Shown in pieces: positions 1 through 64,000 of a DNA stretch of 64,000 nucleotides. Both the position numbers and the translations under genes were made by a program. Within the stretch, counting starts at the first letter, position 1; every line of letters starts with the position of its first letter. Under the pieces are notes generated by a model. It saw nothing but the letters and a program-made list of their open reading frames with translations, ran no database searches and was not told the DNA's origin. The DNA comes from Methanoregulaceae archaeon (GTDB lineage: Archaea; Halobacteriota; Methanomicrobia; Methanomicrobiales; Methanospirillaceae): assembly GCA_021371995.1 (NCBI GenBank), contig JAJFVA010000005.1, positions 1 through 64,000 on the forward strand. The letters run 5' to 3'.

Positions 1-501
1 TCTCGACTGGTGCCGCGGGTGGGCGTGCGTCGGGTTGCACCCCCAGAACAGGATACGGTCCGCACGGTTCTTCACTTCGCCAAGCGTGCAACTCGGGATC
101 CCAACGTCCTGCACGGCAATTAATGTCGTGCCGTGGCAGACCGTCGCAGTATTATCTACGATCGCGCCCGCCTTCTCGGCAATCTCGTGCCCGATACTCT
201 GTGCTTCGCAACTCGTCGAACTCCAGCCGTACATCAGCGGTTTCTTCGCGTTCGCAAACATCCGGGCGGTGTATTCCACGGCCTCGTCATACGTGACTTC
301 CTTGTAGCTGCCGTCCGGCTGCTGCATCCTCGGCCGTTTTACCCGGTCTTTGGCCTGGGCGTGCATGAACTTCTCTGCACCGATCGCACAGGCGTTATAT
401 ACGTCAACGATCGTCTTGCCGTCATCAGAGACCTCAACCTCAAGATCATCGCACAGGGTCCCGCAGAAGGGACAGATCACATCGGTTACCGTTTTCGTCA
501 T
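1..501 (-). CDS. fwdB: Formylmethanofuran dehydrogenase subunit B (partial, C-terminus beyond window)
   Basis: Catalytic molybdopterin-family subunit that reduces CO2-derived formate and helps form formylmethanofuran, the first step of methanogenesis. Reading the minus strand from the ATG at 501 gives an uninterrupted frame to the window edge (167 codons seen of about 430 in the family). The N-terminus has C10, C13, C17 and C38, the expected [4Fe-4S] ligands. The metal-ligand position lies in TATVCHG (C122, codon TGC), so this is the cysteine and not the selenocysteine form. The ATG shares its A with the TGA of fwdD, so translation is coupled. Whether the metal is W or Mo cannot be told from the sequence. 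FwdA and FwdC probably follow outside the window (inference). Confidence 0.95.
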   Translation of the reverse strand, partial: MTKTVTDVICPFCGTLCDDLEVEVSDDGKTIVDVYNACAIGAEKFMHAQAKDRVKRPRMQQPDGSYKEVTYDEAVEYTARMFANAKKPLMYGWSSTSCEAQSIGHEIAEKAGAIVDNTATVCHGTTLIAVQDVGIPSCTLGEVKNRADRILFWGCNPTHAHPRHQSR

Positions 502-902
502 CAGATCTCACCCCTGCATTTTTTCTGTACGAGTTCGACAGAGCTGAGCACCTTCTCGTTCATGGCAACCTCAACCTCGACCGGGACACCCTTGAATGTC
601 GGCATACCAGTGGAGTAGGTATTCGGATCCGTGACAGAGTTTGCCCATGGGCCCATCGGGATGTAACCGAGACCCGGGTGGGGGCCTTGGGTAGCCTCCA
701 CCGCCTTAACCACGACACTCCCGTGTCTGCTGGTCACGCGGACGTTGGTGTTCCGCCAGGCCCCGAGTTTCTTGAGATCAGAGAGGTCCATCTCGATGAT
801 GCCGCAGGCCTTGGTATAGGCGTCTTTCTCTTTTCCGCCCTCCATGGCCACACCCTGCTGGATGGTACGCCCGCTGATCAGATTCAATGCAACTTTGGTC
901 AA
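501..902 (-). CDS. fwdD: Formylmethanofuran dehydrogenase subunit D (TTG start)
   Basis: Molybdopterin-dinucleotide-binding small subunit that packs against FwdB to hold the tungsto/molybdopterin cofactor. It is 133 residues, the normal size, and begins LTKVALNLISGRTIQQG. A longer frame reaches 995, but homologous sequence begins at the TTG at 902. A GGGAGG ribosome binding site lies seven bases before it, so I place the start there. It sits 14 bases after the MvhD stop and overlaps fwdB by one base. Being wedged between mvhD and fwdB, it ties the Fwd catalytic pair to the heterodisulfide reductase genes. Confidence in family is high; the TTG start is inferred from spacing and homology. Confidence 0.93.
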   Translation of the reverse strand: MTKVALNLISGRTIQQGVAMEGGKEKDAYTKACGIIEMDLSDLKKLGAWRNTNVRVTSRHGSVVVKAVEATQGPHPGLGYIPMGPWANSVTDPNTYSTGMPTFKGVPVEVEVAMNEKVLSSVELVQKKCRGEI

Positions 903-916
903 TGTTCCGGCCTCCC

Positions 917-1339
917 TTACGGTGCGAGCTCTTTGAGTGGGTTCGGGCCAAGTTCGTGTATGGTATTCACGACGTCTTCGACAACCTTTGCCCACTTGGC
1001 TCCCTCGGATGCCGATACAAAGGTCATACGGAGTCTCTTGTCCTCAAGACCGATGTTTTTCAGCAGACTTTTTACCATGAACATCCGCTTTGCCCCCTTG
1101 AAGTTCCCTTCAAGGTAGTGGCAGTCCCCGAAGTGGCACCCGGATACAAGGACCCCGTCTGCCCCGTCAGTGAAGGCCTTCAGGATAAAGAGCGGGTCCA
1201 CACGGCCTGTGCACATTACACGGACGATCCTGATGTCAGGAGGATACTGGGTGCGGGCGCTGCCTGCGAGGTCAGCACCGGCATAGGAGCACCAGTTACA
1301 GATGATCCCAAGTATCTGGGGCTTCCATTCATCTGCCAT
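917..1339 (-). CDS. mvhD: MvhD/FlpD-type [2Fe-2S] electron-transfer subunit
   Basis: Small iron-sulfur protein that passes electrons between HdrA and its electron donor, either MvhAG hydrogenase or formate dehydrogenase. It has 140 residues, typical of the family, with five cysteines (C14, C17, C43, C68, C73) in the pattern that binds a [2Fe-2S] cluster, beginning with the ICNWCSYAGADLAG motif. Its ATG directly follows the TAA of hdrA with no gap. No mvhA or mvhG lies beside it, so its donor here must be encoded elsewhere. In Methanomicrobiales, formate dehydrogenase or an unlinked hydrogenase is the likely partner (inference from known biology of the order). Confidence 0.95.
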   Translation of the reverse strand: MADEWKPQILGIICNWCSYAGADLAGSARTQYPPDIRIVRVMCTGRVDPLFILKAFTDGADGVLVSGCHFGDCHYLEGNFKGAKRMFMVKSLLKNIGLEDKRLRMTFVSASEGAKWAKVVEDVVNTIHELGPNPLKELAP

Positions 1340-3451
1340 TTACTTTGCACCTCCAAGGAGGAACGCATCAATCTGAGCAACGATCTGCGGTGTTGCAAAG
1401 TGCTGCATCCAGATAGCACCTCCAGGACAGAATCCTCCACAGGTCCCGCATCCCTTGCACTTGGCCTCGGTGACCTGCATGACCTTGCGCCCCTCCTTCT
1501 CGACGAGTGCAAGTGCCTGGTACGGGCAGAGGTTCACACACATTCCGCACCCTGCACATTTCTCCTCGATACACTGGGCAAAGTAGGGCTCAAGCTCCAC
1601 CTCTCCCTTGTGAATGGGGATACTTGCTGCAGATGCAGCACCTTCAGCAGATGCCACAGTATCAGGGATATCCTTGGGTCCCTGGCAGACTCCTGCAAGG
1701 AAAACTCCTGCGGTTGTCGTTCCGCACGGGTTCAGCTTCGGATGTGCCTCAAGCAGCCAGCCGTCCTGCGAGCAGGAGACCCCGAAGAGTTTTCTTGTTC
1801 TGTCGGTGTCGGATGAGGGTTGCACAGCGGCAGCGAGCACAACCATATCGACTTCAAGGTTAATCGGGCGGTTGAGCAGGGTATCTTCAGCAACTACTGT
1901 GAGGTTCTTTGTGACGGGATCCTCGAGAATGTTTGCGACCCGTCCCCGCATGAACTTGGCGCCTTCGTCCTGAATACGGTAGTAGAACTCCTCATACATC
2001 TTCCCAAAGGACCTGATGTCCATGTAGAAGAGGTAAGGCTGGCATCCCGGGATTTTTTCAATGATCTGGTGAGCGTGCTTGAGCGAGTACATACAACAGA
2101 ACCTTGAACAGTACGGTTTCCCGATACCGGTATTGTCACGTGAGCCGGCGCAGAGCAGGAAGGCAACCTTCTTTGGGGTTACTCCGTCACTTGGTCTGAC
2201 CAGGTGGCCACCGGTCGGGCCGGAAGCGCAGATCAGCCGCTCGAACTCAAGGCTGTTGACCACGTTATCGTATTTCTGGTAGCCCCATTCGTCCTTCTTC
2301 TCAATCGGGAACATATCATATCCGAGCGCAAGAATCGCGGTGCCGACCTTGACCTTCACAAACTCGTCCTTTGCTTCGAGGTCAATAGCCTTCTTTTCTC
2401 CGCATGCCGTGACGCACAGCCCGCACTTGATACATGAATCGAAATCAACCGTGTAGATGAGGGGCACAACCTGCGGGTGATAGATATAGATTGCCTTCCG
2501 CGGCTTCATGTCCATCTCGAACGGGTTTGGCTTGATAACCGGGCAGACAGCTTCACAGTCTCCGCAGCCATTGCATCCACCACCGACAATACCTTTTGCC
2601 TCGGCTTCAACAGGAGTGAGAACTCCGCGGGGTTTCCTCCGGATGGTGACATCAAAGTTGCCGATATACCCTTCCACCTCAGCGATCTCTGCGTATGTCA
2701 TGAGCTCGATGTTCTCAGCTCTCCCCACATCCACCATCTTAGGAGTGAGGATACATTGCGAACAGTCGAGGGTCGGGAAGGTCTTGTCGAGCTGGGACAT
2801 GCGACCTCCGATGGTCGGGTTCTTTTCCACGAGGTATGTCTTGATCCCGGCATTGGCGAGATCAAGTGCAGCCTGCATTCCTGCGACCCCAGCCCCGACT
2901 ACGAGTGCAGCCTTCTCAACGGGAACTGCCTTCGGGACAAGGTCCTGGAGGAGCGCAGCTTTTGCAACCGCAATCCGGATGGCATCCTTAGCCTTATCAG
3001 TAGCACCCTCGCGGTCATGCATGTGCACCCAGGAGCCCTGCTCCCTGATGTTTGCCATTTCAAACCGGAACGGGTTCAGTCCGCCCTCTTTTGTAGCAGT
3101 TCTGAAGGTCGGCTCGTGGAGACGAGGGGAACAAGCGGCGACAACTATCCCGGTCAGGTTGTGCTCCTTGATATTCTCCTCGATCTTCTTCTGGCCGGGA
3201 GTAGAGCACATGTACTGGTAGTTATCCACCCATGCGACGTTCGGAAGTGTCTTTGCGTATTCCTGCACGGCCGGGATATCGACCGATCCCGCAATATTGG
3301 TACCGCAGTGGCAGATATATACTCCCACCCTGGCTTCTTTTGATGAAACTGTGGGGGCCTTTGATGCCTCTGCTGCCTTTGCTGCGGGTGCTGCCTGTTT
3401 CTTGGTATCCTTCTTCGAAGTGGATTCCTTTTTTGTCTTCTTTTCTGCCAT
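1340..3451 (-). CDS. hdrA: CoB-CoM heterodisulfide reductase subunit A, electron-bifurcating flavoprotein
   Basis: FAD subunit that bifurcates electrons between ferredoxin and CoM-S-S-CoB. At 703 residues it is longer than usual (about 650-660) because of a Lys/Ala-rich tail of about 40 residues before VGVYICHCG. Visible parts are the N-terminal Cys domain (C47, C49, C82, C107), the FAD motif GAGVAG at 186-191, the TLDCSQC site (C230, C233), an inserted two-cluster ferredoxin (293-350) and a C-terminal two-cluster ferredoxin (632-675). The start has GGAGG that overlaps the hdrB stop. The flexible tail is odd and might be a tether. The order hdrC-hdrB-hdrA-mvhD in one operon with fwd genes supports a physical Hdr-Fwd complex. 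Confidence 0.97.
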   Translation of the reverse strand: MAEKKTKKESTSKKDTKKQAAPAAKAAEASKAPTVSSKEARVGVYICHCGTNIAGSVDIPAVQEYAKTLPNVAWVDNYQYMCSTPGQKKIEENIKEHNLTGIVVAACSPRLHEPTFRTATKEGGLNPFRFEMANIREQGSWVHMHDREGATDKAKDAIRIAVAKAALLQDLVPKAVPVEKAALVVGAGVAGMQAALDLANAGIKTYLVEKNPTIGGRMSQLDKTFPTLDCSQCILTPKMVDVGRAENIELMTYAEIAEVEGYIGNFDVTIRRKPRGVLTPVEAEAKGIVGGGCNGCGDCEAVCPVIKPNPFEMDMKPRKAIYIYHPQVVPLIYTVDFDSCIKCGLCVTACGEKKAIDLEAKDEFVKVKVGTAILALGYDMFPIEKKDEWGYQKYDNVVNSLEFERLICASGPTGGHLVRPSDGVTPKKVAFLLCAGSRDNTGIGKPYCSRFCCMYSLKHAHQIIEKIPGCQPYLFYMDIRSFGKMYEEFYYRIQDEGAKFMRGRVANILEDPVTKNLTVVAEDTLLNRPINLEVDMVVLAAAVQPSSDTDRTRKLFGVSCSQDGWLLEAHPKLNPCGTTTAGVFLAGVCQGPKDIPDTVASAEGAASAASIPIHKGEVELEPYFAQCIEEKCAGCGMCVNLCPYQALALVEKEGRKVMQVTEAKCKGCGTCGGFCPGGAIWMQHFATPQIVAQIDAFLLGGAK

Positions 3452-3465
3452 CTCTTATTCCCTCC

Positions 3466-4356
3466 TCACAGCACCTTCTTCAGGAACGGCTCGCAGCTGA
3501 TGGCATGGAGATCAAGCGCGAGTTCCTGCGGGCTCATTCCCTGTGCCAGTCCGAGCAGCTCACAATAGTGGAGCACCGGCAGGCCGTATTTCACACCGAA
3601 CTTCTCCTCGATCTCGATCTGGCCTCTGTCAAACTGGAGCTGGCAGAACGGGCAGACCTCGGTAAGGGCGTCAACTTTTACCTCCATGAGGTTGATCATC
3701 TTTTCGTTGGTGATATCGATGGAGTGGACAAGGTCATATCCTCTCACTCCGCCACCTGCACCGCAGCAGAGCATCTTGTTCCGGTACTCAACCGGTTCGG
3801 CTCCGAGTGCTCCAACCATCTCTTCCAGCCAGGTCGGGTGCTCGGTTGTACCGAAGTGCCGCTCCTTCTTGGGCTTCATCAGGTGACATCCATAGTGAAC
3901 GGCGATTCTTGTCCCTTCAAGAGGAACTTTGACACTGTCCCTGATCTTCTGCACTCCAACAATCTCGGGGTCATAAAAGAGTTCGGCAAGGTGCCAGACA
4001 TCGATAGTGCCTTTGAATTCCATGTCAATGCCTTTTAGCACCTCATTCACCCGCTCCTTGAGTTCCGGGTGTCGTTTTAGCTTGTGGTTAACCTCCCAGA
4101 TGGACTTGTAGCAGCCGTTGCAGATGAGGGCAATGTCCTTCTTCATCTCTTCTGCGAGGACAAGGTTCCGGGCGGCCATTGCATACCATATGTCGAGGTC
4201 TATGGACCCGAATGCACCGGGTGCCGGGCAGCAGCTTGCTCCCTCGAGATCGAGGAGCTTGATACCGAGTTTCTCCGATGTTTTATACGAAGCGCTCTCC
4301 GCGCCGGGATAACGGTTGGGGGCAATACACCCAAGGAAAAATGCATATTCACGCAT
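3466..4356 (-). CDS. hdrB: CoB-CoM heterodisulfide reductase subunit B
   Basis: Catalytic subunit that cleaves the CoM-S-S-CoB disulfide on two noncubane [4Fe-4S] clusters. Both CCG signatures are complete: C10, C42-C43, C79, C82 in the first half and C157, C197-C198, C235, C238 in the second. The length of 296 residues is normal and no membrane segment is present, so it is the soluble HdrB and not HdrD. It starts six bases after the hdrC stop behind a GGGG/GAGG-rich site. Soluble HdrABC is used by methanogens without cytochromes, which agrees with Methanomicrobiales. Confidence 0.97.
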   Translation of the reverse strand: MREYAFFLGCIAPNRYPGAESASYKTSEKLGIKLLDLEGASCCPAPGAFGSIDLDIWYAMAARNLVLAEEMKKDIALICNGCYKSIWEVNHKLKRHPELKERVNEVLKGIDMEFKGTIDVWHLAELFYDPEIVGVQKIRDSVKVPLEGTRIAVHYGCHLMKPKKERHFGTTEHPTWLEEMVGALGAEPVEYRNKMLCCGAGGGVRGYDLVHSIDITNEKMINLMEVKVDALTEVCPFCQLQFDRGQIEIEEKFGVKYGLPVLHYCELLGLAQGMSPQELALDLHAISCEPFLKKVL

Positions 4357-4362
4357 CAGGCC

Positions 4363-4944
4363 TCACCCCTCCCTCTCTTTGACAATCCTGTCCGCGTTCT
4401 TCTTGAGTTCATAGTAATCGAGTATGTGCTGGATCCCTTTCACGTACTTCGGGAATCCGTGGGTTGTGGGTGGATCTGCAGGAAGACCGAGTTTCTTCCG
4501 GGCCGCACGGTTTACATCATTATTCGGGACGCCATGCCCGGTTGTGTAAATCGCCTGCACAGTCTTTAAGAAGTTAACCGGGACGATATCCCTCTTGAAG
4601 GCAAGGTTCCTCATGGCCATGATAACATCCGTCGGAGCGATGTCTCGCGGACACCGGTCAGTGCAGCTGTAACATGTCGTGCAGAGCCAGAGGTCCGGGT
4701 CGGTCAGGGCTTCATTCTCAAGACCCAGAAGTGCCCTCCTCACAAATTTTCGTATCCGGTAAGAGCTCCGGGGTGCAGAAGGGCATGATGCCGTGCAGGT
4801 CCCGCACTGGAAGCACATGTGGGGGATGGTCATCGAGATTTTCTCAACCGCCTTTGTGAAATCCGGATTTTTCTCATCCTCGTAAAGACGGGTATCGGCG
4901 AGTTTCTTTTCGAGTGCTTCTGGATATCCTTTTGTTCGAACCAT
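4363..4944 (-). CDS. hdrC: CoB-CoM heterodisulfide reductase subunit C
   Basis: Two-cluster ferredoxin-like subunit that carries electrons from HdrA to HdrB. In the 193-residue form beginning MVRTKGYPE, the cluster ligands are C44, C47, C50, C54 and C88, C91, C94, C98 (CFQCGTCTASCP and CTTCYSCTDRCP). A longer open frame runs to 5136, but its first 64 codons are shadow sequence over the end of the polyferredoxin gene. The ATG at 4944 has a GAGG site and begins 11 bases after the preceding stop, so I use it. Confidence 0.96.
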   Translation of the reverse strand: MVRTKGYPEALEKKLADTRLYEDEKNPDFTKAVEKISMTIPHMCFQCGTCTASCPSAPRSSYRIRKFVRRALLGLENEALTDPDLWLCTTCYSCTDRCPRDIAPTDVIMAMRNLAFKRDIVPVNFLKTVQAIYTTGHGVPNNDVNRAARKKLGLPADPPTTHGFPKYVKGIQHILDYYELKKNADRIVKEREG

Positions 4945-4955
4945 AATTGGATCCC

Positions 4956-6116
4956 TCACGCCTTCTCCATCATTTTCAGCTGTACGCTGCCGGGAGTGTC
5001 CTCTTTCACCTTGGATGTTCTCGGGGTGCACAGCTTTTCCTTGATCTTGTTGAACAGATCTGTCTCCGTGCCCTTGACACGGATACCCGTCCTGTGAAGC
5101 CGGATGATATCCTCCCCGGGGCAGGCATTGACGCATGCGCCACAGAGGATACAGAAGTCCTTATTCACTGCAATAGTCGGTTCCATCTTCCCCTTCATCT
5201 GGCCTGCAGGCACAGAGGAAGGCAGATAAATCGCGTTTGCAGGGCATATCTCGACGCAGGTCGAGCAGCCGCCCGGGCATTTTTCAGCATGGAACTCGAT
5301 ATCGCCTTCAAAAATTTTCTCTACGGTAATTGCCTCGGTTGGGCAGCTTCGTGAACACCAGGTACACGTGCAGCACATCTTCTGGTCGATGTCTACCTGT
5401 CCCTCGATTTTGTCGCTCTCTACCTCACGCTCGACAGTGATGCATTCCTCGGGGCATGCTTCCACACAGACCTTGCATGCATCACACTTCGTCTCGTCCC
5501 AGACAACTTCGCCCTCGACCTTTCCGCTTTCTGCGGTGAATGGTTTGTGCTTCACGGTGATTGCCGGGCAGAGTGCACCACAGATACCACAGAGGGTGCA
5601 CTTCTCATCGTCCACCTTGAAGGTTGTCTTGCTCTTTATTGCCAGCTGGCGCTCTTTTGCGTCCGGCCGGGTCCCTTCAAATTCAGGGACATCCCGGTCG
5701 ATGGCATCTCTCGGGCAGACCTCTTCGCAGATGGTGCACCTGACGCACTTTTCATCGTCGATGTCTGCCACCATGTCATACTGGGGGAATCCCTCCTTTT
5801 CAACAATCGGGAGGCGTTCCTCGCCGTCAATCTTCAGTGTCAGTGCATTAAACGGACACATGACGACGCAGACTCCGCAGTAGGAACACTTTACTTCATC
5901 GATATCCACGGGCGCTGCATATGCGACCGCCCCTCTTCTCGTGGCACCGACAAGTCCGAGTGCGATCGCTTCTTCAGGGCAGGCCTCGACACAGATACCA
6001 CACCCGGTGCAGACCTCTGAATTGAGGATCAGGTTTGATACCTGCTGGAGAAGCTTCTGCTCCTGGATGACATTGACGCCATCCCGCTTCTTTGAGAATT
6101 TTGGAAACAGTGTCAT
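4956..6116 (-). CDS. fwdF: Polyferredoxin, formylmethanofuran dehydrogenase subunit F type
   Basis: Electron-wire protein with eight [4Fe-4S] motifs, the number expected of FwdF: CTGCGICVEACP, CSYCGVCVVMCP, CVRCTICEEVCP, CTLCGICGALCP, CDACKVCVEACP, CCTCTWCSRSCP, CPGGCSTCVEICP and CILCGACVNACP. The seventh has an extra residue (CPGGC), a small deviation. It has 386 residues. In the known Fwd structure FwdF links the catalytic units and reaches the HdrA side. Its position directly upstream of hdrC fits a role as the conduit between Hdr and Fwd. It could be called a generic polyferredoxin, but cluster count and context favour FwdF. Confidence 0.9.
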   Translation of the reverse strand: MTLFPKFSKKRDGVNVIQEQKLLQQVSNLILNSEVCTGCGICVEACPEEAIALGLVGATRRGAVAYAAPVDIDEVKCSYCGVCVVMCPFNALTLKIDGEERLPIVEKEGFPQYDMVADIDDEKCVRCTICEEVCPRDAIDRDVPEFEGTRPDAKERQLAIKSKTTFKVDDEKCTLCGICGALCPAITVKHKPFTAESGKVEGEVVWDETKCDACKVCVEACPEECITVEREVESDKIEGQVDIDQKMCCTCTWCSRSCPTEAITVEKIFEGDIEFHAEKCPGGCSTCVEICPANAIYLPSSVPAGQMKGKMEPTIAVNKDFCILCGACVNACPGEDIIRLHRTGIRVKGTETDLFNKIKEKLCTPRTSKVKEDTPGSVQLKMMEKA

Positions 6117-6150
6117 TCAATAACCTCAAGTTTGTCCATGTTTTAGAACG

Positions 6151-6417
6151 TTAACCAACTTTGGCCTCCGACGGTACAGACCCGCGTCCTGCCAGCCGGA
6201 TTACATCATGTGGACATGCCTCTACACAGACTCCGCATCCGGCACAGAGCTCGGACTTGAAGTCGATTACCATCGCTTTCCCGTGCTTCACCTTGTAGAT
6301 CTTTTCGTTCGTCGCAGGATCTATGGTGAAGAGTTCAAGCGCATCAACAGGGCATGCGACCACACAATTATTGCAGCCGGTACAACGCTCCATGTTAACG
6401 TGCAATGCAAATGCCAT
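6151..6417 (-). CDS. fwdG: Two-cluster ferredoxin, FwdG-like, first gene of the Fwd-Hdr operon
   Basis: Small 2[4Fe-4S] ferredoxin with CTGCNNCVVACP and CAGCGVCVEACP, 88 residues from the ATG at 6417. A GTG at 6432 in the same frame would add five residues, but the GTGAT six bases before the ATG matches the archaeal anti-Shine-Dalgarno well, so I prefer the ATG. It is separated from fwdF by 34 bases and leads the operon. FwdG-type ferredoxins pass low-potential electrons to FwdB; assignment to fwdG rests on size and context, and a general ferredoxin is possible. Confidence 0.85.
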   Translation of the reverse strand: MAFALHVNMERCTGCNNCVVACPVDALELFTIDPATNEKIYKVKHGKAMVIDFKSELCAGCGVCVEACPHDVIRLAGRGSVPSEAKVG

Positions 6418-6550
6418 GCTTTTATCACGCACCAGCTTTAGATCGATTCAAAAATCGACTAAAAAAGAATGGTTAAGTTATACACATAAACCTGTCTAAA
6501 TTTCCCATGGTATCAGTTCGTTTATTCAGCCAGCAATCAACCAATATTAG

Positions 6551-6590
6551 TTAATATATTTAAAATGTTAATGCTATAAATATAAAAAAA
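6551..6590 (-). promoter_or_regulatory. Probable promoter of the Fwd-Hdr operon
   Basis: The AT-rich block on the minus strand contains two TATA-like stretches, TTTTTTTATATTTATAG (6574-6590) and TTTTAAATATATTAA (6551-6565). Either would give a leader of roughly 110-150 bases before fwdG. A six-base inverted repeat (TCGATT at 6443, AATCGA ending 6458) lies in that leader. No gene is visible between 6433 and 6811, which holds only the two divergent promoters. Confidence 0.45.
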
Positions 6591-6638
6591 GCCCGAATTC
6601 GGCTGCGCTTCGTTAAGTACATGCACCATATACTAATC

Positions 6639-6648
6639 TATATATACT
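6639..6648 (+). promoter_or_regulatory. Possible TATA box for ftr
   Basis: CTATATATAC on the plus strand, facing ftr. It would give a leader of about 140 bases. A second, weaker AT-rich site (AAAATTTATT, near 6760) is closer to the gene. I cannot decide between them. Confidence 0.35.
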
Positions 6649-6811
6649 AACAGGTTTGGTTTCTCAGCCGATACGAAATAAATAATGAATGACAGGAGAA
6701 TTATTTCCTTGATATACCTCACGCGGCAGACCCTGGTTTTTCTTCAACGGTGGCATTTAGAAAATTTATTCTAGCTTTATCCTACTATCTTTGTATAAAA
6801 GAGGAAATTTC

Positions 6812-7696
6812 ATGCAGATAAACGGAGTACCAATCGACAATACCTACGCGGAGGCCTTCCCGACATGGATCTCCCGGATCATTATCACCGCGGTGAACAG
6901 GGAATGGGCACTGAAAGCAGCTACGGAAGCAACAGGGTTTGCCACATCGGCTATCGGGTGTCCCTGTGAAGCCGGGATCGAGAGTGAGCTTCGAGCGGAT
7001 GAGACTCCAGACGGGAGGCCGGGAGTGGCAATCCTGATCTGTGCTGCAAAGAAGAAATTAAAAGAGCAGGTGGTCGAGCGGCTCGCCGAATGCGTCCTAA
7101 CCTCACCAACCACGGCGGTTTTTGATGGCCTTCCAGATGCTGCAGAGAAGATCGCAGTCAAACTCCACTTCTTCGGAGACGGATATGAGTACCAGAAGGA
7201 AGTCGGCGGCAGGAAGTGCTGGGTTATTCCGATCATGGAAGGGGAATATATTGGTGAAGAAGAGTTCGGTATCGTGAAAGGGGTTGCCGGGGGCAATTTC
7301 TTTGTCATGGGCGAGAACCAGATGGCCGCTCTGATGGGAGCTCAGACTGCCGTGGAGGCTATTAGCTCGGTCTGCGGGGTTATCACGAGCTTCCCGGGTG
7401 GCGTGGTGGCAAGCGGTTCCAAGGTCGGTTCGAATAAATACAAGTTCATGCCGGCAAGCACGAACGAGAAGTATTGCCCGACACTCCGTGAAAAGGTACC
7501 GGACAGCAAAGTACCTGCAGGGATCACAGGAGTGTACGAGATCGTGATAGACGGCATTGATGAGAAATGTGTCGGAAAGGCAATGGCGAAGGGAATCTGT
7601 GCGGCATGCATGGTACCGGGAGTGAGGTATATCACGGCCGGAAACTTCGGTGGATCTCTCGGTCCCTTCAAATTTGAATTGTACAAACTTCTCTAA
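6812..7696 (+). CDS. ftr: Formylmethanofuran--tetrahydromethanopterin formyltransferase
   Basis: Cytoplasmic enzyme that moves the formyl group from formylmethanofuran to tetrahydromethanopterin, the second step of methanogenesis. It has 294 residues, the family size, beginning MQINGVPIDNTYAEAF, which matches the Ftr N-terminus. A TTG at 6791 in frame would add seven residues, but a GAGG site lies seven bases before the ATG at 6812. It is monocistronic and divergent from the Fwd-Hdr operon, so the first two pathway steps share a regulatory region. A T-rich stretch (7696-7705) follows the stop and may terminate transcription. Confidence 0.96.
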   Translation: MQINGVPIDNTYAEAFPTWISRIIITAVNREWALKAATEATGFATSAIGCPCEAGIESELRADETPDGRPGVAILICAAKKKLKEQVVERLAECVLTSPTTAVFDGLPDAAEKIAVKLHFFGDGYEYQKEVGGRKCWVIPIMEGEYIGEEEFGIVKGVAGGNFFVMGENQMAALMGAQTAVEAISSVCGVITSFPGGVVASGSKVGSNKYKFMPASTNEKYCPTLREKVPDSKVPAGITGVYEIVIDGIDEKCVGKAMAKGICAACMVPGVRYITAGNFGGSLGPFKFELYKLL

Positions 7697-7737
7697 TTTT
7701 TCTCTCTCCCCTCGGTGCAGAACGATTGAATTATATA

Positions 7738-7781
7738 TTTTGTTGCCGATTATTTTGTTAACGATATTTTCGGCAACAAAA
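7738..7781. repeat. Perfect 12-bp inverted repeat with internal direct repeat, likely operator
   Basis: TTTTGTTGCCGA (7738-7749) and TCGGCAACAAAA (7770-7781) are exact reverse complements separated by 20 bases. The spacer contains TTTTGTTAACGAT (7754-7766), a near-copy of TTTTGTTGCCGAT (7738-7750). So one site is repeated directly and once inverted, 45-88 bases before the marker-11 start. The arrangement is more like a multi-site protein-binding operator than a terminator, since no T-run follows the right arm. Confidence 0.6.
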
Positions 7782-7800
7782 ACAGGGAGTGCAGTGCTGG

Positions 7801-7820
7801 CGCTCCAGGGAGCGTTTTTT
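7801..7820 (+). terminator. Short GC hairpin followed by T6
   Basis: CGCTCC and GGAGCG can pair, with two to four bases in the loop, and are followed by six T residues. It resembles an intrinsic terminator but ends only five bases before the marker-11 ATG. It may instead act in the 5' leader, for example as an attenuator, or be chance; the GGGAG in the hairpin could also serve as a weak ribosome binding site. Confidence 0.35.
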
Positions 7821-7825
7821 GGTCA

Positions 7826-8806
7826 ATGGCAGGCAGGGAAACGAGAAAAACGGAATATCCCAGTATCCGGGCACCTGGTGATGAGGCATCATTCAATGCC
7901 TTGAAGGAAATGCAGGAGATACCAGGGTATCCGTATGTAATCAGGTATCCGGAAATCGTTGCGGTTGCCGATGAAAAAGATACTAAGATAGAGCTCATCG
8001 AATTCTTTGACTGTATTGGTGGTGCGATGTGGTCGCAGCATCACTATGTACAGAGCCCTGTTGTTCAATCTGCCCGTAATGTGGGGTCCTCTATGCGGTA
8101 TCTCCTCAAACCGGGAACAGCTGATTTGGCTCTCCAGGGATCCAAGTTTCCTGCCGGGATTTGCAGCGCAGAGGTTAAGGATAACGAGATAGCAGTTTCT
8201 TATATCGGAATCGGGGGAGGTGGAGTGGGGGCATCGGATTGCCGGTCGTTTGCCGGCGGAGTCATACGATGCCTTAACGATCCTTCGGGTGGCGGAAAGC
8301 GGGCCGGGTCCACGATCTGGCTCCCGAGAAAGCAACGCATCCTCATCGGAGTGGACGATACTGATACCCCTGAAAAAGGGGCCACCTGGACCCTCGCCCA
8401 CAACATCGCCAGGGCAGTTGAGGATGAAGCGTCCCGCTACCTGTCCCACACAATTGTACAGCTCTTTCCGGTTCCCTATCGGACGAAAAACTGTGTCAGC
8501 ATCGTCTGTGAATTTGCATCGTCAAGTCCCCGGCAGCTTATCGACAGGTTCCGCGTTCTGCTCGAGAAATATACTCTCTCGGAAGAGACAGGTATGGCGG
8601 TGTTCACGGGATTCGATCCCTCCCCGCTCATTCCTTTTGCTTGGATGGTGAAAAAAGGGGAGGTGCGGCGTGATCTCCTGCCGGTCGCAGAGGAAGGACA
8701 CCTTGAACTTATCCTGGAAGGAAGGGGGATTATCGGAGCAGTGGCCGCAATCCCTTTCTACACCCGTTTTGAGGAGGCACTCTCGCTATGGACTGGCCCG
8801 GACTGA
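7826..8806 (+). CDS. Methanogenesis marker protein 11
   Basis: Member of the methanogenesis marker 11 family, found in methanogens and of undetermined function. The 326-residue protein has the recognisable ILIGVDDTDT motif at 172-181 in its second half; the same kind of motif occurs in TiaS-like (DUF1743) nucleotide-binding proteins. A glycine-rich stretch (GIGGGGVGASD, 128-138) precedes it. It is the first gene of the coenzyme B biosynthesis run; the next gene starts 19 bases inside it. That position suggests it works on coenzyme B synthesis or on its regulation (inference). The start has no strong Shine-Dalgarno site. Confidence 0.88.
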   Translation: MAGRETRKTEYPSIRAPGDEASFNALKEMQEIPGYPYVIRYPEIVAVADEKDTKIELIEFFDCIGGAMWSQHHYVQSPVVQSARNVGSSMRYLLKPGTADLALQGSKFPAGICSAEVKDNEIAVSYIGIGGGGVGASDCRSFAGGVIRCLNDPSGGGKRAGSTIWLPRKQRILIGVDDTDTPEKGATWTLAHNIARAVEDEASRYLSHTIVQLFPVPYRTKNCVSIVCEFASSSPRQLIDRFRVLLEKYTLSEETGMAVFTGFDPSPLIPFAWMVKKGEVRRDLLPVAEEGHLELILEGRGIIGAVAAIPFYTRFEEALSLWTGPD

Positions 8807-9762
8807 AGGCACACCTGCTTGCACTGGGAACAACCCGCCTCTCGGGAGAACCTGCAGGCCCTTACCGCTCATCATCGACTGCTGGGCCGGGTGCAGGAAC
8901 GGGAGGTTCAGTGTTCTTCTCATGCGGAATGGGGAGGGTGAGGCTTGCGATTGACCCGAAAAGTCCCCTTGAGATCATTCACTGCGGGGCTGGACGTGCA
9001 ATCCTGAAGGACGGTGGTGATGAAATCAGGGGCACGCTTGAACCGGTTGCCCTACACTGCCCAAGGCAGGCATACATCACGGTGACCAGCGGATGCATAT
9101 TCCGCTGCAGGTACTGCGAAGTACCCGCAATTACAGCCGGCAGGAAGACACCAGAAGAGATCGAATCGATGGTTGAAGCCGTGAAAGGCCGAATCGATTC
9201 GATCGCGCTGACAAGTGGGGTACTTGAAAGCATTGAGGAGGAAGAGGAATATGTTCTCTCAGTGGTAAAACGGTTGCAGCGGTTCGATCTTCCCCTAGGT
9301 GTATCGATCTTTCCAACGGAACACACAGCCGAACGGCTGCATGCCATAGGTGTTGCAGAAGTTAAGTTTAATGTCGAGGCTGCGACCAGGGATTTATTTT
9401 CAACAATGTGCCCCGGTTTATCTTACGATGCAGTCTGGAATGCTCTCGAAAGATCGGTTGAACTGTTTGGGAGGGATCATGTCTTTTCCAACCTGATCAT
9501 TGGCCTTGGGGAGAGCGATGAGGAGGCAGAATCCTGCATCAGCGCTCTCTGTGCTATCGGGGTCATCCCGGTACTCCGGCCGCTCAACCCGGCCGGTGCA
9601 CTGGCCGGATACACCCGCCCTCCGGCAGAGCGCCTCCTCCGCCTCTTCGCATTTCACACTGACGCACTCTCTGCGAGGGGACTCAACCCCTCCCGTGCTC
9701 GTACCATGTGCGTGGAATGTACGGGATGTGATCTGGTTCCCTTGAGGGATGCATACCTATGA
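8788..9762 (+). CDS. Radical SAM protein of unknown reaction in the coenzyme B operon
   Basis: The radical SAM cluster motif is TSGCIFRCRYC (C103, C107, C110) in a 324-residue protein resembling the biotin-synthase-related group. The first 90 residues form an N-terminal extension with two further Cys (C46, C66). The extreme C-terminus carries CVECTGC (C308, C311, C314), which could bind an auxiliary Fe-S cluster. It overlaps marker protein 11 by 19 bases and its stop overlaps the next start (ATGA at 9759), so it is translated with the Aks genes. A role in sulfur or carbon-chain chemistry of coenzyme B is attractive but unproven; I do not know a characterised orthologue. Confidence 0.85.
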   Translation: MDWPGLKAHLLALGTTRLSGEPAGPYRSSSTAGPGAGTGGSVFFSCGMGRVRLAIDPKSPLEIIHCGAGRAILKDGGDEIRGTLEPVALHCPRQAYITVTSGCIFRCRYCEVPAITAGRKTPEEIESMVEAVKGRIDSIALTSGVLESIEEEEEYVLSVVKRLQRFDLPLGVSIFPTEHTAERLHAIGVAEVKFNVEAATRDLFSTMCPGLSYDAVWNALERSVELFGRDHVFSNLIIGLGESDEEAESCISALCAIGVIPVLRPLNPAGALAGYTRPPAERLLRLFAFHTDALSARGLNPSRARTMCVECTGCDLVPLRDAYL

Positions 9763-11030
9763 AAGGATATGAAGTGCTCGCAAGGGCACTTTACACCAGT
9801 GCAGATCACTGCTATGCTGTCCCCGGATACCCGGTCACCGAGCTAGCCAGAGATACCCGTGCCGAGATGGTGGGTGCAGAAAAGGTCGCCCTCGAGTATG
9901 CTCTCGGTGATTCGATATCAGGTAAAAGAGCTGCTGTGATCATGAAGAATGTGGGGCTCAATGCCTGTGCTGACCCCCTGGTCCAGGCAACCACTCAGGG
10001 CCTGATTGAGGGAGTTGTGATTGTCGCCGGTGATGATCCCGGGGCAGAAGCATCGACAAGTGCGTTGGACTCCAGATACTATGGCGAGCTGGCGCAGGTC
10101 CCTGTGCTTGAACCGGGCCCTGAGGTCTGTGCCCGGAGTGTGGAAGCGGCGTTCTCTGCATCGGAGGAATTTTCCCGCATTGCACTCCTTCGTATAACCC
10201 CCCCTCTGATTTACGGTGATGCAGTGGCAGAAACGGTTCCCCGGAAAAAAGGTGCCGGACGGCTTGCAGATCCCGGTCTCACGATGAGGGGGAGGGTGGA
10301 TCTCGCCGACTCACGTCTCCGCGGGATGTTTGAATGGTCCAGGAATAGCGGACTGAACCGCATGGAGGGTGGAGTTGCGGGGGTGGGTGCGGCTGCCGGG
10401 GACTCGCGTATCGTTACTGTGTACCCTCCTCCTGCTGATTCCGCCTCCTTTGAACTCATCCATGAGATCGGGAGACCTTTTGTCTCTGAACACCGGAGGA
10501 TCATACCACCTGCCGGGACTCCTGTTCCCCAGACTTCAGAGAGCAGGGGTTTTTACCGGACTTTCTGCCGGAACTGCCCCTTCATCCCATTATTTGATAT
10601 CCTTAAAAAGAGGGGGATGCAGGTGATCCCGGATGCAGGATGCTCAATCCTTGCCATGAATCCACCCTACCGCATTGCCCTTGCAAGCTATGGCCTTGGT
10701 AGTGCCATCGGGGTTGCTGCCCGAAGCACGAGAATAGCCCTGATCGGCGATTATGCACTCCTGCATTCGGGCATCCAGAGCCTGATCGATGTATATGAAA
10801 AGGGCCTCCCCCTCCTGTGCATCGTGCTTGAGAACCAGTGCATGGGTATGACCGGGGGACAGCAGGCCCCTTCCCCCTGCAATTATATCCGTTGGGCAAA
10901 TCCCCAGATTGTCAGGGCATCGGATACAGGACTGCTTGAAGAACTGCTTACCGTGCCGGAAAAGCCTGTAACTGTCGTAGTACAAGGGACCTGCCCGGAA
11001 GGGAGACATCATGAAACCGTGGAATGTTGA
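9759..11030 (+). CDS. IorA-like thiamine-diphosphate enzyme lacking the ferredoxin domain
   Basis: Homologue of the alpha subunit of indolepyruvate:ferredoxin oxidoreductase, but only 423 residues (IorA is about 600). The N-terminal pyrimidine-binding domain has EMVGAEKVALEYALG, and the C-terminal pyrophosphate-binding domain has IGDYALLHSGIQ followed by VLENQCMGMTGGQQ, the GD...N thiamine-diphosphate motif. FCRNCPF replaces the CPGCP segment of IorA. The C-terminal two-cluster ferredoxin is absent and no IorB gene adjoins, so electron transfer to ferredoxin is unlikely. It overlaps aksA by 20 bases. A non-oxidative 2-oxoacid decarboxylase is the natural reading, and 2-oxosuberate, the product of the neighbouring Aks enzymes, is the natural substrate (inference). 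Confidence 0.85.
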   Translation: MKGYEVLARALYTSADHCYAVPGYPVTELARDTRAEMVGAEKVALEYALGDSISGKRAAVIMKNVGLNACADPLVQATTQGLIEGVVIVAGDDPGAEASTSALDSRYYGELAQVPVLEPGPEVCARSVEAAFSASEEFSRIALLRITPPLIYGDAVAETVPRKKGAGRLADPGLTMRGRVDLADSRLRGMFEWSRNSGLNRMEGGVAGVGAAAGDSRIVTVYPPPADSASFELIHEIGRPFVSEHRRIIPPAGTPVPQTSESRGFYRTFCRNCPFIPLFDILKKRGMQVIPDAGCSILAMNPPYRIALASYGLGSAIGVAARSTRIALIGDYALLHSGIQSLIDVYEKGLPLLCIVLENQCMGMTGGQQAPSPCNYIRWANPQIVRASDTGLLEELLTVPEKPVTVVVQGTCPEGRHHETVEC

Positions 11031-12135
11031 GATCTGTGACGTAACCTTGAGGGATGGGGAGCAGACACCAGGTGTTTCGTTCTCCTGCGAAGAAAAACAG
11101 GAAATCGCTTCAAAACTCGATGAGATAGGAGTCGATGTGATAGAGGCAGGGTTCCCCATCGTATCGCCCTACGAGAAACATTGTGTGAAAACTATTGCGG
11201 GGATAGGGCTTGATGCCCGGATCTGCTGCCTCGCACGGGCCCGTAAAAGTGATGTCGAGGCAGCGCTTGACTGCGGCGTGGATATGGTGAGCATTTTCAT
11301 CGCGACCTCGGATCTCCATATAAAACACAAGTACCGCAAACCGAAGGAGCAGGTGCTTGATGAAGCTCTCCTCATGGTTGACCTTGCAAAGGACCATGGA
11401 ATTGACGTTCGTTTTGCAGCTGAAGATGCCTCACGTACCGATATGGAATTCCTCATCCAGGTATATCAGGGAGGTGCTGAACGGGGTGCAAACCTCCTCA
11501 GCTTTGCCGATACCGTCGGCTGCCTTGTGCCCATGCAGATGTTTCGGATCATGAGCCGGCTTGTATCCGCGGTACGTAAGCCATTCTGCGCCCACTGCCA
11601 CAATGACATGGGCTGCGCCACGGCTAACACGATCACTGCTGCGGAGGCGGGTGCGTTCCAGCTCCATACAACAGTCAACGGGATTGGCGAGCGGGCCGGG
11701 AATGCAGCGCTCGAAGAGGTGCTTGTGGCGCTTCGCATGAACGGGGGAATCGAGAGGTATGATCTCTCCCATCTCAGTGGGATTTCAATGATGGTCCAGG
11801 AATATTCAGGCATTACCCTCCAGAAGACAAAAGCGGTGGTGGGGGAGCACGCATTCTCCCATGAGAGCGGCATCCATATCGCTGCGATACTTGAAGATCC
11901 CAAGACCTACGAGTATTTTCTGCCTGAAATGGTCGGGGGGCAAAGGCGTTTTATTCTCGGGAAGCACACCGGGAAAAAGGCGCTTGAACACATAGTGGCA
12001 ACGCTCGGCTACTCCCTGAATGAACAGCAGATCTGCAAGGTGCTTGACGAGGTGAAAGAGCTCGGGGAGAGCAAGTGCGGGATTACCCCTGAGACCCTCA
12101 CCGCCCTGATCCGGCATGTCAGGAAGGAGCAGTAA
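11011..12135 (+). CDS. aksA: Homocitrate synthase family enzyme of coenzyme B biosynthesis
   Basis: Condenses acetyl-CoA with 2-oxoglutarate and its longer homologues to extend the chain toward 2-oxosuberate. The protein has 374 residues with DVTLRDGEQTPGVSFS at the N-terminus (catalytic Arg and metal ligands), HCHNDMGCATANT (metal-binding His pair) and NGIGERAGN. The family also includes isopropylmalate and citramalate synthases. The assignment to AksA rests on close association with aksD, aksE and aksF and on length, which lacks the LeuA regulatory domain. It starts inside the upstream thiamine-diphosphate gene. Confidence 0.9.
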   Translation: MKPWNVEICDVTLRDGEQTPGVSFSCEEKQEIASKLDEIGVDVIEAGFPIVSPYEKHCVKTIAGIGLDARICCLARARKSDVEAALDCGVDMVSIFIATSDLHIKHKYRKPKEQVLDEALLMVDLAKDHGIDVRFAAEDASRTDMEFLIQVYQGGAERGANLLSFADTVGCLVPMQMFRIMSRLVSAVRKPFCAHCHNDMGCATANTITAAEAGAFQLHTTVNGIGERAGNAALEEVLVALRMNGGIERYDLSHLSGISMMVQEYSGITLQKTKAVVGEHAFSHESGIHIAAILEDPKTYEYFLPEMVGGQRRFILGKHTGKKALEHIVATLGYSLNEQQICKVLDEVKELGESKCGITPETLTALIRHVRKEQ

Positions 12136-12138
12136 ACG

Positions 12139-13356
12139 ATGACCTCCCTCTCCGAACGGATTCTCTCCGGAGTTGCAGGCGAATATGTGGACCGGCCGGT
12201 CGACCGGGCATATGTTCACGACGGTACCGGAGTCCTGACCCTGGAAACATGGCGGGCGCTTGGCACCGGCGAGATTGCCAATCCTTCCCGGTTCTATGTC
12301 CTCTTCGATCATATCATCCCGGCCAACAACTCGATGACAGCTGACCTCCAGCATGATCTACGGAAATTTGCTGTAAATTCGGGGCTCCAGTTCTCTGATT
12401 CCGGTGGCGGGATCTGTCACCAGCTGATGGGAGAGGGGATTGCCCTGCCCGGGGAGATCATTGCCGGTGCCGATTCGCATACCTGTACTCTCGGTGCATT
12501 TGGTGCATTTGCCACAGGTGTGGGGGCAACCGATATGGCCGCGATCCTCGCTTCGGGATCGACGTGGTTCCGGGTGCCTGAGACAGTAGGCATGGTTCTT
12601 TCAGGGAACCTCCGCGGTGATGCCGAAGCAAAAGACCTTGCCCTCACGTATGTTGCTCGGCTTGGCATGGATGGCGGTACTTACTGTGCCCTTGAATTTG
12701 TTGGAGATGGAGTCTCGTCCCTCTCCATGGACTCCCGCCTTACTCTGTGTAACCTTTCGGTAGAGACCGGTGCAAAAACGGGCATATGCTATGCTGACCG
12801 TGTGACCAGGAAGTATCTCAGGTTGTACAATCGTGAAATCGTGATGCAGGATCCCCCGGACCTCACCTACAGTCGTGAATATTGCTTCGATCTTGCAGAT
12901 ATCGGGCCGGTCATTGCGGTGCCGCCTCGTGTTGATACCATCCGTCCTGTGGATGATCTCGCAGGGATCCCACTCGATCAGGTCTTTGTCGGTACCTGTA
13001 CAAACGGGAGATACGAGGACCTTTCCCGGTTTGCAAAGATCGTCCGCGGAAAAAAGGTTAAGGTCAGAACGATAATCGGGCCGGCTTCACAAAAAATCCT
13101 CCTTATGGCTGCCCGGACCGGTGTCCTTTCCGATCTCCTCGAAGCAGGGTGCACGATCCTGCCTCCCGGCTGCGGACCGTGTCTTGGGGCTCATATGGGG
13201 GTGATTGGTGAGGGGGAAGTCTGCCTCTCTACATCGAACAGGAATTTCAGAAACAGGATGGGGGTGGGCGGAGAGATCTATCTTTCCTCTGTCGCCACCG
13301 CTGCAGCATCAGCGCTTCGGGGAGAAATAGCAGTTCCTGGAGGCAGCAGGGTATGA
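12139..13356 (+). CDS. aksD: Homoaconitase large subunit
   Basis: [4Fe-4S] hydro-lyase large subunit that interconverts homocitrate, homoaconitate and homoisocitrate and their longer homologues. It has 405 residues with GADSHTCTLGAFGAFATG, FVGTCTNGR (first cluster Cys) and PPGCGPCLG (other two cluster Cys). It begins three bases after the aksA stop and overlaps aksE by four bases (ATGA). Isopropylmalate isomerase shares the fold; the small subunit gene next door decides in favour of homoaconitase. Confidence 0.92.
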   Translation: MTSLSERILSGVAGEYVDRPVDRAYVHDGTGVLTLETWRALGTGEIANPSRFYVLFDHIIPANNSMTADLQHDLRKFAVNSGLQFSDSGGGICHQLMGEGIALPGEIIAGADSHTCTLGAFGAFATGVGATDMAAILASGSTWFRVPETVGMVLSGNLRGDAEAKDLALTYVARLGMDGGTYCALEFVGDGVSSLSMDSRLTLCNLSVETGAKTGICYADRVTRKYLRLYNREIVMQDPPDLTYSREYCFDLADIGPVIAVPPRVDTIRPVDDLAGIPLDQVFVGTCTNGRYEDLSRFAKIVRGKKVKVRTIIGPASQKILLMAARTGVLSDLLEAGCTILPPGCGPCLGAHMGVIGEGEVCLSTSNRNFRNRMGVGGEIYLSSVATAAASALRGEIAVPGGSRV

Positions 13357-13823
13357 AAATCGAGGGGCACGCGGTCTGCCTGCAGGCTGACATCGATACC
13401 GATATGATAATCGCCGGGAGGTATCTCCGCACAAAAGATCGTTCGGTCTGGACATGCCACGTCTTTGAGGATCTTGACCCCGATCTTGCCGCGAGGCTCA
13501 AAGGTGCAGTAATTGTCGCCGGAAAAAATTTCGGGTGCGGCTCTTCCCGCGAGCAGGCGCCGGTCGCACTGAAGGAGGCTGGAGTCCGCGGGATTATCGC
13601 CCCGTCCTTTGCACGGATTTTTTTCAGGAATGCGATCAATATCGGTCTGCCCCTTGCCGAAGCGGACCTGCCCTGCAGTGACGGGGATGTGGTGGTGATC
13701 GATTTTTCTTCAGGGAAAGTCTCTGCGCAAGGTATAGTGCGGGAAATCCGTCCTCTCTCCCCCCGGATGCTTGAGATACTCGCTGCCGGTGGTCTTGTTG
13801 GACACTGGAGGCAGAAGGGATGA
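13353..13823 (+). CDS. aksE: Homoaconitase small subunit (YLRT loop)
   Basis: Swivel-domain small subunit, 156 residues, with DIDTDMIIAGRYLRT followed by NFGCGSSREQAP. In methanogens the four-residue loop near position 25 separates homoaconitase (YLRT) from isopropylmalate isomerase (YLRM type); this protein has YLRT. It overlaps aksD at its start and the unknown gene at its end by four bases each. Confidence 0.93.
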   Translation: MKIEGHAVCLQADIDTDMIIAGRYLRTKDRSVWTCHVFEDLDPDLAARLKGAVIVAGKNFGCGSSREQAPVALKEAGVRGIIAPSFARIFFRNAINIGLPLAEADLPCSDGDVVVIDFSSGKVSAQGIVREIRPLSPRMLEILAAGGLVGHWRQKG

Positions 13824-14623
13824 TATTTCCCCGCCAGTGCAAGGAGATAGGGATTGCCTCGACCCGGCCTTGCGGGGATCAGGTGTATTTTCTCTCTCGC
13901 TACCTCATCCATGACTCCCCTCCCGGATTCGAAGTCCTTGAAGTAACGCCAGACCCGGGAGGTAAAGGCCTGATGAGGGAGGTTACAGGGATCCGGGTTC
14001 TTGCTGGGGCAGGGGAGACCTGGTGGTACCCGGAGAAGGTTCAACTGCATGACCGTGCCCTGCTTGTAAGGCTCGCATCAGAATCAGGAAAACAGTGCAC
14101 GATCTTCACGGGAATTGATGAGCATACCACTTTTGTCTGCGATCCCGATCCTTCTCTCTTCCAGAAAGTCGCGGTATATGATGTCATTCCGCCACGCCCC
14201 AGCCTCTCCGCCTGCATCAGGGAGCTTGAGGAAGCCGGTATGTTCTCTGAGCTCGATATTTCCTTTGAGCATACCCTTCGTGACATCTCACAGGTGAATG
14301 CTGATATATATCCCTGCAGGGCATCGGGTTTTGTGCGGACCCTTGATGCCGACCTCCTCATTGGCGGTGAGAGGGTGGCAGGATGCCTCACAGCGACGCA
14401 GTTTCTCCGGGAATGTTATGGTGGTGGGTTTGATGTCACGGATATCTGCCCTCTCTCGATGGTCGCAGAAGAACCCTTCATAACCCGTTGCTGCCGGAAA
14501 GAAAGGGAAGGAATCGGGATATACGGCGGAAAGTTCGGCGCGGTGGTCCACTGGGGTGCATCGCCATATGAGATATTCACGGCAGTAAAGGATCTGCTTG
14601 CCGGGTGGAGGGGGAGGAAATGA
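13820..14623 (+). CDS. Uncharacterised protein embedded between aksE and aksF
   Basis: I do not recognise a named family. It is a soluble protein of 267 residues with eight or more Cys (for example ITRCCRKERE near 221-230 and DICPLSM near 210), no signal peptide and no membrane segment. The C-terminal third has a glycine-rich stretch, GIGIYGGKFGAVVHWG. It overlaps both neighbours by four bases, so it belongs to the coenzyme B operon and is presumably translated in step with it. It may be an accessory or an unassigned enzyme of that pathway (inference from position alone). Confidence 0.75.
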   Translation: MIFPRQCKEIGIASTRPCGDQVYFLSRYLIHDSPPGFEVLEVTPDPGGKGLMREVTGIRVLAGAGETWWYPEKVQLHDRALLVRLASESGKQCTIFTGIDEHTTFVCDPDPSLFQKVAVYDVIPPRPSLSACIRELEEAGMFSELDISFEHTLRDISQVNADIYPCRASGFVRTLDADLLIGGERVAGCLTATQFLRECYGGGFDVTDICPLSMVAEEPFITRCCRKEREGIGIYGGKFGAVVHWGASPYEIFTAVKDLLAGWRGRK

Positions 14624-15591
14624 AGGTTGCCGTCATCGAGGGGGATGGAATCGGCCAGGAGGTTACCCCTCCTGCACGTGATGCAATTGGTATTATACGG
14701 CCGGATATCGATTTTTTTGGAGTCGAGGCCGGGTACGGGAGGTGGCAGCGGACCGGGGAGGCAATTACTGATGATGACATTGCGCTGCTGGCCTCTGCTG
14801 ATGCAATACTGTTTGGGGCCGTCACCACCCCGCCTGCACCTGATTACCGGAGCGTGATCGTCCGGATCAGGAAAGATCTCGATTTATATGCCAATGTCAG
14901 GCCGGTATGGGGTGCAGGATTCGATATCATAGTGGTCCGGGAAAATACCGAAGGGCTCTACTCCGGGGTTGAGAAGATCGAGCAGGACTCTGCATGCACC
15001 CTCCGTTGCATCACCCGGAAAGGAAGCGAAAGGATAGCACGCTATGCCTGCAGCCTTGCAAAGAGACGCCGCGACATTACGATTGGTCACAAAGCGAACG
15101 TGCTCAAATCGGATGTGTTCTTCAGGGACATCTGCCTTGCGGAGGCACGAAAAGCCGGGATCGTGGTAAGGGACCGCTTTATCGATGCACTCTGTCTTGA
15201 TGTACTCCAGCACCCAGGTGACTATGATGTGATTGTCACAACCAACATGTTTGGGGATATCCTGTCAGATGTGACTGCGTATCTCGTGGGGGGGCTGGGG
15301 CTCCTCCCAAGCGGGAATATCGGCACGGACCATTCGCTTTTCGAACCTGTTCATGGGAGCGCACCGGATATTGCCGGCCGGAATATCGCAAACCCGATAG
15401 CCGCCCTGAGAAGTGCGGCGATGCTTCTCCATCATATCGGGGAACACGCGTCCTGCGGGCTCGTGGAGCAGGCAATCAGGAGTACGATCGACCGTGGGAT
15501 TATGACCCGTGACCTTGGTGGAACAGCCGGAACAAGTGAATTCGCCAGGTCAGTGCTCTCTGATCTTAGAGCACTGGTACCACGACGCTAA
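14620..15591 (+). CDS. aksF: Homoisocitrate dehydrogenase of coenzyme B biosynthesis
   Basis: NAD-dependent beta-decarboxylating dehydrogenase that oxidises homoisocitrate-type acids to the lengthened 2-oxoacid. It has 323 residues with VIEGDGIGQEVT, VVRENTEGLYSG, TTNMFGDILSD and EPVHGSAPDIAG, all standard for the isocitrate/isopropylmalate dehydrogenase superfamily. I use the ATG at 14620, which matches the family N-terminus; a GTG at 14605 would add five residues. It is the last gene of the run and closes the condensation, isomerisation, oxidation cycle that makes 2-oxosuberate. Confidence 0.92.
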   Translation: MKVAVIEGDGIGQEVTPPARDAIGIIRPDIDFFGVEAGYGRWQRTGEAITDDDIALLASADAILFGAVTTPPAPDYRSVIVRIRKDLDLYANVRPVWGAGFDIIVVRENTEGLYSGVEKIEQDSACTLRCITRKGSERIARYACSLAKRRRDITIGHKANVLKSDVFFRDICLAEARKAGIVVRDRFIDALCLDVLQHPGDYDVIVTTNMFGDILSDVTAYLVGGLGLLPSGNIGTDHSLFEPVHGSAPDIAGRNIANPIAALRSAAMLLHHIGEHASCGLVEQAIRSTIDRGIMTRDLGGTAGTSEFARSVLSDLRALVPRR

Positions 15592-15603
15592 AAAGTATGG
15601 TAT

Positions 15604-15824
15604 GGTATAAAATATGTGCAGTAAGGCCATGTTCTTCCCATTGCTGTGTTCTGGCATCGAACGAACGCGACTGATGACTTCTCTTTTTGTCAGCACTTCA
15701 GTGCCTGCGAAGGCGTTTCCTCCACACGGTCGTCCCGGTGAGGCAGTACCGGTACACGGTGGATTCGCCTCCGGGTAATCAGGGTTTTGCTCCCCTCTTA
15801 CCAGGGAAGGCTTCTCTTGACCTC
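15604..15824 (+). other. Non-coding region with promoter-like start and strong secondary structure
   Basis: No convincing protein gene lies between aksF and nfo. A TATA-like TATAAAATAT sits near 15606. Downstream, CCCGG (15734-15738) and AGGC (15741-15744) pair with GCCT (15767-15770) and CCGGG (15771-15775), with a two-base bulge. The palindrome TACCGGTA (15747-15754) sits in the loop. An RNA of about 200 bases is possible on either strand. I could not match it to tRNA, 5S, SRP or RNase P RNA. Confidence 0.3.
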
Positions 15825-15836
15825 TGTATTTATATT
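15825..15836 (+). promoter_or_regulatory. Probable TATA box for nfo
   Basis: TATTTATATTAC on the plus strand, about 125 bases before the nfo ATG, would start a leader of roughly 100 bases. Confidence 0.4.
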
Positions 15837-15960
15837 ACTACGATAGGTCAGGTTCAATTCGGTTATCCACGGGTGCGATGGTTGACCGCTACTGGGTATT
15901 GACCCAAAAACGAAGTATCTGAAGGTTCTAATCTACCTTGATGAAGGAGATCTGGGCACG

Positions 15961-16803
15961 ATGGTAAGAGTGGGTGTACATGTTTCAATTGCCGGAGCTA
16001 TCTCAAAAGCCGTGGGACGTGCAGCTGCTGCAGGGTGTGATACATTCCAGATATTTTCGAGAAATCCGAGAGGATGGGCATTCAGGGATCTCGATCCTGC
16101 CGAAATAACCCTGTTCCGTCAGGAACTCGATGGCAGCAGGCTTTTTCCTGCTGTTGACCATATGCCATATCTGCCCAACCTCGCTACCATGAACCCGGAG
16201 TTTGCTGAAAAATCCAGAATCACGCTGGCCGCAGAGCTCTCGAGATGCGGTATGCTCGGTATCCCATATCTTGTAACCCATCTCGGACATTACGGCGAAG
16301 AGGGGAAAGAGGCCGGGAGACGTCGTGTTACCGGTATGATTAACAATGCACTTGATGAAGTAGACAACCCCGTCCTCCTTCTCCTCGAAAATACAGCTGG
16401 TGAGAAAAACGGGATCGGGAGCAGGTTTGAAGATCTTGGGGTTGTCATAGAAGGGATCGAGAAACCTTCCCGGGTCGGGTTCTGCTTTGATACCTGCCAT
16501 GCCTTCGGGGCAGGGTATGACCTTCGTTCTCTCGGTGGCCTGGAGGATACCCTGAACCGGTTTGATGAAACCCTTGGCCTCAGGGAGATACGACTGGTCC
16601 ACCTGAATGATTCAAAAGGTGATCTTGGCTCCGGGCTCGACCGCCACGAGCATATCGGTCTTGGTTACATCGGGGAGGAGGGATTTTTACAGATCCTCTC
16701 CCACGAGGTTTTCCGGAATCTCCCCCTCATCTGTGAGACCCCCGTCGATGAACGAAGGGATGATGCAGGAAATATCCGGAAAGTCCGTGAGCTTGCCGGT
16801 TGA
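15961..16803 (+). CDS. nfo: Endonuclease IV (AP endonuclease)
   Basis: Zinc-dependent apurinic/apyrimidinic endonuclease of base excision repair. It has 280 residues in the AP2Ec TIM-barrel family. Recognisable segments are GVHVSIAGAISKAV, FQIFSRNPRGW, LVTHLGHYG, LLLLENTAGEKNGIG, CFDTCHAFGAGYD, VHLNDSKGDLGSGLDRHEHIG and ICETP; these contribute the His, Glu and Asp ligands of the three zinc ions. A GGAGATC site lies eight bases before the ATG. It stands alone, with a long untranslated leader and an empty 390-base stretch behind it. Confidence 0.96.
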   Translation: MVRVGVHVSIAGAISKAVGRAAAAGCDTFQIFSRNPRGWAFRDLDPAEITLFRQELDGSRLFPAVDHMPYLPNLATMNPEFAEKSRITLAAELSRCGMLGIPYLVTHLGHYGEEGKEAGRRRVTGMINNALDEVDNPVLLLLENTAGEKNGIGSRFEDLGVVIEGIEKPSRVGFCFDTCHAFGAGYDLRSLGGLEDTLNRFDETLGLREIRLVHLNDSKGDLGSGLDRHEHIGLGYIGEEGFLQILSHEVFRNLPLICETPVDERRDDAGNIRKVRELAG

Positions 16804-17192
16804 GTTGAACAACGGGGCTTTTGAATCTCATCCTTCCGGTCAGACAAAACGGGATTTCCGCTCAAATTAAGAAACAGGTTCAAAAGTGCCGGGAGCTGAC
16901 AATCCCGCATATTACTGGAAGTTCCTGGAAGATTGAAGATAGGGTGTTTGGGATTCTCTTTTTTAATTCCGGACAGGTTCAGGGATCTCTGGATAAGCCT
17001 CTGTCGTGCCTCGCGGGTATGATAAACAAAATCCCGGTATCGCATCGTTGTTTTCGCAGTGAGAAAACAGGACTTATCATCCCGACCTCGACCTCACCTC
17101 TCCTTGTAGCCTTAAGGTATAGCATCATATGGTTTAAACAGGGAAAAACCGATATCCTCACGCTTTAAAAATGCCGTCAGAAATAGGTTGAA
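16804..17192. other. Intergenic region without a recognisable gene
   Basis: This is the gap between nfo and the minus-strand DUF2997 gene, which converge. I see T-runs (for example near 16960) that could terminate either transcript, but no RNA gene, repeat or plausible coding frame. Confidence 0.5.
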
Positions 17193-17396
17193 TCAGGATT
17201 CCCGGACTTTAAACCGGGTACATTCTTTCAGCAGATTTTCATAGTGCTCATGGGTGAGAGAGCGATCGGCCACCCTGCCCAGTGCATCCTCTATCGACTT
17301 TGTGAGTGCGACGCACTCATCTCCCTTCACTCCTTTCACATGGACGGTCACGTTCCCGTCCCTGTCAACCTGAATTTCAAGCTCCTGTATATCCAT
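17193..17396 (-). CDS. DUF2997-type small protein, last gene of the Ycf35/Ycf46 operon
   Basis: A 67-residue protein with the family pattern of a short beta-strand pair followed by a helix: QELEIQVDRDGNVTVHVKGV, then GDECVALTKSIEDALGRV. DUF2997 proteins are known mainly as neighbours of DUF1257/Ycf35 genes in bacteria and cyanobacteria, and both are present here. It starts 40 bases after the Hsp70-like gene. Function is unknown; the conserved Cys in GDEC and its size would suit a substrate, carrier or small adaptor (inference). Confidence 0.8.
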   Translation of the reverse strand: MDIQELEIQVDRDGNVTVHVKGVKGDECVALTKSIEDALGRVADRSLTHEHYENLLKECTRFKVRES

Positions 17397-17436
17397 GTTT
17401 TCTCATCCTCTGCGGGTCAGGCTGGTGTATTCCATT

Positions 17437-19023
17437 TCATGAAAGCCTTGTTACCACGATATTCTCAACAGCCATTCTTCCTGTTCTCATATCCCTTGCC
17501 GATGCGAGAAGCTGGCGGGTCGGATCAATCATGAACCATACTTCAAACCGGGGTTCTCCCTGCAGGGCAGGGGGATCTGCCGGAATGAACGTAGGGTTCT
17601 TTTCGTTCAACCAGACAGCTTCCCGCTCTTCCTCTGCTGCTCCCGAAGTGTCGTTGCACCTGATAACCCCTGAAGACTGGATTACGAGTTCGCGATGCCT
17701 CCCGGCATCCCGGGTACATCTTCCGGAAGGCACCTCATAGACGGGAATTCCCAACTGTGTCTGGCCATCATACGTACCCTGGATTCTGAATCGGGCAACC
17801 GGGCCTTCGCTCGGATACAAGGAACCCCGCCTGATGATTGTCCTCAGGGTGTATGCAGCGGATCTGGCATCCCATACCCTCAAAGCATACTCATTTCGTA
17901 TCCGGTTATCACCCGGGTATATCCTATAAGCTGACGCCGCCCCCATCACCACGGCATCAATCGGGGTGTGCGTGGATATCCTTCCCATCCCAAACCTCTT
18001 ACAGAGGAGAGCCCTCACCGAAGGAATGGCACTGCCCCCTCCTGCAGAAATAACTGCAGAGATAGTGGATTCGGAATAACCGCGTGCGAATGCACTTGCA
18101 AGAGCCCTCTCGATAACCGCTGTGATGCGGGAATAGAATCCATTCTCCGAAAGGAGCGTCTCAAACTCATCTCTTGTCACCAGAACAGGATCCTTTCCAG
18201 GTATTTTCACTGCTGCCTCATGTGTAGCCGAGAGGATCTCTTTTGCCCTTTCACATTCCGGAAGCAGGATCCTGAAAAGATCGTTGGTATTTTTCCGGAA
18301 ACCAGCCCTTTTTATCACTTCACTGCAGAGCCACTGGTCTACCTGTGCACCTCCCAATTGTTCGACAGCATGACCAAGGAGTCTGCACTTGGGCCCTGAC
18401 CCGTCATTCATCAGGGCAGCGACAGAGACATCAAGGGAATCTCCTCCGAGGTCAAAGAATAAAAAGGGCTCCCCAGGCCTGATATCGGGGCAGCAAGACA
18501 GGGCAGCAGCAGTGGGTTCATCGATCAGATGGATTTGGGAGTACCCGTTGCGCGTGGCAAAGCCTGAGACCCATTCGTCAAAGTAATCAAAGGAATCAAC
18601 AGGAACGGCAATCACCAGCCTGGGACGGGTGATGCGGTACTGCTCACATACCCTTGTGAGGAGCTGTGACAGAAATGCCTCCCCGGCTTCCTGGTAACTG
18701 ACGAGAGTATTTCTGATGCGCACCTTCGCCGGGCTCCTGACAGAGATGTAATGAACCATCCATCGAATCATGTCATCGCTGCCGGAATCCCTGTGATCAA
18801 GGGCTTCGGCTCCCGCCCAGATCAAGCCGTCCCAGGAGTACCTGAGAAGAGATGGGATAACGGGAACACTCACTGGCGGATCGATGCTGCAGGTGATTTC
18901 ACGGGACAATCCCCGGACCGGGACAACAGATGGGGTGCTCTGCCCAAGGCGGATCGCTATTTTGGTCGTACTGTTCCCAAAATCTATAGCAACGGTATTC
19001 CCTGCAGATGAAACGCTGTACAT
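17437..19023 (-). CDS. Hsp70/DnaK-like ATPase with short C-terminal region
   Basis: Actin-fold chaperone ATPase of 528 residues, shorter than DnaK (about 610-640). It shows phosphate-1 VAIDFGNSTTKIAI (11-24), the connect motif HLIDEPTAAAL, phosphate-2 LFFDLGGDSLDVSVAAL and adenosine motif SAGGGSAIPSVRALL. A beta-rich segment resembling a substrate-binding domain follows (TLRTIIRRGSLYPSEG), but the helical lid is reduced or absent. I choose the ATG at 19023: it is one base after the WD40 gene stop, behind GGAG, while the longer frame to 19086 lies wholly inside that gene. No dnaJ or grpE adjoins, so it is not the general chaperone but a system-specific one (inference). Confidence 0.87.
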   Translation of the reverse strand: MYSVSSAGNTVAIDFGNSTTKIAIRLGQSTPSVVPVRGLSREITCSIDPPVSVPVIPSLLRYSWDGLIWAGAEALDHRDSGSDDMIRWMVHYISVRSPAKVRIRNTLVSYQEAGEAFLSQLLTRVCEQYRITRPRLVIAVPVDSFDYFDEWVSGFATRNGYSQIHLIDEPTAAALSCCPDIRPGEPFLFFDLGGDSLDVSVAALMNDGSGPKCRLLGHAVEQLGGAQVDQWLCSEVIKRAGFRKNTNDLFRILLPECERAKEILSATHEAAVKIPGKDPVLVTRDEFETLLSENGFYSRITAVIERALASAFARGYSESTISAVISAGGGSAIPSVRALLCKRFGMGRISTHTPIDAVVMGAASAYRIYPGDNRIRNEYALRVWDARSAAYTLRTIIRRGSLYPSEGPVARFRIQGTYDGQTQLGIPVYEVPSGRCTRDAGRHRELVIQSSGVIRCNDTSGAAEEEREAVWLNEKNPTFIPADPPALQGEPRFEVWFMIDPTRQLLASARDMRTGRMAVENIVVTRLS

Positions 19024-19024
19024 C

Positions 19025-21838
19025 TTACTCCTCCACGATCTCAATCTCATATCCCCCCAAAAAGGGGGGTGTTTCGCAAAGAGCAATTGTAGAACGGAGA
19101 GAACCGGTGAGAACTGATTCGATGAACTTCCACTCTCTGGCAGTCACATCCCCGGACCTTTCTGCCCTATGGCGGAATTCCATGACCCGTATGAGATCAT
19201 ACGGGGTTGAGGTTTCTGCGGTCTTTGTAAACGGCAGAACCCAGCTGAGGCATGACCCCCTTTCGTGGGAGGATATCAGATCAGTGTCATCAGTTCCCGG
19301 AATAAGGCCGGTCACGCCCCCTGCATCGCTCCTTAAGAACCGGATGAGGTTGCCCCCCGGGAGCATCCAAATCCCTATCACCCCTGCGTTATCTCCGCTC
19401 GCAAGAATCCGGTTGTCGACAAAGATCAGACTTGTGATTCGATCCGCATGTCCTTTCAGTATGCTGATAAGACCACCGTCCGGAAGGCTCCAGAGACGGA
19501 CGGTGGTGTCCCAGCTTCCGGTGGCAAGGAAACGCCCGTCGGGACTCACAGCCGAAGCGGATACAACATGGGTATGCCCAGTAAGGGTTTCACATGGATT
19601 CCAGGTGCGCACATCCCAGAGCCTGGCAGTCCTGTCCTGCGAAGTGCTGACGAGCATCTCATACTGCGGGACAAATACAAGAGAGGTTATCGGGCTGTTG
19701 TGGCCGGAAAACACGTGCCTTTGTTTGCCTTCCGGCAGAGTATAGATATGAACGGAGGAATCCCACCCTCCTGCTGCACAGAGATTCCCCTCTGTATTGC
19801 AGGCAAGTGCATGGATTGCCCCGGTATGGCCGGAGAGGCGTTTTTGTATTTCCCCTCCTGGAAAGCCTATTAATTCGACCGATCCGCAGGCTCCGGCAAC
19901 AACCCCGCATCTCCCGTCAGGTAGAAGGGCAAGGGCAGTGATCCTCGGAAGGTAACTGTCAATGGTTCCCTTATAACTCCAGTTACGGTCATTCCAGAGA
20001 TGAATATTCCCATGGTCTCCGGTAACCACGACCATGCCGGTAGCAGGTGCATAGGACATCAGCGGACTGTTTCCGCTTCTGCATCCGATATTCTGGATGA
20101 GGCTCCCGTCAACAGTGTCCCGGACTTCGATAATCCCATTCCAACCTATCACGGAAAAGATACCTCCAGAGGAAGAAATACCCCGCACGGGCCCTGTATT
20201 CCCCTTTGTAAACACCGGCGTTCCCCTACCTGAAACCGGCAGGATATGGATTATTCCCGATCGTGACCCTGCAATGAGTGTTGTCCCGTCAGAAGAAAAA
20301 CAAAGTGCGCTCACCCCATCGCTGTGGGCCCGGAAGATGGCATGCTCGCGCCCGTCCGGAAGTGAAAAGAGCCGCACTTTTCCTTCCGTGTCTCCAGATA
20401 CAAGCCATTCCAACCCAGGGGATACAGCGCAGGTGGTTCTTACCTGCAAAGGTTCTCCTGCAATTATCCCGGCAAGCCTGCCGGTTCCTGTATCCCATAG
20501 CCGGAACGGACCCCTTGATGCTGCTGCTATCATAAAATTTTTTTGAGTGTTGACAGAGATGAGCATGACAGGCTTTTTGAGAACAGGATCATCCAAGGGT
20601 ATTTCACGACCACCTGAATCATGGCATTTTACTTCTCCGTTCTGAAACCCCGAACCGAGGATCCCGTCACTACCCGCGGCAAGGACCGTCACTTCCAAAG
20701 GAGGAAGGTGAGGAATCAGGCATCTATGGCCTGAAAGCCAGTCAAGGGCCATAACGGATCCATCAGCCCCCCCTGCATAGAGTAACGGGCTATCAGGGGA
20801 AAACTGGATTGAAGTCACCCGGGTTCCTTCAAAAACCCTGTCCCTTCTTACCTCTCCCGATTGGATATCCATGACCAGCACCGCACCTGTGCCTCCGCCA
20901 CATGCAAGCAGTGGCTCTGACCGGTGAAAGGTAAGGCAGGAGACAGGTTCCACCCCCATCGATATCCGGTGGAGAAGTCCTCCGCCCGGGACCCTCCAGA
21001 TCTCTACGGTGCCATCAGTAAAACCTGCAGCACAGTATCTCCCCTGTCGGTCAAGCGCCATCGTTCCAGCCCGGACCGTGCATCCTGCATGGATAGCAGA
21101 GGGGTTGCCCCCAGGTCCGGGAGATTCGAAGGTATCTGGCGTCGCTGCATACAGTTTTTTCCAGTAATCCCCGTCCCAGTGCACGGGGACGATTCCCGAA
21201 TCCTTCAGCAGGCAGGCGGCAGTATGGGCTGCCGGGAGAGGAGCCCTGAAGAGAATACCGGCAAGAGTAGTCCATTCACCCCGGGCTGCAAGACGTCGTG
21301 CAAGCAGATGGAAAAAATCTGCCGGGAGGACCGCTACCCCTTCACCATGTGAGAGCACCCCAAGAAGCAGCTCTGGTCTCCCCAGGTGCGTCAGTGTCCT
21401 GATGATCCGCACCCGCCGGGACCATGGGGAAGTCAGGTACCCCCTGGTAAGGAGAGGCCGTGACTCATCAGCGTCCATACCGAGATAAGCCTCGAAATTG
21501 CCTGTGAGAAGGAATAGCAGAGCCTTTTCAGTTTCGTCCGATGGGAAATACCCCTCTTTAATGCAGAGTCGTTCAAGGGGCGGGCTCTCCCGCGCGAGAA
21601 CGTATGCACAGCATGCTGCTGCTCCTGTTCCGGATAGACCGGAAAGTGCTCTTCCCGCGGCCGCAGCGACATCAGGATCTGGTGATTCTAATGCGCCTGC
21701 GAGTGCCCGGATCGCAGCCATATCGCCGGCATTTGCGGAACCTTTCAGCTGCAGGGCACCTGCTCTCCATATCAGTCTGCCGATAAGCGGGGTTCTTGAC
21801 CCGACCCGCTGTATCGCAGTCATGCAGCTGTGTGCCAT
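19025..21838 (-). CDS. Large helical-repeat plus WD40 protein (about two beta-propellers)
   Basis: A soluble scaffold of 937 residues. The first 250 or so are alanine- and leucine-rich and look like HEAT-type helical repeats (IRALAGALESPDPDVAAAAG is typical). From about 265 to 900 there are roughly 14 WD40 units, best seen in GHTHVVSASAVSPDGRFLATG and GHNSPITSLVFVPQYEMLVS, each followed by an RLWD or RLWSLP type ending. That is enough for two seven-bladed propellers. A TTG at 21859 could extend it by seven residues. Such proteins bind other proteins; here it may act as sensor or platform for the AAA ATPase and Hsp70 encoded on each side (inference). WD40 proteins are uncommon in methanogens. 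Confidence 0.88.
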   Translation of the reverse strand: MAHSCMTAIQRVGSRTPLIGRLIWRAGALQLKGSANAGDMAAIRALAGALESPDPDVAAAAGRALSGLSGTGAAACCAYVLARESPPLERLCIKEGYFPSDETEKALLFLLTGNFEAYLGMDADESRPLLTRGYLTSPWSRRVRIIRTLTHLGRPELLLGVLSHGEGVAVLPADFFHLLARRLAARGEWTTLAGILFRAPLPAAHTAACLLKDSGIVPVHWDGDYWKKLYAATPDTFESPGPGGNPSAIHAGCTVRAGTMALDRQGRYCAAGFTDGTVEIWRVPGGGLLHRISMGVEPVSCLTFHRSEPLLACGGGTGAVLVMDIQSGEVRRDRVFEGTRVTSIQFSPDSPLLYAGGADGSVMALDWLSGHRCLIPHLPPLEVTVLAAGSDGILGSGFQNGEVKCHDSGGREIPLDDPVLKKPVMLISVNTQKNFMIAAASRGPFRLWDTGTGRLAGIIAGEPLQVRTTCAVSPGLEWLVSGDTEGKVRLFSLPDGREHAIFRAHSDGVSALCFSSDGTTLIAGSRSGIIHILPVSGRGTPVFTKGNTGPVRGISSSGGIFSVIGWNGIIEVRDTVDGSLIQNIGCRSGNSPLMSYAPATGMVVVTGDHGNIHLWNDRNWSYKGTIDSYLPRITALALLPDGRCGVVAGACGSVELIGFPGGEIQKRLSGHTGAIHALACNTEGNLCAAGGWDSSVHIYTLPEGKQRHVFSGHNSPITSLVFVPQYEMLVSTSQDRTARLWDVRTWNPCETLTGHTHVVSASAVSPDGRFLATGSWDTTVRLWSLPDGGLISILKGHADRITSLIFVDNRILASGDNAGVIGIWMLPGGNLIRFLRSDAGGVTGLIPGTDDTDLISSHERGSCLSWVLPFTKTAETSTPYDLIRVMEFRHRAERSGDVTAREWKFIESVLTGSLRSTIALCETPPFLGGYEIEIVEE

Positions 21839-21845
21839 GGGCAGC

Positions 21846-23399
21846 TCAAGTCCCCTCAATCCTCGGGTCGAGCCTGATTCCGGATCCGGTCATATCAGCC
21901 CCCCTGTCAGGAAATGAAGCAGATACTGCCCTCCCCTCTCGGAGCCACATTCTGAGGTGATCAACCGTCTCCCTCTGCGAGACCGACAGGGGTACCTGTG
22001 CGCTCAGTGCCTGGAGGATGTCTTCGGTCGTTATCGTCCGCATGTCCTGGTTGAATGCCTGGTACATCGCATCAATCACGGTCTGCTCGATCTCGGCCCC
22101 CACATACCCGTCAGATGCAATCGCCAGTCTGCCAAGGTCAAATCCTTCGGGGATGCATTTCCGCTTCCTCACATGGACGGAAAAAATCTCCTTTCGTTCC
22201 GCATATCCGGGTAGATCAAGAAAGAAGATCTCATCAAAACGGCCCTTACGGAGAAGCTCTGGGGGCAGGGAAGAGATGTCGTTTGCGGTTGCCACCACGA
22301 AGCATGGGGCGGTCTTGTCCTGCATCCAGGTCAGGATGCTGGCAAAGACCCGCTGGCCGGTCCCGGCATCGCCATTACCGAAGGAAAAAGCTTTCTCCAT
22401 CTCATCGATCCAGAGGATACAGGGAGAGATTGTCTCTGCGAGCCGGAGCGCACGCCTCGTTCTCTCCTCTGACTCCCCGACAAAACTGCCAAAGAGGGCC
22501 CCGACATCCAGCCTGAGAAGGGGCAGGCGCCAGAGTCCTGCGATCATTTTGGCAGTGAGGCTCTTTCCGGTCCCCGGAATACCGATCAAAGCGATCCCTT
22601 TGGGTGACGGTAGTCCGTAATCGCGGGCCTCCCGGGTAAATGCCCGCTCACGCAGGCGAAGCCATTCCTTGAGGGCTGCAAGACCTCCAACATTCTCAGG
22701 AGTCTCGGTCCCGCTATAGAACTCAAGGGCCTCGTTCTGGGAGAGGATGCTCTTCTTTTCAGCCACGACCTCCTCGATATCCCTGTCATCAATCCTTCCG
22801 TGCATCACGATTGCCTTGGAAAATGATCGCCGGGCCTGGTTGAGCGACATGCCGAGTGCCCCCTGGATGAGTTTTTCCCTTCCAAGCGGTGTCAGGGTAC
22901 ACAAAACCCCGCTGCTCCGGATGAGAAGGTCAAGCTCAAACTCAAGTTCCCGCGCATGGGGCGGTGGAAGGTGAAGGATAACACAGTCATCCCGGATCTC
23001 GTCCGGGACTTTCAGCGAGGAGGTTATCACCACAATTGACCGACGGGAATACCTGAGCTTCTGAGCATAGTTCCGGAGTTTCCGTTTTACGGCAGGGTTG
23101 GCCCAGTACTCGTGAAAGTCTTTCAGGATGATAACAGCATTCTCATCGGTCTTTCCAATCTCATCAAGCGCTGTGAGAGGGTCGCGGGTCGGGGCGGAAA
23201 ACTGCTTTCCGGAAAGCTCCTGCCACCCTTCCACGATATCCCATGCCACGCACTGCCGGGGGGGATTCCAGCGGTCGCAGACCTCCTTTATGATCCGAAA
23301 TGCCCGTTCCTCTTCGGGGGAAACGAGTATAATCAGCGTCACGCGTGACCGGAAAGCGAGATCGATCTGGTCCTTTGTGTCTTCATTCCCTTCAGGCAT
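21846..23399 (-). CDS. ycf46: Ycf46-type AAA ATPase
   Basis: A 517-residue AAA protein with an N-terminal half that resembles a degenerate P-loop domain (VTLIILVSPEEERAF; VIILKDFHEYW), then a complete AAA module. The module has Walker A GIPGTGKS (273-280), Walker B CILWIDE (327-333), sensor-1 in VVATANDISSLP and arginine-finger region LLRKGRFDE. This two-part layout is that of Ycf46, named from algal plastid genomes and found with Ycf35 in cyanobacteria. It starts three bases after the DUF1257 stop. The likely role is remodelling or unfolding of a partner, in concert with the Hsp70-like protein (inference). Confidence 0.9.
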   Translation of the reverse strand: MPEGNEDTKDQIDLAFRSRVTLIILVSPEEERAFRIIKEVCDRWNPPRQCVAWDIVEGWQELSGKQFSAPTRDPLTALDEIGKTDENAVIILKDFHEYWANPAVKRKLRNYAQKLRYSRRSIVVITSSLKVPDEIRDDCVILHLPPPHARELEFELDLLIRSSGVLCTLTPLGREKLIQGALGMSLNQARRSFSKAIVMHGRIDDRDIEEVVAEKKSILSQNEALEFYSGTETPENVGGLAALKEWLRLRERAFTREARDYGLPSPKGIALIGIPGTGKSLTAKMIAGLWRLPLLRLDVGALFGSFVGESEERTRRALRLAETISPCILWIDEMEKAFSFGNGDAGTGQRVFASILTWMQDKTAPCFVVATANDISSLPPELLRKGRFDEIFFLDLPGYAERKEIFSVHVRKRKCIPEGFDLGRLAIASDGYVGAEIEQTVIDAMYQAFNQDMRTITTEDILQALSAQVPLSVSQRETVDHLRMWLREGRAVSASFPDRGADMTGSGIRLDPRIEGT

Positions 23400-23402
23400 A
23401 GT

Positions 23403-23798
23403 CTATGTCCACCTCCTTACCACGATCCGTATGGAACCGTCGGGCTCCTCTCTCCTCTCCACCACTGAAAAACCATCATTTTTCGTCTTTTCGAGAATCG
23501 TCCGTTCTGCATACTCTCTTTGGATCCGTGAAAGGGTTCCATCAAGTTCTGAGAGAATCTTATGGTCTCCCCTCCCTATCCCCCACCAGTCCGCAACAAG
23601 ATTGTAGCATCCCTGTGCATCCCGGACAAAACCAATCCCGTTGCCGTCCTTTGTCCGGATCAGGAGGTCAACCGCCCTCACTCCCTGTCGTCCCCGGATC
23701 GAACCTCCCTGGGTCACCTCATATCCGAGTGTATGCAGGGCATCGGTCAGCATGCTCTTGTCTTTCAGCGTGGTCTTTATCCGCGTGAAATGTGACAC
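23403..23798 (-). CDS. ycf35: DUF1257/Ycf35 family protein
   Basis: A 131-residue protein beginning MSHFTRIKT, the hallmark of DUF1257 (Ycf35). It continues with DALHTLGYEV, VDLLIRTKDGNGIGFVRD, YNLVADWWGIG and a C-terminal strand GSIRIVVRRW. Family function is unknown. It overlaps the radical SAM gene by 22 bases and precedes ycf46 by three, so the three are translated together. The pairing of DUF1257 with Ycf46, DUF2997 and an Fe-S protein recurs in bacteria, so this set appears to be a moved functional unit (general knowledge plus inference). Confidence 0.9.
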   Translation of the reverse strand: MSHFTRIKTTLKDKSMLTDALHTLGYEVTQGGSIRGRQGVRAVDLLIRTKDGNGIGFVRDAQGCYNLVADWWGIGRGDHKILSELDGTLSRIQREYAERTILEKTKNDGFSVVERREEPDGSIRIVVRRWT

Positions 23799-24394
23799 AA
23801 TTCACCCTCCATGTGGTATGAATCCGGCAGCAGCCCTCTGTCAGGAAAACCGGTGACGGTTATCTCTCCATCAGGATGAACAGTATATTCCACTGCTCTG
23901 CCACCATACCAGCATTCACGCTCTCTCCCCCTGAGCAGTCCGGAAAGGTGCACCAGTTCCTGGTTTTCTGATGACCGTAGCGGGTCCGTGCAATGCAGTT
24001 CTTGAATATATGGTCCTGCAACGAGCAGATCGGTTACTTCAAGCAGGGCATCCCAGGATCTCCGTCCTTTTCTCCGGATTGCATCATAGGAATATCCGGA
24101 GAATGTCACAACGTTCAGATCGTGCTCTCTAAGAATTTGTGCGCACTCTGCGAGGGCACCTGACTGACAGAAGGGCTCGCCACCGGAAAAGGTAATCCCC
24201 TCGACCCCATCCGTCCCGAGAATCTCATCGGCAAGATCCCCGGATTCAATCGTTATTCCCGGGTGAAAACTCCAGAGTTCCTTATTAAAACAGCCGCTGC
24301 ACCGGATCGGGCAGCCCTGCGTCCAGATGACCGAGCGCAGGCCGGGACCGTTGACGGTCGAATAATGCTGCACTTCTGCACAATTGATCTGCAT
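23777..24394 (-). CDS. NrdG-like radical SAM protein, first gene of the Ycf35/Ycf46 operon
   Basis: A compact radical SAM enzyme of 205 residues with TQGCPIRCSGCFN (C28, C32, C35), the size and motif of glycyl-radical activases, plus GITFSGGEPFCQ, the SAM-binding GGE motif. No glycyl-radical enzyme (no anaerobic ribonucleotide reductase NrdD) is in the window, so a role as NrdD activase is not supported by context. It may modify a partner of the operon, for example DUF2997 or Ycf35 (inference). Upstream lie a TATA-like element and a perfect palindrome at 24490-24511. Confidence 0.87.
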   Translation of the reverse strand: MQINCAEVQHYSTVNGPGLRSVIWTQGCPIRCSGCFNKELWSFHPGITIESGDLADEILGTDGVEGITFSGGEPFCQSGALAECAQILREHDLNVVTFSGYSYDAIRRKGRRSWDALLEVTDLLVAGPYIQELHCTDPLRSSENQELVHLSGLLRGRERECWYGGRAVEYTVHPDGEITVTGFPDRGLLPDSYHMEGELCHISRG

Positions 24395-24489
24395 CCTTCC
24401 CCCGCCCGGGAAGCATCTCCCGGTTGTCCTGAGAAGGTTTCTAGTTCCCTGTCATAAGTCCTTCCACATTTGTCCAGTATATGGGACAA

Positions 24490-24511
24490 AAGTATTACAA
24501 AAGTAATACTT
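24490..24511. promoter_or_regulatory. Perfect 9-bp palindrome upstream of the Ycf35/Ycf46 operon
   Basis: AAGTATTAC (24490-24498) and GTAATACTT (24503-24511) are exact reverse complements around AAAA. The site lies about 95 bases before the radical SAM start. Read on the minus strand, it is directly upstream of a TATA-like CATATACTGG near 24475-24482. That is the place for an operator of a dimeric regulator. The rest of 24395-24761 shows no gene. Confidence 0.5.
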
Positions 24512-24730
24512 ATGAATTTCAGAAAGGTTGAGGGGCCTGCCCGCTCGCATCCCGTTATTTTGCGTGATATCCACTAATATTCCGTTAAATAATGGTATTT
24601 ACAACCAAAAGGGCAATGGTATTCGTGTTCCCTATGAATGATCAAAGGGTTTCCGGGAGGGCCTGCATGGAATTCATGTACTCCTGCGGCCATCCTGTGG
24701 CAGAGTTGGCAGCCGGCCGGCCGCAGCCTA

Positions 24731-24738
24731 TTATAAAA
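24731..24738 (+). promoter_or_regulatory. TATA box for endA, leaderless start
   Basis: TTATAAAA lies 24-31 bases before the endA ATG and there is no Shine-Dalgarno sequence in between. The transcript should begin at or just before the start codon. Confidence 0.55.
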
Positions 24739-24761
24739 CCGGGGAACGAATAAGATTACCA

Positions 24762-25769
24762 ATGAAAGCAAGGCTTGACGGCGCCTTTGTAAGGCTCGGG
24801 AGTGAAGGGCGTTCCCTCTACGACCAGAGCGGATACGGAAGACCGGAAGAGGGAGGACTCCGGCTGGCGCCCGAAGAGGCTTGTTACCTCCTCTACAGGA
24901 AACGTATTGAGATCCCGGGATACGACTTCGACCAGCTCTCAGCACATTTTGCAAAAACCCCTGAATTTTTACGAACATTCCTTGTGTACCGCGATCTCCG
25001 CGAAAGGGGTTATGCTGTACAGACCGGCCCCCATGATTTCCGTGTCTTCAGGAGAGGGCAGAAACCGGGGAGCGGGCAGTCCCAGTACATGGTACGTGTT
25101 CTCTCCGAGCGGGATGTCGTGGATTTTCCCAAGATGATCCGGGAAACGACGTCATCGTCCCATATGCGAAAACAGCATGTCCTTGCCATCGTTGATGACG
25201 AAAGCGAGCTCACCTACTATGAAATTAAGGTCCAGGGCCTTGCGTCTGCATCGCAAAAGATGACCCTGCCCCCACTTATCGGAGTTCTTGTTGGCAATTC
25301 TGCGATCATTCACCCCTCCCTGGAGGAACGGGAATCTCTTGTATCGTTCGGGATGACTCTTGATGATGAGCGGCTGATCCTATCCTCTCTTGAGATCATA
25401 TACTTGGCGAGGGCCGGGGCGCTCTCGCTCCGGAATGAAGAAGGAGAAGTGTCGTCCGACCGGTTTTATGCGATGGTTGCCGATCAGGACAAGGAGCTTG
25501 CACAGAAAGCACCAGTATATGCCAATCTCAGGCAGCAGGGGTATATTCCCCGGACAGGCTATAAATTCGGGCATCACTTCAGGGTATATTCAGGTTTAAA
25601 GCCCCACTCCGAGATGCTCGTCCATGCCATTGCAGCAGAGGGCAAAACCCCAATGAGCAGTATCTCCCGGTCTGTCCGCCTCGCCCATAGTGTGAAAAAG
25701 AAGATGTTGTTTGCGGCACAAGGTACTACGGGAATCCAATACGTCGAATTTGCCCGTATCAAACTGTGA
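24762..25769 (+). CDS. endA: tRNA-intron endonuclease (fused-repeat homodimer type)
   Basis: Cuts introns from pre-tRNA at bulge-helix-bulge sites. At 335 residues it is the two-repeat form that works as a homodimer, about twice the size of the single-repeat homotetramer type. The C-terminal repeat carries the catalytic triad: Tyr of HHFRVYSG (near 276), His of KPHSEMLVH (near 282) and Lys of HSVKKKML (near 312). The Tyr-His loop is shorter than in well-known enzymes. The N-terminal repeat (AFVRLGS... YLLYRKRIEI ... FRVFRRG) lacks the triad as expected. It leads a probable operon with trpS, pheS and pheT. Confidence 0.94.
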   Translation: MKARLDGAFVRLGSEGRSLYDQSGYGRPEEGGLRLAPEEACYLLYRKRIEIPGYDFDQLSAHFAKTPEFLRTFLVYRDLRERGYAVQTGPHDFRVFRRGQKPGSGQSQYMVRVLSERDVVDFPKMIRETTSSSHMRKQHVLAIVDDESELTYYEIKVQGLASASQKMTLPPLIGVLVGNSAIIHPSLEERESLVSFGMTLDDERLILSSLEIIYLARAGALSLRNEEGEVSSDRFYAMVADQDKELAQKAPVYANLRQQGYIPRTGYKFGHHFRVYSGLKPHSEMLVHAIAAEGKTPMSSISRSVRLAHSVKKKMLFAAQGTTGIQYVEFARIKL

Positions 25770-25778
25770 GCGTGGTGC

Positions 25779-27029
25779 ATGGAAGAGATAAATCCCTGGT
25801 CAAGCCAGCCTTCGGTTGATGTGGAGAAGCTCTTCACCGACTTTGGCATCGAGCCGATCGAAAATGTCCTGAATCTGCTCCCGGAAGTCCCCTATTTCAT
25901 GCGGAGGGGTATCGTAATAGGGCACCGCGATTACCGACAGATTGCAGGGTGCATCAGTGAAAAAAAGCCTTTCCATATTCTCACCGGGTTCATGCCTTCC
26001 GGCCACCCTCATCTCGGACACCTGATGGTCATGAAGGAGGTGGTCTGGCATGTGGAGCAGGGCGGCACCGGGTATGTTACCATCGCTGACCGAGAGGCCC
26101 ATGCGGTGAGGGATATCTCATGGGAGAAGTGTGACGAGTTTGGGAGGGAATACCTCGCTTGTCTGTATGCCCTCGGTTTTGAAGGGGAGACCTACTTCCA
26201 GAGCAGGAACAACCGGCTCAAGGATCTTGCCTTCGAGGCAGCGACCAAGGTGAATTTCTCAGAGCTCACAGCGATATACGGGTTTGGTGCCGATACCGAC
26301 CTCGCCCATGCGGAAAGTGTCATCACGCAGGTCGCTGACATCCTTTTCCCGCAGGTTGACCGGGAGCCAGCCCCGACGGTGGTCCCGGTCGGGATTGATC
26401 AGGACCCTCATATCCGCCTGACAAGGGGAATTGCCCACAAGATGCGGATGTTCACGGTGGAGGAGCGGGACGGGTACATCAGCGTCCGCTCCAAGAATGC
26501 ACCGGAAGCTGCGCTCGATGCGGTCAAGAAAGCATTCCCGCATGCGAAAAAGTATGAAGGCCATGTCGATATCAGGGGAGCAGAGTGTGCTGATGTTGCC
26601 ACCATGGTACGTGAGATTGAGCGGGCACACGGCGGGTTTGCCTTTTATACCCCTTCGTCCACGTACCACATCTTCATGCCGGGCCTCACCGGTGGGAAGA
26701 TGTCCTCGAGCAACCCCGAAAGTATCATCTCTTTCTACGAGCCCGAAACGGTAGTGAGAAAGAAGGTGATGAATGGAATCACCGGTGGGAGGATGACCCT
26801 TGAAGAGCAGAAGCGCCTTGGCGGTGAACCTGACAAATGCTCACTCTACCTTCTCAACCTCTTCCACATGGTGACTGACGATTCGGAGCTTGCGGAGATC
26901 AGGCGGAAGTGCATGGCCGGCGAAGTCACCTGCGGGCAGTGCAAGAAGGAGACCGCTGAGCGGGTGGTGGCATTCCTGAAACACTTCCGGGAGAAGATGG
27001 ACGCATGTGCGGACAGGATCAGGATGTGA
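25779..27029 (+). CDS. trpS: Tryptophanyl-tRNA synthetase
   Basis: Class I synthetase that charges tRNA-Trp. It has 416 residues of the archaeal/eukaryal type. The HIGH-like motif is PSGHPHLGH and the KMSKS-like motif is GGKMSSSNPE. It starts ten bases after the endA stop and ends two bases before the pheS start. The C-terminal region has a CGQC pair plus further Cys, common in archaeal TrpS. Confidence 0.97.
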   Translation: MEEINPWSSQPSVDVEKLFTDFGIEPIENVLNLLPEVPYFMRRGIVIGHRDYRQIAGCISEKKPFHILTGFMPSGHPHLGHLMVMKEVVWHVEQGGTGYVTIADREAHAVRDISWEKCDEFGREYLACLYALGFEGETYFQSRNNRLKDLAFEAATKVNFSELTAIYGFGADTDLAHAESVITQVADILFPQVDREPAPTVVPVGIDQDPHIRLTRGIAHKMRMFTVEERDGYISVRSKNAPEAALDAVKKAFPHAKKYEGHVDIRGAECADVATMVREIERAHGGFAFYTPSSTYHIFMPGLTGGKMSSSNPESIISFYEPETVVRKKVMNGITGGRMTLEEQKRLGGEPDKCSLYLLNLFHMVTDDSELAEIRRKCMAGEVTCGQCKKETAERVVAFLKHFREKMDACADRIRM

Positions 27030-27030
27030 C

Positions 27031-28473
27031 ATGGCGGAACTGACACAAAACGAGAAGCGGTTGCTTGCAACACTTGAGAAAGAAATGAGTGCGGAGGCTC
27101 CCCGCCTCGCAGGACTACTGGGTGCAACTCCCGAGGCGGTGGTGCAATGGGCTCAGCTTGCACAGGAAAAGGGGCTCGCCACGGCTGATCGGGTTGTTGC
27201 ACGAGAGTTCATTTACACGGATGAGGGGAAGGCGTATCTCGAAAAAGGCCTTCCCGAGACGCAGCTCCTCCGGTTCATCCAACCCGGGGCAGTTGTCGCC
27301 GATCTCCAAAAACACGAGGCATTCAGGATCGGTTTTGGCCAGCTTCGGAAGAAAGGACTTGTGAAAGTCGAGGGCAGCTCTGTGGCAAAAACACCGGGAT
27401 CTTCCACAGATGCCGATGAAAATGCCCTGAAAACCCCTTCTCCCGATGACCCGAGAACAAAAGAGCTTATCAGGCGTGGGATCCTGCAGGAATCGGAGAC
27501 CGTACGATACCTGATCGCTATAACTCCTGAGGGGCTTGCCCTCGCAAGGAAAGGTTTCGATCTCCGTGCGGACACCGGGACTCTCACCCGCGACCAGATC
27601 ATATCGGGTGAGTGGAAAAAGCTGAACCTTCGGCGATATGACGTGACTAAGCTCCCGAAAAAGACATTTCCCGGCAAGATCCATCCCTACCAACGGATCA
27701 TCGGCGAGATGCGGGAGATCCTCCTCGAAATGGGTTTCGAGGAACTCTATGGCGGTATCGTCCAGCAGTCCTACTGGAACTTCGATGCTCTCTTCCAGCC
27801 GCAGGACCACCCTGCCCGCGAGATGCAGGACACCTTCTATCTCCGCGAGACCCTCCCGCTCCCGGATGGATATGAAAAGGTGAAGGCGATGCACGAATGC
27901 GGGGGTGACACATCCTCAACCGGATGGGGCGGGGTCTGGAAAGAAGAAAAGGCGGAGCAGTGCGTGCTGCGGACCCATACCACGAGTGTATCGATACAGC
28001 ACCTCGCAATGAACCCGAATCCTCCTGTAAAGGCCTTCTGCATAGGGAGGGTCTACCGGCGCGAGACGATTGATCCGACGCACCTTGCAGAATTCGAGCA
28101 GCTCGAAGGAGTGGTCATGGACGAAGGAGTCACCTTCGGGAACCTCCTCGGGATTCTCCGCGAATTCTACCACCGCATGGGGTTTGAGGGGGTGCGGTTC
28201 AAGCCGTCGTACTATCCCTACACTGAGCCGAGCCTTGACGCCGAGGTGTATATCGAGGGCATTGGCTGGATCGAGATGGGTGGTGCCGGCATATTCCGTG
28301 AGGAGGTCACTGCACCGCTCGGCATCAATTACCCTGTTCTTGCATGGGGCCTCGGTGTGAGCCGGATCGCGATGCTCCGTCTGGGTTTAAAAGATCTCCG
28401 CTATCTCCACCGGAGCGATGTAGAGTTCCTCCGTAAAACACCTGCACTGCGCCATACCAGGGGAGGTATCTGA
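27031..28473 (+). CDS. pheS: Phenylalanyl-tRNA synthetase alpha subunit
   Basis: Catalytic class II alpha subunit, 480 residues from the ATG at 27031. A GTG at 27007 would overlap trpS; the ATG right after the trpS stop matches the family N-terminus ([12 protein letters not shown]). The N-terminal third is a winged-helix-rich region typical of archaeal PheS. Class II motif 2 is [20 protein letters not shown] and motif 3 is [11 protein letters not shown]. pheT follows after one base. Confidence 0.97.
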
Positions 28474-28474
28474 A

Positions 28475-30115
28475 ATGGCGGTCATCACCCTCCCCTTCAG
28501 GTATCTCGAACGGCTCACCCGTACCGATAAAAAGACGATTCTCGACAAGATCGCCTTCATCGGCTCTGACGTTGAACGGGTCGGGGAAGACCATGCTGAT
28601 GTGGAGTTCTTCCCGGACCGCCCCGACCTCTTCTCGCCGGAAGGGGTCGCCCGCGCCATGCGGGGATACCTTGGAATCGAGACCGGGCTGCCTTCCTACA
28701 AGGTCAAACCCTCGGGGATACAATTCACCGTGGATCCTGCCCTTGCAGACATCCGCCCTGTGCTTGGTGCAGCGGTCATCCGCGGGGTCTCTTTCGATGA
28801 TGAATCCATTCAGAGTATCATGTCCCTGCAGGAGTCGCTCCACTGGGCGGTCGGCAGGGGCAGGAGCAAGGTGGCGATCGGCATCCATGACCTTGATGCA
28901 GTCAGACCCCCGTTCCACTACATCGCCTCTCCACGGACCAGGAAGTTTGTCCCTCTTGATTATACGGAAGAGATGACGATGGACGAGATTCTTGAGAAGC
29001 ACCCGAAGGGCCGCGATTACGCAAAAATCGTACAGGACTTCCCGCTCTTCCCGTTAATTGTGGACAGGGACGACCATGTCCTCTCCTTCCCCCCTATCAT
29101 CAATGGCGAGCGGACGAGGGTGACCATCGATACGAAGAATATCCTGCTCGATACCACCGGCACCGATCGGAGGGCGGTCGGTGTCGCCGTCAATATCATC
29201 TGCACTGCCATGGCAGAGGCAGGAGCGACGATAGAGAGTATCGGGATCGGCGGGGTGGAGACACCCACTCTTGCTCCCTCGGTCCGGACGGTAAGCGTTT
29301 CAGAGTGCTCCCGGCTCCTTGGTGTCGTGCTGACAGCTGCAACGATGGCTGAGCTCCTCCGAAAGATGCGTTTTGGTGCGGAAACAGAGGGAGCTGACAG
29401 GATAATGGTGCAGGTGCCCTGTTACCGGGCTGATATCATGCATGACTGGGACCTTTTCGAGGACGTGGCGATTGCGTTTGGGTACGACAAGCTCCAGGAT
29501 CTGCCGCCAAAAACCTATACCGTCGGAAAACCCCATCCGGTTCAGGTCAATGCCGCCCTGGTCCGTGAGATCTTCTGCGGCCTCGGTTACCTCGAGGTGA
29601 TGCCGTTCACGCTGACAAGCGAGGAGATCCTGTATAGGAATATGCAGCGGCTGGAACACCCTGGCGTCCTTCGTGTCATGCACCCAATCAGCATCGAGAA
29701 TACGGTAGTCAGGACCGACCTCCTCCCGTTGCTTCTCGAATTCCTGAACCTGAACCGGCACCGCGAGCTCCCGCAACGCCTTTTTACAGTGGGGGACGTC
29801 GTTGACTCCTGCCTCACCTACCAGCAGGCAGCAGGGGTCAGCACTCACCCGGAGGCGGATTTCTCGGAAGCATATGCGGTAGCCGATGCGGTGTTCAATG
29901 AGATATCTGTGGATTATTCTGCAAAGGAGTCAGCCGACCCGGCGTTCATTGAAGGGCGCCGGGCCGACATCATCGCTGCCGGTAAAAAAATCGGGGTATT
30001 TGGCGAGATCCATCCCGCCGTGCTGAATGCGTTTGAGCTCGAGCACCCCGTTGCCGCGTTCGAGTTTGATCTCAGAGCCGTACCGGGATACCCCGGGACG
30101 CCAGGTACTCCTTGA
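28475..30115 (+). CDS. pheT: Phenylalanyl-tRNA synthetase beta subunit, archaeal short form
   Basis: Structural and editing subunit, 546 residues, the compact archaeal type without the bacterial anticodon-binding extension. Segments such as [20 protein letters not shown] and VEVTFVxx-like central domains are recognisable, and the C-terminus ends with a Pro/Gly-rich tail ([11 protein letters not shown]). The last 44 bases overlap the 3' end of hisF on the other strand, so the tail sequence is constrained by two genes. It is the end of the endA-trpS-pheS-pheT run. Confidence 0.96.
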
Positions 30116-30878
30116 CTTGGCGCACAGTATATTCGCCATAGTGGAAAACGCTTGCCGCAAGGCAGGCATCTGCTTTTCCTTCCACAAATCCCTCATAGAA
30201 ATGTTCAAGCGTGCCCACTCCCCCGCTGGCGATGACCGGGACCCCTACCGCTTCCGAGATCGCTCTTGTAATCGGGATGTCAAAACCATGTTTTGTTCCG
30301 TCCGTTTCCATGCTGGTGAGGAGGATCTCTCCTGCGCCCCGCTGTTCTGCATCACGTGCCCATCCTACGGCATCGATCCCGGTGGGCTTGCTCCCGCCAT
30401 AGATCACAACTTCATACCAGCAGACTGACCCGTCCGGGAGTGTAATCGGTGTTGCTTCAGGATTTTCCGAGTAATTTCTACGTACGTCCTCAGCAAGTAC
30501 AATGCATTGAGTCCCAAACCGAGTCGCTCCTTTATTGATCAGTGGGGGGTCGAGGACCGCGCTTGTATTGATGCTCACCTTGTCCGCCCCGGCCCTGAGA
30601 ATCTGCTGGATATCCTCAACGGACCGTATCCCTCCCCCGACAGTGAGTGGGAGAAAGAGCTGGTCGGCAGCACGGCCAATCACCTCGAGCACAGTACCCC
30701 GCTGCTCCTTTGAGGCAGTGATGTCAAGGAACACGACCTCGTCTGCTCCCTGTTCATTATACCGCTGTGCAAGCTCGACCGGGTCCCCTGCATCCCGGAG
30801 TGAAATAAAGTGGGTTCCCTTTACGACACGACCATCCTTGAGATCAAGACAGGGGATTATCCGCCTTGTCAGTGCCAT
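30072..30878 (-). CDS. hisF: Imidazole glycerol phosphate synthase cyclase subunit
   Basis: TIM-barrel cyclase of histidine biosynthesis that forms imidazole glycerol phosphate and AICAR with ammonia from HisH. It has 268 residues. The N-terminus is [17 protein letters not shown] (catalytic Asp), and the phosphate sites are [12 protein letters not shown] and [11 protein letters not shown]; the second catalytic Asp is in [15 protein letters not shown]. Its stop lies inside pheT, with a 44-base convergent overlap. No other his gene is in the window. Confidence 0.97.
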
Positions 30879-31024
30879 ACCCCATCGTCTTTATCGCCAC
30901 CCACATCATCCTTTGGAATGGATCCGTAACAGTTTATCTGATGTGCAGGGGAACGTATAGGACAGGATACACGGAAGGGAGACTGCAAAAGCCGGGACCT
31001 GCTGTCTCTGGCAGTTGGTGAATA

Positions 31025-32251
31025 ATGAATACAGGAATACAGAAGATTGAATGGGCACGCCAGTACATGCCGGTACTGGGTGTAATCAGGAAACGATTTT
31101 TGAAGGAACGACCCCTTGAAGGAATACGGATTGGGATGGCCCTTCACGTGGAGGCTAAAACTGCAAACCTGGTCGCCACCCTTGTGTCAGGTGGTGCACA
31201 GGTCTTCATTACCGGGTGTAACCCGCTCTCGACGCAGGACGATGTCTCTGCTGCCATGAACACCATGGAAGGGGTAAAATGCTATGCAAAACGGGGCGCT
31301 TCTCTTGAGGAGTACTATGCCGCTATTGACCGGGTGCTTGATGCGAAACCGGTCATTACCGTTGATGACGGTATGGACCTTATTCACCGGATACACACGA
31401 AGAGGACCGACCTCATACCTACGGTTATCGGAGGCTGCGAAGAGACCACAACAGGAGTCCACAGGCTGCGTGCCATGGCAAGCGAGAATAAGCTCAGATT
31501 CCCTGTTATTGCAGTCAATGACACCCCTATGAAACGGTTCTTTGACAATGTCCATGGTACCGGCGAGAGTGCACTCACTGCAATCATGGTGACCACAAAT
31601 GTCCTGATGGCCGGAAAGTGTGTTGTGGTTGCCGGGTACGGATTCTGCGGCCGGGGACTTGCACGGAAGCTTCATGGGCTCGGGGCCCGCGTTGTTGTGA
31701 CCGAAATCGATCCGCGGCGGGCACTTGAAGCCCATATGGATGGTTTTCTGGTCATGCCCATGGACGATGCGGCACGAATAGGCGAGATATTCATCACCAC
31801 CACGGGGAACACTTCTGTTATCACCAGTCATCAATTTTCCGAAATGCGGGATGGAGTCATCCTTGCCAATGCAGGGCATTTCAATGTCGAAATTGATGTG
31901 GAATGGCTGGAAGAGCATGCTGACCGGATCGAGCGGAGGGATGGGATCGACAGCTACCAGATCGGGAAAAATGCGGTACATGTGCTTGCTGAGGGAAGGC
32001 TTGTCAATCTTGCCATCCCGAAGGGAATGGGCCATCCCGTGGAAGTGATGGACCTGAGTTTCGCACTCCAGGCTCTTTCTGCCCTCTATATTGCAGGTCA
32101 TGGGCGCGGGCTTAGCCCCGGGGTCTATAATGTTCCGGAGGCAATTGATGAAGAGGTTGCCCGGACGAAGCTCCTTGCACTCGGCCTCACTATCGATTCA
32201 CTCACCCCTGAGCAGGAGCACTACATGGGGAGCTGGAGTGAAGGGACCTGA
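31025..32251 (+). CDS. ahcY: Adenosylhomocysteinase family hydrolase (S-adenosyl- or S-inosylhomocysteine)
   Basis: NAD-dependent enzyme that recycles the SAM by-product S-adenosylhomocysteine. It has 408 residues with the Rossmann motif VVAGYGFCGRGLA, FDNVHGTGES, and the closing segments NAGHFNVEIDVEWL and GRLVNLA. In some methanogens the orthologue acts on S-inosylhomocysteine after deamination, so the true substrate is open. Heavy SAM use is expected from the many methyltransferase and radical SAM steps in methanogens. It is monocistronic, divergent from hisF. Confidence 0.92.
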   Translation: MNTGIQKIEWARQYMPVLGVIRKRFLKERPLEGIRIGMALHVEAKTANLVATLVSGGAQVFITGCNPLSTQDDVSAAMNTMEGVKCYAKRGASLEEYYAAIDRVLDAKPVITVDDGMDLIHRIHTKRTDLIPTVIGGCEETTTGVHRLRAMASENKLRFPVIAVNDTPMKRFFDNVHGTGESALTAIMVTTNVLMAGKCVVVAGYGFCGRGLARKLHGLGARVVVTEIDPRRALEAHMDGFLVMPMDDAARIGEIFITTTGNTSVITSHQFSEMRDGVILANAGHFNVEIDVEWLEEHADRIERRDGIDSYQIGKNAVHVLAEGRLVNLAIPKGMGHPVEVMDLSFALQALSALYIAGHGRGLSPGVYNVPEAIDEEVARTKLLALGLTIDSLTPEQEHYMGSWSEGT

Positions 32252-32265
32252 TCCAGCGGGATGTT

Positions 32266-33102
32266 TTATGAGAGGAGCCTCTCCCGGTCACCATACAGGT
32301 ATTCCTGTGCATAACCGGCATAAGGCCCGAAATATTCCCTCCCGCTCCTGCTTATCTGCTCATAACCCCTATTTTCCGCGGCTCCGTAATGGCGCTGCAT
32401 GATCCGGGCGATCCAGACATCCACGGGAAACGCCTCGTATTTCCTGAATGCAAAAAGGAGGACGCAGTCAGCAACTTTTGGTCCCACACCCTTAAACTGC
32501 ATCAGATCCCGGCGTGCCACATCGTAATCAAGTGCATTGATTCGTTCTTCCCACCCGGGATCTGAGGCGATCTCCCGGGCCGTTGAACAAAGATATGGTG
32601 CACGGTATCCGAGGCTGCACCGGGAGAGATCACAGGGGGCAGATTCTGCCAGATCATCAGCGGAGGGGAATGAGTAAAAAACAGGTCCCGGACCAGCGGG
32701 AATCGGTTCTCCAAACGTTTCTGAAAGAAGGGAGATCTTTTTCCTGATGCCGGGAATATTTGCATAGGTTGCACAGATATAGGATGCAAGGCATTCCCAT
32801 GGAGGCTGGTTCACCAGCCGGAGCCCGTTGCATTCTGTAATAACTCCATGGATGACCGGATCCCGGTCTATGGAATCGAGAATGAAACCGAGGTCTGTAT
32901 CAAGCCCGAAATAATCGTGTATCCGCTCCCTGGAAGTTCCTTCAAAGATGAGGGAGCGTCCCTTCTGGCGAATTCTGATGACTTCTTTTTCCACCACTCC
33001 GGTCCACCATGCACCTGTCTTCTCCCAGCGGAAGACCTGGCCGCACCCGAGTGTCAGGTCAAGCGAGAAAACGCTGCTTTCCGGAAGAGTAATCCGTGGC
33101 AT
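32266..33102 (-). CDS. ogg: 8-oxoguanine DNA glycosylase / AP lyase (Ogg1 type)
   Basis: Base-excision repair enzyme for 8-oxoguanine. The N-terminal half is the OGG_N domain (LTLGCGQVFRWEK is typical), followed by a helix-hairpin-helix GPD domain with MQFKGVGPKVADCVLLFA (catalytic Lys in GPK) and PVDVW (catalytic Asp). It is 278 residues from the ATG at 33102. A GTG at 33120 would add six. No Shine-Dalgarno site precedes either; a TATA-like TTCTAAAAG about 25 bases upstream suggests a leaderless message. Confidence 0.92.
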   Translation of the reverse strand: MPRITLPESSVFSLDLTLGCGQVFRWEKTGAWWTGVVEKEVIRIRQKGRSLIFEGTSRERIHDYFGLDTDLGFILDSIDRDPVIHGVITECNGLRLVNQPPWECLASYICATYANIPGIRKKISLLSETFGEPIPAGPGPVFYSFPSADDLAESAPCDLSRCSLGYRAPYLCSTAREIASDPGWEERINALDYDVARRDLMQFKGVGPKVADCVLLFAFRKYEAFPVDVWIARIMQRHYGAAENRGYEQISRSGREYFGPYAGYAQEYLYGDRERLLS

Positions 33103-33265
33103 GATACTAAGAATATGCACTTTTAGAAGGTAAGAAGTATCGGAACAAACGGAGGATTATCAGTTACCGGGAACTTCCGGAACGATCAGAATCCGGATTT
33201 TTTTAATCAGGTCTCTTTCACCCTGCACACGTATCCTTTTAACTCAATGGGACAGAAGTTCTGGT

Positions 33266-33592
33266 ATGGAACTGATCGACACATTACGTGTTTTTCTTGA
33301 GAATGGCGAGGACTGGGAACGTAAGATGACCTCGATCCGGGGTGTAACAATCCTGAAACTCCCCCAGACAAAATCGAGACCTGCATCCCTCGCAATCGAG
33401 ATAAATCCCCTGACCGATAAGGGGACCCCGATGAAGAAGAAAGGAGTGATGATCATGGGCCCGTCTGATCTCAGAGCATTCAGGGACATATTCAATAACG
33501 AAAAGGTGGAGGTCCTCATCACTTCTATCGAGTCAATTGCACCGGCCCGGAAAGGTGCGAAAGGCGATGAGGGGGATGTCCTTCATATCTGA
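33266..33592 (+). CDS. Conserved archaeal protein of unknown function
   Basis: A 108-residue soluble protein, MELIDTLRVFLENGEDWERK at the N-terminus, with a central KKKGVMIMGPSDLRAF segment. No Cys motifs, signal peptide or membrane helix. It has its own AT-rich upstream element (ATCCTTTTAAC, 33232-33242) and codon use like its neighbours. I do not recognise a function. Confidence 0.75.
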   Translation: MELIDTLRVFLENGEDWERKMTSIRGVTILKLPQTKSRPASLAIEINPLTDKGTPMKKKGVMIMGPSDLRAFRDIFNNEKVEVLITSIESIAPARKGAKGDEGDVLHI

Positions 33593-33705
33593 GCCGAGGC
33601 ACCATCCCTCCTCTTTTTCATGCTTCCTTCCTGGAATAGTCATATATGCCCTCAGATGCAAAATGAGAGTCATATAATCGCTGGAAGGGAATGGTGAGCA
33701 CATAC

Positions 33706-34182
33706 ATGGGAAGAACAATTCAATCATACTCCCGGGCCGGGCTTGTGCTGTTTGTCTTTGCGGTTCTGGCGGCCAGTATTTTCCTTGCAGGCTGCGCGAC
33801 CGATATTCCGGGACCGGTAAATTCTCATACGGCACCAACAGTGTTGGTCCAGTACGGACGCACCGGGGGGATCGCAGCGTTTGATGACAGGCTGGTGATA
33901 TTCGATAATGGACAGGCAGTTTATTCACGGGGGAACAAAACAGGGGAGTTTACCATATCCGCCAATCAGCTGTCTGAGCTTCAGCGACTTCTTGAAAATG
34001 CAGATTTTCCTTCGCTTGCCCCCTCCTATCCGGCACCATCTCCAGGTGCTGATTATTTCCAGTACTCGATTACCTACAGGGAAAAGACAGTCAGTACAGA
34101 GACAGGGGGAGTTCCGGACGCCCTTCTTGCCGTGTTCGGGCGTCTTGATGCACTCCTTGCGGATTACGCTCCGCTCTCCTGA
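33706..34182 (+). CDS. Small secreted lipoprotein of unknown function
   Basis: A 158-residue protein with a hydrophobic signal (AGLVLFVFAVLAASIFLAGC) whose lipobox FLAGC predicts lipid attachment to Cys near residue 30 and display outside the membrane. The remaining 130 residues, with VLVQYGRTGGIAAFDDRLVI and a Leu-rich helix, are soluble. I choose the ATG at 33706, which has GGTGA eight bases upstream; an ATG at 33691 is also in frame. The fold is not recognised. Confidence 0.75.
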   Translation: MGRTIQSYSRAGLVLFVFAVLAASIFLAGCATDIPGPVNSHTAPTVLVQYGRTGGIAAFDDRLVIFDNGQAVYSRGNKTGEFTISANQLSELQRLLENADFPSLAPSYPAPSPGADYFQYSITYREKTVSTETGGVPDALLAVFGRLDALLADYAPLS

Positions 34183-34198
34183 TCCCCGTCCTCTCTTT

Positions 34199-34393
34199 TT
34201 ATTTCAGTTCGGTAATCCATCCAACATCATGACGTGCACCACATTCCGGGCATACAAGAATACACCGGACGTGGGGATGGCCGGCATGGAGGCGGACAAA
34301 CGAGGCATGAAATCCCCGGTCATATCCGCAAACCATGCAGGTATGCAGTTCTTCATGGAGAGTAACCTCGATGACATCCTTGTTCATACTCAT
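34199..34393 (-). CDS. Small zinc-ribbon-like protein
   Basis: A 64-residue protein with two Cys pairs, CMVCGYDRGFHASF and CPECGARHD, plus several His, which would bind one zinc ion. It converges on the lipoprotein gene with 16 bases between the stops; the T-rich strip there (CTCTCTTTTTATTTC) may terminate both transcripts. Function unknown. Small size makes this less certain than other calls. Confidence 0.6.
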   Translation of the reverse strand: MSMNKDVIEVTLHEELHTCMVCGYDRGFHASFVRLHAGHPHVRCILVCPECGARHDVGWITELK

Positions 34394-34545
34394 ATAGGAT
34401 AATTGGGGTCACCGTTTTTTTACTTTAGTTCCTGGATATGCTTTTACTCTTATCTGTTCCTGATGCCGGGATTCAGATTTTTTTGAATAAAAAAGCCTTC
34501 GAATGGGGTAAAAAAATATGGAAAGGGGGGCCTGGAAAAAAGATT

Positions 34546-35472
34546 CTATTCCTTATATAGGCAGGACTGCACATCATGCCCGAGACGTCCTATTGCATCG
34601 GACCGGCAACGCTGGCAATGTCTCATCTGCTTCACGTATTTTGCACACTCATCCTGCATTTTTCTCTTCATTTCAGGAGTGGGCGGCGTTATATCGGCAA
34701 ACTTGTACTGGGCAATCAGGGGGATGACATTGAAATTATAAACCCCCATCTCCCCTACTTTTTTTGCGATCTCAGGAATATGCTCCTCGTTGATACCAGG
34801 GATATAGACGGTATTGATCTTGACAATCATGTGCCGCTCCACCGCCATCTCGATTCCCTTCAGCTGATTTTCAAGGAGAATCTTTGCACCTTCGAGGCCG
34901 GTATACCGCTTCCCCTTATAGTCGATGAACTGGTAGATCTTTGCCCCGATTTCTGGGTCAATTGCATTCAGCGTTACAGTGAGATTTCCCACATCGTATT
35001 TTTTGAGGAGATCAATTTTGTCGGGAAGGAGGAGGCCATTGGTGCTGAGGCACTTGATCACGTTCGGGAACTCCTCATGAAGCCTTCTCAGTGTTTCGAA
35101 GGTATTTTCATTGGCGAGCGGCTCTCCCGGCCCTGCAATGCCGATAACCTTGATATAATTGAACTTCTCCATCACCTTCCGGACCATATCAATTGCCTCG
35201 TCCGCGTTCAGTACCTTCGTAGTAACCCCCGGACGGCTTTCGTTTACGCAATCGAAATCCCGTATGCAGTAATTGCACTGGATATTGCATTTCGGGGCAA
35301 CCGGTAAATGACACCTGCCGAATGCATGGCATGCCTGCTCCGAAAAACAAGGGTGTTCCTTGATTCTCCGCAGCTGTTCCGGATCCCATTTGACCTTCCG
35401 ACCTGCAATCTCAGCCTCCCTGTATCCGTCGTCTGTCATGATCCCACTGGTACCAGTGTAGTTCGTGCTCAT
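34546..35472 (-). CDS. nifB: NifB-type radical SAM protein (stand-alone core)
   Basis: Radical SAM enzyme that builds NifB-co, the 8Fe-9S-C precursor of nitrogenase cofactor. It has 308 residues with the family N-terminal motif HPCFSEQACHAFGRCHLPVA, the SAM cluster motif CNIQCNYC and the C-terminal CQRCRSDAIGRLG. The NifX-like C-terminal domain of bacterial NifB is absent, as is usual in archaea. No nifHDK is near. NifB is often retained as a lone gene in methanogens, so nitrogen fixation cannot be concluded from this gene alone. A TATA-like CTATTTAAG lies about 35 bases upstream. Confidence 0.92.
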   Translation of the reverse strand: MSTNYTGTSGIMTDDGYREAEIAGRKVKWDPEQLRRIKEHPCFSEQACHAFGRCHLPVAPKCNIQCNYCIRDFDCVNESRPGVTTKVLNADEAIDMVRKVMEKFNYIKVIGIAGPGEPLANENTFETLRRLHEEFPNVIKCLSTNGLLLPDKIDLLKKYDVGNLTVTLNAIDPEIGAKIYQFIDYKGKRYTGLEGAKILLENQLKGIEMAVERHMIVKINTVYIPGINEEHIPEIAKKVGEMGVYNFNVIPLIAQYKFADITPPTPEMKRKMQDECAKYVKQMRHCQRCRSDAIGRLGHDVQSCLYKE

Positions 35473-35597
35473 CCCAATAAAAATGATTCTATGGGGACAT
35501 TTCCGGGCTTAAATAGCGAAGAATTTTATGGATATGGGACCTTGGTTTCCGGGCTCCCACAGCATGACTTATACTGGTTTACAATCGATTATGTACT

Positions 35598-36188
35598 ATG
35601 AACCTTGAAAAATCTTCAGCAGAAAAAAGGATACATTACGTATTGCTGTCCGCAATCCTTTTCCTCTGTTGCGCACTCCTGTTTGCGGCAGGCTGTACTA
35701 CGCCGCAGCAGGCTGGAGTAAAAACAAATGATACGGTTCGGGTGTTTTACACGGTATCATTCCCTGATGGAACAGAGTTCCAGAGCAATGTGAACGGGTC
35801 CCCTTTGGAATTTACTGTTGGCAGCGGGGATGTGATAGCCGGGTTCGACGAGGCAGTCATCGGGATGACCCCGGGTATGACAAAAACCGTGACGGTCGGT
35901 CCCGAGAAAGGGTATGGCCCCCACAATGCGAGCCTTATGTATGTGCTTGATATTGAAGAAGCACGTGCTATGAATAAAGAACTTCAGGAGAAAGGAAACC
36001 TCCAGGTTATCAACTACCCAAGCATTGGTCCCGTGGTCCTGTGGCAGGGAGAAGGAGGGCAAACCGGGTATTTACGGTTCATGAATACCACTCTTGAAAC
36101 AACCACGGTTGATATGAACCATCCCCTTGCCGGAAAGGATCTGATATTTGAAATTACCCTCGTCGATATTGTTGAAAAAACGTCATAA
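35598..36188 (+). CDS. Membrane-anchored FKBP-type peptidyl-prolyl isomerase (lipoprotein)
   Basis: Protein-folding helper of 196 residues placed outside the membrane. An N-terminal signal with lipobox FAAGC (Cys near 33) is followed by an FKBP domain of the SlyD type: VRVFYTVSFPDGTEFQSN, then the flap-bordering segment GSGDVIAGFDEAVIGMTPGM and VGPEKGYGPHN. The insert-in-flap region spans about 110-165. It is monocistronic. Surface FKBP lipoproteins are common in methanogens and probably assist folding of exported proteins. Confidence 0.92.
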   Translation: MNLEKSSAEKRIHYVLLSAILFLCCALLFAAGCTTPQQAGVKTNDTVRVFYTVSFPDGTEFQSNVNGSPLEFTVGSGDVIAGFDEAVIGMTPGMTKTVTVGPEKGYGPHNASLMYVLDIEEARAMNKELQEKGNLQVINYPSIGPVVLWQGEGGQTGYLRFMNTTLETTTVDMNHPLAGKDLIFEITLVDIVEKTS

Positions 36189-36938
36189 AAGAGAGCGCGG
36201 TGCAAGAAGATGCGCCCGATACCGTAAGCGGTCGAAATCCGGGAAAAAAGATTGGTCAATACATTTTTTGCATGGTATGACCGCTAAGGAAATGCCCGGA
36301 AATATTCTCTTCTCATGAAGGTGTCCTGATTGGAATAATTCAAATAATTTTGCCGGGATTTAATTTTTAAGAATTTTAAAATCGGGAAAAAGGGATCGCG
36401 GGTGGGTTTACCTGCCCGATTCGATCCGATACCTTTTTTATCAGAATGTTGTATCTCAAATTGGTGTACCGAACAACCGCCCCGTCATTGCTAATGCCTG
36501 GAGTACTGCCAATATAGATGCCACCTTGATTGTTTAGTGCTTTTCCGGGCAGGCTTCGCCCGCGGAATCGGTGCACCAAAAAATGGATTTTATCTTCTTC
36601 TATATAAATCAGTTGGTTAAATTCTCAATTTTTAACGATATTTTTGATGGCGTCAGCCAGATCACACTTCTTTGCGTGAAACAGCCCCTCATTCAACTTA
36701 AAAAATTTTAACAAAAATTCTTGCTTGGTTGATAAAAATAGCCAATATTATAAGTCCTATTGAAAACTCTATTCCTGTGCTCCAATCAACACTGCTGACC
36801 AGTACTTTTGCCGGAATTGACTATGAACGCATAAAACCGTATCAATTTTCATGTGTAAATTAAGGGGGTGCCGCACCCCTCTCATGATTTCGAATCCATC
36901 AGATCCCGGGTCCAAGTATACAAGACAAAAAAGAAAGA
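36189..36938. other. AT-rich gene-poor region
   Basis: About 750 bases with much lower GC than the flanks and many TATA-like runs. A minus-strand frame of 66 residues (GTG at 36576 to 36376) has a TTTATATAG element about 25 bases upstream, so a short leaderless gene is conceivable, but the sequence matches nothing I know. A hairpin GGGGTG/CACCCC (36865-36879) could be a terminator for the tRNA transcript or chance. Relics of transferred DNA beside a tRNA gene are possible but no integrase or att repeat is visible. Confidence 0.35.
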
Positions 36939-37012
36939 TGGGCTCGAGGAGATTCGAACTCCTGACCTCCGCCGTGTAAGGGCGACGTCATAACCAGCTA
37001 GACCACGAGCCC
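36939..37012 (-). tRNA. tRNA-Val (anticodon TAC)
   Basis: A full cloverleaf is visible on the minus strand: acceptor GGGCTCG/CGAGCCC, D arm, anticodon stem TCGCC/GGCGG around loop CTTACAC with TAC at its centre, and T arm AGGAG TTCGAAT CTCCT. The discriminator base is A and CCA is not encoded. There is no intron. Anticodon TAC reads GUA and related valine codons. Confidence 0.95.
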
Positions 37013-37040
37013 TGCAAGACTATACTAATTCGACGGTAAG

Positions 37041-37050
37041 CATATTAAAA
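37041..37050 (-). promoter_or_regulatory. TATA box of the tRNA-Val gene
   Basis: TTTTAATATG on the minus strand lies about 29 bases upstream of the tRNA 5' end, the expected archaeal spacing. Confidence 0.6.
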
Positions 37051-37275
37051 TTGTTGACTGCCGGGTTCTCTTCTTATTCACGGTGAGATCTCCCTTCCCG
37101 AAATTAAAAGTGCAGCAATAACGGAAGAAGGAATTTTTTTAATCGAGAATGGGGCAGGAACTCCGGATCTCCTGCGCCCTGGAAATTCTTAACTGGGTTG
37201 TCCCAAACAACCTGGCATTCCTGAAAACCGGAGAAATCCCTGTTTCACCGCTATCCGGGTTGGGATCAATGACCA

Positions 37276-37908
37276 TCAGTTCCTGAACTCTGCTGCAATT
37301 TCTGAACGGATCAACAGCTCCCCTCTCACTTTCATGGGCCACTCAACGATTTTGAGTGCCGTGAGGACGAGTCCTGGAAAAAGAGATTCCACCTCATCTG
37401 CTGAAAAATAATGGGTAAGGATGCCGTCACCTCTCCGGTAGGTATGTGGTTCGACAAGTGAACCCCTGCCTTCCCTGAAGTCCCGGACAGAAAAAACCCT
37501 GAGGAATAGAACACCGCCGGGAATGAGGACCCGTTCTGATTCTGCTGCAACACGAGTTCGTCCCTTCAATGGAATATGACCGAGAAGATGAGAAAGGAAC
37601 ACTGCATCAAAGGTCTCGCTTATCAAGGGCATTGTGCCGGCATCCGCCTTTATGAACATTACATCGTGCAGGGCGTGATGACCCGAGCTGATCCGGATTG
37701 CTTCACGTGAAAAATCCATGGCGACAATATCCCATCCCCTGCCTGCCATAGCCAGAAGCGATTTGCCGTCCCCGCAGCCGGCTTCAAGAACCCTGGCTCC
37801 TGGAAAAAGTACCGGCAGATCAGGGGGGGCACCTCCATACTTCCTCCCGCTTGATTGGTATCCCGCATCCCAGGCTGACTGCTCAGATACGGGAAAACTC
37901 TGCAGCAT
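37276..37908 (-). CDS. Class I SAM-dependent methyltransferase, substrate unknown
   Basis: A 210-residue Rossmann-fold methyltransferase. Motif I is VLEAGCGDGKSLLAMA (about 40-55), then IVAMDFSREAI (acidic residue after strand 2), DAGTMPLISETFDAVFLSHLLGH-like motif II region and LIPGGVLFLRVFS. It has no cofactor-specific features that indicate a substrate. It sits 21 bases after the mch stop and on the same strand, so the two may be co-transcribed. Confidence 0.88.
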   Translation of the reverse strand: MLQSFPVSEQSAWDAGYQSSGRKYGGAPPDLPVLFPGARVLEAGCGDGKSLLAMAGRGWDIVAMDFSREAIRISSGHHALHDVMFIKADAGTMPLISETFDAVFLSHLLGHIPLKGRTRVAAESERVLIPGGVLFLRVFSVRDFREGRGSLVEPHTYRRGDGILTHYFSADEVESLFPGLVLTALKIVEWPMKVRGELLIRSEIAAEFRN

Positions 37909-37929
37909 GAAAAGAAAAATAGGGATAAT

Positions 37930-38877
37930 TCACATGAGTCCGAAGGATTTCAGCGTGACATCAGGATTCACCGTGCCGCAGTGATACACCACGCCCTCGG
38001 TGAGTTCGTTTATTACCACTTCTGCTGGGGAAAAGAGCGAGGTATCTATCTTGTAGAAGTCGAACTGTGCCTCCTTGAAGATCTCATAGAACGGTTTTCC
38101 ATACCCTTTTGACTTGTTGCTCGGAATCTTCTCCAGATATTCCCTGATTTCCGGGGCCTTCATGGTGAGCATAATCCGGCCATGATAGATCGTTGCATCA
38201 TTGGTGGTTCCCATTGCCCGGGTTGCATCTTTCTTAACCGGTGGGACAGGGGCAGTGCCAAACCCTGCAACAATCTTTTTTGTGTCAAAACCGAGCTCAT
38301 TCAGTTTATAGACCGCAGTCTCGACGCACCTGCCTGCCACCTGGATGGAACCAACAATGGATGCAGTGGGGGCAACCACGGCACACAGGTTTGCAACATC
38401 GACCTGGCATTCCTCTGCGATCTTTTCCATCACCCCTCCGTTCGGGAGATGGTCACTCTCTAGCGCGATGATTGCCGAGTCAAAATCATCCTCGTAATCG
38501 ATCACCTCATAGGTGTGTTTGGGCTTGAGAGAGAGCGCCCGGGCCGGCCCGCTCCCCATTGCAAAATAATTATTCTGTTTGACTGTCCAGCCTGCTTTCT
38601 GGGCACCAAGGCAGGATATCGCCGGATAGTCTGTAAAGACATCGATAAACGGGACAGGGAACTCCTTGATAGAACCCATCCTGAAGTTTACCTCCCCGAG
38701 TCCACCCATACAGATCTCGGTGAAAGCCCTCCCGGCAGCATATCCTCCTCGCGTGCTTACTCCGCAGTCAACGATCCGTGCGCCGTTATCCAGTTCATGG
38801 TACGCAGCATTGAATTCTTCGGCATATTCTGCCAGGTTTTCAAAAATTTCGAGAGCTAATTCATTCACACTGAGCAC
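37930..38877 (-). CDS. mch: Methenyltetrahydromethanopterin cyclohydrolase (GTG start)
   Basis: Third step of methanogenesis, conversion of formyl- to methenyl-tetrahydromethanopterin. The protein is 315 residues when begun at the GTG at 38877, reading VLSVNELALEIFENL, which matches the Mch N-terminus. An ATG at 38898 would add seven residues; GGGGG lies eight bases before the GTG and would be inside the longer form. Family segments DCGVSTRGGYAAGR, GLGEVNFRMG, NYFAMGSGPARAL and FGTAPVPPV are intact. It stands apart from ftr and fwd genes, as is common. Confidence 0.95.
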   Translation of the reverse strand: MLSVNELALEIFENLAEYAEEFNAAYHELDNGARIVDCGVSTRGGYAAGRAFTEICMGGLGEVNFRMGSIKEFPVPFIDVFTDYPAISCLGAQKAGWTVKQNNYFAMGSGPARALSLKPKHTYEVIDYEDDFDSAIIALESDHLPNGGVMEKIAEECQVDVANLCAVVAPTASIVGSIQVAGRCVETAVYKLNELGFDTKKIVAGFGTAPVPPVKKDATRAMGTTNDATIYHGRIMLTMKAPEIREYLEKIPSNKSKGYGKPFYEIFKEAQFDFYKIDTSLFSPAEVVINELTEGVVYHCGTVNPDVTLKSFGLM

Positions 38878-38954
38878 GTGGAATACCCCCTTTACCATAA
38901 GACATGGTTGCCAAAGAGATAAGATTTTTCAAATGATTCGTTTTATAAATCCCC

Positions 38955-40079
38955 TTATCCGATATATTCGATTATTTTTGCTGGATCATAGCGGAGGCTG
39001 ATCACCCGGGTCCTCCCTTTCCCGTCGCGGTATTGGAGGTTGATGAGCCGCATTGCATCAAATTTCTTGATGATCTCATAATAGCGGGTATACCCTATCT
39101 GCATGGATTCCCTGACCGCCTTGTATACCTCCCCTGCATTCATCTCGGCATCTTTCGTGCTGTGATCCGCAAGAGCCTTTAAAACTGTCTTTTCTTCATC
39201 CTTGAGGGACTTGACTGAGAAGGAGAGGTGGAGATACTTTGAGATATCATATGCCCGGCAGATGTCCTCTCTTTCAATAGCGCGGCTGGCCCGCCTTTCG
39301 GCATTCAGGGCTGCCCGTTTGAGAAGATCGATTCCGACACGAAGATCCCCTGATTTCTGCGTCTGTTCAACGACAAGGGCAAACATCTCCTCCGGGAGGC
39401 ATCCGGGATAGAGCCCCTGCATCACCCGTTCCCTCACAATCTCCCGCACTTCCTCACCACTGTAAGGAGGAAAATAGATCTCCGAGGGACGAAATACAGA
39501 AGAGACCCGTGCATCCACCGCCTGTGAAAGGTCAACATCCATATCGCTGATGATCACAATTACCCCGATGCGGGTCCCGGGATATGCCTCATGGGACCGG
39601 AGGAGCGAGTACAGGACCCGGTTCATCTCATTTTCGTACAGGAGATAGTTGGCGTCGTCAAGCGCCACAAGGAGAATGATCTCCTCCTTTAACAGGAGCC
39701 GGGCAATCGCGTCGAAGACCTGTTTGAAGGAGGTACCGGATGCAGGGGGGAGGTGACCGGAGAGTCTTCTGTAAATCTGGGAGAAGATAGCAAACTTGGT
39801 GTTGTCGATCTGGCAATTGATATAGATCGGGACGAGTTTCTTGGTGGTCTCCTCAATCTCGGAAAAAAGTTTCCTGACGCTCGTTGTCTTTCCCGTGCCC
39901 GGCAGGCCCCGGCATATGGTATTAAGGGGACGGCCGCCCCGGAGCCCGGGTTGGATCTGGAATGCCAGTTCACGCATCTGGCTCTCCCTGTGGTTAAACT
40001 GCTCGGGGACATAATCGATCTCAAAGACCTCGGGGTCTCGAAAGAGTGTCTCATCCCACATCAGGAGGTTCTTTTTCAT
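38955..40079 (-). CDS. cdc6: Orc1/Cdc6 replication initiator
   Basis: Origin-recognition and helicase-loading AAA ATPase. It has 374 residues with Walker A ICRGLPGTGKTTSVRK, Walker B LLVALDDANYL, sensor regions and a C-terminal winged helix (TRYYEIIKKFDAMRLINLQY). It is shorter than the major Orc1 in many archaea (about 410) and the DD in Walker B replaces the more common DE. It may be a secondary initiator. I see no origin-recognition-box repeats beside it, so an adjacent origin is not supported. Confidence 0.93.
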   Translation of the reverse strand: MKKNLLMWDETLFRDPEVFEIDYVPEQFNHRESQMRELAFQIQPGLRGGRPLNTICRGLPGTGKTTSVRKLFSEIEETTKKLVPIYINCQIDNTKFAIFSQIYRRLSGHLPPASGTSFKQVFDAIARLLLKEEIILLVALDDANYLLYENEMNRVLYSLLRSHEAYPGTRIGVIVIISDMDVDLSQAVDARVSSVFRPSEIYFPPYSGEEVREIVRERVMQGLYPGCLPEEMFALVVEQTQKSGDLRVGIDLLKRAALNAERRASRAIEREDICRAYDISKYLHLSFSVKSLKDEEKTVLKALADHSTKDAEMNAGEVYKAVRESMQIGYTRYYEIIKKFDAMRLINLQYRDGKGRTRVISLRYDPAKIIEYIG

Positions 40080-40106
40080 CCGGGCATACCTCGCTTTCTT
40101 GTCCTT

Positions 40107-40580
40107 TTAAAGGTTCTTCATACAAGCCCTGCACAGAGTCCTGCTGGTGAAGAGCTGACTCATCTTCTGCTCTGCAGGGCTTACAGGTGCGCCGCAAGAG
40201 GCACAGGTTATGACTGGTATTGCTCCTGGCGCCGTAGGCGGGGCTTCACCAGATATCTCCGAAATTTCAGGAGCAACAGGAACAACCTCCGGTTTGCGTC
40301 CGATGGCGCTATCATCAGGAGGAGGCGGAATTTCCCCGGACCCGCTCAATCCGGTAACCATGCCGGCAGATCCAGGAAACACGCGCCTGCGGTAGCTGTT
40401 GACCCGTTCTGCTGTTGCCGGATCATTCCTTCCGAAGCTCCCAAGGATAGTGTCGAGGAAGCGGGAGAGATTTTCACCGTCTTTTGTGGAATTCACTTCA
40501 CCGCTCACCTCGAGGCGCAGGTTCTCGTAGTGCTCCAGATTCACGGTAACACCAATGGTGAGGGTCTTATGGTTGCCCAT
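40107..40580 (-). CDS. Uncharacterised protein with C-terminal zinc ribbon
   Basis: 157 residues from the ATG at 40580; the longer frame to 40697 overlaps apgM and I reject it. The N-terminal 60 residues form a beta-alpha domain (LTIGVTVNLEHYENLRLEVS). A Pro/Gly/Ser-rich linker follows, then CASCGAPVSPAEQKM and CRACMKNL at the C-terminus, enough for one zinc site. It lies 27 bases upstream of cdc6 on the same strand, so it may be co-transcribed with the replication initiator. Function unknown. Confidence 0.75.
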   Translation of the reverse strand: MGNHKTLTIGVTVNLEHYENLRLEVSGEVNSTKDGENLSRFLDTILGSFGRNDPATAERVNSYRRRVFPGSAGMVTGLSGSGEIPPPPDDSAIGRKPEVVPVAPEISEISGEAPPTAPGAIPVITCASCGAPVSPAEQKMSQLFTSRTLCRACMKNL

Positions 40581-40636
40581 GAGATCATATTCTCCACCCG
40601 CTCTGATATGGTTTATGATACAGGGGGCAGGGAAGG

Positions 40637-41788
40637 TTATAAGAAGAGAAGGGGAAGGAACCGGGGGGCATCGATCGTACCATATCCCCCGCGGCAACCC
40701 TCTTTTTCTGAAAAAACACGGGTATCATCAGAGCCTTTCCCCCATATGGCAAACGGGACAGGTTCCGGAGTATGCGTCCTGATCCGAACCGGGGTGGGAT
40801 GGTCGGGAAGAACAGCGACGATGCCTGAAAACTCCTTCATGATTGTCCCAACCAGTTCATCCACCCTCTCGATTGCCCTCACCTTTTCGGGAGCATTCCC
40901 GAGGTGACCTGCTTCATCTGGTGCCTCGATGTGTACATATACAAAATCGAGGTGTTTTGCAGCATCCAGTGCATATGCTGCCTTCGCCTGGTAGTCGGTG
41001 TCAAGGTACCCTGTTGCTCCCGGCACCCGGATTACCTCCATCTTTGCAAGCCTCGCAATCCCCTGGAGGAGGTCTACTGCGGAAATGACCCCGCCATCCT
41101 TTCCGAAAAGGTTCCGGAACGGGGTGAGGGATGGTCTCTTTCCCCCGCTCCATGGCCATATCTGAGTCGCAGGGGGCTTTGCCTTTGAGGCTCGTGCCAG
41201 GTTCACCGGATGGTCCGAAAAGATCTCCCTGCTTTTCTCCATACAGTTCAGGAGAATCCCTGCATCCTTCCCTGCCGGGAGATACGGATCAATCTTCTCC
41301 CCTACGAAATCATGCGGCGGGTATGTTACCGCGCCCCCACCTCCCCTCACTACAAGGAGGTTCCTGTAGCTGATCCCGGGATAGAGCGAAACGGACGGGG
41401 TCTGTTCTGCAAGGGTGGCAAAGAGGGCTTTTCCTTCCCCGCTCGAGATATGTCCTGCAGAAAAGTCAGTCATCACACCTTCCATGACCGTCACAAGATT
41501 GCACCGGTAAGCCACATCATCCGCGGCAAGGTCAATCTCCATGCTCGCGGCTTCCAGGGCCCCCCTCCCTGTGTAGCATGAACGGGGGTCGTAACCGAGA
41601 ATCCCGAGATTGGCTATATCGCTTCCTGCCTCATACCCCTCCGGTATTGTCCGGATCATCCCCATCATTCCCTCGCGGGCTATCCTGTCCATGTTGGGAG
41701 TCCGGGCGTATTCAAGAGGGGTTTTTCCCCCTAGCTCTGCCAGTGGTTCATCCGCCATTCCATCGCCGAGAATTACGATATATTTCAT
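40637..41788 (-). CDS. apgM: Cofactor-independent phosphoglycerate mutase, archaeal type
   Basis: Interconverts 3- and 2-phosphoglycerate in gluconeogenesis/glycolysis. It has 383 residues in the alkaline phosphatase superfamily, with YIVILGDGMAD (metal-binding Asp) at the N-terminus, YEAGSDIANLGILGYDP (nucleophile Ser in GSD), and DFVYVHIEAPDEAGHLGN plus VAVLPDHPTP near the C-terminus. Its ATG overlaps the stop of the next upstream gene by four bases. Confidence 0.94.
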   Translation of the reverse strand: MKYIVILGDGMADEPLAELGGKTPLEYARTPNMDRIAREGMMGMIRTIPEGYEAGSDIANLGILGYDPRSCYTGRGALEAASMEIDLAADDVAYRCNLVTVMEGVMTDFSAGHISSGEGKALFATLAEQTPSVSLYPGISYRNLLVVRGGGGAVTYPPHDFVGEKIDPYLPAGKDAGILLNCMEKSREIFSDHPVNLARASKAKPPATQIWPWSGGKRPSLTPFRNLFGKDGGVISAVDLLQGIARLAKMEVIRVPGATGYLDTDYQAKAAYALDAAKHLDFVYVHIEAPDEAGHLGNAPEKVRAIERVDELVGTIMKEFSGIVAVLPDHPTPVRIRTHTPEPVPFAIWGKGSDDTRVFSEKEGCRGGYGTIDAPRFLPLLFL

Positions 41789-42255
41789 GGTAGCGCCTCA
41801 AACAGGTTCAAAATTCCGAGAGTAGGGAGGGTGGTTATCAGCGCAGCGACCACCGCGCCGGCTGAGATGGCAACGAATGCCGTTTTCCATTCAATATTGA
41901 ATACAAATGCCATGGCGGCACCCGTCCATACTCCCGTTCCCGGGAGCGGTATCGCTACAAAGAGGAAGAGTGCATATACTCCCCACCGGGCTATCGATGC
42001 TTCGTTTTTCCTTGTTCTTTCAAAGACCCAGGAAAAAAATCTCTCCATAATGGCTGACTTACTCCGCAGCCAGTTGGATAACGGCCCAAGCAGCAGAAGA
42101 AGGGGAATGATCGGGAGAAGGTTTCCAATGATACCAAAGAAAAAAGCCCAGCCCGGGGGAAAACCGAGCACTATAGCGAACGGTACGGCGTAACGGGCCT
42201 CAAAGGAAGGAAATGCCCCGAAAAAAACCACAAGGAGGGCCGAGTAAGGATCCAT
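41785..42255 (-). CDS. Small membrane protein of the small multidrug export family
   Basis: A 156-residue integral membrane protein with about four to five hydrophobic helices (FFFGIIGNLLPIIPLLLLL; YALFLFVAIPLPGTGVWTG). It has the family PLPGTG motif and the early FPSFEARYAVPFAI segment. The family name reflects a proposed transport role that has little experimental support. The ATG at 42255 directly follows the epimerase stop; GGTGAT precedes it. It is coupled to both neighbours. Confidence 0.85.
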   Translation of the reverse strand: MDPYSALLVVFFGAFPSFEARYAVPFAIVLGFPPGWAFFFGIIGNLLPIIPLLLLLGPLSNWLRSKSAIMERFFSWVFERTRKNEASIARWGVYALFLFVAIPLPGTGVWTGAAMAFVFNIEWKTAFVAISAGAVVAALITTLPTLGILNLFEALP

Positions 42256-42258
42256 CAA

Positions 42259-43188
42259 TCACCTTATCATGGCACGGACTGCTTCCTGCACGCTCTCGCG
42301 CGACCCGCGTTTCGGGGACCAGCCGAGCGCCTTGATCCGATCAATAGCAAGCTGCATCTTTGGAACATCCCCGATCCATCCCCTGGAACCTCCTGTGTAG
42401 CGGTAAGTAACACTGCGGAGACCCAGTTCCCCGCAAACGATTTGTGCAATCGTTGTTACATTCACCCAGTCTTCCGAACCGATATTGAAAACATTATAAC
42501 TATCCTTTGCATGTTCAGCAGCAAAGAGCATCGCATCAACACATTCATCCACGAGCAGATAGGATTTGCTTTGGGCCCCATCCCCGAGGATCTCAAGTTC
42601 GCGGGGGTTTTTCCGGAGCTTTCCGATAAAATCAGGTATTACCCCATGACCACTCCGTGATCCGATGATATTGGCAAACCTGTACACCCACGCCTTCATC
42701 CCATAAGTATGGCAGTAGGAAGCGATCAGCGCTTCACAGGCAAGTTTACTCGCGCCGTATACGGAAATGGGCTCAAGCGGGGTATAATCTTCCGGTGTGG
42801 GGAGAATCATGGCATCGCCGTACACGGTTGAGGTTGAGGTGAAGAGGATCTCTCTCGCAGACCCGTTCCTCATCGCTTCAAGCACCCTGAAAGTAGCAAT
42901 AATATTGTTTCTAATCTGGGATTCAGGAGAGACAGAACTCATCCGCACATCGGGATCCGCAGCCAGATGACAGACCCGTTCCGCTCCTTCCAGTGCCTGC
43001 TGCCATCCGTCACCGAGCAGGTCATACGGGAGGAGGTTGACGTCCCCTGCTTCAAGATGCCCGGCCAGGTGGTCCCGCGATCCTGCGGAGAGGGAATCTA
43101 TCACGATAACCGGGTCGCCCTGTGCTACCAGCGCGTCTACAAGGTGGGAACCAATGAATCCGGCCCCGCCAGTCACCACGCACACCAT
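42259..43188 (-). CDS. NAD-dependent sugar-nucleotide epimerase/dehydratase
   Basis: Extended short-chain dehydrogenase of 309 residues, similar to UDP-glucose 4-epimerase. The NAD motif is VTGGAGFIGSHLVDALV, and the catalytic residues are Ser/Thr in FTSTSTVYGD and YGASK (Tyr and Lys). It likely supplies a sugar nucleotide for surface glycans, as glycosylation genes follow elsewhere in the window. Substrate cannot be determined; GalE is the closest general description. Confidence 0.9.
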   Translation of the reverse strand: MVCVVTGGAGFIGSHLVDALVAQGDPVIVIDSLSAGSRDHLAGHLEAGDVNLLPYDLLGDGWQQALEGAERVCHLAADPDVRMSSVSPESQIRNNIIATFRVLEAMRNGSAREILFTSTSTVYGDAMILPTPEDYTPLEPISVYGASKLACEALIASYCHTYGMKAWVYRFANIIGSRSGHGVIPDFIGKLRKNPRELEILGDGAQSKSYLLVDECVDAMLFAAEHAKDSYNVFNIGSEDWVNVTTIAQIVCGELGLRSVTYRYTGGSRGWIGDVPKMQLAIDRIKALGWSPKRGSRESVQEAVRAMIR

Positions 43189-43227
43189 TATAACCTAATA
43201 TCTCTCTTGCGCTATAGGATTACTGCT

Positions 43228-44100
43228 ATGTACATCGGGATCGACCATGGCACGAGCGCCATACGATTCTCTTCCGGAGAAAATTATCTCAGAATTACGC
43301 GCGAGGAGGCGCGGGACTTCCAGTGGCAGGATCTCGGAAGGCTCTGCCCTCCTGAAGAGATCGGTGGGATCGCGCTCACCTATTCCATGGGTGACGGGAT
43401 CAGCATGGTTACTCCGATCGGGAGCGTGGAGGGTCGGGGTATCCGGAGCAGGGAAGGTGCAGGGAAGCATATCGGAGGGGGTACCCGTGTATTTGACCAG
43501 ATACGGGAGAGCGGCCTTCCTGCTGTCCTCATCCCAGGACTCCACAGGGAATCCCCAACAGACGTGCGGTTCAGGGCATATTCCCATCAGGCGAGCCCTG
43601 AGAAGATCGGGATCGCGTACCGTGTATCGGAAGACCTCGGCAGGGATTTCGTGGTTTCCGATGTCTCTTCAAATACGGTCACCCTCCTTGTCAAGGATGG
43701 CCTGATATTCGGGGGGTTTGATGCATGTATATTTGCCCCGGGACTTGAGCATGGAGCGCTCGACGTGGATGCGATCCGGAGAGTGGATGCGGGACTGAGC
43801 ACGGCAAACGAAGCGTTTCTCCAGGCCGGCGTGAACCATACACTCCCGGAGAAAGAGCGTCTTCCGGCCCTCGCACTTTTCTCAGCGATGGAATGTGCCG
43901 CCCTGCTCCTTCTCAATCCGGATGCCCGGGTAGCCCTTGCCGGGACTCTCGGGCCCACAATCTCCGGTGATGTATCGGCTCTCCTGGGCAGGGAGGTGGC
44001 GGTCTACGATGAATGGTGCGCCTCGTCCGGGCTTGCCCTGATCGCAAAGGATGTCTTCTCGGGAAAAAGGGAAATTCTTGGAATCAGCGTCGATATGTAA
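43228..44100 (+). CDS. Methanogenesis marker protein 12
   Basis: Methanogen-specific marker family of the actin/Hsp70-like ATPase superfamily, 290 residues, beginning MYIGIDHGTSAIRF, a phosphate-1-like loop. ATGs upstream (frame open to 42967) lie in the divergent epimerase gene and are rejected. A second nucleotide-binding-like segment is VSDVSSNTVTLLVKDG. Function is undetermined. It is divergent from the epimerase with 39 bases between, and the pyruvate synthase operon starts 39 bases after it. Confidence 0.88.
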   Translation: MYIGIDHGTSAIRFSSGENYLRITREEARDFQWQDLGRLCPPEEIGGIALTYSMGDGISMVTPIGSVEGRGIRSREGAGKHIGGGTRVFDQIRESGLPAVLIPGLHRESPTDVRFRAYSHQASPEKIGIAYRVSEDLGRDFVVSDVSSNTVTLLVKDGLIFGGFDACIFAPGLEHGALDVDAIRRVDAGLSTANEAFLQAGVNHTLPEKERLPALALFSAMECAALLLLNPDARVALAGTLGPTISGDVSALLGREVAVYDEWCASSGLALIAKDVFSGKREILGISVDM

Positions 44101-44110
44101 ATTTATATTA
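44101..44110 (+). promoter_or_regulatory. TATA box of the pyruvate synthase operon
   Basis: ATTTATATTA starts directly after the marker-12 stop and 30-39 bases before the porC TTG, which gives a leader of only a few bases. Confidence 0.5.
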
Positions 44111-44139
44111 TTAATCATGTAAGATTATATGGGATATTC

Positions 44140-44682
44140 TTGAGAGAGCTACGCATTCATGGCAGAGGCGGGCAGGGCTCGGTCACTGCTGCAGAGCTGA
44201 TCGCTGTGGCCGCCTTTGAGGGCGGGATGCATGCACAGGCATTTCCCGCCTTCGGTGTCGAACGGAGGGGGGCTCCAGTCCAGGCATTCGTCAGGTTTGA
44301 CAACAAAAAGATCCGGCTCCGGAGCCAGATCTATGAACCGGACTATATCATCGTGCAGGACAGTACTCTGATAAGGGATGTAAATGTCTTCCAGGGTATG
44401 AAGGAGGGAGGTATCGCCATTATCAATACCGAAAAGGCGATCAGTTACCCTGTCCCGGAAGGGGTAAAGGTCATCGCCATCGATGCAACCTCTATTGCAC
44501 TGCAGAAGATCGGTCTCCCCATCACCAATACAGCACTGATGGGGGCATTTGCAGCAGCAAGCGGGGAAATCGATTTTGCGGCTCTCGAAGATGCGGTGAA
44601 GAGGCGCTTCAAGGGGGATCTCGCCACGAAAAATATTGCGGCAGCAAGGGCGGCCTATGATTCGGTGAAGGGGGCGGCCTGA
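44140..44682 (+). CDS. porC: Pyruvate synthase gamma subunit (TTG start)
   Basis: Gamma subunit of pyruvate:ferredoxin oxidoreductase, which in methanogens carboxylates acetyl-CoA to pyruvate for biosynthesis. It has 180 residues; the TTG start gives the family N-terminus RELRIHGRGGQGSVTAAEL. The nearest ATG upstream is out of frame and soon hits a stop, so the TTG is well supported. The gene order gamma, delta, alpha, beta is the archaeal standard. Confidence 0.95.
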   Translation: MRELRIHGRGGQGSVTAAELIAVAAFEGGMHAQAFPAFGVERRGAPVQAFVRFDNKKIRLRSQIYEPDYIIVQDSTLIRDVNVFQGMKEGGIAIINTEKAISYPVPEGVKVIAIDATSIALQKIGLPITNTALMGAFAAASGEIDFAALEDAVKRRFKGDLATKNIAAARAAYDSVKGAA

Positions 44683-44684
44683 CC

Positions 44685-44945
44685 ATGGCAATCGGTACAG
44701 GATGTTCGGCCCGTCCGGGAAAGTCGCGCAACAACAAGACGGGGTCATGGCGGGTGTTCCGGCCGGAATTCGTCCATGAGAAGTGCACCAGCTGCGGGAT
44801 GTGCAGGATCATCTGTCCTGAAGGATGCATCGGGGAGAATGAGGAAGGACTCCCTGTTCCCGACTATGATTATTGCAAAGGCTGCGGTCTCTGTGCGGAA
44901 GAGTGCCCGTCAGAAGCGATCGAGATGAAAAAGGAGGAGAAGTGA
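44685..44945 (+). CDS. porD: Pyruvate synthase delta subunit (2[4Fe-4S] ferredoxin)
   Basis: Ferredoxin subunit of 86 residues with CTSCGMCRIICPEGC and CKGCGLCAEECPSEA, carrying electrons between the thiamine-diphosphate site and external ferredoxin. It starts two bases after the porC stop and ends one base before porA. Confidence 0.96.
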   Translation: MAIGTGCSARPGKSRNNKTGSWRVFRPEFVHEKCTSCGMCRIICPEGCIGENEEGLPVPDYDYCKGCGLCAEECPSEAIEMKKEEK

Positions 44946-44946
44946 G

Positions 44947-46104
44947 ATGCTCGAAATAACCGAAGGGTCGCATGCGGTGGCTGATGCGGTCGGCAAATGC
45001 CGGCCCCAGGTCATTGCAGCCTACCCCATCACACCCCAGACCCATATCGTTGAGGCTCTTGCCGAGATGGTTGCCAACTGTGAGATCGATGCCGAGTACA
45101 TCACGGTGGAGAGCGAGTTCTCCGCCCTCTCAGCCTGCCTTGGTGCGAGTGCCGCGGGGTCCCGGGTCTATTCGGCAACAACCTCGCAGGGACTTGCCCT
45201 GATGTTCGAGGTCTGTTTCAATTGTGCAGGGATGCGGCTCCCGGTGGTCATGTCGATCGTGAACAGGGCTCTTGGAGCACCTCTCTCGATATGGAATGAC
45301 CAGCAGGATTCGATCTCGCTCCGGGACTCTGGCTGGCTGCAGCTGTATGCCGAAGATAACCAGGAAGCGACAGATCTGCATTATCTTGCGTATAGGGTCT
45401 CGGAAGATCATAGTATCCTTCTCCCCTCGTTTGTCTGCTTTGACGGGTTCATCCTCTCCCACACCTACGAGCCGGTGGATACGCTCACAAAGGAGCAGGC
45501 AGACAGTTATCTCCCCCCGTTCAAGCCATTCCAGCGGCTGGATGCTGCCGATCCGATCAGTTTTGGCCTGTTTGCGGCCCCCGATTATTACATGGAGTTC
45601 CGTTACGAGATCGACCAGGCAGCGAAAAAAGCCCTGTCTGTTATCCCGAAAGCAGGCAGGGAATTTGGGGAACTGTTCGGCAGGGACTACAGCGGGCTTG
45701 TTGAAGGTTACCGGATGGATGATGCCGATTGTGCGCTTGTCGCAATGGGATCGATCTGCGGTACCGTGAAGGATGCTATCGATGAGATGCGGGATGCAGG
45801 GAAGAAAGTCGGACTCCTCAAGATCCGCTCATTCAGGCCATTTCCTGCAGAAGAAGTAAAAAAGGCCCTCTCTGGGGTGAGCCGGGTTGCTGTCCTTGAC
45901 AAGAATATCTCTCTGGGATCGAAGGGTGCGGTGGCGCTTGAGATCAGGGATGCCCTGTATGGGAGCCAGACCCCTGTCTATGATTACATTATTGCACTTG
46001 GAGGAAGGGATGTGAGGAAGAAGGATATTGCCCGGGTGGTCTCCCTTGCGGAAGAAGGCAAAGGCGACCTCTTCTACGGGCTCCGCGATGAGGTGCTGAA
46101 ATGA
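44947..46104 (+). CDS. porA: Pyruvate synthase alpha subunit
   Basis: Alpha subunit, 385 residues, with [20 protein letters not shown], the AYPITPQT motif, [16 protein letters not shown] (catalytic Glu region) and [10 protein letters not shown]. The pattern [17 protein letters not shown] supports pyruvate over 2-oxoglutarate specificity by family resemblance. It overlaps porB by four bases. Confidence 0.95.
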
Positions 46105-46997
46105 ACGACGAAGCAGCATGTGTGCTTTTTGACCCGGGTCACCGGGCATGCGGGGGGTGTGCAGCAGCCATGGCTGCCAGGTTCATCCTTGACGCGGCAG
46201 GGAAGGATACAATTGTGGTCTCCTCGACAGGATGCATGGAGGTCTTCTCCACGCCATATCCTGAAACAGCATGGAATGTTCCATGGATCCACTCGCTCTT
46301 CGAGAACAATTCTGCGGTGGCATCTGGAGTTGTCGCCTCATTGAAGAAGCAGGGAAGAAAGGAGAAGGTCATAGCCCTTGGCGGGGACGGTGCAACTTTT
46401 GATATCGGGATGCTCTGTCTCTCCGGGGCATTCGAACGGGGGCATGACTTCACCTACATCTGCTACGATAACGAGGCCTACATGAACACCGGCATCCAGC
46501 GTTCTGGTGCAACACCCTATGATGCCAGTACCACCACGAGCCCGGCAGGGAGCTGCTCGTTTGGAAACAGCCGCCCGAAAAAGGATCTCCCCATGATCCT
46601 TGCAGCGCACGGGGCCCCGTACGTGGCGACGGCTTCCATTGCCTACCCCCCGGATCTCAAAAAGAAGGTTGAGAAAGCCATCAATACCCCGGGCCCCTGT
46701 TATATCCAGGTCCATGCGCCCTGCTGCACCGGCTGGGGATTTGAAGGCGAGAAGACGGTCGCGATCGGTAAGCTTGCCATCGAGACCGGGCTCTGGGTCA
46801 ATTACGAGATGGAGGACGGAGTGGTCACGAAAGTAAAGAAGGTGGTGCGAAAGCCGGTCGAAGACTACCTGGTCGAGCAGAAACGGTTCCGTCACCTCTT
46901 CAAGCCAAAGAGGAACGATGCCGAGATCGCAAAGATCCAGGCGCTTGCCGACAGGAACGCCGAAAAGTTCGGGATCGATATCAAGCTGAAAAAATAA
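46101..46997 (+). CDS. porB: Pyruvate synthase beta subunit
   Basis: Thiamine-diphosphate-binding beta subunit, 298 residues, with [15 protein letters not shown] (cluster Cys), [18 protein letters not shown], the binding motif [10 protein letters not shown] and [15 protein letters not shown]. Further Cys in [10 protein letters not shown] complete the fourth cluster ligand set. It closes the operon; a T7 run follows the stop. Confidence 0.96.
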
Positions 46998-47005
46998 TCT
47001 TTTTT
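46996..47005 (+). terminator. T-rich terminator after porB
   Basis: The porB TAA is followed at once by TCTTTTTTT, the kind of T-tract that ends archaeal transcription. The 75 bases to the CDF gene stop hold nothing else. Confidence 0.5.
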
Positions 47006-47080
47006 TGGCCGGGATCAGAATCTCCCCATTTTTCCTTCCTTTTCAATCATCAGATTCCCATTTCTGCAGCTGTTGGTATC

Positions 47081-48070
47081 CTATCGAGGGTCGTCAGGAT
47101 GAGGCGTTGTTTTCCCTGCACCGGGTGTGAGAATACAGGCAGATGAACCTGCCTCCGTGCATTCCTCACATTCGAATTCGAGTGTAGAGTGGAGGATCCG
47201 GAAACTCTTCAGCCGCTCCTTGATCTCTCTTTTTATCTCACCAATGCGGTTGACGTCACGTTCGCAACTGTAAACGTGTGCATCCAGCACAAAAATACTC
47301 GAGCTGAGACTCCAGATGTGGACGTCGTGGACCCCTTCAACCCCCGGCACCGACTCCATTTCCCTGATCACGCTGTCATAATCCAGGTCCCTTGGGGTAA
47401 ACTGGAGGAGAATCGCGACCGCTTCCCGGATGACCTTTGCCGCGGAAACGAGGATTACGATTGCAATCAACCCGGAGAGGATCGGATCGGCAGCCACCTG
47501 TCCTGTTACCGCGATCCAGACTGCGGCACCGATTACGGCAAGAGAGGTGAGGGCATCGCCAACCACGTGGAGGAAGGCACTCCGGATATTCAGATCCCGG
47601 CTTCCATGGAGCCGGTATGCGATATAGGCATTCGCCGCAAGACCTGCAAGGGCAACCAGGAGCATCACAGTGCTGTCTACCGGACGGGGGTTCGAAAGAC
47701 GAGTGAACGCTTCATACAGGATCCATATACTCATTATAATCAGGAAGAGGCCGTTGCAAAACGCAACAACGATCTCTGCCCGGTGAAGACCATAGGTGCG
47801 CTCCTTTGTCGGGAGGGAACGGGCGGCCCGGATTGCTGCAAGGGAGAGAAGCAGGGCGGAGGCATCGATGAACATATGCCCTGCATCGGAAATAAGGGAG
47901 AGGGATCCTGAGTAATACCCCCCCGCTACCTCAACGGCAAAAAAAATGAGGGTTACCAGGACACCGGCACGCAACGATGCAGTGTAGTCCCCCGGCGTCC
48001 TGCCGCTGTTACCTGGTTTCCTTTCATGGAGTGAGGCATCAGTCCCCCGGCCGTTGTGGTGTTTATCCAT
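47081..48070 (-). CDS. Cation diffusion facilitator (Zn/Co/Cd efflux)
   Basis: Divalent metal-proton antiporter of 329 residues. Six membrane helices are visible. The metal-site motifs are ISDAGHMFIDAS (helix 2, HxxxD type) and LHVVGDALTSLAV (helix 5, HxxxD). A His-rich N-terminal tail (MDKHHNGRG) and a cytoplasmic C-terminal domain with GVHDVHIWSLSS, EFECEECTEAG and several Cys/His complete it. This HD-HD pattern is typical of zinc-transporting CzcD/ZitB. A GAGGGT site precedes the ATG. Confidence 0.93.
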   Translation of the reverse strand: MDKHHNGRGTDASLHERKPGNSGRTPGDYTASLRAGVLVTLIFFAVEVAGGYYSGSLSLISDAGHMFIDASALLLSLAAIRAARSLPTKERTYGLHRAEIVVAFCNGLFLIIMSIWILYEAFTRLSNPRPVDSTVMLLVALAGLAANAYIAYRLHGSRDLNIRSAFLHVVGDALTSLAVIGAAVWIAVTGQVAADPILSGLIAIVILVSAAKVIREAVAILLQFTPRDLDYDSVIREMESVPGVEGVHDVHIWSLSSSIFVLDAHVYSCERDVNRIGEIKREIKERLKSFRILHSTLEFECEECTEAGSSACILTPGAGKTTPHPDDPR

Positions 48071-48124
48071 ATGCTCGTCTTTTACCCTCTCATCTCCTCT
48101 TCAGGGCTATTAATTCATCCCAGG

Positions 48125-48678
48125 CTATGGGGCAAGACAGGGCAATCCTGCCTTTATCCCTGGACATATCCGCGTTTCAATCTCTCCCGCTCTCATGTAA
48201 CACTCGGAAGCCTCTATGGGTCTCCCCAAATCACTGAACGCAGTTCCCTTCAGGGACCAAGGCAGGGCATTTTCTGGATCGAGCACGAGGGCACGGTTGT
48301 AACAATCGATCGCTTCTTCATACCTGCCAAGGTTATGAAGAGCCACCCCTTTCGCCAGCCAGGGGGTCGTCAAAGCCGGGTCAATCGCAAGAGATGTATT
48401 GTAACATCCGATTGCCGCGTCGTATCCTCCATTCCCTGGCAGCGAGATTAGAGTCCCCTGATGAACCACTCTCTTGCTTCAGGATACGGGGTGGAGATAT
48501 CATCCGGGTTCACTGCGATGGCAATTGCAGATCTCCCATTGCCGGTACCTGGAGACAGCGGCCATAAAACATCCTGCGATCGGGCCGGAGGATCCCCTGT
48601 CATTGAAAGACACCCGGCTGCATTGATAGTCGCAAGGGCAGAGAGTGAAAAAAAGAAAGAATGACGCGATCCTGCCAT
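48125..48678 (-). pseudogene. Frame-disrupted TPR protein with secretion signal
   Basis: Two minus-strand frames form one gene. 48678-48448 gives a signal-like N-terminus with a lipobox-like Cys (LATINAAGC) and ends REWFIRGL-stop. 48469-48125 continues in another frame with TPR sequence (YDAAIGCYNTSLAIDP; GRYEEAIDCYNRALVLDP). Between them the third frame reads GDSNLAAREW, which also resembles TPR. So two small indels near 48430-48465 seem to have broken a TPR unit. Either the gene is decayed or the sequence has errors there. Confidence 0.6.
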
Positions 48679-48692
48679 CTTTCATCACCTTC

Positions 48693-49316
48693 TCATCCCC
48701 CCTGTCTTTTCCAGGTGAACAGGAAGGGAAGGAGGAGAACGATCGCAATGATGATCCAGAACTGGCCAAACCAGGTGAGCAGGGTTACCCTCTCTTCGGT
48801 GTAAAACCTGAGTTCGGCATTCTTTGTCGAGTTCCAGGTCACGGTTACGGAACCGTCCTTTCCTTCTGTCACCACTGCCCCGGGACTCATCGAACCGATG
48901 AAATAATTCCTGACATCAAACTCGGATGGGAGCGTTATCTTGACGTGGTAAGGTTCAGGAAAGGAGGCCAGAACATGGTTTTCCCGGACCGGCCCGGTAA
49001 AGTATACCGTGTAATTTCCTCTCGGAAAAGTGATGGTGAACCGGTCGGTAAAGCTGTAATTGCAGGAAGGGGGCGGGCAGTCCCCGGAAAGGGAGACGCC
49101 GCTCACCTGGACTGGAACACGTTCCCCGAGAAATCCCGTTTCGGCAAACGAATAGCGGTCGGCATTCCTGATCTCCACCGCCCCCTGGTATGCGGTTCCG
49201 TTTGGGAGTATGCGGTACTCGGCCGTGAGCGCCTGGGCCGTCCCGGGTATCAGGAGCAGTGCAATGCAGAGAGCAATGACTGCAGGTCTGCATCGATCTC
49301 GGTGGGTGGTTTGCAT
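48693..49316 (-). CDS. Exported membrane-anchored protein of unknown function
   Basis: 207 residues from the ATG at 49316, which lies inside the end of thrC (67-base overlap). It has a signal peptide (VIALCIALLLIPGTAQA), an external beta-rich domain with several N-glycosylation sequons (NGT, NYS, NYT, NST) and one C-terminal helix (FWIIIAIVLLLPFLF) followed by KRQGG inside. This is the layout of a surface protein held by its tail. I do not recognise a function. Confidence 0.75.
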   Translation of the reverse strand: MQTTHRDRCRPAVIALCIALLLIPGTAQALTAEYRILPNGTAYQGAVEIRNADRYSFAETGFLGERVPVQVSGVSLSGDCPPPSCNYSFTDRFTITFPRGNYTVYFTGPVRENHVLASFPEPYHVKITLPSEFDVRNYFIGSMSPGAVVTEGKDGSVTVTWNSTKNAELRFYTEERVTLLTWFGQFWIIIAIVLLLPFLFTWKRQGG

Positions 49317-50458
49317 TGCTTTATTACCGTCTCCGGGTCTTTCAACAGGTGCCCGGTCACCACGCACACAACGCGCTCACCGGGATCGATCACGCCTGCC
49401 TCAGCAAGTTTGCGCACCCCTGCAACGGATGCAGCAGATGCAGGTTCAACGCCGATCCCTTCCTTTTGTGCGAGAGCCTTCTGCATCGCGAGGATCTCGT
49501 CATCGGTGACCCATTCTGCAGTCCCGCCGGTCTGCCGGATCGCGGCAAGTGCCTTCTCCGCGTTTACCGGTGCCCCGATACGTATCGCGGTAGCCACCGT
49601 CTCGGGCTGTTTCTCGGGGACCACTTCAGGGAGCCTCTCGCGTATTGCCCGGACAACAGGGCTTGAGCCCTTTGCCTGGATCCCGGTCATCATGGGAAGT
49701 CGATCGATCAACCCGAGGGTACTAAGTTCACCAAGCCCTTTATGCACAGCGGAGATATTCCCGGCATTTCCCACCGGGAGCACAATCCGGTCCGGGACGC
49801 TTCCGAGCTGGTCGATGACTTCAAACCCGATCGTTTTCTGCCCCTCGAGCCTGAAGGGGTTGATCGAATTTAAGAGGTAGAGCCCATGGCTGATGCAGAG
49901 TTCCTGCACCATCTCGAGGGCTTTGTCAAAATTGCCCCGGATCGAGATGACGTTTGCCCCGTGCATCAGTGCCTGCGCCACTTTCCCGAGCGCCACCTTC
50001 CCCGCAGGAAGGAGGACGATGGCAGGTATTCCGGCCTTTGCCGCGTAAGCCGCAAGGCTTGCCGAGGTATTCCCGGTGCTCGCACATGCCACGGTTGATT
50101 TTTTGAGCTGGAGCGCCATGCTCACCCCTACCGTCATCCCCCTGTCTTTGAACGAACCGGTGGGATTCATCCCCTCATGCTTTGCATAAAGGTGCGGAAG
50201 ACCGATCTCCTTTCCAATCCGGTCCAGCTTGTAGAGCGGGGTTCCCCCTTCCTGAAGAGTGACCGGGGGAATGGTGACCGGGAGGAGCTCACGGTAACGC
50301 CATACCGAAATCGGACGGTGATCCCAGTCCTCACGCCGGATTTTAATGGAGTCAAGATCGTACTCCACGAAAAGCAGGTGCCCGCAGGAGCGGCAGGTAT
50401 AGAGGATCTCATCAGGAGGATATGACTGGCCGCATTGCACGCAGGTGAGGCGATACAT
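49250..50458 (-). CDS. thrC: Threonine synthase
   Basis: PLP enzyme converting O-phosphohomoserine to threonine. It has 402 residues with an N-terminal zinc-ribbon-like segment (LTCVQCGQSYPPDEILYTCRS has two CxxC-type pairs), the PLP lysine in TGSFKDRG, ACASTGNTSASLAAYAAK and the glycine-rich PVGNAGNIS loop. Threonine is also needed for coenzyme B (as phosphothreonine moiety), a link to the Aks operon in metabolism but not in location. Confidence 0.95.
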   Translation of the reverse strand: MYRLTCVQCGQSYPPDEILYTCRSCGHLLFVEYDLDSIKIRREDWDHRPISVWRYRELLPVTIPPVTLQEGGTPLYKLDRIGKEIGLPHLYAKHEGMNPTGSFKDRGMTVGVSMALQLKKSTVACASTGNTSASLAAYAAKAGIPAIVLLPAGKVALGKVAQALMHGANVISIRGNFDKALEMVQELCISHGLYLLNSINPFRLEGQKTIGFEVIDQLGSVPDRIVLPVGNAGNISAVHKGLGELSTLGLIDRLPMMTGIQAKGSSPVVRAIRERLPEVVPEKQPETVATAIRIGAPVNAEKALAAIRQTGGTAEWVTDDEILAMQKALAQKEGIGVEPASAASVAGVRKLAEAGVIDPGERVVCVVTGHLLKDPETVIKQCKPPTEIDADLQSLLSALHCS

Positions 50459-50510
50459 GCTCTAGATCTGGGCGGTCATCGCTCATATACACATCCGGTA
50501 CAAAGAGCGG

Positions 50511-51317
50511 TCAGGACCCCTCTCTCCCGGCCCGCATCCGGTTATACAGGTCCGGTTTTCTGTCCCGGCTGACAGGAAACGCTTCCCGCGTACGGTAAAC
50601 GGTGTCCGGATCTATCCCGGTAATGATCAGATCCTCTTCCAGCCCTGCGCGGGCAATCACGGCCCCTGAAGGATCGGCAGCAAGCGATGTGCCACAATAT
50701 GCATCCACGGGATTCACCCCTGTGGTGTTCACCCCGATCACGTAGAACTGGTGTTCAAGGGCCCTTGTCCTTATGAAGAGCTCCCAGTGACCGATCCTTA
50801 AAGCCGGCCATGCTGCAGGGACCAGCATGCAGCAAACCCCCGCTTCTGCGTAAACATTGAAAATCCCGGAGAAACGGAGGTCATAACAGATGGCGATACC
50901 AAAGGGGACACCGTCGAGCCTGAAGATTCCCGGTTTATCTCCGGGGCTGTACACACTATCCTCATCAGCAGGGGTGAACAGGTGGCACTTTGAGTAGGAG
51001 GCAACCTCCTCCCCGTCACGGTTAAAAACGATGCAGGTATTCCGTGGCTTTGGCTGAAAGCGCTCCCGGAATGAGCCAAGGATAGCGATCCCGTATTCCC
51101 TCGCAAGGTCACTGAACCGGGATACAATCAGACCCTCCCGGTCCTGGACATGCTGGACAGACCCGGGGTCCCAACCGGTTGGATACTGTTCGGGAAAACA
51201 GATCAGCGAGGCTCCCTGATCCGCTGCCTTCCGGATATAAGGCTCTGCCTTTTTGAGGCTCTGGAGAGGGTTCTCCCACATGCTCCCGAGCTGAGCTCCG
51301 GCGATTTTCATTATCAT
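50511..51317 (-). CDS. Nitrilase-fold carbon-nitrogen hydrolase
   Basis: Amidase of 268 residues with the Glu-Lys-Cys triad: Glu in ICFPEQYPTGW, Lys in YSKCHLF and Cys in AICYDLRF. It resembles omega-amidase/Nit2-like proteins, but the substrate is not indicated. It lies 52 bases upstream of thrC on the same strand, so co-transcription with amino acid biosynthesis is possible. An internal ATG two codons in could also be the start. Confidence 0.88.
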   Translation of the reverse strand: MIMKIAGAQLGSMWENPLQSLKKAEPYIRKAADQGASLICFPEQYPTGWDPGSVQHVQDREGLIVSRFSDLAREYGIAILGSFRERFQPKPRNTCIVFNRDGEEVASYSKCHLFTPADEDSVYSPGDKPGIFRLDGVPFGIAICYDLRFSGIFNVYAEAGVCCMLVPAAWPALRIGHWELFIRTRALEHQFYVIGVNTTGVNPVDAYCGTSLAADPSGAVIARAGLEEDLIITGIDPDTVYRTREAFPVSRDRKPDLYNRMRAGREGS

Positions 51318-51359
51318 AAGGATGTACTCGCATCTTGTATGTCAGTGTTTCCCGGACTT

Positions 51360-52007
51360 TCAGGTCCCGGAAAGCACCGGGAACGCGGCGGTAAGGCCGG
51401 CAATCACGAACTGGACTGCAATTGCAATCAGAAGCATCCCCATCAGCCGGTTGATGGCCCGGAACTCTTTCTGCCCGATACGACTGACGATGAGATCTGA
51501 CCTTGCCATCATGAAGTAGGTGACAAGAATGGCGATCACGATTGAGACGAGGATGAAAGCAATCCTTGAGGCGGACCCTGTTGCTTCATTCATCAGCACA
51601 ATCGTCGTGGTGATCGCACCAGGGCCTGCGATCATGGGAATTGCAAGGGGTGTTACCGAGATATCCTCGGCATCCATGCTCTCATATTTCTCGGTAGCAG
51701 TAAGCTTTGTCCGTGAAGTACGGGCATAGACCATCTCCATTCCTATGATGAAAAGGAGGATGCCGCCACCGATCCGGAACGCCTCAATAGTGATACCGAA
51801 GAGCTGGAGGATGATACCCCCTGCCAGGGCAAAGGCAAAAAGGATGATGAGGGCATACCGGCAGGACTCCTCAGCCACTTTACTCCTTGCTGCAGGATCG
51901 AGCGAGGTGGTAAGGGAGACAAAGGTAAGAGTGGCTCCAAGGGGATTGACAATGATAAGAATAGAGGAGAGTGAAAGGAGAGCGAATGTAACCATGTCTC
52001 CTGCCAT
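51360..52007 (-). CDS. MarC-family integral membrane protein
   Basis: Six-helix membrane protein of 215 residues with the family motifs IIVNPLGATLTF, RIGGGILLFIIGMEM and PLAIPMIAGPGAITT. Function is not established; the early multidrug-resistance link for MarC has not held. The start is either the ATG at 52007 or one four codons later. Gap to the nitrilase gene is 42 bases. Confidence 0.9.
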   Translation of the reverse strand: MAGDMVTFALLSLSSILIIVNPLGATLTFVSLTTSLDPAARSKVAEESCRYALIILFAFALAGGIILQLFGITIEAFRIGGGILLFIIGMEMVYARTSRTKLTATEKYESMDAEDISVTPLAIPMIAGPGAITTTIVLMNEATGSASRIAFILVSIVIAILVTYFMMARSDLIVSRIGQKEFRAINRLMGMLLIAIAVQFVIAGLTAAFPVLSGT

Positions 52008-52113
52008 ATGGGGAGATGTGCCCTCTGAAGGTAAGAGCGTTTGCCTCAGTCATTTGAAGGGACAGACACGTTCAGCCATATCCGTATTGTGAAAACAGGT
52101 TTTGTTTTCCGGT

Positions 52114-52563
52114 TCACTCGTAGAGAACCGGCTCATCTACCCGCTTGTACGAGCAGATGTCATCGGGGGTGAAATGGATGGAGATCTCCCGGTTTGCGCT
52201 TTCAGGGGAATCGGAGGCGTGGATCACGTTCCTGCCAATATCCAGTGCATAGTCACCGCGGATTGTGCCAGGGGCTGCTTCAGCCGGGTTCGTTGCACCA
52301 ACAAGCGATCGTACGACCGGGACTGCCGATCTTCCTTCCCATACCATGAGAAAGACCGGGCCGCTCGTGATATAGTGTCGTAGCGACGGGAAAAACGGTT
52401 TTTCAATGTGTTCCCTGTACTGATCCATTACCCGCTTCTCCGGGAGTTTCTCAAGCCGGGCGCAAACGAGCTTGAGCCCTTTTGATTCAAGGCGGCCGAC
52501 CACTTCGCCGATGAGCCCGCGGGCGACACCATCAGGCTTGACCATTACAAAGGTCCGGTCCAT
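52114..52563 (-). CDS. ndk: Nucleoside diphosphate kinase
   Basis: Balances NTP pools by phosphotransfer through a His. It has 149 residues, with the active-site His in [12 protein letters not shown] and the N-terminal [16 protein letters not shown]. It ends the L7Ae-S28e-L24e-Ndk operon, a gene order widely conserved in archaea. Confidence 0.97.
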
Positions 52564-52569
52564 GCCGCA

Positions 52570-52761
52570 TTACTCCTTTCCAAGCGCTTTCCGCCCGGCC
52601 TTTGTCCAGGAAACCCTGCGGGGGGTTCTGCCGAGGCGGAAGTTGTTCTGGCACTTCGAGCTGCAGAAGTAAAAGATGGTGCTGTCTTTTCTGACAAACA
52701 TCTTTCCGGTTCCCGGCTCGATTGCTTCACCGCAGAAACTGCAGTTTTTCTGTTCTACCAT
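52570..52761 (-). CDS. rpl24e: Ribosomal protein L24e
   Basis: Zinc-binding large-subunit protein of 63 residues, [17 protein letters not shown] and [10 protein letters not shown] giving the four Cys. The ATG at 52761 (GGTGAAAGTGAA just upstream) gives the family N-terminus. The frame continues upstream to 52809, but that is shadow over S28e. Confidence 0.95.
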
Positions 52762-52768
52762 TTCACTT

Positions 52769-52978
52769 TCACCGCCGGGAGAGTTTCTTAGCCTCGCGTT
52801 CGGTCTCAAGGAGCATCAGCACATCACCCTCACGGATGGGTCCTACCGTGTTGCGGGTAATGATTCGGCCCTTGTTAGGGCCATCGAGTATACGGCATTT
52901 CACCTGCATGGCTTCGCCGTGCATCCCGGTGGATCCAATCACTTCGATGACCTCTGCGGGCGTTCCTTCATCTGCCAT
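52769..52978 (-). CDS. rps28e: Ribosomal protein S28e
   Basis: Small-subunit protein of 69 residues: [20 protein letters not shown] and the family C-terminus [16 protein letters not shown]. Seven bases separate it from L24e and seven from L7Ae. Confidence 0.96.
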
Positions 52979-52985
52979 GGTCTGC

Positions 52986-53354
52986 TCACGCTCTCAGGTC
53001 GCTGATCTGTTTGGAGACCTCGTCGATGAGATCTTTTGCCTTCCCCGGCTTGACGATCGCTGCAGCAGTGGAGCCGACCTCAAGGCCGCTTGCGGCCCCG
53101 ATATCATTTTGCTTGTTGATATACACAAAGGGGATCTTCTTCTCTTCACAGAGCGGGCCAAGGTGCATCACGATCTCTTCCGGCTCAACATCTGCACCGA
53201 TAAGGACCAGCGTTGCGAGACTCCTCTCGATCGCTTTTGTGGCCTCGTTTGCTCCTTTCTTGATCTTCCCGGTGTCCCGTGCGATCTCAAGGGCTTCGAG
53301 TGCTTTGTTCTGAATCTCTTCAGAAACCTGGAATTTTACGTACGTCTTTGCCAT
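52986..53354 (-). CDS. rpl7ae: Ribosomal protein L7Ae (K-turn binding)
   Basis: Binds kink-turns in 23S rRNA, box C/D and H/ACA guide RNAs and RNase P RNA. It has 122 residues with [10 protein letters not shown]-like [14 protein letters not shown] (RNA contact) and [20 protein letters not shown]. First gene of the operon, behind GAGGTGA. Confidence 0.97.
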
Positions 53355-53418
53355 AACTCACCTCATTCAGGAGTAGCGTAGTCTCCCTCATCACTCATCA
53401 GTCAGTGACGACGATGTA

Positions 53419-53450
53419 GCTATATGAAATCAACAGGAATGGCAATAAAT
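53419..53450 (-). promoter_or_regulatory. Promoter region of the L7Ae operon
   Basis: Two TATA-like elements on the minus strand, CATTTATTGCC (53440-53450) and TTTCATATAGC (53419-53429), lie 65-95 bases before the L7Ae start. Confidence 0.35.
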
Positions 53451-53481
53451 GTTTGTGAAAGGACCCGGACACATGCTTCTT

Positions 53482-55554
53482 TCAGACGGAGATAGTGTAG
53501 ATCTGTACCCCAGACTGGTTATAGAGGAGGGGAAGCCCGGCTTCCCCGGCCTTTACAGTATATCGCTCCCGTTCCGTGTCCCCCACGTAGAGGAGCGTTG
53601 CATTGTACTGCCTCATCAGGGACACGGTCTGTTCCGGCTCCTCGTAGATGAGCCTGATATCGTTCACCCGTTCACCATACCAACCGTCAGCCCGCCACAT
53701 GTACTCATGAAACGGCATACCGATGATGGCCGGGATCCCGGTAGACGATGATATCCGGGAATAGTACGTGTAGTCCCCGCCTTCTGCTTCAACGAGACCG
53801 TAAGAACCCTCCAGCGATTGGAGAAATGATACGGCCTGAGCATCTCCGGGATGAGCGGCATCAAGCCAGGAAAGCCCATCGAGTGTTGCGCCGCGGTAAC
53901 TGTATTCCAGGGGCATTGCCAGGGGTGCGATAAGAAGAACTGCCACCACGACGAGGAGTGCACCTCTTTTCATGCTCTGGCTGATCCGCAGACCTGAAAC
54001 GGGTTGTTCAAGCATCATGGCAAGCATTGAAAAACCGGAGGACGCCATCAGGATCCACGCGGGAAGATAAAATTTAAAAACGGTATTCATCCGGTAATAT
54101 ACCTCTCCCATGTTGTCTTTCAGATAGAAAAATTCACAGAAGATGATCACTAAAAGCCCGCAGACTGCGAGGAGTTCTGCTGGATTCTTCTTCTTTTTGA
54201 GCAGGAAATATGCAAGTGGCAGTGCGGCGGTTCCTGCAGCAGCGTATCCGGCCAGGATAAAGGGAACCGGGGTGAGGAGAACAAGCGGCATCCTGATGAT
54301 CTCCTTCCTCAGGTAGGCGAGGAATATCAGGAGGAAAAGACCGTGGACAAGGAGGAATGCAGGGACGGGGCTTGGGGTGTGCACAATACCGATCCCCTGA
54401 ATGCCTCCGGTATTCAGCATGAGGTAATAAGGAAGATAGACAAGGAGAGAAAGGACCGGTACGATAAGAAGGAAACTATAGGGCCTGCAAATGAACCCTG
54501 CCGCCGGATCGGTTTCCGGACCCGTTTCAGCAGTAACCGGCACACCGGGTGTTCCCTTATCTTTAGTATCCCGACTCTCCAGCCATATCAGGAGACCGAA
54601 CAGCATGGTGACCGGAGCATAGAGGAGTACGTCCCAGGTGTTGATGAGTGGCATGGATCCAAGCGAGAGTGCACAGAGGGAAGCCAGGATCAGGCGGTTT
54701 TTTGGAGCCAGCATCTTCCAGTATTTCATGGCGTAGACGAGAAGGAAGAGAAGGAACACCTGGTTGAAGATCGAGACAACGTGGGCATGGACATCTCCCC
54801 ATACAAACGAGAACGCCGGGTATTCATTGATGGTATCCGGGATTGTGCGGGTACTGTCCCAGAGGACAGCACCGGCGGATTTTCCCAGGATGACCTGCCA
54901 AAGGAAGGAAGGATTGACTACCAGGAATGTAAGCAGGGGCAGCCAGTGCAGGCGGTTTGAGAGAAGGTGTCCAAGTGCATACATGCCTACGGCTGCGTTG
55001 GCAAGCACGGTTGGCAGTGCCAGGTTAAAGACAACATTTGAAGGGACACCTGCAACGATTCCAAGTGCACCAAACATCCAGTACCCGAGATAATAATAAA
55101 TGTCCAGGGTTCCACCAAGGAACCATGGGTCGATGGGAGGGACAACCGGGGCCCTCATCACCGAAGCAAGAAACGCGTGATCCATGAACTTCTCTGCAAA
55201 AGAGATGCTCGGGTTGATGAACCGGAGTTCAAGCATGAAGAGGAAGAAGATGAAAAAAACAAGGGTCCACTTGCCCTGTCCCCTGAAAGCATCACGACGG
55301 TAGCATCCCTTGTAAGCGAACCAGAAGAGCAGGAATGCAAACGGGACAAAAGCGATCCAGATGGGAATATGCAGAAGCCCGCAGTACCAGGATATGACCG
55401 TAAAAAGGAGCAGTGAGGCAGGAAATGCAGAAGGAAAAGCGAATTCTTTCAGCACCGGCCTGAGGACAGGCCACACAGCCAGCTGGAGCAGGACAAGCAG
55501 GATCAACCAGCCTGCCACCATCAGGAACTGGAGTTCATACCCCGGGCTGGTCAT
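53482..55554 (-). CDS. DUF2298 (Chlor_Arch_YYY) multi-pass membrane protein
   Basis: 690 residues with at least 13 hydrophobic helices and the family signature GGTLDIYYYLGYWMFG plus the early FMDHAFLASVMRAP loop. The family resembles GT-C membrane glycosyltransferases in layout and is often found with glycan genes, but no activity is established. It overlaps the LPG-synthase-like gene by 20 bases. With the next three genes it forms an envelope/glycan cluster, so lipid-linked sugar transfer is a fair guess (inference). Confidence 0.88.
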   Translation of the reverse strand: MTSPGYELQFLMVAGWLILLVLLQLAVWPVLRPVLKEFAFPSAFPASLLLFTVISWYCGLLHIPIWIAFVPFAFLLFWFAYKGCYRRDAFRGQGKWTLVFFIFFLFMLELRFINPSISFAEKFMDHAFLASVMRAPVVPPIDPWFLGGTLDIYYYLGYWMFGALGIVAGVPSNVVFNLALPTVLANAAVGMYALGHLLSNRLHWLPLLTFLVVNPSFLWQVILGKSAGAVLWDSTRTIPDTINEYPAFSFVWGDVHAHVVSIFNQVFLLFLLVYAMKYWKMLAPKNRLILASLCALSLGSMPLINTWDVLLYAPVTMLFGLLIWLESRDTKDKGTPGVPVTAETGPETDPAAGFICRPYSFLLIVPVLSLLVYLPYYLMLNTGGIQGIGIVHTPSPVPAFLLVHGLFLLIFLAYLRKEIIRMPLVLLTPVPFILAGYAAAGTAALPLAYFLLKKKKNPAELLAVCGLLVIIFCEFFYLKDNMGEVYYRMNTVFKFYLPAWILMASSGFSMLAMMLEQPVSGLRISQSMKRGALLVVVAVLLIAPLAMPLEYSYRGATLDGLSWLDAAHPGDAQAVSFLQSLEGSYGLVEAEGGDYTYYSRISSSTGIPAIIGMPFHEYMWRADGWYGERVNDIRLIYEEPEQTVSLMRQYNATLLYVGDTERERYTVKAGEAGLPLLYNQSGVQIYTISV

Positions 55555-56506
55555 CCTCTTTGAGCTCCTTTCTGAAGGCCGATTTTATTGCGTCAAGGCC
55601 CAGATCACCGAAGAAGTAGATGGCGATGACCCCTCCGGCGAGGGTGACCAGGTTCTTGATGAGGTGATCGATCACAGCAATGAGGGTGGCGACGGCGGGT
55701 TCAATGCCTGCAGCGGTTAATATCGCGACGACTGCGAGTTCGTAGGTGCCTACTCCCCCTGGAGTGAGGGGAATAGCCTTAACTAGGTTTCCGACCACGA
55801 TGGCGAGCGTGACTACTGCAAAGGGGATGCTCACTCCGAACATCATCGCCACCAACAGGCATACAAACACGTCAAGGAGCCAGATTATGATAGATGAGGT
55901 AGAGAGGGCAAAAATTGACTTTGCCGAGAGCGAGACCTGCCTGATCTGGTCGAGCATCGCAAGCAAGATACCGATGTAACGGTTTTTTGAAACGAACCGG
56001 TCGCTTACGGAGAGGAAGATAAAAAATCCGGCACCGAGAATGAGTGTCAGGATGATGAGCCAGAAAAACTCATCAGGAACATTAAACACGAAAAGGAGGG
56101 AGACAGCACCAAGAAGGGCTACCATGACGATATCAAACACCCGTTCCACAACGATCGATGAGATTCCCTCGGAGACTCCTGCCCCGTACTTGTGCTTCAG
56201 GATAAAAACCCGCACAAGGTCACCGAGCCTTGCGGGAACGATCAGGTTGGCGGTCTGCGATATGAAGATGCACCCGGTGGAAAAAAGAAAACTGCAGCGA
56301 ATCCCTATCCCGGAGAGAATGATCTTATACCGGAGACCACGGAGGAACCATGCGAGAAGGCAGACTGCTACGGCAAGAACGAGGTATCCCCAGACGATAT
56401 GTTCAAGAGCTACGATGAGATCATCCTTCACCCGGAAGAGCATGAACAGAACAATACCTACGGCAATCAGGGTCGATATCAGGATGGTACTAATCTTTCG
56501 AAACAT
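55535..56506 (-). CDS. LPG-synthase-TM/UPF0104 family membrane protein
   Basis: 323 residues, about eight membrane helices. Family features are FLRGLRYKIIL, ISQTANLIVPARLGDLVRVFIL and PLTPGGVGTYE. Members are proposed flippases or lipid modifiers and often lie next to GT2 glycosyltransferases, as here. I use the ATG at 56506; a longer frame to 56623 is shadow over the GT2 gene. It overlaps that gene by 17 bases. Confidence 0.88.
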   Translation of the reverse strand: MFRKISTILISTLIAVGIVLFMLFRVKDDLIVALEHIVWGYLVLAVAVCLLAWFLRGLRYKIILSGIGIRCSFLFSTGCIFISQTANLIVPARLGDLVRVFILKHKYGAGVSEGISSIVVERVFDIVMVALLGAVSLLFVFNVPDEFFWLIILTLILGAGFFIFLSVSDRFVSKNRYIGILLAMLDQIRQVSLSAKSIFALSTSSIIIWLLDVFVCLLVAMMFGVSIPFAVVTLAIVVGNLVKAIPLTPGGVGTYELAVVAILTAAGIEPAVATLIAVIDHLIKNLVTLAGGVIAIYFFGDLGLDAIKSAFRKELKEDDQPGV

Positions 56507-57206
56507 GGAGCTGCCACCAGAGCCGGAGGACTGCCGTCCCCATATCCCAAACGTCATGTCTTCGCACGGTCGTCTTCTCCCCCTGCTGCCAGATAACCGG
56601 GAACTCACAGATCCGATATCCATTCCTTCCGGCCCTGACCAGTACTTCGGTATCCCAGAACCAGTGGGTATCCCTCACTGAAGGGATAACCGCAAGCACC
56701 CGGTCCCGGGAAAACGCCTTGAACCCGCACTGGTGGTCATGAAGCCTGCTTCCGAGCACGGTACGGACAAGAAGGTTATATCCCCTGCTCGCTATCTCAC
56801 GCCCTCCGCTTCTCTGGATCCTGCTTTCCGGAAGGAGCCGTGAACCCGTAGCAATGTCATACCCGTCCCGGATCGCTCCGACCAATGTCTTCAGGTGCTT
56901 CATGTCAGTTGCAAGATCAACGTCATAGTAACAGACGATTCTTCCTTCTGCGGCAGAAAAGGCCCTGTTCAATGCTTTACCCCTGCCAAGCCGTTCATCG
57001 CTGTGGAGAAGATGGACACGGGGATCTTTTTCCGTCCACGATCGGACAAGTTCAGCACTCCCGTCGGTGCTTCCATCCTCTGCAACGATCAGCTCAAAGT
57101 CACGAGCGACTGCCTCAAGTGTGGAAATTGATAAGGGTATAGCCTTCGCAAGTGCTACCCGGTCATTGTATGCGGGTATTACGGCACTTATCTCGACACC
57201 TGTCAC
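56490..57206 (-). CDS. Family 2 glycosyltransferase, dolichyl-phosphate sugar synthase-like
   Basis: A 238-residue GT2 enzyme with ISAVIPAYNDRVALAKAI, IVAEDGSTDGSAEL, YYDVDLATDMKHL (DxD metal site) and HDHQCGFKAFSRD. This resembles eukaryotic ALG5 and archaeal AglJ/AglD-type dolichyl-phosphate glucosyltransferases, which charge the lipid carrier. No membrane helices. It overlaps the flavin oxidoreductase gene by four bases. Confidence 0.9.
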   Translation of the reverse strand: MTGVEISAVIPAYNDRVALAKAIPLSISTLEAVARDFELIVAEDGSTDGSAELVRSWTEKDPRVHLLHSDERLGRGKALNRAFSAAEGRIVCYYDVDLATDMKHLKTLVGAIRDGYDIATGSRLLPESRIQRSGGREIASRGYNLLVRTVLGSRLHDHQCGFKAFSRDRVLAVIPSVRDTHWFWDTEVLVRAGRNGYRICEFPVIWQQGEKTTVRRHDVWDMGTAVLRLWWQLHVSKD

Positions 57207-58426
57207 GGGTTCCCCTCTGAAAGTGCTTTGGCGGCATGGTATCCTGCGGAGACAGACCCTTCCATGCTCCTTTCCGGGTAGTTGGAGGGCGAGAACATTC
57301 CCGCAAAAAAGAGGCCTTTCTCCTGGTAGTGTGGGATAAGCTTCCGGTAACCGGTAGTAAAAACAGGCCCTGCCATGGGTTCTACAGCAAGGCGTTCCCA
57401 GTGCACCTCGGACGAGGGTAGAGAAAACCTTTTACAGAATTCATCCCGCATCAGGGTCCCTGCCTGTCCTGGAAGGGTCCCGGAGAAATAAGAAGCCAGG
57501 TATACAATACGTTCCCCGTACCTTTCAAAAGGGACAAAATTGGTGTGAGTGATCACGGCCCCAAACGAGCCTGGTTCTTTTATGTTCAGCCAGTAGATGC
57601 CATTGGTGTAATCATCCTCCATCCCCAGGGTAAGGCAGGCAGCACCCTGGTAAGGTACAGGAGGAAGGGCTGGTCCTCCCAGCGGAGTGAGGGCTTGCGG
57701 AGGGATGGTGGAGAGAACAGCATCGTAGCGCTGGCCGTTCACCCGCCACCCCTCTGAATTCCGGGACACGAGGGTGACAGGATCTTGAAGCCGTATCGTG
57801 CAGTCGCGCCCGACTTCGGCGCTGAGAGCGTCAAGAAATACCTGGAACCCACCCCTCAGGTACCCGAGACGCTCTCCGGAAAGCCCCCTGTCGGACCGGA
57901 TAGCGATCCTCCCGATCAGCCATGCTGCCGATACCCTGCCGCTCATCTCTCCGAACTTGCTCTTAAGGAGCGGCTCGAAAAAAGACTCATAGGTCCGCTG
58001 CCCGACTTCTGAAAGGATGTAATCCTTTGCCGTGATATCGTCAAGCCCTGCAGGATCTGTCCGTTTCGATCGCATCATGAGGAGGGCAAGCCGCAGTTTG
58101 TCAATGGTTGAGAGGAGCGGGTACCTGAGTATCTCAAGGGGGGTATTCAGCGGGTAGATGGTATCCTGTGCAAAATAACCTGACGTTCCTTTTCGCCATT
58201 CCAGCCGGTCACTGATGTTCAGCCGGGAAAAAAGGGAGAGCAGGTGCCGGTCACCTGAAAAACAATGATGGTAGAACTGTTCGATCCAATAGTCATCAAT
58301 CCGGTGAGAGGAGAGGCATCCCCCAAGGTGGCCTCTCTTTTCAAAAATATCAACCTCGTGCCGGTCTTTGAGCCGTAACGCTGCACAAAGCCCGGCAAGC
58401 CCGCCCCCGATGATGCAAACCTTCAT
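57203..58426 (-). CDS. NAD(P)/FAD-dependent oxidoreductase, UDP-galactopyranose mutase/protoporphyrinogen oxidase-like
   Basis: Flavoprotein of 407 residues starting MKVCIIGGGLAGLCAALRL (dinucleotide fold) with HLGGCLSSHRIDDYW following. The C-terminal FAD segment is GLFFAGMFSPSNYPERSMEG. Such amine-oxidase-superfamily proteins commonly sit with GT2 and LPG-like genes in glycan clusters, as here; the substrate may be a sugar nucleotide or isoprenoid lipid. A GTG at 58441 would add five residues. No Shine-Dalgarno is evident, so the message may be leaderless. Confidence 0.85.
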   Translation of the reverse strand: MKVCIIGGGLAGLCAALRLKDRHEVDIFEKRGHLGGCLSSHRIDDYWIEQFYHHCFSGDRHLLSLFSRLNISDRLEWRKGTSGYFAQDTIYPLNTPLEILRYPLLSTIDKLRLALLMMRSKRTDPAGLDDITAKDYILSEVGQRTYESFFEPLLKSKFGEMSGRVSAAWLIGRIAIRSDRGLSGERLGYLRGGFQVFLDALSAEVGRDCTIRLQDPVTLVSRNSEGWRVNGQRYDAVLSTIPPQALTPLGGPALPPVPYQGAACLTLGMEDDYTNGIYWLNIKEPGSFGAVITHTNFVPFERYGERIVYLASYFSGTLPGQAGTLMRDEFCKRFSLPSSEVHWERLAVEPMAGPVFTTGYRKLIPHYQEKGLFFAGMFSPSNYPERSMEGSVSAGYHAAKALSEGNP

Positions 58427-58550
58427 GGTCGGATTCTGCACTATAGGTTTGAAAAGCGGGATAAAAAAGGCTCCGCATACCTGTACGCCGATTATAAGGC
58501 CTTTGTGGTAAGTACGTTATAAGAAAGTTTTTGACCTTCTGAAAATAACC

Positions 58551-58558
58551 TTATAAAT
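58551..58558 (+). promoter_or_regulatory. TATA box of the cetZ operon
   Basis: TTATAAAT lies about 53 bases before the cetZ ATG; transcription would start near 58583. Confidence 0.55.
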
Positions 58559-58610
58559 TGAAAACTTCACATTATCTTGAAAAAGAACGGCTGGCTGGTG
58601 TTTTGGGTCC

Positions 58611-59792
58611 ATGAGAATATTTTTCGTTGGTTTTGGACAGGCGGGAGGGAAAATTGTCGATATGTTCATTGAACAGGACAAGAAGCTTGGCCGCAACAGT
58701 TTCCGGGCGATAGCCGTCAATACTGCCAGAACCGACCTGATGGGACTGAAACATATCGAATTAAAAGACCGGATTCTTATTGGACAGACGGTAGTGAAGG
58801 GTCATGGTGTCGGCACCGACAATGCTGCAGGTGCCCGAATCACGATGGATGAAGCAGACAGTATCATAAGCGCCATTGACCGGAGGGGAACCCATGATGT
58901 GGATGCCTTCATGATCGTTGCAGGGCTTGGAGGTGGAACCGGTTCAGGGGGAACCCCGGTTCTTGTCCGCCAGCTCAAGAAAATTTACCATGAACCCGTT
59001 TATGTCCTTGGGATCCTGCCTGCCCCGGAAGAAGGGAAACTCTATTCCTTTAATGCTGCACGGAGTTTGACCACGCTTATCAAAGAGGCCGATAACACTT
59101 TTGTCTTCGACAACAGTGCCTGGAAAAACGAGGGGGAGAGCATCAAGAGTGCATTCTCACGCCTTAACGATGAGGTAGTAAGGAGGTTTGGGGTGCTGTT
59201 CAGGGCGGGCGAGATGGGAAAAGCCGGGGTAGGAGAGATGGTGGTTGATTCAAGCGAAATCATCAACACGCTCCGGGGCGGTGGAATCAGCACGGTAGGG
59301 TATGCCATCGCCGCGGTGACTACGGCTGGCCGGTCGAAATCCCCGGTATCCGGGATTATCGGCGGAATAAAAAGCACCCTGAAGAAACGCGAGGCAACCG
59401 AAGAGGTTCTCCTCGGAGAAGACAGGACTGCAAAGATCATCTCCCTTGTAAGGAGGGCGATGCTCGGCCGCCTGACCCTCCCCTGCGATTTCTCAACGGC
59501 CGAGCGTGCACTCGTTCTTGTGGCAGGCCCTCCGGACGAACTCGACCGGAAGGGGATAGAAAAGGCAAAGAGCTGGGTGGAAGAGAACATTGCAGGAGTA
59601 GAGGTAAGGGGTGGAGATTATCCGGTGAACAGCAATTATGTTGCCGCGGTGGTCCTCCTGTCTACTATCGGAACTGCCCCCCGTATCCGTGAGCTGACGG
59701 ATATTGCCCGGGAGACAAAAGAGGATGTAGCGCGGGCAGAGGAGCGAAAACCCCTGACCATTGACGAGGATATTGAACCATTGTTTGAGTGA
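58611..59792 (+). CDS. cetZ: CetZ-type tubulin/FtsZ family GTPase
   Basis: Cytoskeletal GTPase of 393 residues. The N-terminus IFFVGFGQAGGKIVDMF and tubulin signature GLGGGTGSGGTP are clear. The next segment, HEPVYVLGILPAPEEGKLYSFNAARS, is typical of CetZ and not of FtsZ1/2. CetZ proteins control cell shape in haloarchaea; the role in methanogens is unknown. The next gene begins six bases after the stop. Confidence 0.92.
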   Translation: MRIFFVGFGQAGGKIVDMFIEQDKKLGRNSFRAIAVNTARTDLMGLKHIELKDRILIGQTVVKGHGVGTDNAAGARITMDEADSIISAIDRRGTHDVDAFMIVAGLGGGTGSGGTPVLVRQLKKIYHEPVYVLGILPAPEEGKLYSFNAARSLTTLIKEADNTFVFDNSAWKNEGESIKSAFSRLNDEVVRRFGVLFRAGEMGKAGVGEMVVDSSEIINTLRGGGISTVGYAIAAVTTAGRSKSPVSGIIGGIKSTLKKREATEEVLLGEDRTAKIISLVRRAMLGRLTLPCDFSTAERALVLVAGPPDELDRKGIEKAKSWVEENIAGVEVRGGDYPVNSNYVAAVVLLSTIGTAPRIRELTDIARETKEDVARAEERKPLTIDEDIEPLFE

Positions 59793-59798
59793 GGAAAA

Positions 59799-60935
59799 AT
59801 GAGCAGGCCATTGCAGGTAATCGGTATTCTGATTATACTCATCAGTATTGTAGGTGTTGCTTCGGCATCAATCTCGGTAGGAAATATTGCGATGTCTCCA
59901 AGCGGGGACCTGGTATCGGGCCAGACGCAGTCATCCGCTTCATTTACGGTTAATTTCGGCAGCTCCGGGGGATACACCTTCGAAACCACGAATTCGCTGC
60001 AGATGGAGACCGAGCTTGCGGATGCAACATGGTCATACAATGTCATCCTCGACGGGATTGAGAACCCGGCGAATACCGAAGCAGGTCCAAATATTCGCAT
60101 CAGCGGGTGGGAACTCTCGTACCCCTCTGATCGAACGATCTCATTGAAAGTGAAGGTGGCTGGGACTGCTCCTGTTGTCACGGATTCAACAGAAAAGGTT
60201 ATCCTGCGAGTACGGGAACTCGGTAGTGGTAACACTCTTGTCGGTACTGAAGTCGTTAAGAAGAAGATGGTGCTGAACCCGGCAAAAATCGGGGAGACGA
60301 TCCAGTCAGAGTCTGCCCGGATGAGCAGTCTTCGCAATGAGCTTGACCAGCTTGCCGGAAGCGGCATCGATCTGACCACGGCCGAAGCAAAATACGGGCA
60401 GGCCAATGCGTATCTCCAGAGTGCGGAGACAGCCACGGATACCACCCGAAAGCAGAGCGATCTCTCTTCTGCCCAGAAACTGCTCGATGAAATTGAAGAT
60501 ATGGTCCTTGTGATGGGAGCAGAGCATGCGATCTCGACCGCAGAGGGATCAATAGGCCAGACCGAGCAGCTCATCAGCTATTTCAAGGTCAACAAGAGCA
60601 TGGGTTCTGACGCCCGGCTCATGCCTATCATCACACGGTGGGAGATTGCTGCAGACAAGCTCTCTGACGCCCGCGACCTTTTCACTGAAGGTAAGTACGC
60701 AGAAGCAGCAGACAAAGCCTCGGAAGCGGCAACAAAAGGCGACGAAGTACTGAACGATGCCATGGCTCTCAAGCAGAAAGTGGATTCCAATCCGCTCTCG
60801 GGAATCGTGAGCGGCCTTTCTGGCGCGATATCAGGAACTATCGTGACTATTGTGATCATCATCGTGATTGCGGTCGTTGCAATCGTGGGAATAATCCTTT
60901 TCAGAAGAAGACGAAAATGGGATGAGCTCGGTTAA
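59799..60935 (+). CDS. Exported membrane-anchored protein co-transcribed with cetZ
   Basis: 378 residues: signal peptide (GILIILISIVGVASA), an external beta-sandwich-like domain (about 25-165), a long helical region with probable coiled coil (about 170-330, AEAKYGQANAYLQSAETATD), one C-terminal helix (TIVIIIVIAVVAIVGIILF region, about 348-370) and a basic tail RRRRK. So the bulk is outside the cell and a short tail faces in. A GAGG-like site in the six-base gap couples it to cetZ. It may link the envelope to the CetZ cytoskeleton (inference). Confidence 0.8.
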   Translation: MSRPLQVIGILIILISIVGVASASISVGNIAMSPSGDLVSGQTQSSASFTVNFGSSGGYTFETTNSLQMETELADATWSYNVILDGIENPANTEAGPNIRISGWELSYPSDRTISLKVKVAGTAPVVTDSTEKVILRVRELGSGNTLVGTEVVKKKMVLNPAKIGETIQSESARMSSLRNELDQLAGSGIDLTTAEAKYGQANAYLQSAETATDTTRKQSDLSSAQKLLDEIEDMVLVMGAEHAISTAEGSIGQTEQLISYFKVNKSMGSDARLMPIITRWEIAADKLSDARDLFTEGKYAEAADKASEAATKGDEVLNDAMALKQKVDSNPLSGIVSGLSGAISGTIVTIVIIIVIAVVAIVGIILFRRRRKWDELG

Positions 60936-61532
60936 TTTTCCTCTCCTTATTTCTTCTCCTTCTTAAAATCTCCAACCCCAAGATTCGTGATGAATGCCGG
61001 GTAATGAGACATTTTTACCGCCAGATCTTCACCCCTATCAAGACAAAATTTCCGTCATAGGACCTGGCCGGAAATTGTGCCGTTCCCTTCCCCCCGTTTC
61101 CGGAGCTTCACTCAGACGGTAACCTGATTATCATGCATCAGATTTTTTTCTTCTTATCATATGAATTGTATCAACACTTTTACTATTGATTCCAGGATTG
61201 GATCAGGACCATTTTTCAACATATAACAAAGGGGGTCATCCTAAAACCGAAACCTGACCCTAGGTTTTATTTCTGGTTCATGAATCCGGTCCGGGTATAA
61301 TTATAATCCCTGATTTCCGGAACAATGGGATGGAACCGGGGATATCTCCTTGAAAAGTGGCTGAGATGCTTCAAAACATCATTGGACTTCGTTAATGGTG
61401 GAACAATGGGAATGGAACCGGATTCAGGCCCGATACCGTCCCTGTGAATGCATGAGAAGCTGGACGGATCAGGGTCTTTCACTGATCACTGAGGTTACTT
61501 TTTTACCAGAAAAAATAAAGGAGATCTCTTCC
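60936..61532. other. Intergenic region with a short imperfect direct repeat
   Basis: About 600 bases with no credible gene. T-rich strips follow the stop (60935-60970) and may terminate the cetZ operon. GGAACAATGGGATGGAACCGG (one base shorter) at 61319 recurs with one inserted base at 61400-61421. Scattered TATA-like runs (61150-61230) could be promoters or chance. Confidence 0.4.
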
Positions 61533-63299
61533 CTACACCGTGCTTCGTGCAGAGTTGTCCGGGCCAAACATCCGGACGGTTATATTCACGAGTTTCTGGT
61601 CCCAGCGCTGCCTTTTTTCATACCCTGGCTCTTCCACTGGTCCTTCCGGGGATTTCTGCACCATGGGGAATGTCAGGTTTGCCTTCTCGTACAGCCCGGG
61701 TTTTGTAAAGACATCGATATTCATACTCCCGAGTTTTCCGTCCCGCTTGAAATAGTACTCAGGGATCCGGTGCTCGTTGTCGTAAATGGAGAACCAGTAC
61801 GAGAGCTTGTAGGTCGCCTTATCATACCCGTCGAGAGAGGGATAACTGCTCATATCGTGGGTGATCACCATATCGGGATTGCTGCTATACACAGTCCAAT
61901 TATCAACAAGCTTTCCATAGAACTTCATTTTTTTATTCCAGACCTCTCCCCGGTAATACCAGGGGAGCGGCCAGTAATTCTCTGATGCAATCACCACAGT
62001 ATCGGAAGCGTCGATGAGCTGCATCACTATCCGCATATCTTCTGAATTCTGTACCTGGACAATTGGTTCATTGATATCGGCAGGGACAAGCGCAACATGC
62101 CATGTCATGATGATGAGAAAAAGGCATCCTGCAAGGGCGACGAGAGTCTTTTTCGGTGTCATCAGGTAAACTGAGACAAGGATCAGAGGGAAGAGCTGGT
62201 GGATGATCAGCCATGGGACCTTCTCGCCGATATATGCATAGGCTGCAAGTGATACCAGCATCCAGTAGATACAAAAGAGGAAGAAAATCTCTTTTTTATC
62301 CCATGGGACTGCCTGACCCAGGGGGGGCGGCCGCAGTGAGAGGTCCGGACATTCCTCCCCCTCTGCCTGCCTTTTTTTCTTTCTGAATCTGCTGTTCAGG
62401 GACGATGCCAGGCCAGGGAGAGGGTTATGGCGGATGGCGAACTGGGCAGTCCCGTATACAGCGAGAAGGAAGATCGGAACTTCATAGAGGAGAAAGAGCA
62501 GGATATAGAAGAACCATGGGCCGCAAATCCGGCACATGCCATGCATCGAAGCCCAGTGCTCGTACGCCCTGATCCACCCTGTCTCAATAATCTCGAAATG
62601 CGCTCCGAATGAGGAATAGAAGATGACCATGACTGAAAGGGCAACGACGACAATGGCAATCGTGTCACGAAGCCACGTCTCAGGGAGTTTGACCTTCTTT
62701 GTCAGCAGGAGATAGATCGCAAATGTGGCAAGGACAACAAGGAATATGGGCATATCCTCCTTGAGAGTCATCCCGCACCCAATGGCGAGACCGGCAAGGA
62801 GCGCATACCGGAGCCTGCCGTGCTCCGTATATGCAAGGAGTGCGGCTAGGATCAGGACGGTGAAGAAGAGCTGGAAGATATCGTGGCGTAAGAATCTTGA
62901 AAAATAGACCATCTGAGGAGAGATGGCAATAAAAAGGGCAGCGACCAGGGTCTGGCGCTTGTCAAGGTATCCAAGTGTGTATATCCAGTAGATGAGGGGG
63001 ATAATTGCCACGCCAAAAAGGGCAGGGAGGATCCGTGCGACGAAATCGGTATCACCAAAGAGGGTGAACATCCCTGCCGTGACATAATAAAGGAACGGGC
63101 CGTGATACATCGGTTCATAGGCATAAACCCCCTCGGTCATCAGTCGGTAGGAGAACCAGGCATGGATTGCTTCATCGTGGTGGAAAAGTTTGAGGTCAAG
63201 TGCAAAGAACCGTAAAAAAATTCCCAGTATAAAAATAAGTAAAAAGAGGTTCCGAAAGGAGCACCAGTCCCGGATCCGGGAACGAACTCCGGCGGTCAA
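61533..63299 (-). CDS. GT-C family membrane glycosyltransferase-like protein (TIGR03663/Agl23)
   Basis: 588 residues with 10-12 membrane helices and a C-terminal external domain. FHHDEAIHAWFSY near the N-terminus carries the Asp-Glu expected of a GT-C active site, and PMYHGPFLYYVTAG follows. The family is named flippase-associated Agl23 and is linked to N-glycosylation in archaea. It stands next to S10, with 9 bases between. A Pro/Lys-rich cytoplasmic loop (about 300-335) is unusual in size. Confidence 0.88.
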   Translation of the reverse strand: MTAGVRSRIRDWCSFRNLFLLIFILGIFLRFFALDLKLFHHDEAIHAWFSYRLMTEGVYAYEPMYHGPFLYYVTAGMFTLFGDTDFVARILPALFGVAIIPLIYWIYTLGYLDKRQTLVAALFIAISPQMVYFSRFLRHDIFQLFFTVLILAALLAYTEHGRLRYALLAGLAIGCGMTLKEDMPIFLVVLATFAIYLLLTKKVKLPETWLRDTIAIVVVALSVMVIFYSSFGAHFEIIETGWIRAYEHWASMHGMCRICGPWFFYILLFLLYEVPIFLLAVYGTAQFAIRHNPLPGLASSLNSRFRKKKRQAEGEECPDLSLRPPPLGQAVPWDKKEIFFLFCIYWMLVSLAAYAYIGEKVPWLIIHQLFPLILVSVYLMTPKKTLVALAGCLFLIIMTWHVALVPADINEPIVQVQNSEDMRIVMQLIDASDTVVIASENYWPLPWYYRGEVWNKKMKFYGKLVDNWTVYSSNPDMVITHDMSSYPSLDGYDKATYKLSYWFSIYDNEHRIPEYYFKRDGKLGSMNIDVFTKPGLYEKANLTFPMVQKSPEGPVEEPGYEKRQRWDQKLVNITVRMFGPDNSARSTV

Positions 63300-63308
63300 T
63301 CCGCTTCC

Positions 63309-63617
63309 TCAGCTCTCGAGTACGATCTCGATGCCGATATCTTTCGGAACCTGGGTACGCATCAGCTGGCGGAGTGCACGTTCATCGGCATCAATATCTA
63401 TGAGCCGTTTGTGCACCCGCATCTGCCACCGGTCCCAGGTGGCGGTCCCTTCCCCGTCGGGGCTTTTCCGTATGGGCACCACCAGGCGTTTGGTGGGGAG
63501 AGGGATGGGCCCGGCGAGATTCACACCGGTCCTCTCTGCGATCTCCCGTATCCGGTCGCAGACCATCTCAACCTTTTTGAAATCGGTTCCTGTGAGGCGT
63601 ATCCTGGCCTTCTGCAT
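63309..63617 (-). CDS. rps10: Ribosomal protein S10 (uS10)
   Basis: 102 residues from the ATG at 63617 behind GGTGA; it begins [17 protein letters not shown] and ends with the IGIEIVLES strand. The longer frame to 63686 overlaps the EF-1alpha stop and is rejected. Gene order EF-1alpha-S10 is standard in archaea. Confidence 0.97.
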
Positions 63618-63652
63618 GGTATTCACCAGATAAATATTGTGAGATATCGGAG

Positions 63653-64000
63653 TTATCTCATCTGCTTGGGCTGAATTGCAATACACATACCGGCGGCGAT
63701 TGTGCTGCCCATATCACGGATTGCAAACCTGCCCAGCTGGGGGAGTTCCTTGACATTCTCGATGACCATGGGCTTTGTGGGTTTGACCTGCACAATTGCT
63801 GCATCGCCGGCCTTGATGAAGGTGGGGTTCTCCTCCTTGGTCTGTCCGGTCCTGGGGTCGAGTTTCTTCTTGAGCTCGACAAAGGTGCATGCGGTCTGCG
63901 TGGTATGGCAGTGGAACACGGGAGTGTAGCCGATCGTAATAGCACTGGGGTGCTGGAGAACGACAATCTGGGCAGTAAACTCATCAGCAACGGTCGGGGG
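63653..64000 (-). CDS. tuf: Translation elongation factor EF-1alpha (partial, N-terminus beyond window)
   Basis: The last 115 residues of the GTPase that brings aminoacyl-tRNA to the ribosome. The frame is open to the window edge and reads [20 protein letters not shown], then [20 protein letters not shown] and the C-terminal [16 protein letters not shown]. This is domain 3. It ends 35 bases before S10. Confidence 0.96.

Follow-up and report, generated by a model that had tools for sequence, protein, structure and literature searches.

A gene set joining Ycf46- and Ycf35-type proteins with an Hsp70-like protein and an Fe-S enzyme in a methanogen and in unrelated bacteria probably serves protein quality control

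Results

Gene arrangement and chromosomal site

The window, i.e. the whole analyzed stretch of 64,000 nucleotides from Methanoregulaceae archaeon (contig JAJFVA010000005.1), carries six genes on the minus strand at positions 17193-24394 (Table 1). A first-pass annotation of the same DNA had proposed this operon, and all its open reading frames, coordinates and family assignments were confirmed. The spacings of -22, 3, 7, 1 and 40 bases are exact when ATG starts at 21838 and 19023 are used for the HEAT/WD40 and Hsp70-like genes, respectively. In all 13 fully flanked Methanoregulaceae loci the six genes occupy one and the same chromosomal site between nfo and endA, two genes that abut directly in relatives devoid of the operon.

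Table 1. Genes and sequence features of the six-gene operon and the borders of its site
Feature	Position	Strand	Description	Basis
nfo-like endonuclease IV	15961..16803	+	one edge of site	AP_endonuc_2 1.1e-45 (Pfam)
DUF2997 protein	17193..17396	-	67 aa, last gene	Pfam
Cys28 of DUF2997	17313..17315	-	invariant in 46/46 aligned members	
Lidless Hsp70-like protein	17437..19023	-	528 aa; NBD + SBD-beta, no alpha lid	
Degenerate phosphate-2 motif	18436..18453	-	DLGGDS (DnaK DLGGGT)	alignment
Residue 90 of Hsp70-like protein	18754..18756	-	Val replaces catalytic Lys70 of DnaK	alignment
HEAT-like + WD40 scaffold	19025..21838	-	937 aa; ~1-249 helical, remainder WD40 propellers	
Ycf46 AAA ATPase	21846..23399	-	517 aa	Pfam AAA + AAA_lid_3
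Walker B of AAA	22401..22406	-	DE	sequence motif
Walker A of AAA	22560..22583	-	GIPGTGKS	sequence motif
Ycf35/DUF1257 protein	23403..23798	-	131 aa, GTG start	Pfam
Radical SAM protein	23777..24394	-	205 aa, first gene	Fer4_12/NrdG-PflA activase type
4Fe-4S motif of radical SAM protein	24290..24313	-	CPIRCSGC	sequence
endA tRNA-splicing endonuclease	24762..25769	+	other edge of site	tRNA_int_endo 1.3e-48 (Pfam)

The putative motor, chaperone and scaffold

The AAA protein (Pfam AAA, 5.4e-29) belongs to the Ycf46 family of two-part proteins, which have a C-terminal AAA and a typical N-terminal domain: over its full length it matches plasmid- and genome-encoded homologues next to DUF1257 and DUF2997 at approximately 40-84% identity. 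Together with its operon-type relatives (54-84% identity within the group) it forms a clade of its own that is about 43-46% identical to canonical Ycf46. The C-terminal AAA domain is intact, and Walker A, Walker B and the arginine finger are preserved in 76 of 77 homologues. The nearest sequences in the PDB are those of NVL and p97/Cdc48, and by sequence the protein resembles Cdc48/p97 unfoldases with their catalytic residues in place. It differs from these in that it possesses just one clearly active AAA domain, its N-terminal half being devoid of a Walker A motif. A degenerate AAA domain in this half was suggested by a weak likeness to the AAA domain, yet this likeness is not significant (hhalign E 0.0086, probability 5%). 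No relative of the AAA protein was found in a scan of viral contigs.

The Hsp70-like protein (Pfam HSP70, 2.4e-19) aligns with the DnaK of the host over the nucleotide-binding domain and SBD-beta, and the alpha-helical lid is absent here as in all operon-type homologues compared. The original assignment as Hsp70-like stands, but the DnaK signatures read into the sequence turned out to be degraded: Glu171 is kept, Lys70 and the phosphate-2 motif are not. By these residues and the missing lid, the protein of this strain falls outside the DnaK-type chaperones. The notion of two protein-remodelling ATPases cannot be upheld for this strain. Nearly all bacterial homologues possess Lys70, the phosphate-1 and phosphate-2 motifs and Glu171, and Lys70 is present in 35 of 35 bacterial Hsp70 relatives, whereas this strain, like about half of the Methanoregulaceae, has lost ATPase residues. 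The protein is therefore unlikely to run a classical chaperone cycle in this strain, and in about half of the Methanoregulaceae it is probably a non-cycling holdase or scaffold. GrpE is often encoded alongside in bacterial relatives, and no operon of the Methanoregulaceae includes it; a J-protein is not encoded in the operon. An apparent HEAT-Hsp70 fusion in Dactylosporangium (an ORF of 1131 aa) was discarded: no scaffold matches its N-terminal 600 residues, which have the appearance of an out-of-frame extension in high-GC DNA.

The WD40 part of the scaffold protein is clear (Pfam 3.4e-53), while HEAT_2 matches the N-terminal 256 residues below the cut-off (E 0.0012). The homologue from Planctomycetota yields a strong HEAT_2 match (1.5e-19).

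The radical SAM protein and its possible substrates

Fer4_12 (1.3e-29) and Radical_SAM (5.7e-7) domains together with the CxxxCxxC motif identify the product of the first gene as a radical SAM enzyme. NGPGxR and CxxxCxxCxN motifs place it among activases of the NrdG/PflA type, and the radical SAM motif is kept in 49 of 51 homologues. The best curated model is indeed NrdG (TIGR02491, E 1.9e-26) and NrdD occurs in all eight family genomes tested, as would be expected if the protein merely activated the class III ribonucleotide reductase of the methanogen and its neighbours were unrelated. This explanation is very improbable: the score of 92.9 bits stays below the cut-off of 126.1, two genomes with NrdD (G015 and G031) lack both the operon and strong Fer4_12 proteins, and in different phyla the radical SAM gene accompanies the other five. 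We therefore rejected an assignment as plain NrdG.

DUF1257 (PF06868, 6.9e-19; MSHF start, IGF and ADWW motifs) and DUF2997 (PF11211, 3.8e-16; invariant G, C, T and G) both score above their cut-offs. The AlphaFold model for DUF1257 (pLDDT 84) found no match with E <= 0.1 in a fold search of the PDB and has a weak SRPBCC/Aha1-like resemblance (TM ~0.3-0.44), while the DUF2997 model (pLDDT 66) is too poor for use. Separately, the DUF1257 model has one viral match, A0A7S5REL3 (TM 0.73). A putative fusion of DUF1257 to a longer protein (locus L088) was dismissed, since the domain comprises residues 406-508 only and the true start is probably internal.

It is conceivable that the six genes encode a maturation machine, in which the activase-type enzyme installs a radical or a covalent modification on DUF2997 (at Cys28), DUF1257 or an unlinked enzyme while AAA and Hsp70 open the client. 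The near-constant retention of the NGPGxR and CxxxCxxCxN motifs fits such a function, as do the single invariant cysteine of DUF2997 in its GxxCxxxT motif and the position of the radical SAM gene beside that for DUF2997 in many loci. We nevertheless consider it rather unlikely, because a conserved RVxGY glycyl-radical motif is absent from DUF1257, glycyl-radical enzymes of PF01228 are absent from the eight family genomes tested, and cyanobacterial sets devoid of the radical SAM gene still keep the DUF2997 cysteine, which argues against DUF2997 being solely a radical SAM substrate.

Distribution and evolution of the gene set

In a first survey, 12 of 12 DUF2997-bearing genomes had all six genes, arranged in an identical order. 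Occurrence is patchy (12 of 61 relatives), and among 295 genomes of the phylum DUF1257 was found in 11 and DUF2997 in 12, with 11 genomes common to both. The conserved order and this co-presence put the linkage far beyond chance. Outside the phylum, the same set is found with the distinct Ycf46 subfamily (54-84% identity) in Chloroflexota, Actinomycetota and Planctomycetota, and versions that are cut down or free of the radical SAM gene exist in Cyanobacteriota and Verrucomicrobiota. All five partners accompany the AAA gene in 13 of 32 fully flanked bacterial loci; scaffold homologues occur in 26 of these and GrpE in 11. The HSP70 matches at loci L070-L073 represent normal DnaK of full length (a check of L071 gave 4.1e-212), distinct from the operon type, and were excluded from the locus counts. 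In Thermanaerothrix, Flexilinea and Calditrichia the AAA gene stands alone or nearly so, and each of these genomes carries the remaining set, whole or partial, at another locus. The first-pass annotation had named such a genome search beforehand; the six families do co-occur far beyond close relatives of the strain, and half of what it had listed as refuting its proposal falls away.

Purifying selection acts on each of the six genes (dN/dS 0 to 0.42). The HEAT/WD40 and Hsp70 proteins evolve fastest, with 26% and 32% identity to their counterparts at locus L042 versus 69% for AAA, and dN/dS of up to 0.42 versus 0.04-0.12. That the genes are chance neighbours lacking a joint function, for which the sole point is that two members are of unassigned function, can practically be dismissed in view of the repeated linkage in several phyla, the retention of the remaining set in genomes with split loci, the presence or absence of the whole unit at one site and the selection on every gene.

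Within the phylum the operon is confined to one family, which forms a single clade in the AAA tree; this supports the earlier suggestion of a transfer into methanogens. The tree does not fix the direction of transfer, as it leaves the base of the linked clade without resolution. An ancient anaerobic role, proposed at the same time, is at odds with carriers such as Streptomyces, Actinomadura and cyanobacteria.

Discussion

Relation to defence and conflict systems

The operon could be imagined as an anti-phage conflict system, in which the HEAT/WD40 and Hsp70 proteins detect the protein or RNA of an invader while AAA and radical SAM act as effector. The rapid evolution of just these two putative sensors, the patchy presence, the occurrence on plasmids and weak PADLOC IetA matches of AAA all point this way, and so does a parallel with CoCoNuTs, whose Hsp70-HEAT proteins likewise carry degenerate Walker motifs (PMC11090510). 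In CoCoNuTs and the chaperone-gated systems (eLife 2020, PMC7159879), as in the operon, the motor, an AAA protein or a GTPase, is accompanied by Hsp70, GrpE, beta-propeller or HEAT modules, and one class also has a radical SAM enzyme. The core of the chaperone-gated systems is either MoxR-vWA or a TRAFAC GTPase, to which a variable effector is added, whereas the operon has a Cdc48-like AAA core, no vWA and no recognized effector domain, be it nuclease, protease, TIR or pore. Across both groups the motor is MoxR, a TRAFAC GTPase or McrB, and Ycf46 is not named in PMC7159879. Within the operon PADLOC matched only generic AAA, viperin-like and WD40 models, none of them for DUF1257 or DUF2997, and returned no defined defence system. 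In sampled flanking genes PADLOC matches were about as few as at control loci, and in the host family the site is fixed and flanked by housekeeping genes, which does not fit a defence island. Finally, cyanobacteria retain the DUF1257-DUF2997 core pair, and algal plastids retain ycf35 (PMC5940233). The earlier proposal of a conflict system is thus weakened and we regard it as improbable.

A candidate protein-remodelling machine

The recurrence of the same set in unrelated bacteria indicates a real protein machine, whose job is probably protein quality control. Its remodelling theme, already recognized in the first-pass annotation, is borne out by the Cdc48-like AAA protein, the Hsp70-like protein and the GrpE of the bacterial versions. 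More specifically, we propose, with a probability of about 45%, that the six gene products act as a single dedicated machine, which remodels particular client proteins for quality control or rescue. The HEAT/WD40 protein and the SBD-beta of the lidless Hsp70 would recognize and hold the client, which Ycf46, as a Cdc48-like ring motor, may then unfold or extract with ATP. The DUF1257-DUF2997 pair could serve as an adaptor joining the motor to an Fe-S protein, which would supply a redox or radical step, possibly for sensing or repairing oxidized or metal-damaged clients. The sequences themselves show the parts and their linkage, the intact AAA, the retained or lost Hsp70 residues, the purifying selection and the exchange of the Fe-S partner; we infer that the six proteins form a complex, that its clients are damaged proteins and what the radical SAM enzyme does.

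The proposed Fe-S step has a counterpart in cyanobacteria, where Ycf46 (slr0374) occurs as well and where a ferredoxin instead of the radical SAM enzyme is encoded next to the pair. In the DUF2997-ycf35-fed7 cluster of Synechocystis, Fed7 interacts with a DnaJ-like protein by binding, and tolerance to oxidative, metal and iron-limitation stress requires it (PMC4284462). Fed7 would thus take the place that the radical SAM enzyme has in the methanogen. We found the DUF2997-DUF1257-ferredoxin trio in two cyanobacterial genomes that also bear Hsp70-linked sets; no AAA, Hsp70 or scaffold genes lie within ~1 kb on either side of these two trio clusters.

In bacteria the Hsp70 may cycle with its own GrpE, and the machine would then work like the ClpB-DnaK-GrpE pair, a likeness that here comes from gene linkage alone: an AAA unfoldase is encoded beside Hsp70 and GrpE. 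The differences are substantial, as the AAA protein is of the Cdc48 and not the ClpB type, the Hsp70 is lidless and, in about half of the family, no longer has its ATPase residues, and the operon adds HEAT/WD40 scaffold and Fe-S proteins and offers no J-protein. Going one step further, the set may represent a previously undescribed class of radical-enzyme-coupled unfoldases, in which Cdc48-type motor, lidless Hsp70 and beta-propeller receptor present clients via the DUF1257-DUF2997 adaptor to a radical SAM or ferredoxin module and in which Hsp70 is a pseudo-ATPase receptor in many methanogens. This idea is tentative and open to considerable doubt.

A description of the six-gene unit was not found in the literature searched, nor was a settled molecular role for ycf35 or ycf46. 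For the methanogens, an Hsp70 whose ATPase residues disappeared in several lineages while purifying selection persisted makes up an unusual case of a pseudo-chaperone. Beyond them, ycf35 and ycf46 of algal plastids and cyanobacteria are now tied across several phyla to Hsp70, GrpE, a HEAT/WD40 scaffold and an Fe-S enzyme, a linkage that turns "function unknown" into a testable machine.

Composition of the operon

The position and makeup of the six minus-strand genes agree exactly with the first-pass annotation, and their products belong to the Pfam families radical SAM (Fer4_12), DUF1257, AAA, WD40, HSP70 and DUF2997. None of the six reaches the cut-off of any NCBIfam model; the radical SAM protein comes closest to NrdG (92.9 bits versus a cut-off of 126.1), and PADLOC matches to the operon proteins are generic only. 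As ordinary DnaK and GrpE are encoded elsewhere in the genome, the operon Hsp70 is a second, divergent Hsp70 of the host.

Class III ribonucleotide reductase appears split in the same genome into NrdD (727 aa), devoid of any RVxGY glycyl-radical motif, and a separate 120-aa zinc-ribbon protein with RVTGY. A two-piece match to NRDD was obtained in all eight Methanoregulaceae genomes tested.

Coordinates of the operon and of further loci
Feature	Locus	Position	Strand
Six-gene operon	JAJFVA010000005.1	17193-24394	minus
NrdD, own genome G000	L162 (C11)	2736-4919	
RVTGY zinc-ribbon protein, own genome G000	L161 (C28)	3244-3606	
Ycf46-like AAA and radical SAM, Treponema succinifaciens plasmid pTRESU01	L027	7357-9512	
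EcoRI-like restriction enzyme and methylase, goat-gut Anaerolineaceae MAG	L071	10564-12420	

Distribution in methanogens and beyond

A first survey of 61 genomes, including our own, revealed DUF2997 in 12, each with all six genes in identical order. Phylum-wide (295 genomes), 12 genomes encode DUF2997; DUF1257 occurs in 11 of these, all Methanoregulaceae, and in no other. The additional DUF2997 genome, G089 from another family, features a reduced, alternative set at locus L163, which comprises AAA, an SF1 helicase, two unknown proteins of 510 and 671 aa, DUF2997, a DUF1257-like protein and radical SAM. All 13 fully flanked methanogen loci contain the complete set and none contains GrpE. Within Methanoregulaceae the operon adjoins endA, with nfo on the other side in nearly all loci, and nfo and endA are directly adjacent in two operon-less genomes, the near-complete congener G001 and the single-contig G015. 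In this family the six genes are gained or lost as one unit.

With the AAA alignment as query, 80 loci emerged from the GTDB genome collection, and among them identity to the window protein falls from at least 54% straight to 46%. The upper group forms one clade (59 rows, SH-aLRT 99), in which the sequences from Methanoregulaceae and other Methanomicrobiales make up a single subclade (support 100) and which also spans Chloroflexota, Actinomycetota, Planctomycetota, Verrucomicrobiota, Cyanobacteriota, Bacteroidota, Calditrichota and one Pseudomonadota MAG. The proposed association of the families extends well beyond close relatives: in profile searches on 32 fully flanked bacterial loci, all five partners join AAA in 13. 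Individually, DUF1257 and the HEAT/WD40 scaffold are found in 26 each, DUF2997 in 21, radical SAM and operon-type Hsp70 in 17 each and GrpE in 11. Contamination of MAGs is ruled out as the source, because isolates (among them Streptomyces, Actinomadura, Longilinea and Levilinea) also carry the set.

AAA is separated from most partners in Thermanaerothrix, Calditrichia and Flexilinea, where some or all of the missing genes are grouped at a second site of the genome (scaffold-rSAM-DUF2997-DUF1257-Hsp70, rSAM-DUF2997-DUF1257 and rSAM-DUF2997-Hsp70, respectively). Looser AAA relatives outside the clade are accompanied by Hsp70 in Nostocales, Tharpella-like MAGs and Chlorobiaceae; the first two groups also keep DUF1257 and DUF2997, and Nostocales GrpE as well. 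Plasmids of Bacillus, Paenarthrobacter and Planktothrix combine AAA with DUF2997 and usually DUF1257 without Hsp70; a 4Fe-4S protein accompanies AAA in the first two.

Further gene neighborhoods were observed. A SprT-like metallopeptidase is encoded downstream of the scaffold gene, beside or near it, in Flexilinea-type loci (L070-L073, L075, L077). The restriction-modification pair of L071 lies between Ycf46 AAA and DUF1257, and the Treponema genes reside amid contractile-injection and phage-baseplate genes. Full-length DUF1257 proteins (27-35% identical, annotated as hypothetical) are present in Prochlorococcus phages P-SSM2, P-SSM5 and P-SSM7 and in marine single-cell viruses.

Protein anatomy and selection

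Walker A, Walker B and Arg finger are intact in 76 of 77 AAA proteins. Among solved sequences, Cdc48/p97/NVL are nearest to the operon AAA. The operon Hsp70 consists of NBD and SBD-beta and lacks the lid. Lys70 (E. coli DnaK numbering), a residue with a catalytic role in DnaK, is retained in 35/35 bacterial proteins versus 10/22 distinct Methanoregulaceae proteins, and 8 of the latter 22 have the strict phosphate-2 motif. The window protein has Val in place of Lys70 and DLGGDS as phosphate-2. In the congeneric loci L018, L020 and L021, none of Lys70, Glu171 and phosphate-2 survives. Degenerate Hsp70 pairs nevertheless remain under purifying selection (dN/dS of close pairs 0.19-0.33 versus 0.17-0.22 for intact ones). 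Catalytic status and selection, like gene set and linkage, are direct observations.

The CxxxCxxCxN motif is present in 49 of 51 radical SAM proteins, and Gly14, Gly25, Cys28, Thr32 and Gly40 are invariant in DUF2997 (each 46/46). The AlphaFold model of DUF1257 (pLDDT 84) has no PDB match at E <= 0.1.

As identities to L042 show (AAA 69%, Hsp70 32%, scaffold 26%; neighbors TrpS 86%, EndA 58%), the operon proteins evolve at uneven rates. When 70 flanking proteins of bacterial loci and 70 from control loci were compared with PADLOC (E <= 1e-20), each set matched only a handful of families, every one of them represented by a single member. Defence islands are thus not indicated, although a biological-conflict (anti-phage) system, which the fast evolution of receptor-like parts would suit, stays a less probable candidate.

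Fe-S partner and proposed function

Radical SAM is absent from both fully flanked Hsp70-bearing cyanobacterial loci of the clade (L025, L055). Two cyanobacterial genomes also hold DUF2997-DUF1257 followed by a 4Fe-4S ferredoxin gene, the same arrangement as in the known fed7 cluster. In Synechocystis, a DnaJ-like protein is a binding partner of Fed7, and Fed7 confers protection under oxidative, metal and iron-limitation stress (PMC4284462). Together with the fed7 gene order, this ties DUF2997-DUF1257 to chaperones and an Fe-S protein independently of the operon.

The open-licence papers searched give no function for DUF1257 or DUF2997, and mention Ycf46 with Hsp70 only for a plastid genome; as cited in PMC12172450, Ycf46 has been tied to CO2 utilisation in Synechocystis (Planta 241:145, 2015). 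We found no description of the six-gene unit in the open-licence papers, though subscription journals may contain one.

The best explanation, to which we assign a probability of roughly 0.45, is that the operon encodes a quality-control machine made up of unfoldase, chaperone and an Fe-S module, whose components would form a complex, would act on clients and may employ radical chemistry.
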